From the IMG/VR virus record IMGVR_UViG_3300046368_000625, positions 1 through 37,841 of that record: a stretch of 37,841 nucleotides of DNA, one strand, 5' to 3'. The notes beneath the pieces were generated by a model that worked only from the letters and a program-made list of their open reading frames with translations, did no database searches and was not told the origin of the DNA. The translations under genes were made by a program, and so were the position numbers. This document shows, one piece after another, positions 1 to 37,841 of this stretch (positions are counted from its first letter, which is position 1; every line of letters starts with the position of its first letter). Source of the stretch: a virus.

Positions 1-1732
1 CTGGTGCTGATGTTGTTAGTGTACCTAATTCATTTTTATATGTAAATGGTAAAGGTAATCTAATTCCTGCTCCTATATCTACTTGAGAATCCATTGTTAG
101 ATATGTCATTGAACCCATATTGGTATTCGTTGATGCACCAAACAGCATGTTTATAGCCTCTTGTGGATTTGGTTGATACAATCCAAAACCTTGATTTTGA
201 TTTTGAATGTTTATATCATCAATCATTTGACCTGAAAATGGGTCTGTATAATTTGGGTCAAATCCAAAAGTACCTGTGTTTGTTCTGTTTCCAAATCTAT
301 CAAAAGCTTGGTATTGTGGTGCTGGTGGTTGTGGTGCTTGTGAATGTGATATTTTATATCTACATGCCTTTGGTCTTGCTGCCTTAGGATATGTTCTAAT
401 ATCACCAAATAATGTTTTAAATGTACCTTCAAAGTGATTAAGACTGAAAGAATCAAATTCTCTATTCTTAGCTTGTTGTACAGAACCATTTTCACTTTTC
501 CACTCATAAGTTGCTTTGAAAGAGTGAACATAATACTTTTGATTAAATAAAAGTTTACCATCTTGTTCTTCATACTTACAAGAACCATCATCCTCTGTTG
601 CTGCAGAGTTGAAGTTTAATGCGGTAGAATCAGTACATCCTAATATTTTCGGGTCATCTATTTCGTACACACAACTACCATCTTCTCTTTTTGCAAGAGG
701 ATTGAAATTTTTTGCTTTCGGGTCCATACATCCAACAACTGCAACTTCTTCTGGTAATGCAGTAGAACTATATTGGTCATCGTTGTAAGAACTTTTTAAT
801 ATTTCTTTAAGTTCATCAAGTGTTTTTTGTTCATCTTCTGTTAAGATATTTTCATCTTGAATATTTCTTTTTGGTAAAAGTGATTCAAGACAATCTATTA
901 GAATAGAAATCATATCACCTTTTATTTTATCTATTGGTAATATTACTTGAATATCCTCACCCATGGGTTTACCATATCGATTATCTGTTGGGAAATAGTA
1001 TCTACCTCCTGCGTAATATTTACAAGCCTCAAGAAACTTCTCTCTAACTTTTACTAAGAATGCTTCGAAGTTAGGTATTTTAAATTCTTGTTGAATTAAT
1101 TTAATATATTTTTCACCTTGAGCAACAGTACCTTTTTCTGTTGTTATTGTTTGTCTAATTTTATCAACAGTAACACTTTCTGCAGCCTGTAGAATAAAAT
1201 ATACAGTATCATCTCTAAATTCTTTTTCTTCAATTAAACCATCATATCTAATTGTTAAATCTTTATTTTCTATTTTACTCTTAAGTGGTAAAACTCTTAT
1301 CTCTGTTCTTGATGGTGAAATTTCATGTATCCATAATTTATCACCTTCTTTTGCATTAGAACCTGCTCTTCTGTTTAATAAAGTTACTTGGGTTTTAAAA
1401 ACACCATTAGAATATCCAGCATCTCTAATTAATTTTTCTACATCTACAATGTATTCTGATGCTCGTGATTGTTTATCTCCTGCGTTTGCAGTTGAAAGGA
1501 TAAAGTAATCTGTAATGTTTGCACTGTCAAGATAAACATATCTTACAAAATCACCACTATCACCTTGTGGTAATTTATTATCGTTTGAATCATACAATAC
1601 AAACTCAATGACATCAGCAATACCTTGACCGAAATAAGATTTTTGTAATCCTTCTTCAAAGACCACTCTATCTTTTTCATCAACCTTGTATCCATTATCG
1701 TTGATTATATCTTTAAATCCTTCTATTGCCAT
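1..1732 (-). CDS. Virion structural protein with Cys-rich GCxD repeats (3' end outside window)
   Basis: The frame is open from an ATG at 1732 to the window edge, giving 577 codons without a stop; the C-terminus is missing. The ATG overlaps the stop of the upstream fibre-like gene by 10 nt. Residues 60-150 form a module ending in a HEISPSRTEIRVLP segment, of a kind I associate with structural proteins of marine T4-like phages. Two copies of a Cys-rich repeat lie at residues 334-354 and 365-385; each starts GC(M/T)D and ends DGSC, with a central NFN. This repeat is common in secreted proteins of marine Bacteroidetes. A Pro/Gln-rich stretch lies near residues 465-475, and the last visible part is rich in Asn and Gln. 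Place at the end of the baseplate operon suggests a baseplate-peripheral or fibre protein. The structural role is inferred from context. Confidence 0.75.
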   Translation of the reverse strand, partial: MAIEGFKDIINDNGYKVDEKDRVVFEEGLQKSYFGQGIADVIEFVLYDSNDNKLPQGDSGDFVRYVYLDSANITDYFILSTANAGDKQSRASEYIVDVEKLIRDAGYSNGVFKTQVTLLNRRAGSNAKEGDKLWIHEISPSRTEIRVLPLKSKIENKDLTIRYDGLIEEKEFRDDTVYFILQAAESVTVDKIRQTITTEKGTVAQGEKYIKLIQQEFKIPNFEAFLVKVREKFLEACKYYAGGRYYFPTDNRYGKPMGEDIQVILPIDKIKGDMISILIDCLESLLPKRNIQDENILTEDEQKTLDELKEILKSSYNDDQYSSTALPEEVAVVGCMDPKAKNFNPLAKREDGSCVYEIDDPKILGCTDSTALNFNSAATEDDGSCKYEEQDGKLLFNQKYYVHSFKATYEWKSENGSVQQAKNREFDSFSLNHFEGTFKTLFGDIRTYPKAARPKACRYKISHSQAPQPPAPQYQAFDRFGNRTNTGTFGFDPNYTDPFSGQMIDDINIQNQNQGFGLYQPNPQEAINMLFGASTNTNMGSMTYLTMDSQVDIGAGIRLPLPFTYKNELGTLTTSAP

Positions 1733-2931
1733 GATTGTTTAAATAATTTATAATTGTATTTATCTAATAATCTTTTTCCACCATACATATCGAAAACAAA
1801 ATATGAAAAATATCTACCTACCCATTGAGTAAATTGTCCTCTAAGGTTATTTTTTGGTAATACTCCAATATCATATGCCATCCACTCTGTCCATGGTTTA
1901 CATAAGAAATAAATTGTAGGTGTCCATTGTGGATTCTTTCTCATAAACTTAACAACTTTTCTTGCCCACATTTGATATCCTACAACCAATTTAGGGTCTG
2001 TAATAAATCTTTTTGCTCCCCATCTTTCATCTGCATCCCAAATCTCCTCTGGTAGATAACCTTGTTTATACAATTCGTTACAAATAATTTTACCACCAGA
2101 ATTTGAGTTTGATGCTGCAGTTGATGCTGCTTGATTTGCTTTAATCGCATCTCTTTGGGCTTGTGATACTTCTGATTGTAATTGTATTATATTTTGATTT
2201 AATGTTGCTATCTGGTCTTGTGCAGTTTTCAACTGGTCTTGATAAGATGCAACAACCTCTTTTAAGGTTTCCTTTTCTGCTTGTAATCCTCTTAACTGTC
2301 CTTCTATCGAAACTCTCTCTACACCCTCTTGAATACCTTTAGAAAGGGCGTTTTGGAAATCAATAAGAAGTGAAGCATATCTTTCGTTTGCTGCTTCTAA
2401 CTCTCTTTGTAAAACTTCTTGTTGAGCAACTGCAGTTGCCATTCTTTCATTTGCAGCATTTAACTGAGTTTCTAAGTTGGTTGATATTCCTATCTGTTCT
2501 CTTAGTTCCCCTTGAACTCTTGCTAAGTTAATTCGTGCCTCTCTAAATAAATCTTGTAATCTTTTAAATGCTTTTTTACTGATTACTTTAGGTAAAGCTT
2601 TATCACCACTTTTTATTAACTCATCAACATCAACATCAATTGCTTTTATTAACTCTTCTTCATTGTATTTTGCTCTCTCTATTCTATCACTAATTTCACC
2701 TGAAAATGATTTTTGTTTTTCATTAACATCTACTGGTAGATTTGATATTTTTGATTTCTTATGAAGAGAAGGTTCTTTTACTTGTAATTTTTCTGTTGTT
2801 GAAAGTTTTTTAGGTGCTACTTGTTTACCATCTTTCTTTTTTATAAGGACAGTACCATCTTTCTCTTTACGAAGTGCTTTACTTCCAAGAGAAACTAATT
2901 CGTTAATTCTGTATTTATCCTTTAAACTCAT
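1723..2931 (-). CDS. Coiled-coil fibre-like virion protein
   Basis: A 402-residue protein starting with ATG one base before the stop region of the DNRLRE-like gene. The N-terminal 120 residues are basic and Lys-rich. Residues about 125-275 form a long heptad-rich coiled coil with many Glu, Gln, Ala and Leu. A low-complexity Ala/Ser/Asn linker follows, then a compact C-terminal domain of about 120 residues with an ICNELYKQGYLP start and many Trp residues. Such a C-terminal domain recurs in phage structural proteins, from memory. The coiled coil and the baseplate operon suggest a whisker- or fibre-like trimer or dimer. The function is inferred from architecture and neighbours; there is no family match I can name with certainty. 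Confidence 0.7.
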   Translation of the reverse strand: MSLKDKYRINELVSLGSKALRKEKDGTVLIKKKDGKQVAPKKLSTTEKLQVKEPSLHKKSKISNLPVDVNEKQKSFSGEISDRIERAKYNEEELIKAIDVDVDELIKSGDKALPKVISKKAFKRLQDLFREARINLARVQGELREQIGISTNLETQLNAANERMATAVAQQEVLQRELEAANERYASLLIDFQNALSKGIQEGVERVSIEGQLRGLQAEKETLKEVVASYQDQLKTAQDQIATLNQNIIQLQSEVSQAQRDAIKANQAASTAASNSNSGGKIICNELYKQGYLPEEIWDADERWGAKRFITDPKLVVGYQMWARKVVKFMRKNPQWTPTIYFLCKPWTEWMAYDIGVLPKNNLRGQFTQWVGRYFSYFVFDMYGGKRLLDKYNYKLFKQSWQ

Positions 2932-2932
2932 T

Positions 2933-3991
2933 TTATTTTTCTACCGTAAAAGTTAAATCCTTGTCTACAAAATATTCTACCACACCACTTCTAACTGTTT
3001 TTATTTCAATATAATAATCTCTATTGTATTCAAAGTTAGATAGATTTAAAGTAAAATAATTACCACTTGAATCACAACTAACTTTTGTGTAGTTATCGTT
3101 AAATGGTACTACTACTTCACCAGTCACTATATCTTTAATTTGATAGTAAGTTGTTGATGGTAGATATTTTACATCTGTATAAGCATATTCATTAGTGTAA
3201 GTTTTCAAAGGATATCTTTCCCTTCCATAAACTCTAATGGTTGGTTTACTTCCTCTTTTGTATCGTGTCTTTAATCTTTTAAAGGTAACAATAATATCTT
3301 CTGCAGTAAGTTGGGTTAATGAACCCGTTGTGTGTGAAGAATCATCCCAACCAATTCTTATCTTCGGTTGATATATTGTATTCGTTTCTTTCGAAAAGAA
3401 CTTGAGTTGACCGTAATCTGTTGTATCGTTTTCTTTCGATGTATCGTGTTTTATAATCCAACCTTCATTTGGTAATGAACCACTAATCCAAGACCTAAGT
3501 GGAGTTAGTACATTCATCTCTATATCTGCAGTTTCATATGAGAATGTTTGAGATGCAGAAGAACCTGTGTACCAAGTTCCTCCCTTTCCATTAAACGAAC
3601 CAGTCGTTCCACTTGCAAAGTTACTACCCAACCAATCAACAGTTGTTCTTTTATTCCAACTACACCCATCTGTGGATATCTCATCGAATCGTGTACCAAT
3701 TCCCATATCCCATGATTGTGAGACAGGATATGCGTAAATTGTATAATCAACTGGTATTTCTGATGATTCACATTCTTTAAGAATAAGTTCTGCTGAACTC
3801 ATTGTTATCTCTCCACTTACAATAGATTGTGATATTGCATTGGTATTGAATTTAATTAGTGAACGAGAAATATCTTTTAGGTTTCCATAATATGTTTTAG
3901 AAACTTCTAATATTTCATCAAACCCAGTATTTTGAGTGGGTTGTTGTAAGTATATGGATGCATCTTTTGATGCAGTTACGAAATAATACAT
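2933..3991 (-). CDS. DNRLRE-like virion protein
   Basis: A 352-residue protein whose ATG overlaps the gp6 stop by one base (TAATG). The first 200 residues look like a DNRLRE-type beta-sandwich: the start has ASKDASIYLQ followed by a spaced SLIKFN, which matches the DNRLRE pattern of a tandem structural element followed by S-L-I-K-F. Further beta-rich segments with Ser, Thr and Gly continue to the C-terminus, where residues about 230-350 resemble a second immunoglobulin-like or fibronectin-like domain. DNRLRE domains are known from extracellular carbohydrate-associated proteins. Sitting between gp6 and a coiled-coil protein, it is likely a baseplate-attached surface protein that may contact glycans. 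The glycan role is inference. Confidence 0.65.
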   Translation of the reverse strand: MYYFVTASKDASIYLQQPTQNTGFDEILEVSKTYYGNLKDISRSLIKFNTNAISQSIVSGEITMSSAELILKECESSEIPVDYTIYAYPVSQSWDMGIGTRFDEISTDGCSWNKRTTVDWLGSNFASGTTGSFNGKGGTWYTGSSASQTFSYETADIEMNVLTPLRSWISGSLPNEGWIIKHDTSKENDTTDYGQLKFFSKETNTIYQPKIRIGWDDSSHTTGSLTQLTAEDIIVTFKRLKTRYKRGSKPTIRVYGRERYPLKTYTNEYAYTDVKYLPSTTYYQIKDIVTGEVVVPFNDNYTKVSCDSSGNYFTLNLSNFEYNRDYYIEIKTVRSGVVEYFVDKDLTFTVEK

Positions 3992-6006
3992 TATAGAACC
4001 CTCCCTTTTATATCTTTGTTAGGAAACTTAATTTCAAATACTGATGGGTCTAAAGATGGATAAACCATTTTACCTTTAGTTGCATCTTCTATGTTATATG
4101 AATTTGAAGAATAGTTTCCTAAACACTTGTTAGTAATTTCAAACAATGGTACAGATTGTACTCCTTCAACTCCTGCACATATTAATTCAGCCTCACTTAT
4201 GTTGATTGGCATATTAAATGTAAAGTTATCTATGTTGAAGTGTTCTGTTAATTCAGAAATACATTTTGCTAGTACTTCTCGTTTATTGTAACTACCAAAT
4301 ACTCGTATTTCAAAGTTAATACCAATGTTAATAATATATCCATCCATGATATTAACACCATCTGTTAACAATCTATATTCTTGTAGATATGTTTTTAAAT
4401 TTTCTTTGATTGCACTATTTGAAGTGGTAAGATTTTTATTGTTATCGTATCCAAGTATGTATAAGTTAATAGCAAATGGATTATTTTTTTCTTGTAGATT
4501 GTTTTTCTTACCAACTAAGAATCTTTGTAATTCACTTTTTATTTCAGTTTCAGTTATATCTCTTTCTTTAAAATCAGTTATTAATCCTGCAAATTCTTCT
4601 AAAGAATTAGGATTAGAAAGAATAGAAGCAGGTGAGTTATTATCTAATTCTCCATCTGGTGCACAATATGCTTTTGCTATCCCACCAAACTTAGGAGGTA
4701 ATGATAATGCTCTTACTTGATAATCTTTTCTTGTTACTGCTCTGTTTTGTGAACCAAAGTTTGCAAGTGCATTTTCTCTAATCTCTTCAATCGTTTCTCC
4801 ACCTCTACCACCAGAAGAAGGTACTTCGTTATCAACTGCTAATGAAATTTTAGCTGCTTTGTATGTTTTAAGTTCACCTGGTGAAAATACAGTTGTATCA
4901 TCATCAAACGAAACATTTTGTATTCTTGTTATAGTACCCTTTGGTACATTTGCTTCAACACCACCACCAATTAAATATGAAATAGTAAACTCACCTGTTG
5001 GTGCTTGTCCATATGTTTTATTCTTTAAGAAATTAGATGGGTCAAAAGATGCACCTAATTTATCAATTGATGAATTTAAACCTAATCCAACATTTTTAAA
5101 GTTTGGAATTAAAGTTTCATCATTAGATACTGTCCCTCCACCAAATACTAAACTTGTTGTATTGTTTGAATTTATTTGTTTTACAAATCTTCTTGATGTT
5201 TTGAATAGTTTAAGAATATTTGGTACAGAATCTTTAAATTGTGATAAATCTTTATCAAACTGTTCTGTATTTGGATAATCAACATAAACCATCTCTTGTC
5301 CAAGATAAGGAACTTCATACCATTTGTTTCCATCAGAATCTCTTACATCGTAAATATCAATTACATTATCTTCTGCTAAATCAACTTTAGCAAATGGTTC
5401 ATTTGAATTAAAACTTATCGTTCTTGTTTTTACTGTTGCTGAAATTGCTTTTATTTGTTTCTTGATTAGATACTGTGATGGTTCGTTTGTAACTCCATCT
5501 CTTTTATAGACCGTAATTACTCTATCGTCTGCATCATTGAAATCTAATAATTCAGTTGTTCTAAATATCGTACCTTCTGCAGATGATTCTACCAACATAC
5601 CTTCTTTTATTCTTAAAAGAAAATCATTATCTGGTTCATTATCTATACCAGTTCCCTTTGATGGTACAACTTGGTAAACAGAAAGTAAAACTACTGATGG
5701 TGAAACAACTTTTGGTTTGTATCCTAAATACTGTGATAATGCAAGAACGTTTTCTTTATCCTCTGCATATAACATCATGGATTCTTTTAATGTATCATCA
5801 ATGTAATAAGATAATACATCACCAACATATGCAGCCATTTCAATAAACATCATACCAGGTGATGCTTCATTAAAATCAGAATATGTTTTTGGGAAGTACG
5901 TTTTTGAGTACTCAATTAGGTTTTCTCTAAATTGAGCAAAATCTTTGTTAAGATACTTTATGTTTCTTCCCTTATTACTTTTAAATGATGCTGAATTTAA
6001 TGCCAT
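3991..6006 (-). CDS. gp6: Baseplate wedge protein gp6-like (gpJ family)
   Basis: A 671-residue protein, close to the 660 residues of T4 gp6. It forms the ring of wedges around the central hub. The N-terminus has the family signature: NKDF at residues 20-23, then EASPGMMFIEMAAYVGDVLSYYID at about 48-70 (split here as ASPGMMFIEM and AYVGDVLSYY). A second conserved block, G-G-E-T-I-E-E-I-R followed by RAVTRKDYQ and a Pro-rich P-P-K-F-G, lies in the middle and matches the baseplate J pattern. The start is preceded by CAGGAG at 6010-6015, inside the end of gp25, so the two are translationally coupled. Order gp25-gp6 is the usual baseplate arrangement in marine T4-like phages. Confidence 0.93.
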   Translation of the reverse strand: MALNSASFKSNKGRNIKYLNKDFAQFRENLIEYSKTYFPKTYSDFNEASPGMMFIEMAAYVGDVLSYYIDDTLKESMMLYAEDKENVLALSQYLGYKPKVVSPSVVLLSVYQVVPSKGTGIDNEPDNDFLLRIKEGMLVESSAEGTIFRTTELLDFNDADDRVITVYKRDGVTNEPSQYLIKKQIKAISATVKTRTISFNSNEPFAKVDLAEDNVIDIYDVRDSDGNKWYEVPYLGQEMVYVDYPNTEQFDKDLSQFKDSVPNILKLFKTSRRFVKQINSNNTTSLVFGGGTVSNDETLIPNFKNVGLGLNSSIDKLGASFDPSNFLKNKTYGQAPTGEFTISYLIGGGVEANVPKGTITRIQNVSFDDDTTVFSPGELKTYKAAKISLAVDNEVPSSGGRGGETIEEIRENALANFGSQNRAVTRKDYQVRALSLPPKFGGIAKAYCAPDGELDNNSPASILSNPNSLEEFAGLITDFKERDITETEIKSELQRFLVGKKNNLQEKNNPFAINLYILGYDNNKNLTTSNSAIKENLKTYLQEYRLLTDGVNIMDGYIINIGINFEIRVFGSYNKREVLAKCISELTEHFNIDNFTFNMPINISEAELICAGVEGVQSVPLFEITNKCLGNYSSNSYNIEDATKGKMVYPSLDPSVFEIKFPNKDIKGRVL

Positions 6007-6008
6007 AA

Positions 6009-6440
6009 TTACTCCTGTATCCTCATTGTTATTTCTTGAGTTTCTATTTGGTTACCTACTGTAAATTGTATTTTAAGTTTTGCTTGGTGCATATCTTTCA
6101 TCTCATCTGTCATTTCTACCTCTATATCTTTTATAGTGATATAAGGTAACCAAAAATTTACACTTTCAGTAATAGTTGTTTGTAACTTTTCTTCAAACTC
6201 ATCTGTCATTTGTTCAAAAAGAACTTGATGTAGACCAGTACCAAATTCTGGTTGCATAATTCGTTCTCCTCTTGCAGTTGATAGTAAATTTTTTAAATTA
6301 CTTTTTGCTTGTTCGAAGGAAGTAAAAGCCTGTTCGAAGAAACCTGTGTTTCCTCGTTTAACTGGTAAGGTGATTCCATATGCAAACGCATCAAAATCTT
6401 TTGTATCCTTAACAACTTTTCTACCAACTACATAAGCCAT
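6009..6440 (-). CDS. gp25: Baseplate wedge protein gp25-like
   Basis: A 143-residue protein with the gp25/W family core: residues 46-70 contain SNLKNLL followed by RGERIMQPEFGTGL, the characteristic GER-x-M-x-P-E-F-G-x-G-L block. T4 gp25 is 132 residues, so length fits. It is a small wedge component that contacts gp6 and the sheath initiation complex. The gene ends 2 nt before the gp6 start and follows a 194-residue virion protein by about 10 nt. No oddities seen. Confidence 0.93.
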   Translation of the reverse strand: MAYVVGRKVVKDTKDFDAFAYGITLPVKRGNTGFFEQAFTSFEQAKSNLKNLLSTARGERIMQPEFGTGLHQVLFEQMTDEFEEKLQTTITESVNFWLPYITIKDIEVEMTDEMKDMHQAKLKIQFTVGNQIETQEITMRIQE

Positions 6441-6450
6441 TTTTTATTTC

Positions 6451-7035
6451 CTATCTTTTAAATTTTTTAACTAACTCAGAATTATCTCTGTTTAGTATTC
6501 TATCAAGACCAGGTAATCCTGTCTTAACTCCAAGACCTTGTTTACTTGGTCCTCTTGATACATCACCATATCCCATCTTCTGTGCCATCTGAGCTCTCAT
6601 CATATCAGTACCACCTTGTGCACCTTGTGAATCAAATGTTACTGTTTTATCCATACTCTCTTGGATTGGTTGTTGTTGTGGTAGATTATCTAATACTGAT
6701 TTACCACCACCTGTACCTTGTCTTTGTTCTTTAGTAAATGGTTTTGTTTGATTCAAAACTTCATTTAATATAGCGTTCTTGGTGAATTGTTTTTTTGGAG
6801 TTGCTCGTTCTTTTTCTAACGCAAGTTCTACTTCTTGAAAAGGGTCTACCTCCTCAGTAACAACTTGCGTAGAGGGAACAGCAACACCCCCCTTCACCTC
6901 TACCAATCTTTTATTAATCTCTTCCTCTAATATTGCAGGAAAAGTTTTAGATAAAAATTGTTCTTGTCGTTTGGCAACCTCGGCCTCAACAAGTGTCTTT
7001 ACTACTTTGATTAATTGTTTGTTATTCATTTTCAT
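6451..7035 (-). CDS. Unknown protein of the baseplate operon
   Basis: A 194-residue protein I do not recognise. The N-terminus (MNNKQLIKVVKTLVEAEVAK) is helical. Residues 95-160 are rich in Gln, Gly, Pro and Met and probably disordered. The C-terminus is basic (VKKFKR). Two ATG codons, at 7035 and 7029, are both possible; I used the outer one. A TATATTTATA box at 7051-7060 lies 16 nt upstream, so this gene seems to open a late transcription unit that continues to gp25 and gp6. Its place suggests a virion or assembly role, for example a scaffold or chaperone. Confidence 0.7.
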   Translation of the reverse strand: MKMNNKQLIKVVKTLVEAEVAKRQEQFLSKTFPAILEEEINKRLVEVKGGVAVPSTQVVTEEVDPFQEVELALEKERATPKKQFTKNAILNEVLNQTKPFTKEQRQGTGGGKSVLDNLPQQQPIQESMDKTVTFDSQGAQGGTDMMRAQMAQKMGYGDVSRGPSKQGLGVKTGLPGLDRILNRDNSELVKKFKR

Positions 7036-7050
7036 TTCTGTTTATCTTAA

Positions 7051-7060
7051 TATAAATATA
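7051..7060 (-). promoter_or_regulatory. Candidate late promoter box
   Basis: Minus-strand TATATTTATA lies 15 nt before the ATG at 7035, in a 46-base gap. There is no TTG about 20 nt further upstream, unlike the class 1 promoters in this window. The same core (ATATTTATA) precedes 9312, 28476 and 36354. I infer a promoter for the gp55-like sigma factor. Confidence 0.5.
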
Positions 7061-7081
7061 TCTATTATAATTTTATCGGTT

Positions 7082-7651
7082 TTAAGCTGGGACTGTATAT
7101 CCTTTCCATTTTAGAATACCTGGTGATGTGAATGGTGGAGAGCCTGGATATAAACATAACATATAGTATGTTCCACCGACTGTAGTCAAGTGACTTGTAA
7201 TTCCTATTACCAATCTATCTAAGAAAATATCAACATTATCTGTTGGTCTAAACTTGCCAGGTTTCCATGTTCCAGCAATCTCAGTTGGTGCTTTGGTTGT
7301 GTTTAGATTTTGCATCGCACCTGGTCCACCTGGTGTTAATGGTGGAATCATTGGACTCAATTCTGATAATTGCCAATAGGATACTATCGCTTTACCCAAA
7401 TCATTATAAAATGTATTGTTTGATTGTGATGTAGCGTTTAGTGCTTTCATACACGCACTTTTAACCATCATTTCCATACCTGAAGTATTTCCTTTGAATA
7501 GTTTAACTGGTTGGTGCATTAATTCGAATCCTCTTTTAATTGCACTATCATATTCAGATGTTAATTTCTTAGCCCAATCATCGTATTTATCAATACCACC
7601 TTGATTGTTCATATATCTACTCATATTAGATTTAAATTTGTTGAGAGACAT
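7082..7651 (-). CDS. Unknown virion protein between hub and gp25
   Basis: A 189-residue protein with no family I can name. The N-terminal half is helical (MSLNKFKSNMSRYMNNQGG...). The middle is Pro/Gly-rich (SPMIPPLTPGGPG), and the C-terminus is beta-like and hydrophobic, ending PGILKWKGYTVPA. It follows the gp5-like gene by 4 nt and is separated from the next gene by a short promoter-like gap. In T4-like phages this position holds baseplate components, so a structural role is likely but unproven. Confidence 0.7.
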   Translation of the reverse strand: MSLNKFKSNMSRYMNNQGGIDKYDDWAKKLTSEYDSAIKRGFELMHQPVKLFKGNTSGMEMMVKSACMKALNATSQSNNTFYNDLGKAIVSYWQLSELSPMIPPLTPGGPGAMQNLNTTKAPTEIAGTWKPGKFRPTDNVDIFLDRLVIGITSHLTTVGGTYYMLCLYPGSPPFTSPGILKWKGYTVPA

Positions 7652-7655
7652 GATG

Positions 7656-8903
7656 TTATTCCGTATAATTTAATGTAGATAAGAATTCATTTAATCTTCC
7701 TTTAATATCATCGAAGGTAGATTTATTTAATGGATTTGGTTTAGTTGGACCTGCAGGTGATTGATAAACTGCTGCATTGATTGCATCAATAAGTTCTTCT
7801 AACAATCCTAATAACACTTCTCCTCTAACAAGAGGTTCTGCATCTGATTCTGTATTTAAAAATATTTTACCTTGACCACCTAACCAATAGTTATCAAAAT
7901 CATTTGAGGTAATTCTTACTTCACCATTAAAATCTAATTCAGCACCATCTAATCCATTATCGATTGTTAACTTACCATCTGATATAAATCCATAATCTCC
8001 TCTTGAATAAAAAATCATTTCTGAATCTTTTGCTGATAAAATTATTCTACCACTATTAATTAGAATTTGGTCTGTACCTGTAAGTTCACTTGGTAATTCA
8101 AATTTAGTTGGTGTAGTTTCAAAATCAGTAGAACCACCATCATCTACAATACCAGGTTGGAAATCTAATTTATAATCACCACTTGTAATTGCAATTGTTG
8201 AACCATCCTTACTTACATCTTCTTCAGTTTGTGAACCTTCTTTGAGTTCAGCAATAGATTGTTCGTTTTGTCTATTTCTAATTAGTATAGTTGGTGCAAG
8301 AACATTGTCTGTATTATTGTATCCACTAAATCTAATAGATTGACCATGTCTACTTTGAAGTATTCTATCTCCTTCGTATAATTTTAAAGGATTGATTTGT
8401 GTTGTTTCAAAGTATTCTCCAATCGGAGTATCTCTATCAGCATCTCCACCACTTGAAATACCTGTATTAGATGATTCAGTATAACCAGATGAATTATTTG
8501 ATTCGTTTTTATCAGTTGGGTATGATTCTAAATTTTTATTTGGTTTAGCATTCCCTTGATTTATAAGTGGGTTTGATAATCTTTTATAAAACGATAAACC
8601 ACCAGCATTAATAACTTCAACTGTTTCACCGATTAGAGGAGGGTTTACATCATATGCATCATATGGTCTGATAATCTTTAAATCTCCATCGGGTGTTGTG
8701 TTATCACTTAGTAATCTTATTGCTGCTCCTCCGATTAAACCTGTCCTTTTTGCTTCACCATCACCAGGTCCATCTGCAGATAATCGTGGATGACTATCAT
8801 CGTAGATAACATCTATAACAACACCTATGTTGGTGTTCTTAGTACTCTTACCAGTATCACTTCGTTTGCTTGAAGAATTTAAACTACCAACTCTAAACCC
8901 CAT
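7656..8903 (-). CDS. Baseplate hub/spike protein, gp5-like OB-fold type
   Basis: A 415-residue protein. Residues 25-110 look like an OB-fold: strands IGVVIDVIYDD and AAIRLLS, then ETVEVINAGGLSFYKRL. Residues 177-192 hold EGDRILQSRHGQSIRF, a motif I associate with gp5-like hub proteins of marine T4-like phages. The C-terminal part (about 285-360) has repeated short strands with Asp and Gly, compatible with a beta-helical spike. No lysozyme domain is present, unlike T4 gp5 (575 residues). It overlaps the upstream gene by 11 nt. Hub or spike function is inferred from the OB-fold, the motif and its position near gp25 and gp6. Confidence 0.65.
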   Translation of the reverse strand: MGFRVGSLNSSSKRSDTGKSTKNTNIGVVIDVIYDDSHPRLSADGPGDGEAKRTGLIGGAAIRLLSDNTTPDGDLKIIRPYDAYDVNPPLIGETVEVINAGGLSFYKRLSNPLINQGNAKPNKNLESYPTDKNESNNSSGYTESSNTGISSGGDADRDTPIGEYFETTQINPLKLYEGDRILQSRHGQSIRFSGYNNTDNVLAPTILIRNRQNEQSIAELKEGSQTEEDVSKDGSTIAITSGDYKLDFQPGIVDDGGSTDFETTPTKFELPSELTGTDQILINSGRIILSAKDSEMIFYSRGDYGFISDGKLTIDNGLDGAELDFNGEVRITSNDFDNYWLGGQGKIFLNTESDAEPLVRGEVLLGLLEELIDAINAAVYQSPAGPTKPNPLNKSTFDDIKGRLNEFLSTLNYTE

Positions 8904-9312
8904 TTGTATTTACCTTTTGTTTTAGTTCTTCTATTTCATTAGTAAGTTCGTCAACCTTCAACTCTTGTTCATCAGCAACTTCGTGTATAGTTTCATCTAA
9001 TTGTTTAAGTAGTTGTTCTTTTTCTCTATCACTAAGGAATCCACTATCACCTTCGGTTTTATTCTGTGCTCCAATAATTCTTTGTGCAATTGCAGCCATC
9101 TTGATTAGTGAATCATCGTTCTTAACTGATGTATCTACTAAATCTTTTATGATTGGTCCAATTACTGCCATATCCCCAGCATGTCTAATTACCTTCTTCA
9201 TCTCAGCAATTAGCTCAGAGATTCTTTGTTTCTTGTTTTGTTGATTATCATAGATATCTTTAAACAATCCACTCAGGTCTTTACCAGGAAATAATTCAAA
9301 ATCTGTACTCAT
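8893..9312 (-). CDS. Small coiled-coil protein upstream of hub gene
   Basis: A 139-residue protein, acidic and helical. The C-terminal 45 residues (SDREKEQLLKQLDETIHEV onward) show heptads typical of a coiled coil. No signal peptide or membrane segment. It is the first gene of the baseplate unit; a candidate late box (9332-9343) lies 20 nt upstream, and the terminator of the preceding unit lies just before that. It could be a hub assembly factor or a minor virion protein. I do not recognise a family. Confidence 0.7.
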   Translation of the reverse strand: MSTDFELFPGKDLSGLFKDIYDNQQNKKQRISELIAEMKKVIRHAGDMAVIGPIIKDLVDTSVKNDDSLIKMAAIAQRIIGAQNKTEGDSGFLSDREKEQLLKQLDETIHEVADEQELKVDELTNEIEELKQKVNTNGV

Positions 9313-9331
9313 GATTTTACCATATTAGTTG

Positions 9332-9343
9332 TATATAAATATA
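9332..9343 (-). promoter_or_regulatory. Candidate late promoter box
   Basis: Minus-strand TATATTTATATA lies between the terminator at 9354-9379 and the ATG at 9312. No -33 TTG is present at the class 1 distance. It would drive the baseplate operon from 9312 downward. Confidence 0.55.
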
Positions 9344-9353
9344 GTAAATGAAA

Positions 9354-9379
9354 AAACCTCACTTTTTAGGGTGAGGTTT
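9354..9379 (-). terminator. Intrinsic terminator after the 76-aa membrane protein gene
   Basis: On the minus strand a 9-bp stem, AAACCTCAC paired with GTGAGGTTT, has an 8-nt loop and is followed by a T run (TTTTTT including the stem end). It lies 35 nt past the stop at 9415 and just before the late box of the baseplate operon. Confidence 0.85.
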
Positions 9380-9414
9380 AATCGTTAACGCGTTGTTAGA
9401 ATTACTTCTAATCC

Positions 9415-9645
9415 TTACTTCTTAATAATGTGGTAAAGTACAAAAGCACCTACGAGTCCTAACAGACCCTCAGCACTCAAACTTCCTAAAATGCCCATGA
9501 TGTTATCAACTACTGATACTTCTGGCCAGAATGGGATGTCCGCACCTTTGAAGAGTACTTCAAGTACTACTCCTAAGGCTATTATGCTAATACCGATTTT
9601 TGTTAGTTCATCAGCCCATGAGCCGATTTTTTTCAAAAATTCCAT
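9415..9645 (-). CDS. Small two-helix membrane protein, holin candidate
   Basis: A 76-residue protein with two hydrophobic helices, residues about 15-32 (IGISIIALGVVLEVLFKG) and 52-73 (ILGSLSAEGLLGLVGAFVLY), joined by a loop with FWPEVSV, and a basic C-terminus (HIIKK). The start has the clearest ribosome binding site in the window: AAAAGGAGA at 9651-9659, 5 nt before the ATG. The gene is a unit of its own, with a terminator upstream (9810-9835) and downstream (9354-9379). Size, two helices and isolated strong expression would fit a holin, but a small structural or membrane-modifying protein is also possible. The endolysin gene is 3 kb upstream. Confidence 0.8.
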   Translation of the reverse strand: MEFLKKIGSWADELTKIGISIIALGVVLEVLFKGADIPFWPEVSVVDNIMGILGSLSAEGLLGLVGAFVLYHIIKK

Positions 9646-9809
9646 ATTGTTCTCCTTTTGTTTTAATTAATGCAAATAACTTTTCCATCTTGCAAAACAT
9701 TGGGATATCTCCACAAATAACTATGGTATATATGATAAAAAAAAGTTGAATATATATTGAAACATCAATTAGAGGGTTGTATTGAGGGTTTATATATGTA
9801 TGTACAAAA
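9646..9809 (-). promoter_or_regulatory. Leader/promoter region of the 76-aa membrane protein gene
   Basis: About 160 bases without a convincing gene. The strong AAAAGGAGA site sits at its lower end. A T8 run followed by ATCATATATAC near 9727-9745 is loosely like the class 1 promoters, but I see no proper -33/-7 pair. A 68-codon open frame (9611-9817) crosses the gene start and terminator and is rejected. Confidence 0.4.
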
Positions 9810-9835
9810 AAACCCAACCGAAATTTGTTGGGTTT
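9810..9835 (-). terminator. Intrinsic terminator after the carbamoyltransferase unit
   Basis: On the minus strand AAACCCAAC pairs with GTTGGGTTT around an 8-nt loop (AAATTTCG), followed by a T run (TTTTTTT counting the stem end). It lies about 60 nt beyond the carbamoyltransferase stop and closes that unit. Confidence 0.88.
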
Positions 9836-9874
9836 CTATCCTAGCCACTTTATTATACGACCAGGGTTCTTACT

Positions 9875-9884
9875 GATAAATATA
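9875..9884 (-). promoter_or_regulatory. Promoter-like TATATTTATC box with no gene below it
   Basis: Minus-strand TATATTTATC matches the candidate late box except the last base. It lies just after the carbamoyltransferase stop, and 40 nt before the terminator at 9835. If active, it would make only a short non-coding transcript of about 60 nt. It may equally be chance in AT-rich DNA. Confidence 0.25.
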
Positions 9885-9893
9885 GTTAATTTA

Positions 9894-11603
9894 TCATAAA
9901 ATAGTTTTTTTAACAATAAAGTTTCCAAGGACTAAGATATCCATCTCACAATTTAAAAATGTTTTGATTGCAGTATTTGGGTCATTAACCATTGTTTGGT
10001 CTTTTAAATTAAATGAAGTATTTAAAACAAGTGGGAACTTATTATCAATTTGTAATTGTTTTAGTAACTTAGTAATTCTTGGATGTCTTTTTTCAGTTAC
10101 AGTTTGTATTCTTGCTGAACCATCTATATGAGTTATAGCAGGTAATCTATCTTTATACTTATCCTTTACTTTAACTACTTGATTCATATAAGGTACATCA
10201 TCTTTATAATCAAAGAATGTAGTTTGATATTCTTTCAATACCATTGGTGCAAAGGGTCTGAATCCTTCTCTCTTTTTTATAATACGATTAACTCTTGCTT
10301 TCATTTGAGGGTCTCTTGGATTAGCAAGTATAGAACGATTACCTAATGCTCGTGCACCAAACTCTAATCTTCCTTCAAACCAACCGATAACAGAGCCAGT
10401 AGTAATTTCTTCAGATATCTTTTTTATTAAATCAAAATCAGAATATTCTTCATACCAAACATCAATGTGATTATTATCTAAAGCCTCTTTCATCTGTCGT
10501 TTTGAATATTGAGGTCCTAGATATGGATTATTGTTAGTTATCGTATTTTCATATGGAACTTTTGTATAATAATAATGTAGTGATGCACCTATTGCAGAAC
10601 CAGCATCAGATGGTGCTGGTGGGATATGTATCTTTTGAAAAGAAGTTTTATTCTTTATTTTTCCATTAGCAGTTCCATTATAAGCACAACCACCTGATAA
10701 AACAATATTTTTTGATTTAGTTAATTTATATGCTGTATCTAATAAATTAAAAAAACATTTTTCATATAAACTTTGTAATCCTGCTGCTATATCTTTATGG
10801 TGTTGTTCAAGTTTCTCTTCTGGTAATCTATTTGGTATCTTAAATAACTTAGGTAGTTTAAAATTAAACATATCGATATCTGATGAATCATATGTAAAGT
10901 AATCCATGTTAACTTCGTATGTACCATTTGAATTTGTAGTTATTATTTTATCAAACTCATCAGAATATTTACTAGCATCTCCATATGGAGCTAATCCCAT
11001 AATCTTATACTCACCTTCATTTGGTTTGAATCCTAAGTATGCGGTAAACGCTGAATATACCATTCCTAATGAATGTGGGAAATCAATACTTAATAATTTT
11101 TTTATTCTGTTTTTATTTGCGTAGTAAATAGCAGTAGTTTCCCATTCACCAACCCCATCAACAGTAACTACTACACTACTATTAAAACCAGATGTGTAAA
11201 ATCCATATGCTGCATGAGATAAGTGATGATTACCATATATAAGTTTTATATGGTTACCAAAAAAGTTAAAGATTTCATTCTCAAACTTTTTATATTGTTT
11301 TTTGTTTCGTGATGCTGCAGATTCTGTGAGAACTTTTTGTAACCATGATGTTCTATCTGTTTGTTTGATTCTATCTATCTTTTCTTTTGGGTCCTCATAG
11401 AATACAACAGTATCTATATCTTCTGGTGTAAGGGTTTTTTCTTTTAATAACCACTCTAATGAATTTATGGGAAAAGATGAATCGTGTTTTATACCAGTGA
11501 ATCTTTCTTCTTCTACTGCACTTAAAACTTTACCATTTCTAAGTAGTGAAACTGCGGAATCGTGAAAACCACAACTAATTCCTACAATATATTTATCTTT
11601 CAT
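9894..11603 (-). CDS. Carbamoyltransferase, NodU/CmcH/TobZ-like
   Basis: A 569-residue protein when started at the ATG at 11603, which overlaps the sigma factor stop by 11 nt; the family starts right at YIVGIS. An upstream in-frame ATG (11639) would add 12 unlikely residues. Family enzymes use carbamoyl phosphate and ATP to put a carbamoyl group on a hydroxyl of a sugar or antibiotic. The Kae1-like domain has GISCGFHDSA (8-17), HHLSHAA (126-132; metal-binding His) and VDGVGEWE (148-155). The C-terminal carbamoyl phosphate-binding domain has FEGRLEFGARALGNRS followed by FRPFAP. Full length, no missing motif. Related genes occur in marine T4-like cyanophages, with unknown target. Here it may carbamoylate a glycan made by nearby glycosyltransferases, or a modified base. 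Confidence 0.92.
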   Translation of the reverse strand: MKDKYIVGISCGFHDSAVSLLRNGKVLSAVEEERFTGIKHDSSFPINSLEWLLKEKTLTPEDIDTVVFYEDPKEKIDRIKQTDRTSWLQKVLTESAASRNKKQYKKFENEIFNFFGNHIKLIYGNHHLSHAAYGFYTSGFNSSVVVTVDGVGEWETTAIYYANKNRIKKLLSIDFPHSLGMVYSAFTAYLGFKPNEGEYKIMGLAPYGDASKYSDEFDKIITTNSNGTYEVNMDYFTYDSSDIDMFNFKLPKLFKIPNRLPEEKLEQHHKDIAAGLQSLYEKCFFNLLDTAYKLTKSKNIVLSGGCAYNGTANGKIKNKTSFQKIHIPPAPSDAGSAIGASLHYYYTKVPYENTITNNNPYLGPQYSKRQMKEALDNNHIDVWYEEYSDFDLIKKISEEITTGSVIGWFEGRLEFGARALGNRSILANPRDPQMKARVNRIIKKREGFRPFAPMVLKEYQTTFFDYKDDVPYMNQVVKVKDKYKDRLPAITHIDGSARIQTVTEKRHPRITKLLKQLQIDNKFPLVLNTSFNLKDQTMVNDPNTAIKTFLNCEMDILVLGNFIVKKTIL

Positions 11604-12315
11604 TCCAAAACGAATTTTCTGAATCATCAAACTCACCATGTTCTAAATATTCGTTTAACATCTTCTTTTGATGTTCTTTCATAACATTTACAACCTTTGT
11701 AATATAGTGAGTTTTACAATCGGTCATTTCTCTAATAAGTAGGTAGAGATGTTTTTTATTAAAATTTTCTATATATTCACTTCTTCTAAATAACTCCAAC
11801 ACAGCATCTGCTATTTGTATATCTCGTTTTTTAGTAAATACTTCAGTTAAATGTTTATCCCAATACTTTAACATTATATCTTTGAACTCTTTAAATTCAT
11901 TATTCTCTTGAGTTTCATAATAATCGTTTGCAGGATTCCAAGTTTGTGGCATCTCTGAAAGAAGTGCATTTTGTTTCCATCTTTTGTAGTTACCATTGTT
12001 CTTTAAAATCAAATGGTTCTTTGCAATAATAGTAAAGTAAGAAAATGCTCTACCCTTACCTTCTTGAAACATATGCATTTTTTCTACCATGGTTGAAACT
12101 ACCTCTGTTTGAATATCTTTCTTTGGTACATCAAAGTAAGTAAACTTAAATGTATTAATTACATTTTCAGCAAGTTTTTCAAATGGATATTTAATTCTTG
12201 TTTCATATATTACAGAACGTAATTCTGCATCATCACAATTATTGTACTCAACTATTGCTTCTTGTGCAGGAGTACCAAAATAAATCTTTGATTTTTTTCT
12301 TCTCTTTTTGGGCAT
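11593..12315 (-). CDS. gp55: Late-transcription sigma factor, gp55-like
   Basis: A 240-residue protein with a strongly basic start (MPKKRRKKSK). Residues about 40-115 (from YPFEKLAENVINTF through GRAFSYFTIIAKNHLI) align with the sigma region 2-like core of T4 gp55, including the F-x-x-GKGRAFSYF segment. A long acidic and helical C-terminal half follows; T4 gp55 is 185 residues, so this one is longer. It would direct host RNA polymerase to late promoters, for which TATATTTATA boxes here are candidates. It lies between the carbamoyltransferase and a membrane coiled-coil gene, separated from the latter by one base. Confidence 0.8.
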   Translation of the reverse strand: MPKKRRKKSKIYFGTPAQEAIVEYNNCDDAELRSVIYETRIKYPFEKLAENVINTFKFTYFDVPKKDIQTEVVSTMVEKMHMFQEGKGRAFSYFTIIAKNHLILKNNGNYKRWKQNALLSEMPQTWNPANDYYETQENNEFKEFKDIMLKYWDKHLTEVFTKKRDIQIADAVLELFRRSEYIENFNKKHLYLLIREMTDCKTHYITKVVNVMKEHQKKMLNEYLEHGEFDDSENSFWNER

Positions 12316-12316
12316 A

Positions 12317-12592
12317 TTATATCTCTGTGTTTAAATCTTCAACTATCTTTTTTAATGCATCAAAAGTTACACCCACTTCATCATCTTTTTCAAATGCTTG
12401 TTTGGTATCTAACTTTCTCATTTCTGCGAGTGCAGAATCAATTCGTTCTGAAGTTTGATTAACTGTATCAACTAATCTATCTTCAAGTTGTTCGTTTTGT
12501 CTTAATAGGTTTCGAACTCCTATTAGTAGTACAATATTTAGTACTACTGAAATTCCTATAACAATGTTATAGGTCGTTAATAATTCTATCAT
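12317..12592 (-). CDS. Single-pass membrane coiled-coil protein next to the endolysin
   Basis: A 91-residue protein with one N-terminal membrane helix (residues about 9-26, VIGISVVLNIVLLIGV) followed by a charged coiled coil (RQNEQLEDRLVDTVNQ...). The start ATG overlaps the endolysin stop in an ATGA junction. Topology and place fit an inner-membrane spanin (Rz-like), but I see no partner outer-membrane lipoprotein within this frame. Other small coiled-coil membrane proteins of phages look similar, so the assignment is a guess. Confidence 0.75.
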   Translation of the reverse strand: MIELLTTYNIVIGISVVLNIVLLIGVRNLLRQNEQLEDRLVDTVNQTSERIDSALAEMRKLDTKQAFEKDDEVGVTFDALKKIVEDLNTEI

Positions 12593-13200
12593 GAATTTGG
12601 TTTTAATTTAATATCATAACCACTAAACTTATGCATATAAGAAGTGATTTTTGTTCCATTACCATCTCTAAAAACTTTTCCATTTTTAAAGTATCGTTTT
12701 ACAGAACCCTGTCCTCCAAGATGTGCTGCTGCCAATATACCACTTTCTGTTATTAACATTCCATTAACAGTTTGTCCATCGAATACATCAATGTACTTTT
12801 GTAATTTTTCTTTGTTGTGTAGTAATAAAGCCATCATTGCTTCTTCTTGTAGTTGTGGGTTACTTAGAAATTCTTTTTTGGTTACTTTGAATCCTAATCC
12901 CTTTAGAGTACTTTTACCAAACTGATACTTTCCCATATATCCCCATTTGTTTGTAACTGTGTAATTGTTACTTGATTCTCTAAAGCCAACATCGTGTAAG
13001 AATCTTTGTAGTTCATCCTCGTGATGTTTTTCTATTCGAAGTCTTTCTTCTTCGATTTTCAAGAGTTCTAATTCTCTTTCTTTTTCTAAATCAAATAACA
13101 ATGTTTCCATATTAGTTGATTTATCTTTTGTTACTGCGGAATCTATCATTCCAAACGATAGTAGTGAAACTACTAACGTAAATATTATCTGTCTCTTCAT
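12589..13200 (-). CDS. Exported lysozyme-like endolysin
   Basis: A 203-residue protein. Residues 1-22 form a signal peptide (KRQ, then a hydrophobic run to SAVTK), with no lipobox Cys. Residues 33-68 are a highly charged coiled coil. Residues about 70-195 look like a lysozyme-like transglycosylase domain: Glu75 in FRESSNNY is the likely catalytic acid, followed by WGYMGKYQFG and LAAAHLGGQGSV, the usual core of lytic transglycosylases. It would cut peptidoglycan after export, so a Sec or signal-arrest route is likely. Start has AAAGGGAGA at 13205-13213. A class 1 promoter lies 24-65 nt upstream, so the gene is expected to be transcribed from it. Confidence 0.82.
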   Translation of the reverse strand: MKRQIIFTLVVSLLSFGMIDSAVTKDKSTNMETLLFDLEKERELELLKIEEERLRIEKHHEDELQRFLHDVGFRESSNNYTVTNKWGYMGKYQFGKSTLKGLGFKVTKKEFLSNPQLQEEAMMALLLHNKEKLQKYIDVFDGQTVNGMLITESGILAAAHLGGQGSVKRYFKNGKVFRDGNGTKITSYMHKFSGYDIKLKPNS

Positions 13201-13223
13201 CTGGTCTCCCTTTGATTTAACAT

Positions 13224-13265
13224 ATTACTTCTACTAATATACGAAAAAAAATCCATATATCCAAA
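13224..13265 (-). promoter_or_regulatory. Class 1 (Bacteroidetes-type) promoter of the endolysin gene
   Basis: The -33 box TTTGG (13261-13265) and -7 box TATATTAG (13234-13241) are separated by 19-20 nt that include a T8 run and CG. A dyad over the start site (ATTAGT-N3-AGTAAT, 13224-13238) has one mismatch per arm. The last base of the -7 box differs from the TATATTTA seen at others. Confidence 0.7.
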
Positions 13266-13282
13266 TAAAAACCAATAAATTT

Positions 13283-13600
13283 TTAGGCTTCTCCTTGTGG
13301 TCCGAAGTACATTGACCCTATAACTTCCTCCTCAGTTTCGTAATCTTCTTGTTCCAATGCATCTTGGTACTCCTGAGGGAGTTCTTTTAAAACTTTGTTT
13401 ATCATAGTAATTATATCTTCCTTCTCACTACTTACAAGTTTATTGTATTTAATTATTGTATTATCAATCTTATCATCTATTTCATCTTTAGTGAATAGAC
13501 CTTTTTCAATCAACATATCAATAAGAGTTTCTGTTACTAATCGTGTAGTAATCAATTTAGTTTGCAGTTCTTTTATTATTACTTTTGATATTGAGTTCAT
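13283..13600 (-). CDS. Unknown acidic helical protein
   Basis: A 105-residue protein of unknown family. The N-terminal 60 residues are helical (KVIIKELQTKLITTRLVTET), with LFTKDEIDDKID. The C-terminal 30 residues are very acidic (ALEQEDYETEEEVIGSMYFG). Overlaps the upstream gene by 44 nt, which is unusually long here; a later in-frame ATG would give a shorter protein but remove part of the helical core. Small acidic proteins of this type occur near replication and late-transcription genes in T4-like phages. No function assigned. Confidence 0.65.
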   Translation of the reverse strand: MNSISKVIIKELQTKLITTRLVTETLIDMLIEKGLFTKDEIDDKIDNTIIKYNKLVSSEKEDIITMINKVLKELPQEYQDALEQEDYETEEEVIGSMYFGPQGEA

Positions 13601-13826
13601 CTAATAAATCTTTTATATTTTTAATATCTTCATCTCCATAAACCAAATCTCCAAATGCTCTTGTGATTGATTTATTAGCGTAACCCATTGTTGCTGCAAG
13701 TCTTATACAGACTACTTTGAATTCATTGATGTCCATGTCATCTGGTACATCAAGTTCTATTTTACTTGCCTCTCTATTGTTCTCAATAAAATCCTTGTCT
13801 GTATATGTAAATATAAGTTTTCCCAT
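13557..13826 (-). CDS. Small unknown protein
   Basis: An 89-residue protein. A beta-type start (GKLIFTYTDKDF) is followed by a conserved-looking helical core INEFKVVCIRLAATMGY, then AFGDLVYGDED. The pattern (R-L-A-x-x-M-G-Y followed by S-I-x-x-A-F-G) recurs in small phage proteins, from memory, but I know no function. The gene lies 12 nt after the peptide deformylase stop. Confidence 0.7.
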   Translation of the reverse strand: MGKLIFTYTDKDFIENNREASKIELDVPDDMDINEFKVVCIRLAATMGYANKSITRAFGDLVYGDEDIKNIKDLLDELNIKSNNKRTAN

Positions 13827-13838
13827 GTTTTCGTTTAA

Positions 13839-14450
13839 TTATAAGATTTCTGCTCCCTCTAAAAGTAGAGGTTCAGCCTTTTTGTATTTCATAAATTCAG
13901 TATCTCCATTTGATAATTTAACCATTACCCTTTCGTTTCTACCGTACTTCTTTGTGGATGTTACAGTTGTAGTATATCTTCTCTTAGAATCTGTTATAAG
14001 AACACCATCAAGGTGGTCTATCTCATGTTGAGCACATACACATTCTAATAACCCTTCATCAGAAAAGAATTCATTTGAATCCTTCCAATCTGATTTATCA
14101 GGTGAAAATTCTACTAAACCTAAATTATCCGTCTCTACTGTAAATGATTTATGTCTTATTGTTTTAACTGGTTTACGCATTGTCTTATCTAACGATAAAC
14201 ATTGTTCTACATATGCAACTGTATCTTCTGATACCTCAACAACTCTTGGGTTAATTAATACCAAAGGGTCTTTTACGTTGATTACACATGCTCTTGTGTC
14301 TAATCCTATTTGATTAGCTGATAATCCTATACCACCATGTTTAGTTAACTCAGTTAGAAGTGTTGTTGAAATTGTATCAACCTCCTCATGAGTAAGTGGT
14401 TTAGGTTCTATTACTTTATTTAGTTTTCTTGGGTCTTTAATTAGTTTCAT
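13839..14450 (-). CDS. def: Peptide deformylase
   Basis: A 203-residue enzyme that removes the formyl group from the first Met of new proteins. All three metal-site motifs are present: GGIGLSANQIG (residues 39-49), EQCLS (82-86, Cys84) and QHEIDHLDG (141-149, His142 and His146, Glu143). Full length for the class. It overlaps the 79-residue gene by 14 nt. Phage deformylases occur in marine T4-like phages, where they may speed synthesis of phage or host photosystem proteins. The second possibility would not apply in a non-photosynthetic host. Confidence 0.95.
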   Translation of the reverse strand: MKLIKDPRKLNKVIEPKPLTHEEVDTISTTLLTELTKHGGIGLSANQIGLDTRACVINVKDPLVLINPRVVEVSEDTVAYVEQCLSLDKTMRKPVKTIRHKSFTVETDNLGLVEFSPDKSDWKDSNEFFSDEGLLECVCAQHEIDHLDGVLITDSKRRYTTTVTSTKKYGRNERVMVKLSNGDTEFMKYKKAEPLLLEGAEIL

Positions 14451-14676
14451 TAAATAGATTTAATTGGTTTGTTGATAATTTTCTATTTGAAGTGGGTTCT
14501 CCCCAACCTCTAACATATATTGTTCTGCCACCATCTGGTGATTCAAATATCTTTGCATCTTTCATTTTTTCAGAAAGATTATCTTGGAATTTTCTTGCTT
14601 CAAGATATAGTTCTCTTACTTTTTTTCCAAGTTCCATATCATTGGGATAATCGTTTACTAATTGTTCTATATTCAT
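14437..14676 (-). CDS. Small unknown protein
   Basis: A 79-residue protein starting MNIEQLVNDYPND, helical to residue 45, then SPDGGRTIYVRGWGEP, a beta hairpin-like stretch, and a polar tail. The start has AAGGAG at 14681-14686, 5 nt upstream, which supports it. It sits between the methyltransferase and deformylase. No function assigned. Confidence 0.72.
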   Translation of the reverse strand: MNIEQLVNDYPNDMELGKKVRELYLEARKFQDNLSEKMKDAKIFESPDGGRTIYVRGWGEPTSNRKLSTNQLNLFNETN

Positions 14677-14684
14677 AATACTCC

Positions 14685-15368
14685 TTATTTTTTATAAAAG
14701 TAAGTTATTCCTTGAGTTTTACTTTTATGTATATTAAATGTTTCTATTTTATCTCCATTCGTAAACTTACCACCTTTTATTTCTTCCATTAGGTGTGGAA
14801 CGTCCTCATTGTATCCTTCTACATATATAGTATCATGAAATGCTATAATTCCTCCTCGTTTCACCAAAGGTGAGTACATTAGGTAATCTGCTAAAACTTG
14901 TTCATATGAATGATTACCATCTATAAATAAAAAATCAACTGAAGATTCGTTAGTGTAAATATCACTTACTGTTTGTACTCCATTTGATGTTCCATGATAA
15001 AACTTTGATTTACCATTTGCAAGAACAAATTTATTATAATATTTTTTTGTATTTCTACCAAACAATCTTATTCTTTCAAAGTTGTGTTCAATAGTAATTA
15101 CATTTTCAAACATTTGTCTGAATAGAAAGTGTGTACTTCCAAAGAATCCAAGTCCAACCTCAAGACACCTATCAAGGTTGTTACTTTTAAGTAATACAGT
15201 AATGAGTTCTTTTAACTCATCTCTTACTTGTTGAATTCCTTTTTCTTCATTTAAAGTATGTGTTGCAAAGCTTGTATAAGGATTATAATCATATTCAATA
15301 TATTGACCATCTCCCTTTCCTACAATCCATCTGTCTAATTCAGATAATATGGTGTCTACTTTTTTCAC
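14685..15368 (-). CDS. Class I SAM-dependent methyltransferase-like protein
   Basis: About 227 residues when started at a GTG at 15368, which overlaps the upstream stop in a GTGA junction; an in-frame TTG at 15401 would add 11 residues and a longer overlap. The Rossmann motifs are visible: LEVGLGFFGST (motif I), VITIEHN (motif II), VDFLFIDGNHSYEQV (motif IV region) and GGIIAFHDT. This is the Methyltransf_24 pattern, seen in sugar and antibiotic O-methyltransferases. Substrate unknown; neighbours suggest sugar or small-molecule modification. Confidence 0.82.
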   Translation of the reverse strand: MKKVDTILSELDRWIVGKGDGQYIEYDYNPYTSFATHTLNEEKGIQQVRDELKELITVLLKSNNLDRCLEVGLGFFGSTHFLFRQMFENVITIEHNFERIRLFGRNTKKYYNKFVLANGKSKFYHGTSNGVQTVSDIYTNESSVDFLFIDGNHSYEQVLADYLMYSPLVKRGGIIAFHDTIYVEGYNEDVPHLMEEIKGGKFTNGDKIETFNIHKSKTQGITYFYKK

Positions 15369-15841
15369 TCTGCTATGTTTAAATATTTTTCTAATAACCA
15401 AGATGAAGATTGTACTTTATCTCCCAATCCCCATACTGAATCTATTCCATATGAATTACATACATCATTCTCTGGTGTGGTTGTTTCGGTTCTATCACCA
15501 CCATTACCGAATGCAACATTACCTTCCAACTCACCTCTATTTTCAGTATGCCATTTATGTCTTGCATGGTCAATAAAATCAATTGCTGTATTATCTCCAT
15601 GTATAAGTGGATTCATTATATAAACATAATCCACATCTCTTAGTGATTCCATTATGAAAGCTCTTTCATTTTCTTTCATAAATGATTTACCTTTTTTTCT
15701 CCTTAACCAACTATCGTTGTTAAGTCCAATCCAAACTTCATCTGCTAACTTCTTAGCGTTTTGGATACATTCTATATGACCTTTGTGTACAGGGTCAAAC
15801 CCACCGCTTATTAATATTACTTTGTACTTTTTACTCGCCAT
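15365..15841 (-). CDS. Nucleotidyltransferase, cytidylyltransferase-like (HxGH family)
   Basis: A 158-residue protein with GGFDPVHKGH at residues 13-22; the HxGH motif binds the nucleotide triphosphate. LNNDSWLRRKKG and ENERAFIMESL match the later parts of the RfaE/TagD-like adenylyl- or cytidylyltransferases. A conserved R-K-x-G region and I-x-x-S are not fully preserved, so the exact nucleotide and sugar are unknown. It activates a sugar or polyol phosphate, which fits the glycosyltransferases at 18-21.8 kb and 34.6-37.1 kb. Start ATG overlaps the small gene upstream. Confidence 0.88.
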   Translation of the reverse strand: MASKKYKVILISGGFDPVHKGHIECIQNAKKLADEVWIGLNNDSWLRRKKGKSFMKENERAFIMESLRDVDYVYIMNPLIHGDNTAIDFIDHARHKWHTENRGELEGNVAFGNGGDRTETTTPENDVCNSYGIDSVWGLGDKVQSSSWLLEKYLNIAE

Positions 15842-15986
15842 AAAATCTATTTAAGGTATTGTACATTCCTGCTACTCCAAAATCTGCACCGTGTTTTTTA
15901 TTTTGTTCTAAAAAAAACGTCATTAATCTTTGAAATGACTTACCTTCATTTTTTCTTACTAAGTACAATTCTTTATCTATATCCAT
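15831..15986 (-). CDS. Small unknown protein (51 aa)
   Basis: A short open frame of 51 residues (starts MDIDKELYLVRK, ends NRFYGE), with a start 24 nt below the class 1 -7 box and a stop overlapping the nucleotidyltransferase start. The frame fills what would otherwise be a 180-base gap, and the 11-nt overlap is typical of real genes here. Helical and basic, no family recognised. Confidence 0.6.
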   Translation of the reverse strand: MDIDKELYLVRKNEGKSFQRLMTFFLEQNKKHGADFGVAGMYNTLNRFYGE

Positions 15987-16009
15987 TACTATTCTTTTTA
16001 ATTTTAATT

Positions 16010-16051
16010 ATTTGTTATACAAATATACGAAAATTATTTTACAATTCCAAA
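16010..16051 (-). promoter_or_regulatory. Class 1 promoter with covarying dyad
   Basis: -33 TTTGG (16047-16051), 19-nt gap, -7 TATATTTG (16020-16027), an exact TAnnTTTG match. A perfect dyad ATTTGT-N3-ACAAAT (16010-16024) covers the -7 box and start site; both arms differ from the ATTTAC version but still pair. The promoter overlaps the metK stop and would drive the 51-residue gene, the nucleotidyltransferase and the methyltransferase. Confidence 0.82.
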
Positions 16052-17011
16052 TTATTTCCAAGAAAATCCTGCACCCATGTGTCCAAACGCTGCTGATTCA
16101 CCAAATATTGGTTTTCTAAGTTCTAAGAAATCTATAATTCCTTTTGGTGATAAATCATATCCTTTGATAAATTCGTGTTCTCCATCAACGATAGCAGTTG
16201 CTTGAAGTGGTTGGTCATATCCAATTGCATAAGCAAGTTGAACCATCACTTCTTGTACTTCTGGTCTTTGTTCTAAGATATCTACTGCGATTCTTCTTCC
16301 CATATATGCAGCACTTCTATCAACCTTAGTAGAATCTTTACCACTAAATGCTCCACCACCAAGTGGAACTCTTGGTCCATAATTATCTACTGCTAACTTT
16401 CTACCTGTTAATCCAGCATCAGCAGTAAACCCACCAATGTTCCAATCACCTGCAGGATTACAATGTAATGCTTCAATAAAATATTCAGGATAATCTTCAA
16501 AGTATTCCATTACTATTTGTTGTAACTTATCTGCTGGTGCGTTCTGAAACGAACATACAACTCTAAGTGAGTTACCATTCATAGTAACTTGAGTTTTACC
16601 ATCGTAAGGATATTTACTAAATACGTGCTTGTTTAATTCTCTTGATAAGAAATATTCTTGTGGTAAGTATTGTTCATTATCTCTACAAGCATAACCAATC
16701 ATAATTCCTTGGTCACCTGCACCACCACTATCAACTCCTTGAGCAATCTCTGGTGATTGTTTTGTAAGATGTATGATTACATCTTTTACTCCTGATATGT
16801 TGTTTACAACTGTTCTTATATCGGATTCTGTTACTTCAGTATTTGAAGTTACCTCACCAGTTATAAATACCTTTCCATTTCCACCAGCGGTTTCAATGGC
16901 ACATCTTGAGTTAGGGTCTCCTTGTAAATATAAATCTAATAATGTGTCTGATATTCTATCACACATTTTGTCTGGATGTTTCGGAGAAACACATTCTGCT
17001 GTTCTAATCAT
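16052..17011 (-). CDS. metK: S-adenosylmethionine synthetase, compact form
   Basis: A 319-residue enzyme making SAM from Met and ATP; E. coli MetK has 384, so it is shortened. Key motifs remain: HPDK (12-15), GAGDQGIMIGYA (97-108), GLTGRK (200-205) and GGGAFSGKDSTKVDRSAAY (218-236), covering the phosphate, Mg2+ and K+ sites. The missing length appears to be in the loops around residues 80-100 and 110-150 and at the C-terminus. Starts with ATG in an ATGA overlap with a 36-residue gene. It could feed the radical SAM enzyme and two methyltransferases in this window. Activity of such short forms should be tested. Confidence 0.95.
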   Translation of the reverse strand: MIRTAECVSPKHPDKMCDRISDTLLDLYLQGDPNSRCAIETAGGNGKVFITGEVTSNTEVTESDIRTVVNNISGVKDVIIHLTKQSPEIAQGVDSGGAGDQGIMIGYACRDNEQYLPQEYFLSRELNKHVFSKYPYDGKTQVTMNGNSLRVVCSFQNAPADKLQQIVMEYFEDYPEYFIEALHCNPAGDWNIGGFTADAGLTGRKLAVDNYGPRVPLGGGAFSGKDSTKVDRSAAYMGRRIAVDILEQRPEVQEVMVQLAYAIGYDQPLQATAIVDGEHEFIKGYDLSPKGIIDFLELRKPIFGESAAFGHMGAGFSWK

Positions 17012-17118
17012 TTATTTAGTTTTTGTTGTAGTTTTTGAATCTTTAATTTTATTTCTTGTGTTTGTGGTTTCACAAGTTTTAGTTCTACAATTTTTTTTGC
17101 TATTTCGTTTACTGTCAT
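17008..17118 (-). CDS. Very small unknown protein (36 aa) between thyA and metK
   Basis: A 36-residue Lys- and Gln-rich helical frame (MTVNEIAKKIVEL...), starting 2 nt after the thyA stop and joined to metK in an ATGA overlap. The exact junctions are the main evidence that it is a gene. No function known. Confidence 0.5.
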   Translation of the reverse strand: MTVNEIAKKIVELKLVKPQTQEIKLKIQKLQQKLNK

Positions 17119-17119
17119 A

Positions 17120-18010
17120 TCAATTACTTAATGGTGCCTTGATGGTTGGATGATATTCATATCCTTCTAGTTCATAATCAAACTCACCATTTAAAATATC
17201 TACGTTAGATAATTTTATTGTTGGTAATGTAAAAGAACTTCTATTTCTTTGTTCTTCTGCTTGTTCTATATGATTTTTATATAAATGAGTATCACCTAAG
17301 TTTCCAATCAGTTCACCTGGTTCTAAATTAGTTTCTTCACATAATAAGAGTAATAGAGTACCATAGGATGCAATATTAAATGGTAACCCTAAGAATGTAT
17401 CAACTGAACGTTGATTCCACATTAGAGATAACTTACCATCGTTTACATAACATTGGAATCCATAATGACAAGGAGGAAGAACTACATCGTGTAGTTGTCC
17501 TACATTCCAAGCAGATACCATTAATCTTCTACTATGTGGATTTTCTTTAATATTTTTAATGAGGTCTTTAATTTGGTCTACTTTATTAGTTGGACCAGAA
17601 CCATATCTGTAATCCCAACTTCTCCATTGTTTACCATATATTGGTCCTAACTCTCCATATACTTTAACAAAATTTAAATCACCCTTTTTTATTTCTTGTA
17701 TAAACTCTTTCTGAGTAAACTTATCTTTATGTGGATATGCCTTGTAAGCATCACCATCCCAAATATGACAATTGTTATCAACTAAGTATTTGATGTTAGT
17801 ATCTCCTTTTAGAAACCACTTCAATTCAGTCATCATGGTTTTAACTGCCATCTTCTTTGTAGTTAGTAAAGGAAATCCTTCACTCATATCGTGTCTAATT
17901 TGTTTACCGAATACAGATATAGTACCTGTACCAGTTCTATCAGTTTTTTCTTTTCCTTCTAATAAGATATCTTGTAATATCTTTTGATATTTTAAATCTA
18001 ATGAGTTCAT
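17120..18010 (-). CDS. thyA: Thymidylate synthase
   Basis: A 296-residue ThyA-type enzyme: dUMP to dTMP with methylene-tetrahydrofolate. Arg25 (folate and phosphate contact), SRRLMVSAWNV (160-170), catalytic Cys181 in LPPCHYGFQ, and Asn212 in FNIASY are present. Asn212 marks a dUMP enzyme; the dCMP hydroxymethylases have Asp there. GDTHLYKNH follows. The end is IKAPLSN, shorter than the usual Ile or Val end. It lies 2 nt above a gene that overlaps metK, so the two are in one unit with the upstream 267-residue gene. Confidence 0.96.
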   Translation of the reverse strand: MNSLDLKYQKILQDILLEGKEKTDRTGTGTISVFGKQIRHDMSEGFPLLTTKKMAVKTMMTELKWFLKGDTNIKYLVDNNCHIWDGDAYKAYPHKDKFTQKEFIQEIKKGDLNFVKVYGELGPIYGKQWRSWDYRYGSGPTNKVDQIKDLIKNIKENPHSRRLMVSAWNVGQLHDVVLPPCHYGFQCYVNDGKLSLMWNQRSVDTFLGLPFNIASYGTLLLLLCEETNLEPGELIGNLGDTHLYKNHIEQAEEQRNRSSFTLPTIKLSNVDILNGEFDYELEGYEYHPTIKAPLSN

Positions 18011-18011
18011 A

Positions 18012-18815
18012 TTACATTAATGTTTTTTTATAAATACTTTTCATTCCAAATTTTAAGGAAATTTTCTTTAACTCGTCAATCACTACATTATAATCCTTTG
18101 CCCAATAATCTGAGAGGTTATATAATTTGTATGAACCTTCGGGTTTATTTACTATATCTTCACTTCCATAATCATTAACAAAACCAAAATCAATTTTGTT
18201 TTTTAGTATGAATTGATATGGTAAGAAATTCTCAAACAGTTGTGGAGTATCACATACATCCAACGTATGAGGTTCAAATTTACTAAGTATAGTTTTATAT
18301 ATTTCAGTAATTGCTTTTGGATTCTTTACCATTAGAAAAGAAGTGTTTGGTACTCTACAAAACTTAGGTTCAAGTTCTTCAAACAAATCATCTGCATATT
18401 TTCTCCATGGTGCTTGATAATGATACATCATTGATTCAAATTGGTCTAGTTTAGGATTATTGTTTAAATCCAAATCCCAATATGAACAAGTAATTGTATG
18501 TGGTGAATATATTTTTTCAAATATAATTGTTTCTAAATTTATATGAACATAAGGTTCTGTTTGTTCTAATAAGGTGTAGATTTTCGGCATTACCTCTAAA
18601 GTACCTTTGTACTTATCTATTGATTCCAATATCTCAACTTCATCAAACTTAATACCTCTTGATTCAAAAAAATATTTACCATAGGTATCAGTATATAATT
18701 TTGTTTTATAAAACCTACTTGCTGATAATACACTTAACTTAGCCATTTGTACAAACCTCTCATCTCTTGGTTTATAATGACCATCAATTTTTTTAAATGT
18801 AAATATTGCTTTCAT
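18012..18815 (-). CDS. Glycosyltransferase-like protein
   Basis: A 267-residue protein with a GT-A-like layout: MKAIFTF start, then FYKTKLYTDTYGK, PKIYTLL, and YVHINLETIIFEK, where a related family would have an HxDxD metal motif. The likely D residues are thus partly replaced (NLE), so activity is uncertain. Later it has FCRVPNTSFLMVKNP and a hydrophobic YQFILKN. Resembles Bacteroidetes proteins of the DUF6734 kind, from memory. Starts 11 nt from a class 1 -7 box, so the message would be almost leaderless. First gene of the unit leading to thyA. Confidence 0.65.
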   Translation of the reverse strand: MKAIFTFKKIDGHYKPRDERFVQMAKLSVLSASRFYKTKLYTDTYGKYFFESRGIKFDEVEILESIDKYKGTLEVMPKIYTLLEQTEPYVHINLETIIFEKIYSPHTITCSYWDLDLNNNPKLDQFESMMYHYQAPWRKYADDLFEELEPKFCRVPNTSFLMVKNPKAITEIYKTILSKFEPHTLDVCDTPQLFENFLPYQFILKNKIDFGFVNDYGSEDIVNKPEGSYKLYNLSDYWAKDYNVVIDELKKISLKFGMKSIYKKTLM

Positions 18816-18825
18816 ATTGTATAAG

Positions 18826-18857
18826 CTAATATACGAAAAAAATTCGTAATAAACAAA
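18826..18857 (-). promoter_or_regulatory. Class 1 promoter, short leader
   Basis: -33 TTTG (18854-18857), 20-nt gap with a T7 run and CG, -7 TATATTAG (18826-18833). The -7 box is only 10 nt from the ATG at 18815, so the 5' leader should be about 5 nt or less. It has no clear dyad, unlike four of the other five. Confidence 0.7.
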
Positions 18858-19334
18858 TTATATAAAACTTGTTTTTGTTTTAAGTTCTATAAGGTTGTTA
18901 TTTGATATTAAGTAATGATATGTCCCATTTGGTAAATCTGTATCTTGGGAATATTTAAATAGTTTATCTAACTCACATCCATCATCAAATCCTAATCTAA
19001 TAACAAGATTTTTTGAATCAAAATTAGGAACAGGTGTTGGCCAAGGTTCTTGATTAAAAAACTTAACAGTTTTCTTATTAGAGAATAGTACTTCTTTTAC
19101 ATCTGATGTTGGGTACTCTTCTGCGTATGGTTCATTAGAACTCCTAACAGTATAGATTATATTTTTACATTTAGAATTATTAGCAAAATCCTTTACACTC
19201 TCAGCATATGTTGGTGTTATTCCTACGTTAGTGTGAAGTGTTAGTTTTTTATCTTGTACTTTAACAACACAATAAACATAAAAATTCTCACTATAAGAAT
19301 CTAAGTATTTTTTATATTTAGTAATCCCAATCAT
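18858..19334 (-). CDS. Unknown protein of glycosyltransferase block
   Basis: A 158-residue protein, overlapping the next gene by 17 nt. Beta-rich start (YCVVKVQDKKLTLHTNVGI), then helical and polar. A KNIIYTVRSS core and CELDKLFKYSQDT near the end are all I can note. No signal peptide or membrane segment. Its position among glycosyltransferases suggests a role there, but nothing in the sequence shows it. Confidence 0.6.
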   Translation of the reverse strand: MIGITKYKKYLDSYSENFYVYCVVKVQDKKLTLHTNVGITPTYAESVKDFANNSKCKNIIYTVRSSNEPYAEEYPTSDVKEVLFSNKKTVKFFNQEPWPTPVPNFDSKNLVIRLGFDDGCELDKLFKYSQDTDLPNGTYHYLISNNNLIELKTKTSFI

Positions 19335-19983
19335 CTACTCTTTGATTTTTATAAATTGGATGTCTTTGTATTAATGAAAATGTTTCTTTTTGTTTAAATG
19401 GGTGTGGTAGTAAATCGAATATATCGATAACATCTTGTCTTAAAAATAAATCTGCTGGTAATATACCATTTTCTTTTACATCAAAAATAAGTTTTTCTGC
19501 ACCACTTGGTCTTAGTAAATAAGCATGTGCACCAAATAACCACTTTGCATCTTTATTATCTGATGCCTCTCGTTTTTCTATCCCATCACCTTCCCATACT
19601 CTTGTTCCCCAATTTGGTGAACCAAGATTTAATAAATCTTCATCGAATGATTCTATATCTTTTAAAAAATAATTATCTGAATAATATCTTAATTCTACAT
19701 CATGTTCAAAAATAAAAATAGGTGTATCTAGTTGGATACACTTTTCCCATAATCTATAATGAGAAATAAATGTTGCTATTTCAGAATCTACAAATCCCCC
19801 ACCAAACCTTGTTATATCATTAATCTTAAAATCATTATCGATAAACTCTTGCCAAACATCATATTTATCACAACCATCAAATAAGGAAACATCTATACCT
19901 AATGATTCTAAATGTTTTTTTGTTTCTGTTGCAATATCAACACTCAACTTTGATTTCGGTAAATGTATTATATATCCTTTCAT
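19318..19983 (-). CDS. Glycosyltransferase family 25-like (LPS sugar transferase)
   Basis: A 221-residue protein. The start GYIIHLPKSKLS is the GT25 first strand. GGFVDSEIATFISHYRLWEKC matches the GT25 G-x-x-x-C/A-x-x-S-H block (shown in part), followed by IFIFEHDVEL, the metal-binding E-D/H-D-V position, and AHAYLLRPSGAEKLI. This family adds sugars to LPS or collagen. The variant HD in place of ED is notable but within the family's range. It overlaps both neighbours by 4-17 nt, so it is in a coupled group. Confidence 0.82.
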   Translation of the reverse strand: MKGYIIHLPKSKLSVDIATETKKHLESLGIDVSLFDGCDKYDVWQEFIDNDFKINDITRFGGGFVDSEIATFISHYRLWEKCIQLDTPIFIFEHDVELRYYSDNYFLKDIESFDEDLLNLGSPNWGTRVWEGDGIEKREASDNKDAKWLFGAHAYLLRPSGAEKLIFDVKENGILPADLFLRQDVIDIFDLLPHPFKQKETFSLIQRHPIYKNQRVDDWDY

Positions 19984-20888
19984 CTTAATGAGTTTATTAA
20001 TTTTTGCATATAGTTGTTAACATCATCCATTACTGCAGCATTTTGTGACCAATCGTGAGAAGTTTTAAAACTATTTTTTGATTCTGAAAATCCTCCTTTT
20101 AAATGTGTAATAAATTTTCTATCATTAAAATAATAATCTCTACTTGATTTATCTGTTTTAAAATTTGGATTATCATAATATGGTCCAAGGTGTAAAAACT
20201 TTTCTCCTTCTTTAATACACTTAACTGTTGCTCCATGATTTGAATCACCCCATGCCCAATCTACATAGTAATCTTCAAAGAAATCTTTTTTTGTTAAAAA
20301 GAAATAACAATCAGCAAAACCAAGGTCTTTGGTTTCTACATATCCTCCATGTTTATAATTTATTTTTATATCTTGTACAATATCTTGTACAAACTCTTTA
20401 TTAGATACATAACCTGTCAATGAAATCTTTTTGAAATCTACTGTAATGTATTTGTATTTTTCATCTGACATTTCATCTATTAGTGCACCTATCATATCGG
20501 TATGATAAAATATATCATTATGTTGAAGTATTATATAATCTCCTTTTGATTTTCTAATACCGATGTTATAAGCCATTGATGCCCACATTGATTGATTTGA
20601 ATAATTATCAATATTAAAATCTGATAACCAACTATCTTTTTTCAAATCATCTAACTCCCAACTTTGATAACCAGAAATTATTTTTAAATTTGGTAATTCT
20701 ATTTTAGGAAACGTATTAGAAGTATCTACTAAAATAATCTCCTTGTTCGTTTTAATTTTTTTATTAATATTTTTTATACAAAGAATAGTTTGAAGTATGA
20801 TGTATGCAGAATCAGTTTGTTTCCAATTATGTAAATTAGTAATTCTATTTTTTTCAACAGTTGTAAATGGTATAATAAAACTAATCAT
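19980..20888 (-). CDS. Glycosyltransferase family 2-like
   Basis: A 302-residue protein with GT-A features: MISFIIPF start, EIILVDTS (first nucleotide-binding strand), AYNIGIRKSKGDYIILQHNDIFY (conserved donor site; HND in place of DxD, shown for description), then AWGDSNHG further on. A deep GT2 relative. Acceptor and donor unknown. Overlaps the GT25-like gene by 4 nt and the MORN-like gene by 8 nt. The HND change leaves one metal ligand at least, so an active transferase is likely. Confidence 0.75.
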   Translation of the reverse strand: MISFIIPFTTVEKNRITNLHNWKQTDSAYIILQTILCIKNINKKIKTNKEIILVDTSNTFPKIELPNLKIISGYQSWELDDLKKDSWLSDFNIDNYSNQSMWASMAYNIGIRKSKGDYIILQHNDIFYHTDMIGALIDEMSDEKYKYITVDFKKISLTGYVSNKEFVQDIVQDIKINYKHGGYVETKDLGFADCYFFLTKKDFFEDYYVDWAWGDSNHGATVKCIKEGEKFLHLGPYYDNPNFKTDKSSRDYYFNDRKFITHLKGGFSESKNSFKTSHDWSQNAAVMDDVNNYMQKLINSLR

Positions 20889-21771
20889 AACTTACTTCTT
20901 TTATAAATGAACCATCTTCCATGTTTATTCGAGAGTTTACAAGTTTACCATTATTAAATAAATGTACACCTTCAACTTCATTTGTTATATGATAATAAAC
21001 CCAAGTATCTAGTGGCAATTCATCAACAGATAAAGTACCCTCTGCTCTTAAAGATGAATTGATATAATATTCTTTGTATTCAATATTTGTTTCTCTATAT
21101 TCTTTTGTATAATGTTTTGTTTTAGTATTATCAAAATATTTCGTTAAATGAATTAATATATTGTTTTTATATAATTCTTTTTTTATTAGTGAGTGATTCT
21201 GATTATACTTAACTTTTAATTGTAAGTTTCCTCGTGTGATTGTCTTTGTAGATAAAAATCCATATATTGAATATTCACACTCAACAATATGTTTTATTTT
21301 TTCGTAAGATTTTTTTGTATATGAGAGTATATATGGTTCGTGATAATAACGAGTTTCTTCTTGTACCGATGCAGGAAATAGTTTTAGTTTACCTTCATCC
21401 ATTTGCCAATCACCTAACTTTGTATAAATGGTTTCTGTTGCAAGTAATGATTTTGATTCTTCTGCAAAATATGTTCTAATTAAGTAAGGTTGTTTATCTT
21501 GTGTTTGAAAAACCTCTTTCAACAAATTACCATTTGTATGATAAAATGATAAAACCTCACCATCATCTGAATTAGTTATCTTTGTGGATTGGGGTGCACC
21601 TTGATTCCATTTTTTCTTAGCATCTCTTTCAATAGTTATTCTTTTTTCAGAATCAACATTTTTCTTTTTCCACTTAACATAGTTACTCCAATCTATATCA
21701 CAGTCATAAACAACAATATTCTTTACTTCATCATAGATACAATCATCATTGTAGAGTAATTTTCTATACAT
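20881..21771 (-). CDS. MORN-variant-like repeat protein
   Basis: A 296-residue protein with repeated short hairpins of the MORN_2/toxin-immunity type: GEVLSFYHTNGNLLKEV near residue 70, and similar units with Y-x-x-N/G-x-L further on (RAEGTLS, GVHLFNNGKLVNSRI). The N-terminus, before the repeats, has DNDCIYDEVK-like strand content and a Lys-rich helix. Such repeats are common in Bacteroidetes proteins and mediate contacts. Tail end overlaps the GT2-like start. It may be a scaffold or a partner for the glycosyltransferases. The fold call is moderate; the function is unknown. Confidence 0.6.
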   Translation of the reverse strand: MYRKLLYNDDCIYDEVKNIVVYDCDIDWSNYVKWKKKNVDSEKRITIERDAKKKWNQGAPQSTKITNSDDGEVLSFYHTNGNLLKEVFQTQDKQPYLIRTYFAEESKSLLATETIYTKLGDWQMDEGKLKLFPASVQEETRYYHEPYILSYTKKSYEKIKHIVECEYSIYGFLSTKTITRGNLQLKVKYNQNHSLIKKELYKNNILIHLTKYFDNTKTKHYTKEYRETNIEYKEYYINSSLRAEGTLSVDELPLDTWVYYHITNEVEGVHLFNNGKLVNSRINMEDGSFIKEVSYD

Positions 21772-21782
21772 CCAATTTCCTA

Positions 21783-23162
21783 TTAAAACTTTGCTAATCT
21801 TTCAATCTCGTTTTTTATTTTCATATTCCATGGTCCCCATGTAATATTATCTATCATCCACTTTCTATAATAAGGTGGAACTGAAGAAACTGGTTTACCT
21901 TTGTATTTTCCAAAGGTCATATAAACTTTTTCTATATCACCATCTTCGTTTTTCTTTTCTGCAAGATTTACTCCACCTTCTAAGTGGATTCCTATTTCGT
22001 GCATTGGAATACCTGTGATTTGTTTTTTACCTTCTCCATATAGTTCCCAATTTTCATCACCATCTTGTTTGTAATAAAGTTCTTCTACCTTACCAAACTT
22101 TTCTACTGAACCTACAAAGTCAACAACTAAACAATTTTCTTTCTGTGGATGAATACGAGTTCCTCTACCAACAAACTGATACCACCAAGATATCGATGCA
22201 GTTGGTCTACCACTAATCAAACAATCTAATTCTGGATAATCAAATCCAACTGTAAGAACGTTTACTTGTACAATAACTCGTATCTGTTGGTTTCTGAATT
22301 CTTCTATGATTCTTTTTCTTTCTTGTGTTGGTGTACCACCATGTACTACTGCTGATTGTGGAATTCTTTTTGCAAGGTTAGTTGCTTGTTCAATCGTTGG
22401 TACTGCAACTAAAACAGATTTTCTATCATACAGTTCATGTATTTTCTTTACAATCTTATCACCAATGTTTTGGTTCTCATAAGAACGAGCAATAGAATCT
22501 TGTGTATATTCAGCACCACTTGAATTATAAACTAAGGCACCAGTATCGAAATCGTAAGATTGATATTCTAATGGACTCCAATATTTCAACTTAACAATAT
22601 CTTGAATCTGAGAAACATGGAGTATGAACTTAAAGAACATACCATGTTTAGAACGATTTGTTAACATCACCAACTTTGAAAATGGGCCAGTATCTCCCAT
22701 GTTGGTTTGTAATTTTAAGGGGGTTGCAGTAAGACCAAGGACGTGAGTTGCTTTCATACCATCAACAAATCTCCTCAACTGACCTGATTTGTTTCTCGGA
22801 TACCTATCACACTCATCTATAATAATCTTAGTGACCCCCATTTGTTTGAACTCGTGTGCAATATTGATTATCGAACCAATTGTTGCGTATGTTACACGAC
22901 CCATTTCTTTACTACCAGCTGATGCTGAATAGATTGATGCAGTACCACCAAGTGTTACGAACTTATTATAGTTTTGTTCTAATAGTTCTTTTGATGGTTG
23001 AAGAACCAATAACTTCTCACCAAGTTCTTTGGCAATTGCAGCAATAACAATCGATTTACCGAAAGCAGTTGGTGCTACGATAATCGATGGTTTCATCTTT
23101 GGAGTTCTAAAAAATTCAACTCCAATTGCTACTGGTTCTATTTGATTTTCTCTTAGTTTCAA
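21783..23162 (-). CDS. uvsW: UvsW-like DNA helicase with C-terminal DUF3820-like domain
   Basis: A 459-residue superfamily 2 helicase. LRENQIEPVA (Q-motif-like, 3-12), APTAFGKS (Walker A, 30-37), IIIDECDR (DEAD-box variant DECD, 116-119), LGLTATP (142-148) and QFVGRGTR (motif VI) are all present. UvsW unwinds branched recombination intermediates in T4. The last about 45 residues, starting MTFGKYKGKPVSSVPPYYRKW, match the DUF3820 pattern, so this is a fusion. The start codon is TTG at 23162, in a TTGA overlap with the upstream stop; the next ATG is 22 codons in and would cut off the Q-motif. A start at TTG is the better choice. Confidence 0.9.
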   Translation of the reverse strand: MKLRENQIEPVAIGVEFFRTPKMKPSIIVAPTAFGKSIVIAAIAKELGEKLLVLQPSKELLEQNYNKFVTLGGTASIYSASAGSKEMGRVTYATIGSIINIAHEFKQMGVTKIIIDECDRYPRNKSGQLRRFVDGMKATHVLGLTATPLKLQTNMGDTGPFSKLVMLTNRSKHGMFFKFILHVSQIQDIVKLKYWSPLEYQSYDFDTGALVYNSSGAEYTQDSIARSYENQNIGDKIVKKIHELYDRKSVLVAVPTIEQATNLAKRIPQSAVVHGGTPTQERKRIIEEFRNQQIRVIVQVNVLTVGFDYPELDCLISGRPTASISWWYQFVGRGTRIHPQKENCLVVDFVGSVEKFGKVEELYYKQDGDENWELYGEGKKQITGIPMHEIGIHLEGGVNLAEKKNEDGDIEKVYMTFGKYKGKPVSSVPPYYRKWMIDNITWGPWNMKIKNEIERLAKF

Positions 23163-23743
23163 ATTCCTAAATCTTTCCTAATATCTTCCTTTACTGTTCT
23201 TAAATATTTGGTTCTCTTTTTATGAGATACAAATGGTACAGACCAGAATTGTTTTGTTTTAAACCACCTACTGAGTTTCCATCCGAATACGAAGGTAAAC
23301 ACACCTAATACTAATCTTAGTTTGACTGAGTTAAGATATAGAGTTATGACAGGTAACCTAGGTGCTCCATGTGTGATGTAGGTTCTAACTTTCTTATCTT
23401 TCAAGAATGGTTTTGGATATGCATATAGTTTTGTTATGTTTACAAACTTGTATGCCCAACCTGGTGTAAATACTTCATCAAAAAATATTTCCATTCTTGG
23501 AGTTAATCTAAACCACCATACAGGTGAGATAAAGTAGATATGAGTTGACCAAGTTACTAAATCTTGATATTTCTTAATCAACCCTTTTCTTGGTTGACCA
23601 AAATCATCTCTATACAAATCAATCACTCTGTATGATTGTTTGTGTTTCCTCATCTGTCTTGTAGCAGTTTTATAGATACCATTCCAACAGAATGATTTCT
23701 TATCTGGATGTCCTACTACAATTAAAATCTTCTTTTGTTTCAT
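23159..23743 (-). CDS. Flavodoxin-fold NAD(P)H oxidoreductase-like protein
   Basis: A 194-residue protein of the NQO1/KefF-like (Flavodoxin_2) family: ILIVVGHPDKKSF at the start binds the flavin phosphate; then ISPVWWFRLTPRMEIFFDEV and GWAY, both hallmark segments; THGAP near residue 122 fits the second FMN loop. The C-terminus has a hydrophobic segment (LRLVLGVFTFVFG) longer than usual, perhaps membrane-associated. Stop overlaps the uvsW start. Role in the phage is unknown; detoxification of quinones or redox support for the oxygenases are possibilities. Confidence 0.85.
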   Translation of the reverse strand: MKQKKILIVVGHPDKKSFCWNGIYKTATRQMRKHKQSYRVIDLYRDDFGQPRKGLIKKYQDLVTWSTHIYFISPVWWFRLTPRMEIFFDEVFTPGWAYKFVNITKLYAYPKPFLKDKKVRTYITHGAPRLPVITLYLNSVKLRLVLGVFTFVFGWKLSRWFKTKQFWSVPFVSHKKRTKYLRTVKEDIRKDLGI

Positions 23744-24045
23744 TAATCGTAATTCATTCTTTTACCAACATGAACCTTTTTACCTTTTCTTCTTCTTTTT
23801 TTAGGTTTGTAGTAATCATCATCAGTATTGTGTGGATTAAATCTTCCCCAATTACCATGTCCATCATAATCTATGTAATCATCTTCATCTCTGAGTTTTT
23901 CATAGTATGCTTTTAACTCTGGGTCATTTTCTAATTCTCGTCTTTGGTGTTTGTGTGCCTTTACAATCATAGTTAGTAATCCTACTAAATATAATGTAAA
24001 GATTATAAATCCAACAACAAACATTACTATCATATTACCAGTCAT
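23743..24045 (-). CDS. Small membrane protein with charged tail
   Basis: A 100-residue protein with one membrane helix at residues 4-28 (NMIVMFVVGFIIFTLYLVGLL) followed by a polar tail with an acidic DEDDYIDYDGHGNWG stretch, then a basic RRRKGKKVHVGKR. Starts and stops share bases with both neighbours. Function unknown; it belongs to a run of small membrane proteins between uvsW and uvsE. Confidence 0.7.
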   Translation of the reverse strand: MTGNMIVMFVVGFIIFTLYLVGLLTMIVKAHKHQRRELENDPELKAYYEKLRDEDDYIDYDGHGNWGRFNPHNTDDDYYKPKKRRRKGKKVHVGKRMNYD

Positions 24046-24275
24046 TACTTTCTTCTTTTAGAGTTGTATCTTCTCTTCGCTGCTTCTTTTCTAAAGAAAT
24101 CATTTCTTCTTTGTCTAATTGCAATAGCCATTGCTAAAATAGATGGCACCCAAATACCAACAAATATTCCTTCTAACTTATTACCAGTGAACCAAAGGGT
24201 TACTGAATATAAGAATGATAGGAATGCTAACAGTATGGGATAATATAATTCCCAATATAATTTTAATTTATTCAT
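24045..24275 (-). CDS. Small two-helix membrane protein
   Basis: A 76-residue protein with helices at about 10-28 (YYPILLAFLSFLYSVTLWF) and 35-52 (IFVGIWVPSILAMAIAI), and a strongly basic tail (RQRRNDFFRKEAAKRR). Joined to the next gene by a 1-nt overlap. No family recognised. Confidence 0.7.
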   Translation of the reverse strand: MNKLKLYWELYYPILLAFLSFLYSVTLWFTGNKLEGIFVGIWVPSILAMAIAIRQRRNDFFRKEAAKRRYNSKRRK

Positions 24276-24280
24276 GATTT

Positions 24281-24499
24281 TTATTTTAATTTATGTTTCT
24301 TTTTATATTTTTCTACAAAAGAAAGTCCTACTCCTATATCGAGTATTTCATTTTCCTTTGGTACTAATGGTTTTAATTTTCGTGTACTTATAATATCATC
24401 TACTGTTGTATTCTCAAATACCTCTAATATAACTCTTGAGTTTTTACGAGGTCCTTTGTGAACAACTACAATTTCGATACGTCTATTATACTTACCCAT
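24281..24499 (-). CDS. Small unknown protein, ubiquitin-like fold possible
   Basis: A 72-residue protein: strand EIVVVHKG, strand RVILEVFENT, helix TVDDIISTRK, then PLVPKENEILDIGVGLSF. The strand-strand-helix-strand order is compatible with a small beta-grasp fold such as RnfH, but no signature residue supports that. Start overlaps the upstream small membrane gene stop. Confidence 0.6.
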   Translation of the reverse strand: MGKYNRRIEIVVVHKGPRKNSRVILEVFENTTVDDIISTRKLKPLVPKENEILDIGVGLSFVEKYKKKHKLK

Positions 24500-24644
24500 T
24501 GGTGAATAGACCGTAAATGATTATTATTAGTAGAATAGCACCTAATCCCATACAACCATATGTCATTGCTTTCAGATTAGATTCATATTGTTTATCACTT
24601 CTACCTTGTCTACTTCTGTACTGTCTAACTTTTTTTTCTTTCAT
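24492..24644 (-). CDS. Small basic single-pass membrane protein (50 aa)
   Basis: A 50-residue frame: basic N-terminus (KEKKVRQYRSRQGR), one membrane helix at about 29-46 (YGCMGLGAILLIIIIYGL). The stop overlaps the next gene by 8 nt and the start is 1 nt below the stop of the 54-residue gene; it fills the space between annotated neighbours exactly. Confidence 0.6.
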   Translation of the reverse strand: MKEKKVRQYRSRQGRSDKQYESNLKAMTYGCMGLGAILLIIIIYGLFTNG

Positions 24645-24645
24645 T

Positions 24646-24810
24646 TTATAGTTTATTATCGTGATGCCTTTCTTTAATCTTTTTATATTTCTTTTTTAAA
24701 TTCTTTGCATCAGCATGTTTTCTTTTTTCTATGGTATCTACTACCTCTTTAACTTTTTTTCTTTTCTCTCTTGCAGTTTCTGATTTCTGCAATCTTTTAC
24801 CTCTATCCAT
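24646..24810 (-). CDS. Small highly basic helical protein (54 aa)
   Basis: A 54-residue frame starting MDRGKRLQKSETAR and made mostly of Lys, Arg and Glu (about 40% Lys/Arg). It could bind nucleic acid or form a coiled coil. Ends 1 nt before the 50-residue membrane protein. No family known. Confidence 0.55.
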   Translation of the reverse strand: MDRGKRLQKSETAREKRKKVKEVVDTIEKRKHADAKNLKKKYKKIKERHHDNKL

Positions 24811-24820
24811 AATTTAGTTT

Positions 24821-25138
24821 TTAACATAATATACATTCTTCATCTGGCATAATCCAAAGGAGAAAAAGTATAACAATTATTGCTAGGATTGTTATCAATA
24901 CCCGAACTGGTCTTGATTGTTTCTCTTTGTATGCTCTAAGTTTCATTCCCCATTTGTATGATACTTCACCTGCCCAATCAAACATTCTACCAACCAAATC
25001 AAATGGTGGTACTTTCATAAGTGTTATAAAAAAGATAATGAAGCCTTCTGTTCCATATCCTTCTTGAAACATCATCCATATAGATGCTACTAAGAAGTAC
25101 CAACCTATATATCTTTGTAAGTGTTGTTTAATTTTCAT
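24821..25138 (-). CDS. Small membrane protein (105 aa)
   Basis: Two to three hydrophobic segments: residues about 10-28 (YIGWYFLVASIWMMF), 32-44 (GFIIFFITLMKV) and 83-100 (VLITILAIIVILFLLWI). The loop between them is charged. The last residues have two Cys (ECILC). Overlaps the UvsE gene start by 11 nt. Unknown function. Confidence 0.7.
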   Translation of the reverse strand: MKIKQHLQRYIGWYFLVASIWMMFQEGYGTEGFIIFFITLMKVPPFDLVGRMFDWAGEVSYKWGMKLRAYKEKQSRPVRVLITILAIIVILFLLWIMPDEECILC

Positions 25139-26078
25139 AACTTGCTGTTCTTAATAATCCACTATATTCACATCTGTTTGAATTAACATATGGAAGTATA
25201 GATAATTCTTTTGCCTTAGCCTCAACCATAACATCTACATCGTTACCATACAAATCAGGTAACTCATTGATGTAATCAGAATGAGCCTGTTCTTTAATCT
25301 TTTCATTACCCTCATGTAATCTTTTAGATTCTGAGTAATGAACAATTGGTTTGATATCTGTTGGCCATGTAGAGATTGCTAACTCCAATGCCTCTTGTTC
25401 TGATAATCCACCTGTGTTGAACTTGTGGTGGTGATAATCGAATACAATAGGAATACCAATTCTCTCATGTATGTACATCAAATCTTTTACTGAGTACATA
25501 GATGCTTTATCATCATTCTCAACAGTCAATCTACCTTGTACTGATTCTGATAATCTTTCGAAGTTCTTACAGAACCTATCCATAGCAGATTGTTTATCAC
25601 CATACACACCATTACAATGAATGTTTAGTTTGTTGTATGGAGTTTTAGATAACCCCAACATATCAAATACTTTACCATGTAATTCTAAATCAGTAATAGT
25701 ATTTTCTACAACGTGCTCTCTTGGAGATACAAGTACATTGAAAGGACCAGGATGTGCTGTGATACGAATACCATTCGTAGTTGCATAATTACCACACGCC
25801 TGAAGTATGGTTTCGATTCGTTTGTAATATGGTGAGTTTTCAATACCATATTCAGAAGCCCATGGAAAGATATCAGATGATAATCTGAAACATTTGATGT
25901 TCTTCTGATTGTTCCATTCTAATATAGTGAATAAATCTCTTACGTTTTGTAGAGATAATTCACCAGCGTATTCTACACCCTTCTCTAAGAAGGTTCGTTT
26001 AATCATTGAACGATTTGTAGTAACTTTTGGTTTCTGAGAACCAAGAGTCATATTGATACAAGCATAACCTAAATTCAT
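25128..26078 (-). CDS. uvsE: UV damage endonuclease UvsE/UVDE
   Basis: A 316-residue TIM-barrel enzyme that nicks DNA 5' of UV photoproducts. Family blocks: NLGYACINMTL at the start, CFRLSSDIFPWASEYG, RITAHPGPFNVLVSP (metal-binding His), NKLNIHCNGVYGDK, ENDDKASMYS, and FDYHHHKFN (metal-binding His), then IVHYSES. All expected metal ligands seem present and length is typical. It is the first gene below a class 1 promoter. Together with UvsW and PhoH it gives the phage a repair set, useful in sunlit water. Confidence 0.96.
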   Translation of the reverse strand: MNLGYACINMTLGSQKPKVTTNRSMIKRTFLEKGVEYAGELSLQNVRDLFTILEWNNQKNIKCFRLSSDIFPWASEYGIENSPYYKRIETILQACGNYATTNGIRITAHPGPFNVLVSPREHVVENTITDLELHGKVFDMLGLSKTPYNKLNIHCNGVYGDKQSAMDRFCKNFERLSESVQGRLTVENDDKASMYSVKDLMYIHERIGIPIVFDYHHHKFNTGGLSEQEALELAISTWPTDIKPIVHYSESKRLHEGNEKIKEQAHSDYINELPDLYGNDVDVMVEAKAKELSILPYVNSNRCEYSGLLRTASYEN

Positions 26079-26099
26079 AATTTATCTGTTTTATATTTT

Positions 26100-26141
26100 A
26101 TTTACAAAGTAAATATACGAAAAAATTATGACAAATCCAAA
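26100..26141 (-). promoter_or_regulatory. Class 1 promoter with perfect dyad (uvsE)
   Basis: -33 TTTGG (26137-26141), a 20-nt gap after TTTG that ends TTTTTTCG, -7 TATATTTA (26110-26117). Dyad ATTTAC-N3-GTAAAT is exact at 26100-26114. The -33 half lies inside the end of the SGNH gene. Confidence 0.8.
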
Positions 26142-26944
26142 CTTTTTTCAATATATTTTTTTAATATATCGTTATACCACATCTCAATACCGTATTCTGA
26201 TGGGTGCATTTTAGATTCTACCAAACCTCGCCAGGGTTCTTCTTTTTTTAACCAATGGTGCCAACTGAGTTCAGATAAGTTAATCCAAATCTGTTGAGGA
26301 GTACAATCTTTCTTTAATAAACTTTCAACATATGATTTGTTAAATATAGATTCATCAACTCCAACTGAGTTGTATTCTTGTGTGGTGTTTTGATTTTCAT
26401 AATGTATAACACATCCATCCATATCTTTTTCAACATTATCATACCAATCACCTTCTATTGATTGCCACACTATATATTTTGAATGGTCTTTTATTAATTC
26501 TTTAATTGTCATACATGAATTAAAGTAATCAATTAAATCATTTCTGAAGTTTACATGAGAAAGAACTTCACCCTTCCACCAATCTTTAAATTCTTTTGAG
26601 TTTCTTAATACATCATCTGTCCATAACATTGACTCTTCATAATCCCAGCTTGTCCAATTTGTAACTCGGTTGAGTATATTATTAAATCTGAACTTCCTCA
26701 TAGGTGAGGTTAAACCGATTAATATTAAATTATCTTTGTGGTAGTTATCTGAATTAAGATAGTTGATTAGAGCGAGTATAATGTGTTGTTGTGAACCTCC
26801 ATTACATGAGTAGTTATGGTAGTTGTTAAATTTATAATCTTTATATATTAAACCACCAATGTTATATTTTACTCTGTATTGGGTATCGTATGATATTAAC
26901 TCATCTCCATGAGTCCAACTATCTCCGAATACAACTAAATCCAT
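26126..26944 (-). CDS. SGNH/GDSL hydrolase-like protein
   Basis: A 272-residue protein from the ATG at 26944, 1 nt after the upstream stop; a GTG 24 codons further out would overlap the membrane protein gene and adds a sequence unlike the family. Block I is VFGDSWTHG (5-13, Ser9 nucleophile). NGGSQQHI is the Gly/Asn block, LIGLTSPMR the third, and SKMHPSEYGIEMW holds the C-terminal His and an expected acid. The family removes acyl or acetyl groups from sugars, peptides or lipids. A role in trimming host or virion glycans would fit the neighbours, but that is inference. Confidence 0.78.
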   Translation of the reverse strand: MDLVVFGDSWTHGDELISYDTQYRVKYNIGGLIYKDYKFNNYHNYSCNGGSQQHIILALINYLNSDNYHKDNLILIGLTSPMRKFRFNNILNRVTNWTSWDYEESMLWTDDVLRNSKEFKDWWKGEVLSHVNFRNDLIDYFNSCMTIKELIKDHSKYIVWQSIEGDWYDNVEKDMDGCVIHYENQNTTQEYNSVGVDESIFNKSYVESLLKKDCTPQQIWINLSELSWHHWLKKEEPWRGLVESKMHPSEYGIEMWYNDILKKYIEKSLDLS

Positions 26945-26945
26945 T

Positions 26946-28292
26946 CTAATATATTTTACTTGTGAAATCTTGTGGATATTGACTTTGTATTTCTTGAAGT
27001 GCTTTTTGGTTACCACCTCGATAACTCAACCAATAGTTTATTGCTTGTCTATCGTTTATCCATCTTTCTTTTTTGTTCCAATCAAACCAAGGATGTAGGT
27101 AAAATGGTTTACCATCAAAGTTGTGTTTCCAATTACCCTTTTCATATGCTTCTCTTCTTTCCTCATCTGTAATAATACCATCTTGGTTTATATCCTCATC
27201 TATCTTACCATCATTATCATCCATCTTTTTTTGGAAATCCATGAAACCAGATTTTTTATCATTACTCAATCCACCAACTGTGTGAATCTTATCATCTTCT
27301 TCAGACCATGGGCCTTGTTCATCTGCTCTTTCTAAGAAATCTTTTACATCAGGTTCGTTAGCCCAATCTTCTTCTTGCTCAGTTAAATCTTCTTCTACAT
27401 CCATCAGTAATGTTTTTTGTAGTTCTGTAAGTTCTTCATCATCATCCTTATCTTCACCATATAACTTTCTCTTACGAACTACTTTATCTTTTTTAACAAT
27501 TCCCCTATCAACCATTACTGCGTTGTTAAATGCAATTACAAGTGCAACTGCAAGAGGGTCGAATACAAAGATAATAATTAAGATGAACCAATTAATAATT
27601 TGGTCCATTGGTTTATCAAGTAATCCACTAAGATATTCAAGTGGTCCTAATTCGGATGATACACCTTCCATTGATTCTAAATCTAATATCTTCAACTGAA
27701 TCGCTTGTAGTGAATCAGATGCTACTTCTCTTTTCGCTTGAACAGATTTACGATTCTGTTCTTCAACTTCGATACGTTTTTGTGCCAACCTAAGTTCGGA
27801 AGTTGATATCGTGGTTCTAACGCCTCCAACCACCGAGGTGTCTCGTACCTGGATTTGTTGAGACCTAGCATTGGAAAGAGTACCAATGTTAGTAGAAATT
27901 CTTTTAAGTTCTTCATCATATCTTATTACATCATCACCCCAAAACTGTTCTTTCTGTTCTAGGAATGCTAATTGTTTTTCTTTTATACTGTATTGATTAA
28001 ATGTATCTTGAAAGGCAGATGTTAAAAATCCATAGATACCTAATGATGTTATAAGGATTAGGATAACTACTGCGATACTTAGATAGATTCTAAATGATTT
28101 GTTTATCTTTTCCCAATAGTTGTAAAGGTATCCAGCAGTAATAAGTTTAGCTAATTCTAAAGAACTTGCCATTATTATTACAGAAAATGCTGCACCTGCA
28201 AATAATTTACTTAATCCACTTACCGAAAAGAATGCTGCATTGAATGCAACGAATAGGGCGGATAATCCTAATAATAAAGTTCTAAATTTCAT
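26946..28292 (-). CDS. Membrane protein with coiled coil and EF-hand loops
   Basis: A 448-residue protein. Hydrophobic segments at about 4-24, 31-56, 69-92 and 232-256. Between the third and fourth is a coiled coil (about 100-210) with a V-G-G-V-R-T insert. After the last helix the tail is acidic (EDKDDDEEL...) and holds overlapping EF-hand-like Ca2+ loops, DDNDGKIDED (358-367) and DINQDGIITDEE (367-378). The end is Trp/Tyr-rich. Such mixtures are rare in phages. It could be a host-membrane remodelling or exclusion protein. The gene shares a transcription unit with the SGNH hydrolase. Confidence 0.78.
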   Translation of the reverse strand: MKFRTLLLGLSALFVAFNAAFFSVSGLSKLFAGAAFSVIIMASSLELAKLITAGYLYNYWEKINKSFRIYLSIAVVILILITSLGIYGFLTSAFQDTFNQYSIKEKQLAFLEQKEQFWGDDVIRYDEELKRISTNIGTLSNARSQQIQVRDTSVVGGVRTTISTSELRLAQKRIEVEEQNRKSVQAKREVASDSLQAIQLKILDLESMEGVSSELGPLEYLSGLLDKPMDQIINWFILIIIFVFDPLAVALVIAFNNAVMVDRGIVKKDKVVRKRKLYGEDKDDDEELTELQKTLLMDVEEDLTEQEEDWANEPDVKDFLERADEQGPWSEEDDKIHTVGGLSNDKKSGFMDFQKKMDDNDGKIDEDINQDGIITDEERREAYEKGNWKHNFDGKPFYLHPWFDWNKKERWINDRQAINYWLSYRGGNQKALQEIQSQYPQDFTSKIY

Positions 28293-28296
28293 TTTA

Positions 28297-28476
28297 CTAT
28301 CCTCGTAATATAATATCTCTTACTTTAGATAATTCCTTTAATGTTTCTTGTAAATAGATATCTGCTTGTTTTGGGTCAGCAGGTCTTTCGCCAGTAACCA
28401 TTTCTTTAACAATCTTGACTCGAGTTTCCATCATTTCAATGGAATCGTCTACTTTTGATTTGTAAATATCTTTCAT
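28297..28476 (-). CDS. Small unknown protein (59 aa)
   Basis: A 59-residue helical frame (starts MKDIYKSKVDDSIE) just after a terminator and a late-like box, ending 4 nt before the membrane protein ATG. Contains a possible coiled coil (SIEMMETRVKIVKEMV). Its position and near-contiguous junction support it. Confidence 0.62.
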   Translation of the reverse strand: MKDIYKSKVDDSIEMMETRVKIVKEMVTGERPADPKQADIYLQETLKELSKVRDIILRG

Positions 28477-28497
28477 TTGATATAGTTTATTGTGTAA

Positions 28498-28508
28498 GTA
28501 TAAATATT
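28498..28508 (-). promoter_or_regulatory. Candidate late promoter box
   Basis: Minus-strand AATATTTATAC (core ATATTTATA at 28499-28507) lies just below the hsp20 terminator and 22 nt above the 59-residue gene. No -33 TTG. It would drive the membrane protein and SGNH hydrolase genes. Confidence 0.45.
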
Positions 28509-28519
28509 AAGATATAAAA

Positions 28520-28543
28520 AAAGGGAGATTTTACTCTCCCTTT
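28520..28543 (-). terminator. Intrinsic terminator after hsp20
   Basis: On the minus strand AAAGGGAGA pairs with TCTCCCTTT around a 6-nt loop (GTAAAA), followed by a further TTTT. It lies 21 nt below the hsp20 stop. It is the clearest terminator in the right half. Confidence 0.9.
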
Positions 28544-28563
28544 CTATGGTTCAATAATAGAGT

Positions 28564-28935
28564 TTAATAAGAAATCTTTAAGGACTTTGCCTTTCTGTTG
28601 GTTTTCTTATCAATAAGGAGAGTGAGTAACCCATTATCAAATTTAGCAGTTGTTTTTGTACCATCGTAATCAGTACCAACTGTTAGTGTTAAATCGATAT
28701 CTTTAACGAAACGAGAAGTATCTTCTCCTTTTGTAGATTTGATTGTAACTTCTTCTTCAGTAACATCTACTGTAATATCTTTTGGATTATGACCAATAGT
28801 GTTAACTGTAACTTTTTGTTTACCATCTTCTAGTGTTGTTGCTTCAAATTGTGAATTCAATCTATTAGTTGGTTTTGTTGTGTAGATATCTCTAAAAAAA
28901 TTATCTACAAAGTTTTCATTAATTGTGTAAAACAT
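28564..28935 (-). CDS. Small heat shock protein Hsp20
   Basis: A 123-residue alpha-crystallin-type chaperone started at the ATG at 28935, preceded by AAAAAAGGAATATT (AAGGAA); an ATG 9 codons earlier has no such site. The C-terminal AKFDNGLLTLLI matches the A-x-x-x-N-G-(V/L)-L motif of the family. The N-terminal arm is short. Phage sHsps of T4-like cyanophages are linked to virion assembly. The gene is monocistronic, with its own promoter, twin operators and a terminator, which suggests tight regulation. Confidence 0.88.
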   Translation of the reverse strand: MFYTINENFVDNFFRDIYTTKPTNRLNSQFEATTLEDGKQKVTVNTIGHNPKDITVDVTEEEVTIKSTKGEDTSRFVKDIDLTLTVGTDYDGTKTTAKFDNGLLTLLIDKKTNRKAKSLKISY

Positions 28936-28978
28936 AATATTCCTTTTTTTTAATTTAAACATTTGTCTTGTATAGTAC

Positions 28979-29009
28979 CAAATCTATACCAAATAGTAAA
29001 ACATGACAA
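28979..29009 (-). promoter_or_regulatory. hsp20 promoter
   Basis: -33 TTG (complement of 29007-29009), 20-nt gap, -7 TAGATTTG (28979-28986), an exact TAnnTTTG match. The -33 TTG lies within the nearer TGACA-N3-TGTCA palindrome, so binding there should block RNA polymerase. Leader about 38 nt. Confidence 0.65.
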
Positions 29010-29018
29010 TGTGTCAGT
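29002..29018 (-). repeat. Operator-like repeat copy 1
   Basis: CATGACAATGTGTCAGT (17 nt on the plus strand). Its core TGACA-ATG-TGTCA is a perfect 5-3-5 palindrome (29004-29016) and overlaps the -33 box of hsp20. Confidence 0.82.
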
Positions 29019-29033
29019 ATTTATTTTACTTAT

Positions 29034-29050
29034 CATGACAATGTGTCAGT
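29034..29050 (-). repeat. Operator-like repeat copy 2
   Basis: An exact second copy of the 17-nt repeat, 32 bp from the first centre to centre (about three helical turns), at the end of the HD gene. Two copies in phase suggest cooperative binding of a dimeric repressor. Confidence 0.82.
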
Positions 29051-29712
29051 TAAAATGGTTTTGAATCTTCCCACTCTTTATTTTCTTGTCTACAACTCAT
29101 ATGGTCTGCCCAATGTAAAACATATGGTAAATCAGTTTTCAATCTAAACTCTTCTTTATAAGAAATAAAATATGGTTTAGTTGCATCGTTGTATAAACCA
29201 TCGGCCAACATAATACCTAACATTTCTTTTTCAGTATAGGTAACTCCATATTGGTTAAGTAACCAAAGTGCTCTGTGTGTTACATCCATAAAGTGTAATT
29301 CACCATTATGCTTAAACATAGAGTTTTGATTCTTTCTATGCCAATCAGAAGTTTCTGCTTTGTATAAAGGACCATTTTCTTTAGTACCAAGTTTACCTAA
29401 ATCGTGATGGAATGCTGCGAATAATAATTCTTCATCAGTAAAATCTACTTTTAATCCACCTTCTTCATAAACTCTTTTTAATCTTACAGAGTTTCTTGCT
29501 ACGTTTAAAACGTGGTCGATATAACCACCTACATATGCTGAATGAAAATGTAATTTACCACTTGCGGGTGCAAGTGCAAGTTCATGTCCTAGTTCACTCT
29601 CTGAGTACATATGTAATAGTTTTTCTAACCTATCACCTTTAAATACTTTCTTAAGTGCCTCTATGAATTTATCATAGTTAGTTTGTAATTGTTCTGCTGT
29701 GTAATTTCTCAT
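29050..29712 (-). CDS. HD-domain phosphohydrolase-like protein
   Basis: A 220-residue protein with an HD metal site: HFHSAYVGGYIDHVLNVA around residues 55-72, FHHDLGK (101-107, the HD pair) and later LPYVLHWADHMSCR. This is the HD superfamily pattern of nucleotide phosphohydrolases and related enzymes. Substrate unknown; T4-like phages use such enzymes for nucleotide or cyclic nucleotide breakdown. Its own stop overlaps the distal hsp20 operator. The 111-residue gene lies 10 nt upstream. Confidence 0.82.
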   Translation of the reverse strand: MRNYTAEQLQTNYDKFIEALKKVFKGDRLEKLLHMYSESELGHELALAPASGKLHFHSAYVGGYIDHVLNVARNSVRLKRVYEEGGLKVDFTDEELLFAAFHHDLGKLGTKENGPLYKAETSDWHRKNQNSMFKHNGELHFMDVTHRALWLLNQYGVTYTEKEMLGIMLADGLYNDATKPYFISYKEEFRLKTDLPYVLHWADHMSCRQENKEWEDSKPF

Positions 29713-29722
29713 GTTTTATAAT

Positions 29723-30058
29723 TTAATCTTCTATTTCTAATTTTGTTAATGCTCTGTAAAGGATTTGTAATTCATCTTCGTATCTACACATACCTAATCC
29801 CATACTATTTTCTATCTCTACGAAATATTCACCTTTTTTTAATCCAAGGTCTGAGTGTTCATCATTTGCAGATGAAATCAAACATACTGCATTTGGGTCT
29901 GGATTATCTTTTGGTAAAGGTAGTTTCCAATAATAAAATTCTATTGTTTTACCTTCATCATCTTCACCATCTGTTTCCACTTCCATTTCCCATCCTTGTC
30001 TTTCAAAGGTTTCATTGGTGATTGGAGGTGCGATATTAAACTCACCATCTTGTATCAT
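29723..30058 (-). CDS. Unknown acidic protein (111 aa)
   Basis: Starts MIQDGEFNIAPPITNETFER, with EVETDGEDDEGKTIEFYYWKLPLP and CRYEDELQILYRALTKLEIED at the end. Mixed strands then a C-terminal helix, strongly acidic. Its start overlaps the lipoprotein stop by 4 nt. No family or motif I can name. Confidence 0.65.
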   Translation of the reverse strand: MIQDGEFNIAPPITNETFERQGWEMEVETDGEDDEGKTIEFYYWKLPLPKDNPDPNAVCLISSANDEHSDLGLKKGEYFVEIENSMGLGMCRYEDELQILYRALTKLEIED

Positions 30059-30513
30059 TGTAAAACTATCTTTATAGTATCACTAATTAAATATTCTCTA
30101 ATAGTACCTGTTAGTACTAAGGTATCTCCTATCATCGTATTGATTGGTGCTATTACATTATGAACTTTACCATCAACTACATAAGATGCTTGATTAGATG
30201 TACTTACATCCTCTCCTTGATATACCCAAGTAAGGTTACTATCCCACTCTACTTTCAGAGGAGGTAGGTTAAGTGTATTACCAACTGTACCACTTACTGT
30301 GTGTACTGTTTGGTTTGTATCTTCGTTTAGTTCTAAGTGATAATACCCACTGTCATCCATCGGTAATCTACCATCTAATTCTAATGTAGGTTCTTCTAAA
30401 AATAATATATCATCTTCTACACTACATGATGTTAATACCAATCCAAATAGAATCATAAGAATTACAAACGCTATCTTATCTATTTTTTCTAAACTGTTGA
30501 AATATTTTTTCAT
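30055..30513 (-). CDS. Lipoprotein with beta-rich domain
   Basis: A 152-residue protein with a lipoprotein signal: hydrophobic residues 14-29 and lipobox LTSC (27-30, Cys30), followed by acidic SVEDD, a context typical of Bacteroidetes lipoproteins kept on or exported to the outer membrane. The rest is beta-rich (TVHTVSGTVGNTLNL, VHNVIAPINTMIGDTLVLTG). A phage lipoprotein may act in superinfection exclusion. Overlaps the nucleotidase gene start by 4 nt. Confidence 0.8.
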   Translation of the reverse strand: MKKYFNSLEKIDKIAFVILMILFGLVLTSCSVEDDILFLEEPTLELDGRLPMDDSGYYHLELNEDTNQTVHTVSGTVGNTLNLPPLKVEWDSNLTWVYQGEDVSTSNQASYVVDGKVHNVIAPINTMIGDTLVLTGTIREYLISDTIKIVLQ

Positions 30514-31028
30514 AATAATCTTTCTAATATATCATCCCAACTTGGATACTCATTTGGTAGGAAATCATTTTCCCAATCATAACCGAATCTCAATAACTCA
30601 CCACTAAACTCACCAGCACCATTCTTCAATCTATCATCGATTAAGTAATCACCTACTAATAAATCTTTTCTGTGAGTAGTAAATAATCTTTTGTGGAAGA
30701 TATCACCGAAGTAATCTTCTATCCAAAATCTTTTATCACTCAAACTCATTGGGTTACCCCAAGGAGCGGAAGTAGCGATGAATAATTCATACTTACCACT
30801 TTCGTGTAATTTCTTTACCGCCTCAATGGCACCATCAATAGGTTTTGGGTTTCTAAATATACCTTGTATGTGGTCTGGATTATCTTTGTATCTTTCTTTT
30901 AAGTGTGGGTGTTTGTCAAACCAATCTACTAATGCCTGGTTGAAATCAACCAACACACCATCCATGTCAATGTAAATTATCTTTTTCTTCAATACTTTTT
31001 TGTTTATAATGTTAATATTATCACTCAT
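30510..31028 (-). CDS. 5'(3')-deoxyribonucleotidase-like (NT5C, HAD fold)
   Basis: A 172-residue HAD enzyme: IYIDMDGVLVDF (residues 18-29; Asp21 nucleophile, Asp23 acid), FIATSAPWGN (motif II, Thr/Ser), K-x-x-F-W-I-E and DYLIDDR (motif IV, Asp pair). Family members dephosphorylate dNMPs and help balance nucleotide pools. The -7 box of a class 1 promoter ends 8 nt from its ATG, so the message should be nearly leaderless, and the promoter dyad overlaps the start codon. Confidence 0.9.
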   Translation of the reverse strand: MSDNINIINKKVLKKKIIYIDMDGVLVDFNQALVDWFDKHPHLKERYKDNPDHIQGIFRNPKPIDGAIEAVKKLHESGKYELFIATSAPWGNPMSLSDKRFWIEDYFGDIFHKRLFTTHRKDLLVGDYLIDDRLKNGAGEFSGELLRFGYDWENDFLPNEYPSWDDILERLL

Positions 31029-31068
31029 TTACTATGTAAATATACGAAAAAAAATCGAGACTACCAAA
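31027..31068 (-). promoter_or_regulatory. Class 1 promoter with perfect dyad (nucleotidase)
   Basis: -33 TTTGG (31064-31068), 20-nt gap after TTTG with a T8 run, -7 TATATTTA (31037-31044). Dyad ATTTAC-N3-GTAAAT is exact at 31027-31041; its last two bases are the first two of the ATG. Spacer shares AGTCTCG with the promoter at 33095-33136. Confidence 0.85.
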
Positions 31069-31084
31069 CTTTTTTTCACTTTTT

Positions 31085-32164
31085 TTACTTTAAATCTTCT
31101 CTTTTTATTCTCTTAAATACACCATCTATATTTTCCCAATAGAATGAATTATACAAGATGTTGTCTGCATAATAATATGTTGGTAGAAATATATCATAAT
31201 CTCCATCTGAATCATAATCTGATAATAGTATATTATTATCTCCATGTATATTTCCAATAGAAGGATTATCAATTACAGAAGAGGTTACATCGACCAAAGT
31301 ACCATTATCATTTCTAAGAATACTTAAGTTTCCTACTTCGTTAGATGTCGTTTCAATGTAATCAAGTATTATTAAATCATCATCACCATCGTTATCAAAA
31401 TCAGTAACTTGATAATCATCTACATAATGTTTTAAAGTGTAAGTAGATGTCATTGTACTTTTGTTTATATTAGTACCTCCCTTAAACTTATACCAAGTTC
31501 CTCCATTTGTTGTATCGTAATGAATCAAATCATCTATACCATCAGTATCGATATCAAATATAAAAACTGGTCCTGGTCCACTATTGTGTTCTTTATATTC
31601 TAACTTATCATTCTCAACAAGGTAGTAACCATTCTCTGCTAAGAATATATCTAAATTACCATCACCATTTAAATCAAATAATTTTTGAGTGTAAAAGGTA
31701 GATTCATTTGTATTTGAATTATCAAGTATTATTTTATGAGTATCTGTTTTAATATCATATAATGCTAAAAGATTTGGTTTATACCATGAACCCCACTCAC
31801 CTTCACCCCAAAAGTTAAGTAATATTTTTGTTTTATTATTATCAATATCAAATGTTAATCCATTGATACTATCTCTTGCTCCACCTAATATTCTATCGGT
31901 AAAGTTATATTCAAAATACGAACCATCAAAACTCATCTTTACTAAATCTGCAGTACTAAGATTATTGTAGTGTACTTGTGAATAAAATTCTGATTTGAAA
32001 TCAAAAAACTTTTGAATTGGTGCACCATCTGTATCTCCTACTAATAAATCTAATTTGTTAATTGGAGTTGGTAGTTTGACATTCTTATCAAACGTTTCAT
32101 ATAGTTCTTCTTTCTCACACCCCATAAGAAAGAGTGTAAGAAGAATTACAAGAAGATTTCTCAT
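31085..32164 (-). CDS. FG-GAP/VCBS-repeat lipoprotein
   Basis: A 359-residue protein with a signal peptide ending in LMGC (Cys16 lipobox) and four visible repeats of Ca2+-binding type: LNGDGNLDIF, FDIDTDGIDDLI, FDNDGDDDLIIL and YDSDGDYDIFLP. Together they would form part of a beta-propeller, probably on the cell surface. The charged ELYETFDKN after Cys fits Bacteroidetes export. VCBS proteins usually bind surfaces or carbohydrates; here a phage-encoded surface coat is possible. Joins the small 58-residue gene upstream. Confidence 0.85.
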   Translation of the reverse strand: MRNLLVILLTLFLMGCEKEELYETFDKNVKLPTPINKLDLLVGDTDGAPIQKFFDFKSEFYSQVHYNNLSTADLVKMSFDGSYFEYNFTDRILGGARDSINGLTFDIDNNKTKILLNFWGEGEWGSWYKPNLLALYDIKTDTHKIILDNSNTNESTFYTQKLFDLNGDGNLDIFLAENGYYLVENDKLEYKEHNSGPGPVFIFDIDTDGIDDLIHYDTTNGGTWYKFKGGTNINKSTMTSTYTLKHYVDDYQVTDFDNDGDDDLIILDYIETTSNEVGNLSILRNDNGTLVDVTSSVIDNPSIGNIHGDNNILLSDYDSDGDYDIFLPTYYYADNILYNSFYWENIDGVFKRIKREDLK

Positions 32165-32166
32165 GT

Positions 32167-32343
32167 TTAAGATTCTTCTTTTATATGAGACCTAAATCCC
32201 ATTACAGGTACATGACCAGTAATTTCGATTTCTCTTTTTCTAATAAACTGTTTGGTTACTTTGAGGGTTTCTAAGTCAGTTTCGTTTATTACCCAATCTT
32301 TGAATAGGTAAGTTAACATTTTACTTTTAATTCTTTTTATCAT
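32167..32343 (-). CDS. Small unknown protein (58 aa)
   Basis: A 58-residue frame starting MIKRIKSKMLTYLFKD, basic at the N-terminus; ends GFRSHIKEES. Begins 17 nt after the next gene's stop and ends 2 nt before the VCBS gene ATG. A strand-like KREIEITGHVPVMGF stretch is visible. Function unknown. Confidence 0.6.
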   Translation of the reverse strand: MIKRIKSKMLTYLFKDWVINETDLETLKVTKQFIRKREIEITGHVPVMGFRSHIKEES

Positions 32344-32360
32344 TGTTTTAAATTTAAAGG

Positions 32361-32558
32361 TTAATAAAATAAACTCATTGCATTCTTCAATCCTTCTTCA
32401 GTTGCAAGGTGAACTGAATCCACTTTTACATTTAAAGTATCTGAATCTGCGTATTGTTGTACTGCAAGTTTCTTTGCTCCTCGTAGGGTTTTAGCCCAAC
32501 AAGTATTCCATCCTCCACCTTCGAAGGTGAACATATATTGTTTTAATTCTAAGCTCAT
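32361..32558 (-). CDS. Small unknown protein (65 aa)
   Basis: Compact alpha/beta sequence: YMFTFEGGGWNTCWAKTLRGAKKLA, then VKVDSVHLAT. Overlaps the upstream gene by 4 nt. No family recognised. Confidence 0.65.
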   Translation of the reverse strand: MSLELKQYMFTFEGGGWNTCWAKTLRGAKKLAVQQYADSDTLNVKVDSVHLATEEGLKNAMSLFY

Positions 32559-32746
32559 AATATTTGTGATTTATCGATTAATGTATTTACGGTTCCTATA
32601 ATGTTACTACCATAATTTACTTCTACCCTAACACAACCATTAAGGTCAGGGTCAAATTCACATTGGTAGTTATCATTGTTAACAATTCCTTCTTGGATTT
32701 GTCCATATTTGTTTTCAAATTTTATTGTATCTCCTATTTTTATCAT
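32555..32746 (-). CDS. Small unknown protein (63 aa)
   Basis: Beta-rich (IKIGDTIKFENKYGQIQEGIV), with CEFDPDLNGC; a small SH3-like or OB-like barrel is possible. Its start lies directly below the 112-residue gene stop. No family recognised. Confidence 0.65.
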   Translation of the reverse strand: MIKIGDTIKFENKYGQIQEGIVNNDNYQCEFDPDLNGCVRVEVNYGSNIIGTVNTLIDKSQIL

Positions 32747-33085
32747 TTATTTAAGGTTTAAAGTTTCGTTAATTAGTTTTAAGATATCTCCACAATAACT
32801 CCAAGTGTTCCAAGAGTAGTAAGAATCAGTAGAAGTAGCATTCAAGTTAATTGATGGGATTCTCAATCTTCCACCAGTGTATTCTCTTGAACCACCACCA
32901 GTAGTGTATCTAAGACCAGCAGCTGAAGTGTACTTATATTCACTCCAATCACAGTAATCGTGTTCGATGTTTAATTCAGTAAGTAGATTAGAAACCCATC
33001 TCAATTGTGGCATTGGGCCAGTTCCTTTTGATTTGTTTACTAATTTTTCGTAGTGTTTATAGTTTTTAAGGTTTTTTAACTTCAT
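32747..33085 (-). CDS. Unknown protein (112 aa)
   Basis: Basic helical N-terminus (KLKNLKNYKHYEKLVNKSK), then a middle rich in Gly, Tyr, Ser and Arg (YTTGGGSREYTGGRLRIP), then WNTWSYCGDILKLI. First gene below a class 1 promoter. No known family; the Gly/Tyr-rich middle is unusual. Confidence 0.65.
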   Translation of the reverse strand: MKLKNLKNYKHYEKLVNKSKGTGPMPQLRWVSNLLTELNIEHDYCDWSEYKYTSAAGLRYTTGGGSREYTGGRLRIPSINLNATSTDSYYSWNTWSYCGDILKLINETLNLK

Positions 33086-33094
33086 ATCTTAATT

Positions 33095-33136
33095 ATTTAC
33101 ATAGTAAATATACGAAAAAAAGCCGAGACTTCCAAA
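33095..33136 (-). promoter_or_regulatory. Class 1 promoter with perfect dyad (small-gene unit)
   Basis: -33 TTTGG (33132-33136), 20-nt gap after TTTG, -7 TATATTTA (33105-33112), exact dyad ATTTAC-N3-GTAAAT at 33095-33109. Begins the unit 33085-30055 or part of it. Confidence 0.85.
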
Positions 33137-33153
33137 TAAAAAGTGAATTATTT

Positions 33154-33924
33154 TTAATATTTTTTAATTAAATTGATACCTCTGTGGAAGTTTTTTGTAT
33201 CAATTGGTAGGTTATTGGATTCCCATTTTTGAAGTTTTGGTGGGAATGGACAAACAGTACAATGACTAAGTGGTATATCACTATTGATAAAATCTACAAC
33301 TTGTTGTGTATTATCCCATGTACACATATCTTTTTTTTCACTATAAGTTGTAGTACATCTATATAAATGTTTTTTTGTAATAACTCTACAAGTATCTTTT
33401 TGATAACATCTTTCCCAATTTAATTTTGTAGAATATGGTATATTATCTTCTTCTTCTCCCCATAAATGAAATCCATTCTGCCTCCAAAAGGATACATCTA
33501 CATGAGAACTTAAATCCTTGTATAAATCAGATGCTTGTATTATATCTCCTAAATCTTCTTCGAGTGGATATACTGAGATTACTAATCTATCTAATTTTTT
33601 TAAAGTATTAACTATCTTTGGAGTAAAGTTTAATCCATTAGTTACAAGAGATAAGAAATCAAATCGATTTGTACTTAGTAAATAATCTACAATTTCATCT
33701 AAGTTTGTATGAAGTGTTGGTTCACCACCTAATATTTTTAACTCTTCTAAATGTAAATCTAGTCGTGTTAGGTTTTCTATTACTTCTTTTACATCACTTA
33801 GTTCATATCTCGAATTAGTTATACGACCATCTTGAAGGTAATCTAAAACTACACATCCTTTACAATTTAAATTACAAGTATCTATTATGTGTAAATCAAA
33901 ACTTCCAGGTAATACATTAGGCAT
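33154..33924 (-). CDS. Radical SAM enzyme with C-terminal Cys clusters
   Basis: A 256-residue enzyme. CNLNCKGC (Cys17, 21, 24) binds the 4Fe-4S cluster and GGEPTLH (66-72) the SAM. The C-terminal part has at least six more Cys (RCYQKDTC, RCTTTY, MCTWD, HCTVCPF), which points to an auxiliary cluster of SPASM type used on peptides or sugars. Overlaps PhoH by 8 nt at its start. Short for a SPASM protein. Its substrate is unknown; it could act in the modification cluster above it. metK in this phage would supply SAM. Confidence 0.88.
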   Translation of the reverse strand: MPNVLPGSFDLHIIDTCNLNCKGCVVLDYLQDGRITNSRYELSDVKEVIENLTRLDLHLEELKILGGEPTLHTNLDEIVDYLLSTNRFDFLSLVTNGLNFTPKIVNTLKKLDRLVISVYPLEEDLGDIIQASDLYKDLSSHVDVSFWRQNGFHLWGEEEDNIPYSTKLNWERCYQKDTCRVITKKHLYRCTTTYSEKKDMCTWDNTQQVVDFINSDIPLSHCTVCPFPPKLQKWESNNLPIDTKNFHRGINLIKKY

Positions 33925-34582
33925 AATTCTGTAATAATCTTAATATCTCATCCAATGATTCGTGTCTGTGGTTATCTAATAAACTAACCGAATAAACATA
34001 TTTGGATTCTTTAACTTTTGCTACATCATGTATAGCAGAATCATTAGGAAACTTTAAATCAATCTGTTGTGGGTCTCCACAAAGTATCATAGTTGATTTT
34101 TTTCCTAATCTACCCAATACCATTCCAAGTTGTTGTTTGGTTAAGTTTTGAAACTCATCTACAATCACACACGCATTATCAAACGTTCTACCTCTAAAGT
34201 GAGATAAAGATACCAACTCAATCTTTTCATCTGCTTCCATCTTTTGTAGAATAGCAGGTTTGTTGTAAACCTTTCTCATATTAGAACGAATTGGAACTAA
34301 CCAAGGCTCCATCTTTTCATCAAGTGAACCTGGTAGATATCCATTATCTTCATTTGATACTGTTGGTCTTGTTATAATGATTTGATTTATCTTACGAGTA
34401 AAAAACATATCCAATGCAATCTGTACCGCAAGAAGTGTTTTACCACTACCTGCTTTACCTAATACAAAATTATATGGATGATATAAGATATTTGTTTTAG
34501 CCATTTTTTGTTCTTCTGATAATGTAATTGAAAATCTAACCTTTCCCTTTGGGGCTTGTTTGTTAATGTTCTCTGTTGGCAT
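33917..34582 (-). CDS. phoH: PhoH-like ATPase
   Basis: A 221-residue P-loop ATPase. GKAGSGKT (Walker A, 42-49), VDEFQN (Walker B, 141-146), ILCGDPQQID and RPTVSNEDNGYLPG are the family blocks. I chose the ATG at 34582 because AAAAAGGAG sits 4 nt upstream (34586-34594); a TTG at 34618 would give 12 extra residues overlapping the next gene. PhoH is common in marine phages and may link to RNA or phosphate stress; function not settled. Confidence 0.95.
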   Translation of the reverse strand: MPTENINKQAPKGKVRFSITLSEEQKMAKTNILYHPYNFVLGKAGSGKTLLAVQIALDMFFTRKINQIIITRPTVSNEDNGYLPGSLDEKMEPWLVPIRSNMRKVYNKPAILQKMEADEKIELVSLSHFRGRTFDNACVIVDEFQNLTKQQLGMVLGRLGKKSTMILCGDPQQIDLKFPNDSAIHDVAKVKESKYVYSVSLLDNHRHESLDEILRLLQNYA

Positions 34583-34593
34583 TGTACTCCTTT

Positions 34594-35256
34594 TTAAATT
34601 ATTTGTTCTTTTCTCCAAGTCCTATTAGGAAACTCAGAGTAATCCTTAACCTTAATTTTATACTTACTTGCAATTACAGTAATTACTAAACCCTCTCCAT
34701 ATCCAATACCAACTCTACTATATCGAGTAACTTCTCGTCTATGTGGTTTTGTATTAAACATTTCTTCATGTGGTTTTTGTAATGTGTTAAAATCTTTTTT
34801 TATAACTGATAAATCGTTTCTGTATGGAAATGATATAATCGCTTCTGGTATATACCACTCTTCCAATACTTCATGATTTATTTTTTTAAATTGTTCTTTT
34901 ATTTTCGGATGTTGTTCTGTACTAATATAGTTACTTACAGGTTCTTTAAATATATTAAAAATTGAGTAAGTATATAAACTATCATCATCTAATTTATTAT
35001 TTGTATCATATGCTTCTAACCAATCAGAATCTATATATGTTATTCTTTGTTTATGTTTTTCTGAAAGATTTAGTATGTGATTTATTTTTTCATAGTAACT
35101 AAACTCATCTCTATCATATTGATAACATATCCCATTATCAAATAAAGAAGGGTTATCTGTTAAGATGTGAAGTTCGTTGTTTTTAGAAAACTTATTTACA
35201 GAGTTTACATATTTTGAGTTCCACTCTTCACCAATACATTTAGTTGCATAAATCAT
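34594..35256 (-). CDS. Glycosyltransferase-like protein, paralogue A
   Basis: A 220-residue protein sharing many positions with the 243-residue gene at 36382-37113: MIYxT start, L-T-D-x-P-x-x-F, RDxFSYYEK, I-D-S-D/V-D-I-D as a DxD-type site, SLYT, and GxGYGEG near the end. Both look like small GT-A transferases. The DSD (IDSDWLE) is the probable metal ligand. Starts in ATGA overlap with the dioxygenase. It lies in the modification cluster; donor and acceptor unknown. Confidence 0.7.
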   Translation of the reverse strand: MIYATKCIGEEWNSKYVNSVNKFSKNNELHILTDNPSLFDNGICYQYDRDEFSYYEKINHILNLSEKHKQRITYIDSDWLEAYDTNNKLDDDSLYTYSIFNIFKEPVSNYISTEQHPKIKEQFKKINHEVLEEWYIPEAIISFPYRNDLSVIKKDFNTLQKPHEEMFNTKPHRREVTRYSRVGIGYGEGLVITVIASKYKIKVKDYSEFPNRTWRKEQII

Positions 35257-35807
35257 AGTAACCCCATTTTTTGTTTTGTTTCTTTAGATGAAAACCATAT
35301 TGACATCATAACTCGTTTTCCTGCGGTAATTTCACTTACACTATGTCTTTGATTTGCTCCATTAAAAAATACAACATCACCTCTTTTATAAAAATCTTGT
35401 AATACTTCTTCTAAGTGAACATCTCCTCCTTGAAATGAATCTCCAATCATTAAGTTATAAGTTATATTAGAATCAGGGTCAAAGTGAGGTAGTGCAAACC
35501 CACCAACTTCATAAGATACTTCTGATACTACTATAAGTTCTTTATTAGGTTCATTGAATATTTCTCTAATATAATCATTGAGTTTTTCATTACTCAAAGA
35601 ATAGTACTTAATTGTAGTGTGAGCTTTACCGATGTGAGGTAAGAGATGAGAATCTTTATTGTATGGTTTTAATCTTGGAATTAATCTATAAACTTCTTTT
35701 AATTCTTTTTCAAAATCAGAATCATCGTTTAGTAGAATCGGTGTTTGTTTTAATAAAGATTCTAATATTTTTAATTGCTCTTCAGATATTTTAAATGAAT
35801 TATTCAT
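35253..35807 (-). CDS. 2-oxoglutarate/Fe(II) dioxygenase, prolyl-hydroxylase-like
   Basis: A 184-residue protein of the P4Hc-like family common in marine phages. The iron triad is His108 and Asp110 in LPHFDPDS and His155 in RHSVSE, with Arg165 or Lys164 for 2-oxoglutarate (TAGKRVMMSIWFS). The usual FxGG and GD-x-V-x-F pattern precedes it. Overlaps both neighbours (4-8 nt). It hydroxylates a protein, peptide or sugar; target unknown. Confidence 0.88.
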   Translation of the reverse strand: MNNSFKISEEQLKILESLLKQTPILLNDDSDFEKELKEVYRLIPRLKPYNKDSHLLPHIGKAHTTIKYYSLSNEKLNDYIREIFNEPNKELIVVSEVSYEVGGFALPHFDPDSNITYNLMIGDSFQGGDVHLEEVLQDFYKRGDVVFFNGANQRHSVSEITAGKRVMMSIWFSSKETKQKMGLL

Positions 35808-36354
35808 CTATAAATTTATGTTCGTACATACCTGAACCTTTACATAGTTTAATTGACCAATGATTCCAATTATCACAATACAGATATGCAACCTCCTTTC
35901 TGTTGTATCTAAGTCCCAACTCAATTGCTTGTCTAAAAGCGATTTGAGATGCGTTTACAACTTTCTTATCTTTTCTTGATACTGTACCAGTACCCATATA
36001 TTGTTCATGTGGTTTTAGTTTTTGACCTACTGATTTAAAATCTTTAGTAATGTAATCATTGTTTAACCAATACCATCCACATGCTAAATCTTCATACATA
36101 AGAATCCAACATTGTGAACCAAACTCTACCATTTCTAACGCATCTTCATATGTTGGTGCTTCAGGCCAATCAATATCATCATTGAGTCTTTCAATGACTC
36201 TTCGTACTTTCGCTTCTTTTGCCTTAACTTCTATTGGAGTTGTAAGTACATCAAATGTAAATCGACCATCCCATTCATAACCTCGATTTTCGTAATGGTC
36301 AACACTTACCTTTAGTTGAGTGATATCTTTAGTATCAATTTTTGCTGTATTCAT
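35800..36354 (-). CDS. GNAT acetyltransferase-like protein
   Basis: A 184-residue protein. Residues about 90-180 are GNAT-like: LACGWYWLNN (strand 4), QIAFRQAIELGLR (helix 3), VAYLYCDNWNHWSIKL (strand 5 and N-containing loop). The acetyl-CoA P-loop (Q/R-x-x-G-x-G/A) is only weakly present (QYMGTGTV), so the call is moderate. N-terminus is helical and Asp/Glu-rich. A late-like box lies 15 nt upstream. Confidence 0.55.
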   Translation of the reverse strand: MNTAKIDTKDITQLKVSVDHYENRGYEWDGRFTFDVLTTPIEVKAKEAKVRRVIERLNDDIDWPEAPTYEDALEMVEFGSQCWILMYEDLACGWYWLNNDYITKDFKSVGQKLKPHEQYMGTGTVSRKDKKVVNASQIAFRQAIELGLRYNRKEVAYLYCDNWNHWSIKLCKGSGMYEHKFIDE

Positions 36355-36368
36355 AAAGTAACATTTAT

Positions 36369-36377
36369 TATAAATAT
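36369..36377 (-). promoter_or_regulatory. Candidate late promoter box
   Basis: Minus-strand ATATTTATA, 14 nt before the ATG at 36354 and below the 36382 stop. No -33 TTG at 20 nt. Confidence 0.45.
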
Positions 36378-36381
36378 GTTG

Positions 36382-37113
36382 TTATATAAGATTGTTAGTT
36401 AATCTTATCTGTTTAATTTTTAAATTAAATAATGAATTACAATAAGATAGAACCCCACCTTCACCATATCCACATCCATTATTAGAGTGTTTGTTTGCTG
36501 GATGCCAGTTTGGATTATCTATCGGTCTATAATCTTTGTAAGATTCATCATAATAAATTTCTGAAGATTCCCATATAAATCCTTTTGGATATATCGATTC
36601 CCATTTATCTTGAAGTTCTAAAATAAATGATGATATTTTTTTATGATTTTGTTTATATGGCATCGATAATATTCTTTCATGTGGGTAAATGATTTCATCT
36701 ACTATATCCTTTCTTACAACTTCTTTAAAAGTTTTATAAAAGATTCCGATACTTGGGTCTTTTATTACTTTTTCTATATTATCGTTTGGAGTTGTGTAAA
36801 CTTTAAATGTATATAATGATTCATTATCAAAATCAACTTGTTTGTTTACTATCCATTTAAATTCTTCAAGATGAAGTGCATCAATATCTACTAAAGTTAC
36901 TCGTTCTTTATATTTGGTTACTAAGTTTATTAGTAGTATTATTTTTTCATAATAACTAAATACATCTCTGTTGTATTCTATAATTTTACATGAAGGAAAG
37001 TATTGTGGACAATCAGTTAGTACATAAACAGTTTCAGTTTCTGCTAATTCATTTACACTTGTTTCATATCGTTTACACAAGTCATCACCTACACTTACTG
37101 TACAATAAATCAT
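36382..37113 (-). CDS. Glycosyltransferase-like protein, paralogue B
   Basis: A 243-residue protein from the ATG at 37113, which overlaps the methyltransferase stop in ATGA; an outer TTG (37140) adds 9 unlikely residues. The VDIDALH segment is the DxD candidate, and RDVFSYYEK, NESLYTFKV and GCGYGEGGV match paralogue A. It is 23 residues longer, mainly in the loop before GYGEG. The pair probably arose by duplication and may add different sugars. Confidence 0.7.
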   Translation of the reverse strand: MIYCTVSVGDDLCKRYETSVNELAETETVYVLTDCPQYFPSCKIIEYNRDVFSYYEKIILLINLVTKYKERVTLVDIDALHLEEFKWIVNKQVDFDNESLYTFKVYTTPNDNIEKVIKDPSIGIFYKTFKEVVRKDIVDEIIYPHERILSMPYKQNHKKISSFILELQDKWESIYPKGFIWESSEIYYDESYKDYRPIDNPNWHPANKHSNNGCGYGEGGVLSYCNSLFNLKIKQIRLTNNLI

Positions 37114-37691
37114 ATGATTTCTTTGTTTAAATATATCCAACTACTATCTTCAAATTTTTTAGTGGGATTACCTAATGTTTCATCTATTGCTTTACAAACT
37201 CCTGGCCAGTGATGGGTATAATCATGTCCACCAATAATACCACCTACTTTTAATTTGGGTAAATACAATTCTATATCTTTCTTTACTGATTCATAAGTGT
37301 GTTCAGCATCTATGTAAATAAAATCTATACTCTTATTAAGGAATTTGTTAACTACATTGTAACTATAATCTTCATGGTGTATTATGTTATCAAAGTATCT
37401 TGTATTTAATTTATACTCTCGTTTAACATCATCCCAAGTATGACCATGTAGTTCATTGAACTTCTCAGTACCAGTATGTGGGTCTATTGAATGTATTGTT
37501 TTGAATAATCCCATAGATGCAAACATCATTGTAGATTCTCCCATATAACTCCCAATCTCAATCATAGTTTTTGATGTATTTGGAGGAAGGGTTTCTTTTA
37601 GTTCTATTAACAAATCAATCATACCTTTATATAAAAAGTTATAATGAAAATTGTTCCATTCATCTGGTCCATTAAATCTCTGTGTTATCAT
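37110..37691 (-). CDS. SAM-dependent methyltransferase-like (Methyltransf_24)
   Basis: A 193-residue protein with MIEIGSYMGES (motif I), IHSIDPH (motif II), DFIYIDAEHTYESV (motif IV) and GGIIGGHDYTH. Same subfamily as the methyltransferase at 14685-15368, typical of O-methylation on sugars or small molecules. Start ATG overlaps the dioxygenase stop (ATGA). Length is typical. Confidence 0.85.
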   Translation of the reverse strand: MITQRFNGPDEWNNFHYNFLYKGMIDLLIELKETLPPNTSKTMIEIGSYMGESTMMFASMGLFKTIHSIDPHTGTEKFNELHGHTWDDVKREYKLNTRYFDNIIHHEDYSYNVVNKFLNKSIDFIYIDAEHTYESVKKDIELYLPKLKVGGIIGGHDYTHHWPGVCKAIDETLGNPTKKFEDSSWIYLNKEII

Positions 37692-37841
37692 AGTACAGAA
37701 AAGTTTAATGTGACTGGGTCGTGAAATTTATTAGTATAAAACTTTTGATGATTTATTCTTGATGCACTATAAACACACGCGTATAAACATCGTGGGATAT
37801 CTGATTTGTTTGGTTCTGATTGATGAGGAGTATCTCCATGT
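37688..37841 (-). CDS. Phytanoyl-CoA dioxygenase-like, C-terminal fragment (starts outside window)
   Basis: The last 50 residues of a protein whose start is beyond the right edge. HGDTPHQSEPNKSDIPR fits the C-terminal iron His and 2-oxoglutarate Arg block of phytanoyl-CoA dioxygenases (H-G-x-x-x-x-x-S-x-P-N-x-S-x-x-P-R). It ends SVL and its TGA overlaps the next ATG. A second 2OG enzyme in the same cluster. Confidence 0.6.
   Translation of the reverse strand, partial: HGDTPHQSEPNKSDIPRCLYACVYSASRINHQKFYTNKFHDPVTLNFSVL

Follow-up and report, generated by a model that had tools for sequence, protein, structure and literature searches.

The gene cluster at positions 33154-37841 of the window (the whole 37,841-nucleotide stretch of viral DNA that was analyzed, IMG/VR record IMGVR_UViG_3300046368_000625) is one example of a widespread type of gene island, where modifying enzymes are encoded beside c38, the gene for a Hint (intein-like, self-cleaving-type) protein. 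Many of these otherwise unrelated enzymes share a short C-terminal tail. The segment has the make-up of an accessory modification island of a marine T4-like phage, with variable enzymes at a constant location between conserved genes of the phage. We propose that it is a modular tailoring island, in which exchangeable enzymes would be docked by their C-terminal tail on a common partner and would act on one acceptor, and we place the probability of this reading at roughly 0.4.

All eight genes of the segment are on the minus strand. At the right edge of the window is a PhyH-like dioxygenase gene (37688-37841), which is cut so that only the final 50 residues of the protein are present, and which is homologous to complete PhyH-like proteins elsewhere (L034:5408-6025 and L026:5397-6017). 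It is followed by genes for a Methyltransf_24 enzyme (37110-37691; Pfam E=6e-20) with 52-56% identity to proteins of L034, L026, and L006, glycosyltransferase-like protein A (36382-37113, with an ATG start at 37113), a GNAT-like protein (35800-36354), a 2OG-Fe(II) oxygenase (35253-35807; Pfam 2OG-FeII_Oxy_3, E=4e-6), glycosyltransferase-like protein B (34594-35256), PhoH (33917-34582; Pfam E=1e-48), and a radical SAM protein (33154-33924; Pfam Radical_SAM, E=1e-11). The PhoH frame spans 33917-34618, and its real start is probably the ATG at 34582. The first-pass annotation had described these frames as overlapping, which is true of the 4-base overlaps at 37688-37691, 37110-37113, and 35253-35256 and the 8-base overlaps at 35800-35807 and 33917-33924, but not of the 27 bases that separate protein A from the GNAT-like gene or the 11 bases between protein B and the PhoH ATG. 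Its description of a cluster of group-transfer and oxidation enzymes is borne out by Pfam matches and by AlphaFold2/Foldseek folds. Of the two dioxygenases it named, the first has its Pfam match, whereas the second is present only as the PhyH-like C-terminal stump.

The two glycosyltransferase-like proteins are paralogues, as had been claimed (29% identity over 237 aligned columns, E=3e-26). Neither they nor the GNAT-like protein has a Pfam match, and it is structural modeling that upholds the earlier labels. The AlphaFold2 model of protein B (pLDDT 84) finds its best Foldseek matches among GT-A enzymes of family GT6 (E=5.5e-5, TM ~0.5), and both proteins are predicted to adopt a GT6-like GT-A glycosyltransferase fold; placement in GT6 by sequence is unsupported. 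In the family alignment that includes protein A, a DxD motif is present in the six aligned homologues; L156 and L160 have D-A-N instead. The model of the GNAT-like protein (pLDDT 83) is matched best by GNATs (E=3.2e-7), and its homologue in L005 matches Acetyltransf_1, which together predict a GNAT fold and an acyltransferase role. Its family alignment was too divergent to serve as a search query. The family alignment of the 2OG oxygenase has an invariant HxD..H..R pattern (H108, D110, H155, and R165), which gives the protein the HxD...H triad and the 2OG-binding arginine of a 2OG-Fe(II) oxygenase. Its closest solved relatives are PKHD and the procollagen lysyl and prolyl hydroxylases. Single-protein searches returned no relatives of protein B, the 2OG oxygenase, or the GNAT-like protein, and the patterns used on genome contigs returned no bacterial relatives of the glycosyltransferase or the methyltransferase. 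The radical SAM protein was rejected as a viperin (48.6 bits against a curated cut-off of 180). A known anti-phage defense system was likewise rejected, since the PADLOC matches were all of generic type (2OG, radical SAM, and helicase-type) and none was to a system-specific protein.

The full gene set of the segment occurs in none of the relatives, and the idea of one conserved operon with the same gene order gives way to modules that recur separately. GNAT, 2OG, and glycosyltransferase genes are found together in several phage lineages with their order reshuffled, and this linkage argues for a common function. The PhyH and methyltransferase genes form a second recurrent pair of neighbors, located among head genes in other phages. 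Changing gene content is enclosed by the conserved flanks c21, c38, phoH, and a nucleotidase gene, and phoH holds the same place in relatives while its neighbors change. Downstream of phoH comes a second variable segment, which holds the radical SAM gene. The one relative of this gene found among the loci is at a different site (L006), and its membership of the island is doubtful. Seven enzymes with PhoH among them had been read as tightly coupled and devoted to one product. The linked trio favors a common function and the shared tail favors one system, but the seven genes are not one unit: PhoH belongs to the fixed flank of a hypervariable site, the radical SAM gene stands apart, and the methyltransferase and second dioxygenase belong to a separate pair. 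Foremost in the enzyme repertoire of these islands are 2OG oxygenases, accompanied by glycosyltransferases, methyltransferases, sulfotransferases, SGNH hydrolases, radical SAM enzymes, and a halogenase.

In five of the eight proteins the last two residues are a hydrophobic pair, mostly preceded by a polar stretch. These are the PhyH-like dioxygenase (FSVL, 37691-37702), the methyltransferase (KEII, 37113-37124), protein A (NNLI, 36385-36396), the 2OG oxygenase (MGLL, 35256-35267), and protein B (EQII, 34597-34608); the GNAT-like, PhoH, and radical SAM proteins have no such tail. The consensus, common to many unrelated enzymes, is K-[KSTN]-[LI]-[LI]-COOH, or roughly Lys-Ser-Leu-Ile. Our initial definitions of the tail were looser or different, and one fixed strict definition was used for the control and out-of-sample tests: a last residue of L or I, a penultimate L, I, V, M, or F, and three preceding residues that are not hydrophobic, aromatic, or Cys. 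Strict tails occur in 35 of the 287 protein families of the window phage's family (3.5 expected) and in 4 of the 363 families of five control genomes (4.4 expected). These controls, together with shuffling of the last ten residues, rule out general C-terminal composition as the source of the tail.

An origin at the DNA level can also be set aside, since penultimate codons are used at background frequency and no downstream DNA motif is common to most tailed genes, with TATTTATA-type DNA following just 15% of them. Final leucine codons likewise match background use, the hydrophobic pair is retained with differing codons, and lysine is enriched at position -4 (58%). Among final isoleucine codons there is a bias toward ATA, and TGA is the commoner stop, both of which ATGA overlaps would produce. 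Codon use points to selection of the tail at the protein level. The same short end on unrelated proteins, apparently selected as protein, is what would be expected of a docking or targeting tag, and its presence on most members of the cluster supports one system. The last five residues of protein B are predicted to be disordered in its model. The window methyltransferase extends past the usual end. The tail is absent from the homologous PhyH and methyltransferase proteins of other phages (L034 and L026).

Tailed genes adjoin c38 more often than chance would allow (p=1e-6 for the window phage's family, p=4e-4 for other families). At 53 further c38 loci, strict tails are found in 0-6% of the genes located five to nine positions upstream and in 60% of the next genes downstream, and at out-of-sample c38 loci they occur in 28 of 171 families (2.0 expected). 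A Hint domain bearing the N- and C-terminal motifs of inteins forms the C-terminus of most c38 proteins and is missing from those of L009, L160, and L168. A role for c38 as an ATP-grasp ligase, prompted by an ELNTDT motif, gained no support from Pfam and PDB profiles. The flank gene c21 was rejected as the determinant of the tail, because it has homologues even in records that lack c38, and where these were read (G020, G039, and G044) the tail is missing.

What points to a receptor for the tail is this linkage to c38. Rotating small enzymes are inserted beside c38 and, in the window phage's family, upstream of phoH; in the tailoring mechanism that we propose, the tail would dock each of them onto a shared partner, most likely c38 or its assembly. 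Different exchangeable enzymes could thereby modify one acceptor. The 2OG enzyme, given its likeness to prolyl and lysyl hydroxylases, would be expected to hydroxylate it, the two GT-A-fold enzymes to glycosylate it, the GNAT-fold protein to acylate it, and the methyltransferase to methylate it, in whatever order these reactions might follow. The phage would probably benefit by varying a structure of its virion or of a surface. More tentatively still, c38 itself may be the scaffold or acceptor, such that any enzyme gaining the four-residue tail K-[KSTN]-[LI]-[LI] would be recruited to it. In such a plug-in system the chemistry applied to the virion or to a structure of the cell surface could be exchanged rapidly. 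The tailoring-island reading draws its support from the GNAT, 2OG, and glycosyltransferase linkage, the PhyH and methyltransferase pair, the excess of tails and their codon use, the lack of tails on homologous enzymes of other phages and in the S-SSM7 and HTVC008M clusters, the proximity of c38, the disordered end of protein B, and the peptidyl-hydroxylase-like 2OG enzyme. Counted against it are that the GNAT gene, the most constant c38 neighbor in the window phage's family, is yet tail-less; that distant c38 loci seldom carry a glycosyltransferase (3 of 71) or a GNAT (7 of 71); that a carbamoyltransferase bears the tail despite its location far from the island site; that some 2OG, radical SAM, and glycosyltransferase families at island sites have no tail; that c38 is ~30 kb away from the GNAT-2OG-glycosyltransferase trio on the contig of L156 (G022); and that c38 is absent from the window.

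The target of the enzymes might instead be glycans, either of the host or phage-directed (LPS, capsule, or exopolysaccharide), and not a phage protein, with the gene linkage reflecting one sugar pathway and the tail serving separately, for example in membrane or complex association. Glycosyltransferases, sulfotransferases, methyltransferases, and the carbamoyltransferase are typical of glycan decoration, LPS gene clusters lie near phoH in cyanophages (PMC3037559), and a similar cluster in HTVC008M includes a UDP-glucose dehydrogenase. We nevertheless consider this unlikely, given that the eight genes of the segment include none for sugar-nucleotide biosynthesis, that the 2OG family is nearest to peptidyl hydroxylases, and that a glycan pathway leaves the connection between tail and c38 unexplained. 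We give still less credence to the tail as a degradation signal for a host protease (ClpXP, Lon, or a tail-specific protease), which would make the enzymes short-lived and a shared product unneeded. Bacterial proteases do read short hydrophobic C-termini, such as ssrA-type, MuA-type, and Tsp/Prc-type ends, and a predicted disordered end on many unrelated enzymes would suit them, but neither its concentration directly downstream of one partner gene nor its absence from comparable enzymes elsewhere among marine T4-like phages would be expected of a degron.

Tailed genes are located among late structural genes, and the tail could load enzymes into the virion for delivery on infection and immediate action on the host. 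T4 internal proteins are packaged via short targeting sequences; these, however, are N-terminal and cleaved whereas the signal here is C-terminal, and we regard such loading as improbable. Least credible, and to our minds very improbable, is that unrelated passengers have gathered at a recombination hotspot and owe their like ends to shared junction DNA or ATGA start-stop overlaps. The site is indeed hypervariable, and the ATA lean and commoner TGA stops fit, but the background use of penultimate codons, the pair kept with different codons, the lysine enrichment, the scarcity of TATTTATA-type downstream DNA, and the persistence of the GNAT, 2OG, and glycosyltransferase linkage through rearrangement all oppose it.

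Several known systems resemble parts of the proposed tailoring island. Procollagen lysyl hydroxylase/glycosyltransferases (animal LH3 and Mimivirus L230) likewise pair a 2OG enzyme of the P4H/lysyl hydroxylase group with GT-A-fold glycosyltransferases, although the window enzymes are separate proteins, their glycosyltransferase fold is closest to GT6, and no collagen-like substrate was identified. Encapsulin cargo-loading peptides, peroxisomal PTS1, and PDZ ligands are C-terminal targeting peptides that, like the tail, are very short, lie at disordered C-termini, and are common to unrelated proteins; the tail differs in sequence and is phage-encoded, and no shell, peroxisome, or PDZ protein was identified. 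Most c38 proteins are similar to Hint/bacterial intein-like (BIL) proteins in having a terminal Hint domain with intein motifs but differ in their N-terminal domain of no recognized fold. T4-like cyanophages and pelagiphages (S-SSM7, P-SSM2, and HTVC008M; PMC3037559) have accessory islands that similarly cluster 2OG, carbamoyltransferase, glycosyltransferase, methyltransferase, and halogenase genes near tail genes or phoH, but without c38 and without the C-terminal tail, which is absent from the similar enzyme clusters of S-SSM7 and HTVC008M. A glycosyltransferase search of the phages collection returned no glycosyltransferase-GNAT-2OG trio, and we found no published description of an enzyme island with a shared tail. 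Neither the tail nor its link to the Hint protein appears in the first-pass annotation.

Marine T4-like phages are rich in oxygenases of the 2OG type and in sugar-type enzymes, for which the cyanophage work suggested roles in nitrogen signaling, DNA repair, or as filler DNA (PMC3037559). A tail tied to one partner gene makes both the protein that would bind K-S-L-I and the target of the enzymes open to experiment, and, if confirmed, could be useful as a docking tag. The tail also offers a sequence handle for spotting island members of unknown fold.

All genes listed in the first-pass annotation for the segment from 33154 to 37841 are recovered by mechanical calling of open reading frames, and all lie on the minus strand. 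In transcription order they encode a PhyH-like dioxygenase represented by only its last 50 residues (37688-37841) because the record stops at the window edge, a Methyltransf_24 enzyme (37110-37691), a glycosyltransferase (GT)-like protein A (36382-37113), a GNAT-like protein (35800-36354), a 2OG-Fe(II) oxygenase (35253-35807), GT-like protein B (34594-35256), PhoH (33917-34582), and a radical SAM protein (33154-33924). Pfam backs the labels originally given to the radical SAM, PhoH, 2OG, and methyltransferase proteins, and the two GT-like proteins are indeed paralogues (29% identity, E=3e-26). The GT-like and GNAT-like labels also hold according to predicted folds. A GT-like model built from six homologues (pLDDT 84) matches GT-A enzymes of GT6 (best E=5.5e-5), with viral glycosyltransferases also among the matches, and for the GNAT-like protein the model (pLDDT 83) finds its matches among GNAT structures (best E=3e-7). 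The HxD...H...R motif is kept in the 2OG oxygenase profile, and the solved structures closest to it are hydroxylases of the PKHD, procollagen-lysyl, and prolyl types.

Elsewhere in the window, a second sugar-type group (18012-20888) comprises a DUF6734 protein ending in KKTLM, a small protein ending in KTSFI, a GT25, and a GT2. A UV-endonuclease, UvdE (25128-26078; Pfam E=3.5e-66), is conserved among relatives, and the variable stretch that lies downstream of the radical SAM gene encodes a lipoprotein-like protein with FG-GAP repeats (31085-32164).

The proposal that these genes form one coupled unit stands only in part. Among relatives, the interval defined by the genes for c21 (a small protein), c38 (a Hint, or intein-like, protein), and PhoH is hypervariable, and GNAT, 2OG, and GT genes recur together inside it. 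Their order changes, from c38-GT-2OG-GNAT-phoH (L012) and c38-GT-2OG-2OG-sulfotransferase-GNAT-phoH (L021) to GNAT-GT-2OG (L155 and L158), GNAT-2OG-GT (L156), and GNAT-GT-c38 (L160) in other lineages. Of about 78 methyltransferase loci, 13 have an adjoining PhyH gene, in either order, and these include pairs among the head genes of other phages. Because orders reshuffle, pairs recur separately, phoH stays fixed while its neighbors vary, and the radical SAM gene has a single relative, located at a different site (L006), the cluster consists of two or three modules that share a hotspot and is not one operon.

A 392-residue protein next to phoH in L022 (8340-9518) has LHIGH and KMSSSKGN motifs and weak class I tRNA-synthetase matches, and the cargo of L005 includes a small SET-domain-looking protein between a 2OG oxygenase and phoH (8517-8915).

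Comparison of C-termini revealed that unrelated cargo families end alike (KEII, EQII, MGLL, NNLI, KTLI, KSLI, and KTIL). We defined a strict tail as a final L or I, a penultimate L, I, V, M, or F, and three preceding residues that are not hydrophobic, aromatic, or Cys, and counted a family as tailed when at least half of its members carry it. By this measure, 35 of 287 protein families of the window phage family are tailed versus 3.5 expected from the interiors of the same proteins (p=6e-24), although p-values for this family are only indicative because the tail was recognized after inspecting the data. When the last ten residues were shuffled, the count averaged 4.8 and never exceeded 12, versus 32 observed on the same basis of one protein per family, and five other phage genomes served as a control with 4/363 versus 4.4 expected. 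In the window, a hydrophobic pair ends five of the eight proteins; the methyltransferase and both GT-like proteins have the strict form, and the 2OG oxygenase (KMGLL) and PhyH stump (FSVL) have the loose form only.

Pfam-matched representatives of tailed families are mostly tailoring enzymes, spanning the 2OG, PhyH, radical SAM, methyltransferase, sulfotransferase, GDSL, carbamoyltransferase, halogenase, and SET classes. The tail is not a property of enzyme class, since some families of these same classes lack it. The loose pair is present in all sulfotransferases (13/13), GT family members (5/5), and carbamoyltransferases (12/12), and is missing from GNAT, PhoH, and c38. Tailed methyltransferases run 8-17 residues beyond their last conserved motif, with the tail at the end; in most of those from other lineages, the motif is followed by 4-8 residues. 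The last five residues are disordered in the predicted GT-like B model. For the larger set, leucine and penultimate isoleucine codons match background use, and only final isoleucine codons are biased, toward ATA. The S-SSM7 and HTVC008M clusters resemble the window island in content but lack the tail, and we found nothing on such a tail in the open-access literature.

A NodU/CmcH-type carbamoyltransferase is encoded at 9894-11639, distant from the cluster, and its K-K-K-I-L-type end is kept in all 12 members in the window phage family. The PhyH and methyltransferase pairs at L034 (5408-6599) and L026 (5397-6603) belong to a different phage, where prohead protease-like genes flank them on one side and scaffold/capsid-like genes on the other, and they lack the tail.

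Tailed genes concentrate near c38, a family represented at L004 (6375-8336), L013 (6806-9100), and L160 (6710-8119) and in 111 matching viral contigs. Its N-terminal domain, for which no named relative was found, carries an invariant MKGT..S.D...E.NTDT signature, and most members add one or two C-terminal Hint domains with intein motifs. Within 6 kb of c38, 29 of 111 genes are tailed versus 45 of 540 elsewhere in the window phage family (p=1e-6, again indicative), and 12 of 64 versus 22 of 438 in other lineages (p=4e-4). For new data, 80 loci were fetched by c38 sequence alone, and dropping nine already-used contigs left 71. These provide a real test of the tail, though some are relatives of the first set, and 28 of their 171 protein families are tailed versus 2.0 expected (p=2e-23). 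The consensus there is K(58%)-[K/S/T/N]-[L/I]-[I/L]-COOH. Across 53 distinct c38 loci, strict-tail frequency is 0-6% at gene positions -9 to -5, 8-15% at -4 to -2, and 30% at -1, peaks with 60% at +1, and lies between 33% and 53% from +2 to +8. A 2OG oxygenase lies within five genes of c38 in 58 of the 71 loci. A GT is near c38 in only 3 and a GNAT in only 7, which makes the GT-GNAT-2OG trio of the window one version of this island. The window contains no c38 gene; judged by relatives, one would be expected to its right.

The most parsimonious interpretation would have the tail act as a docking signal, bringing each marked enzyme to one common acceptor. Gene linkage makes c38 the best candidate for the acceptor or for a docking partner, since no other gene is surrounded by tailed enzymes in this way. 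It is also possible that the tail acts as a degron or as a virion-loading signal, or that the tailed enzymes serve in host glycan editing. A reasonable pathway can be proposed for the window, because its 2OG oxygenase resembles peptidyl hydroxylases and its GT-like proteins have a GT-A fold. Specifically, the oxygenase would hydroxylate a protein residue that the GT-A-fold enzymes would then glycosylate, perhaps with acylation and methylation as optional additions.

No close relative of the window phage was found in the named-phage collection, where the best PhoH match, Flavobacterium phage immuto, has only 47% identity. Uncultured relatives with PhoH identities of 86-92% are IMG/VR contigs. 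One PhoH that is 92% identical to that of the window (L013) resides on a contig of 275970 bases (G010), and therefore genomes of this phage family may be very large.
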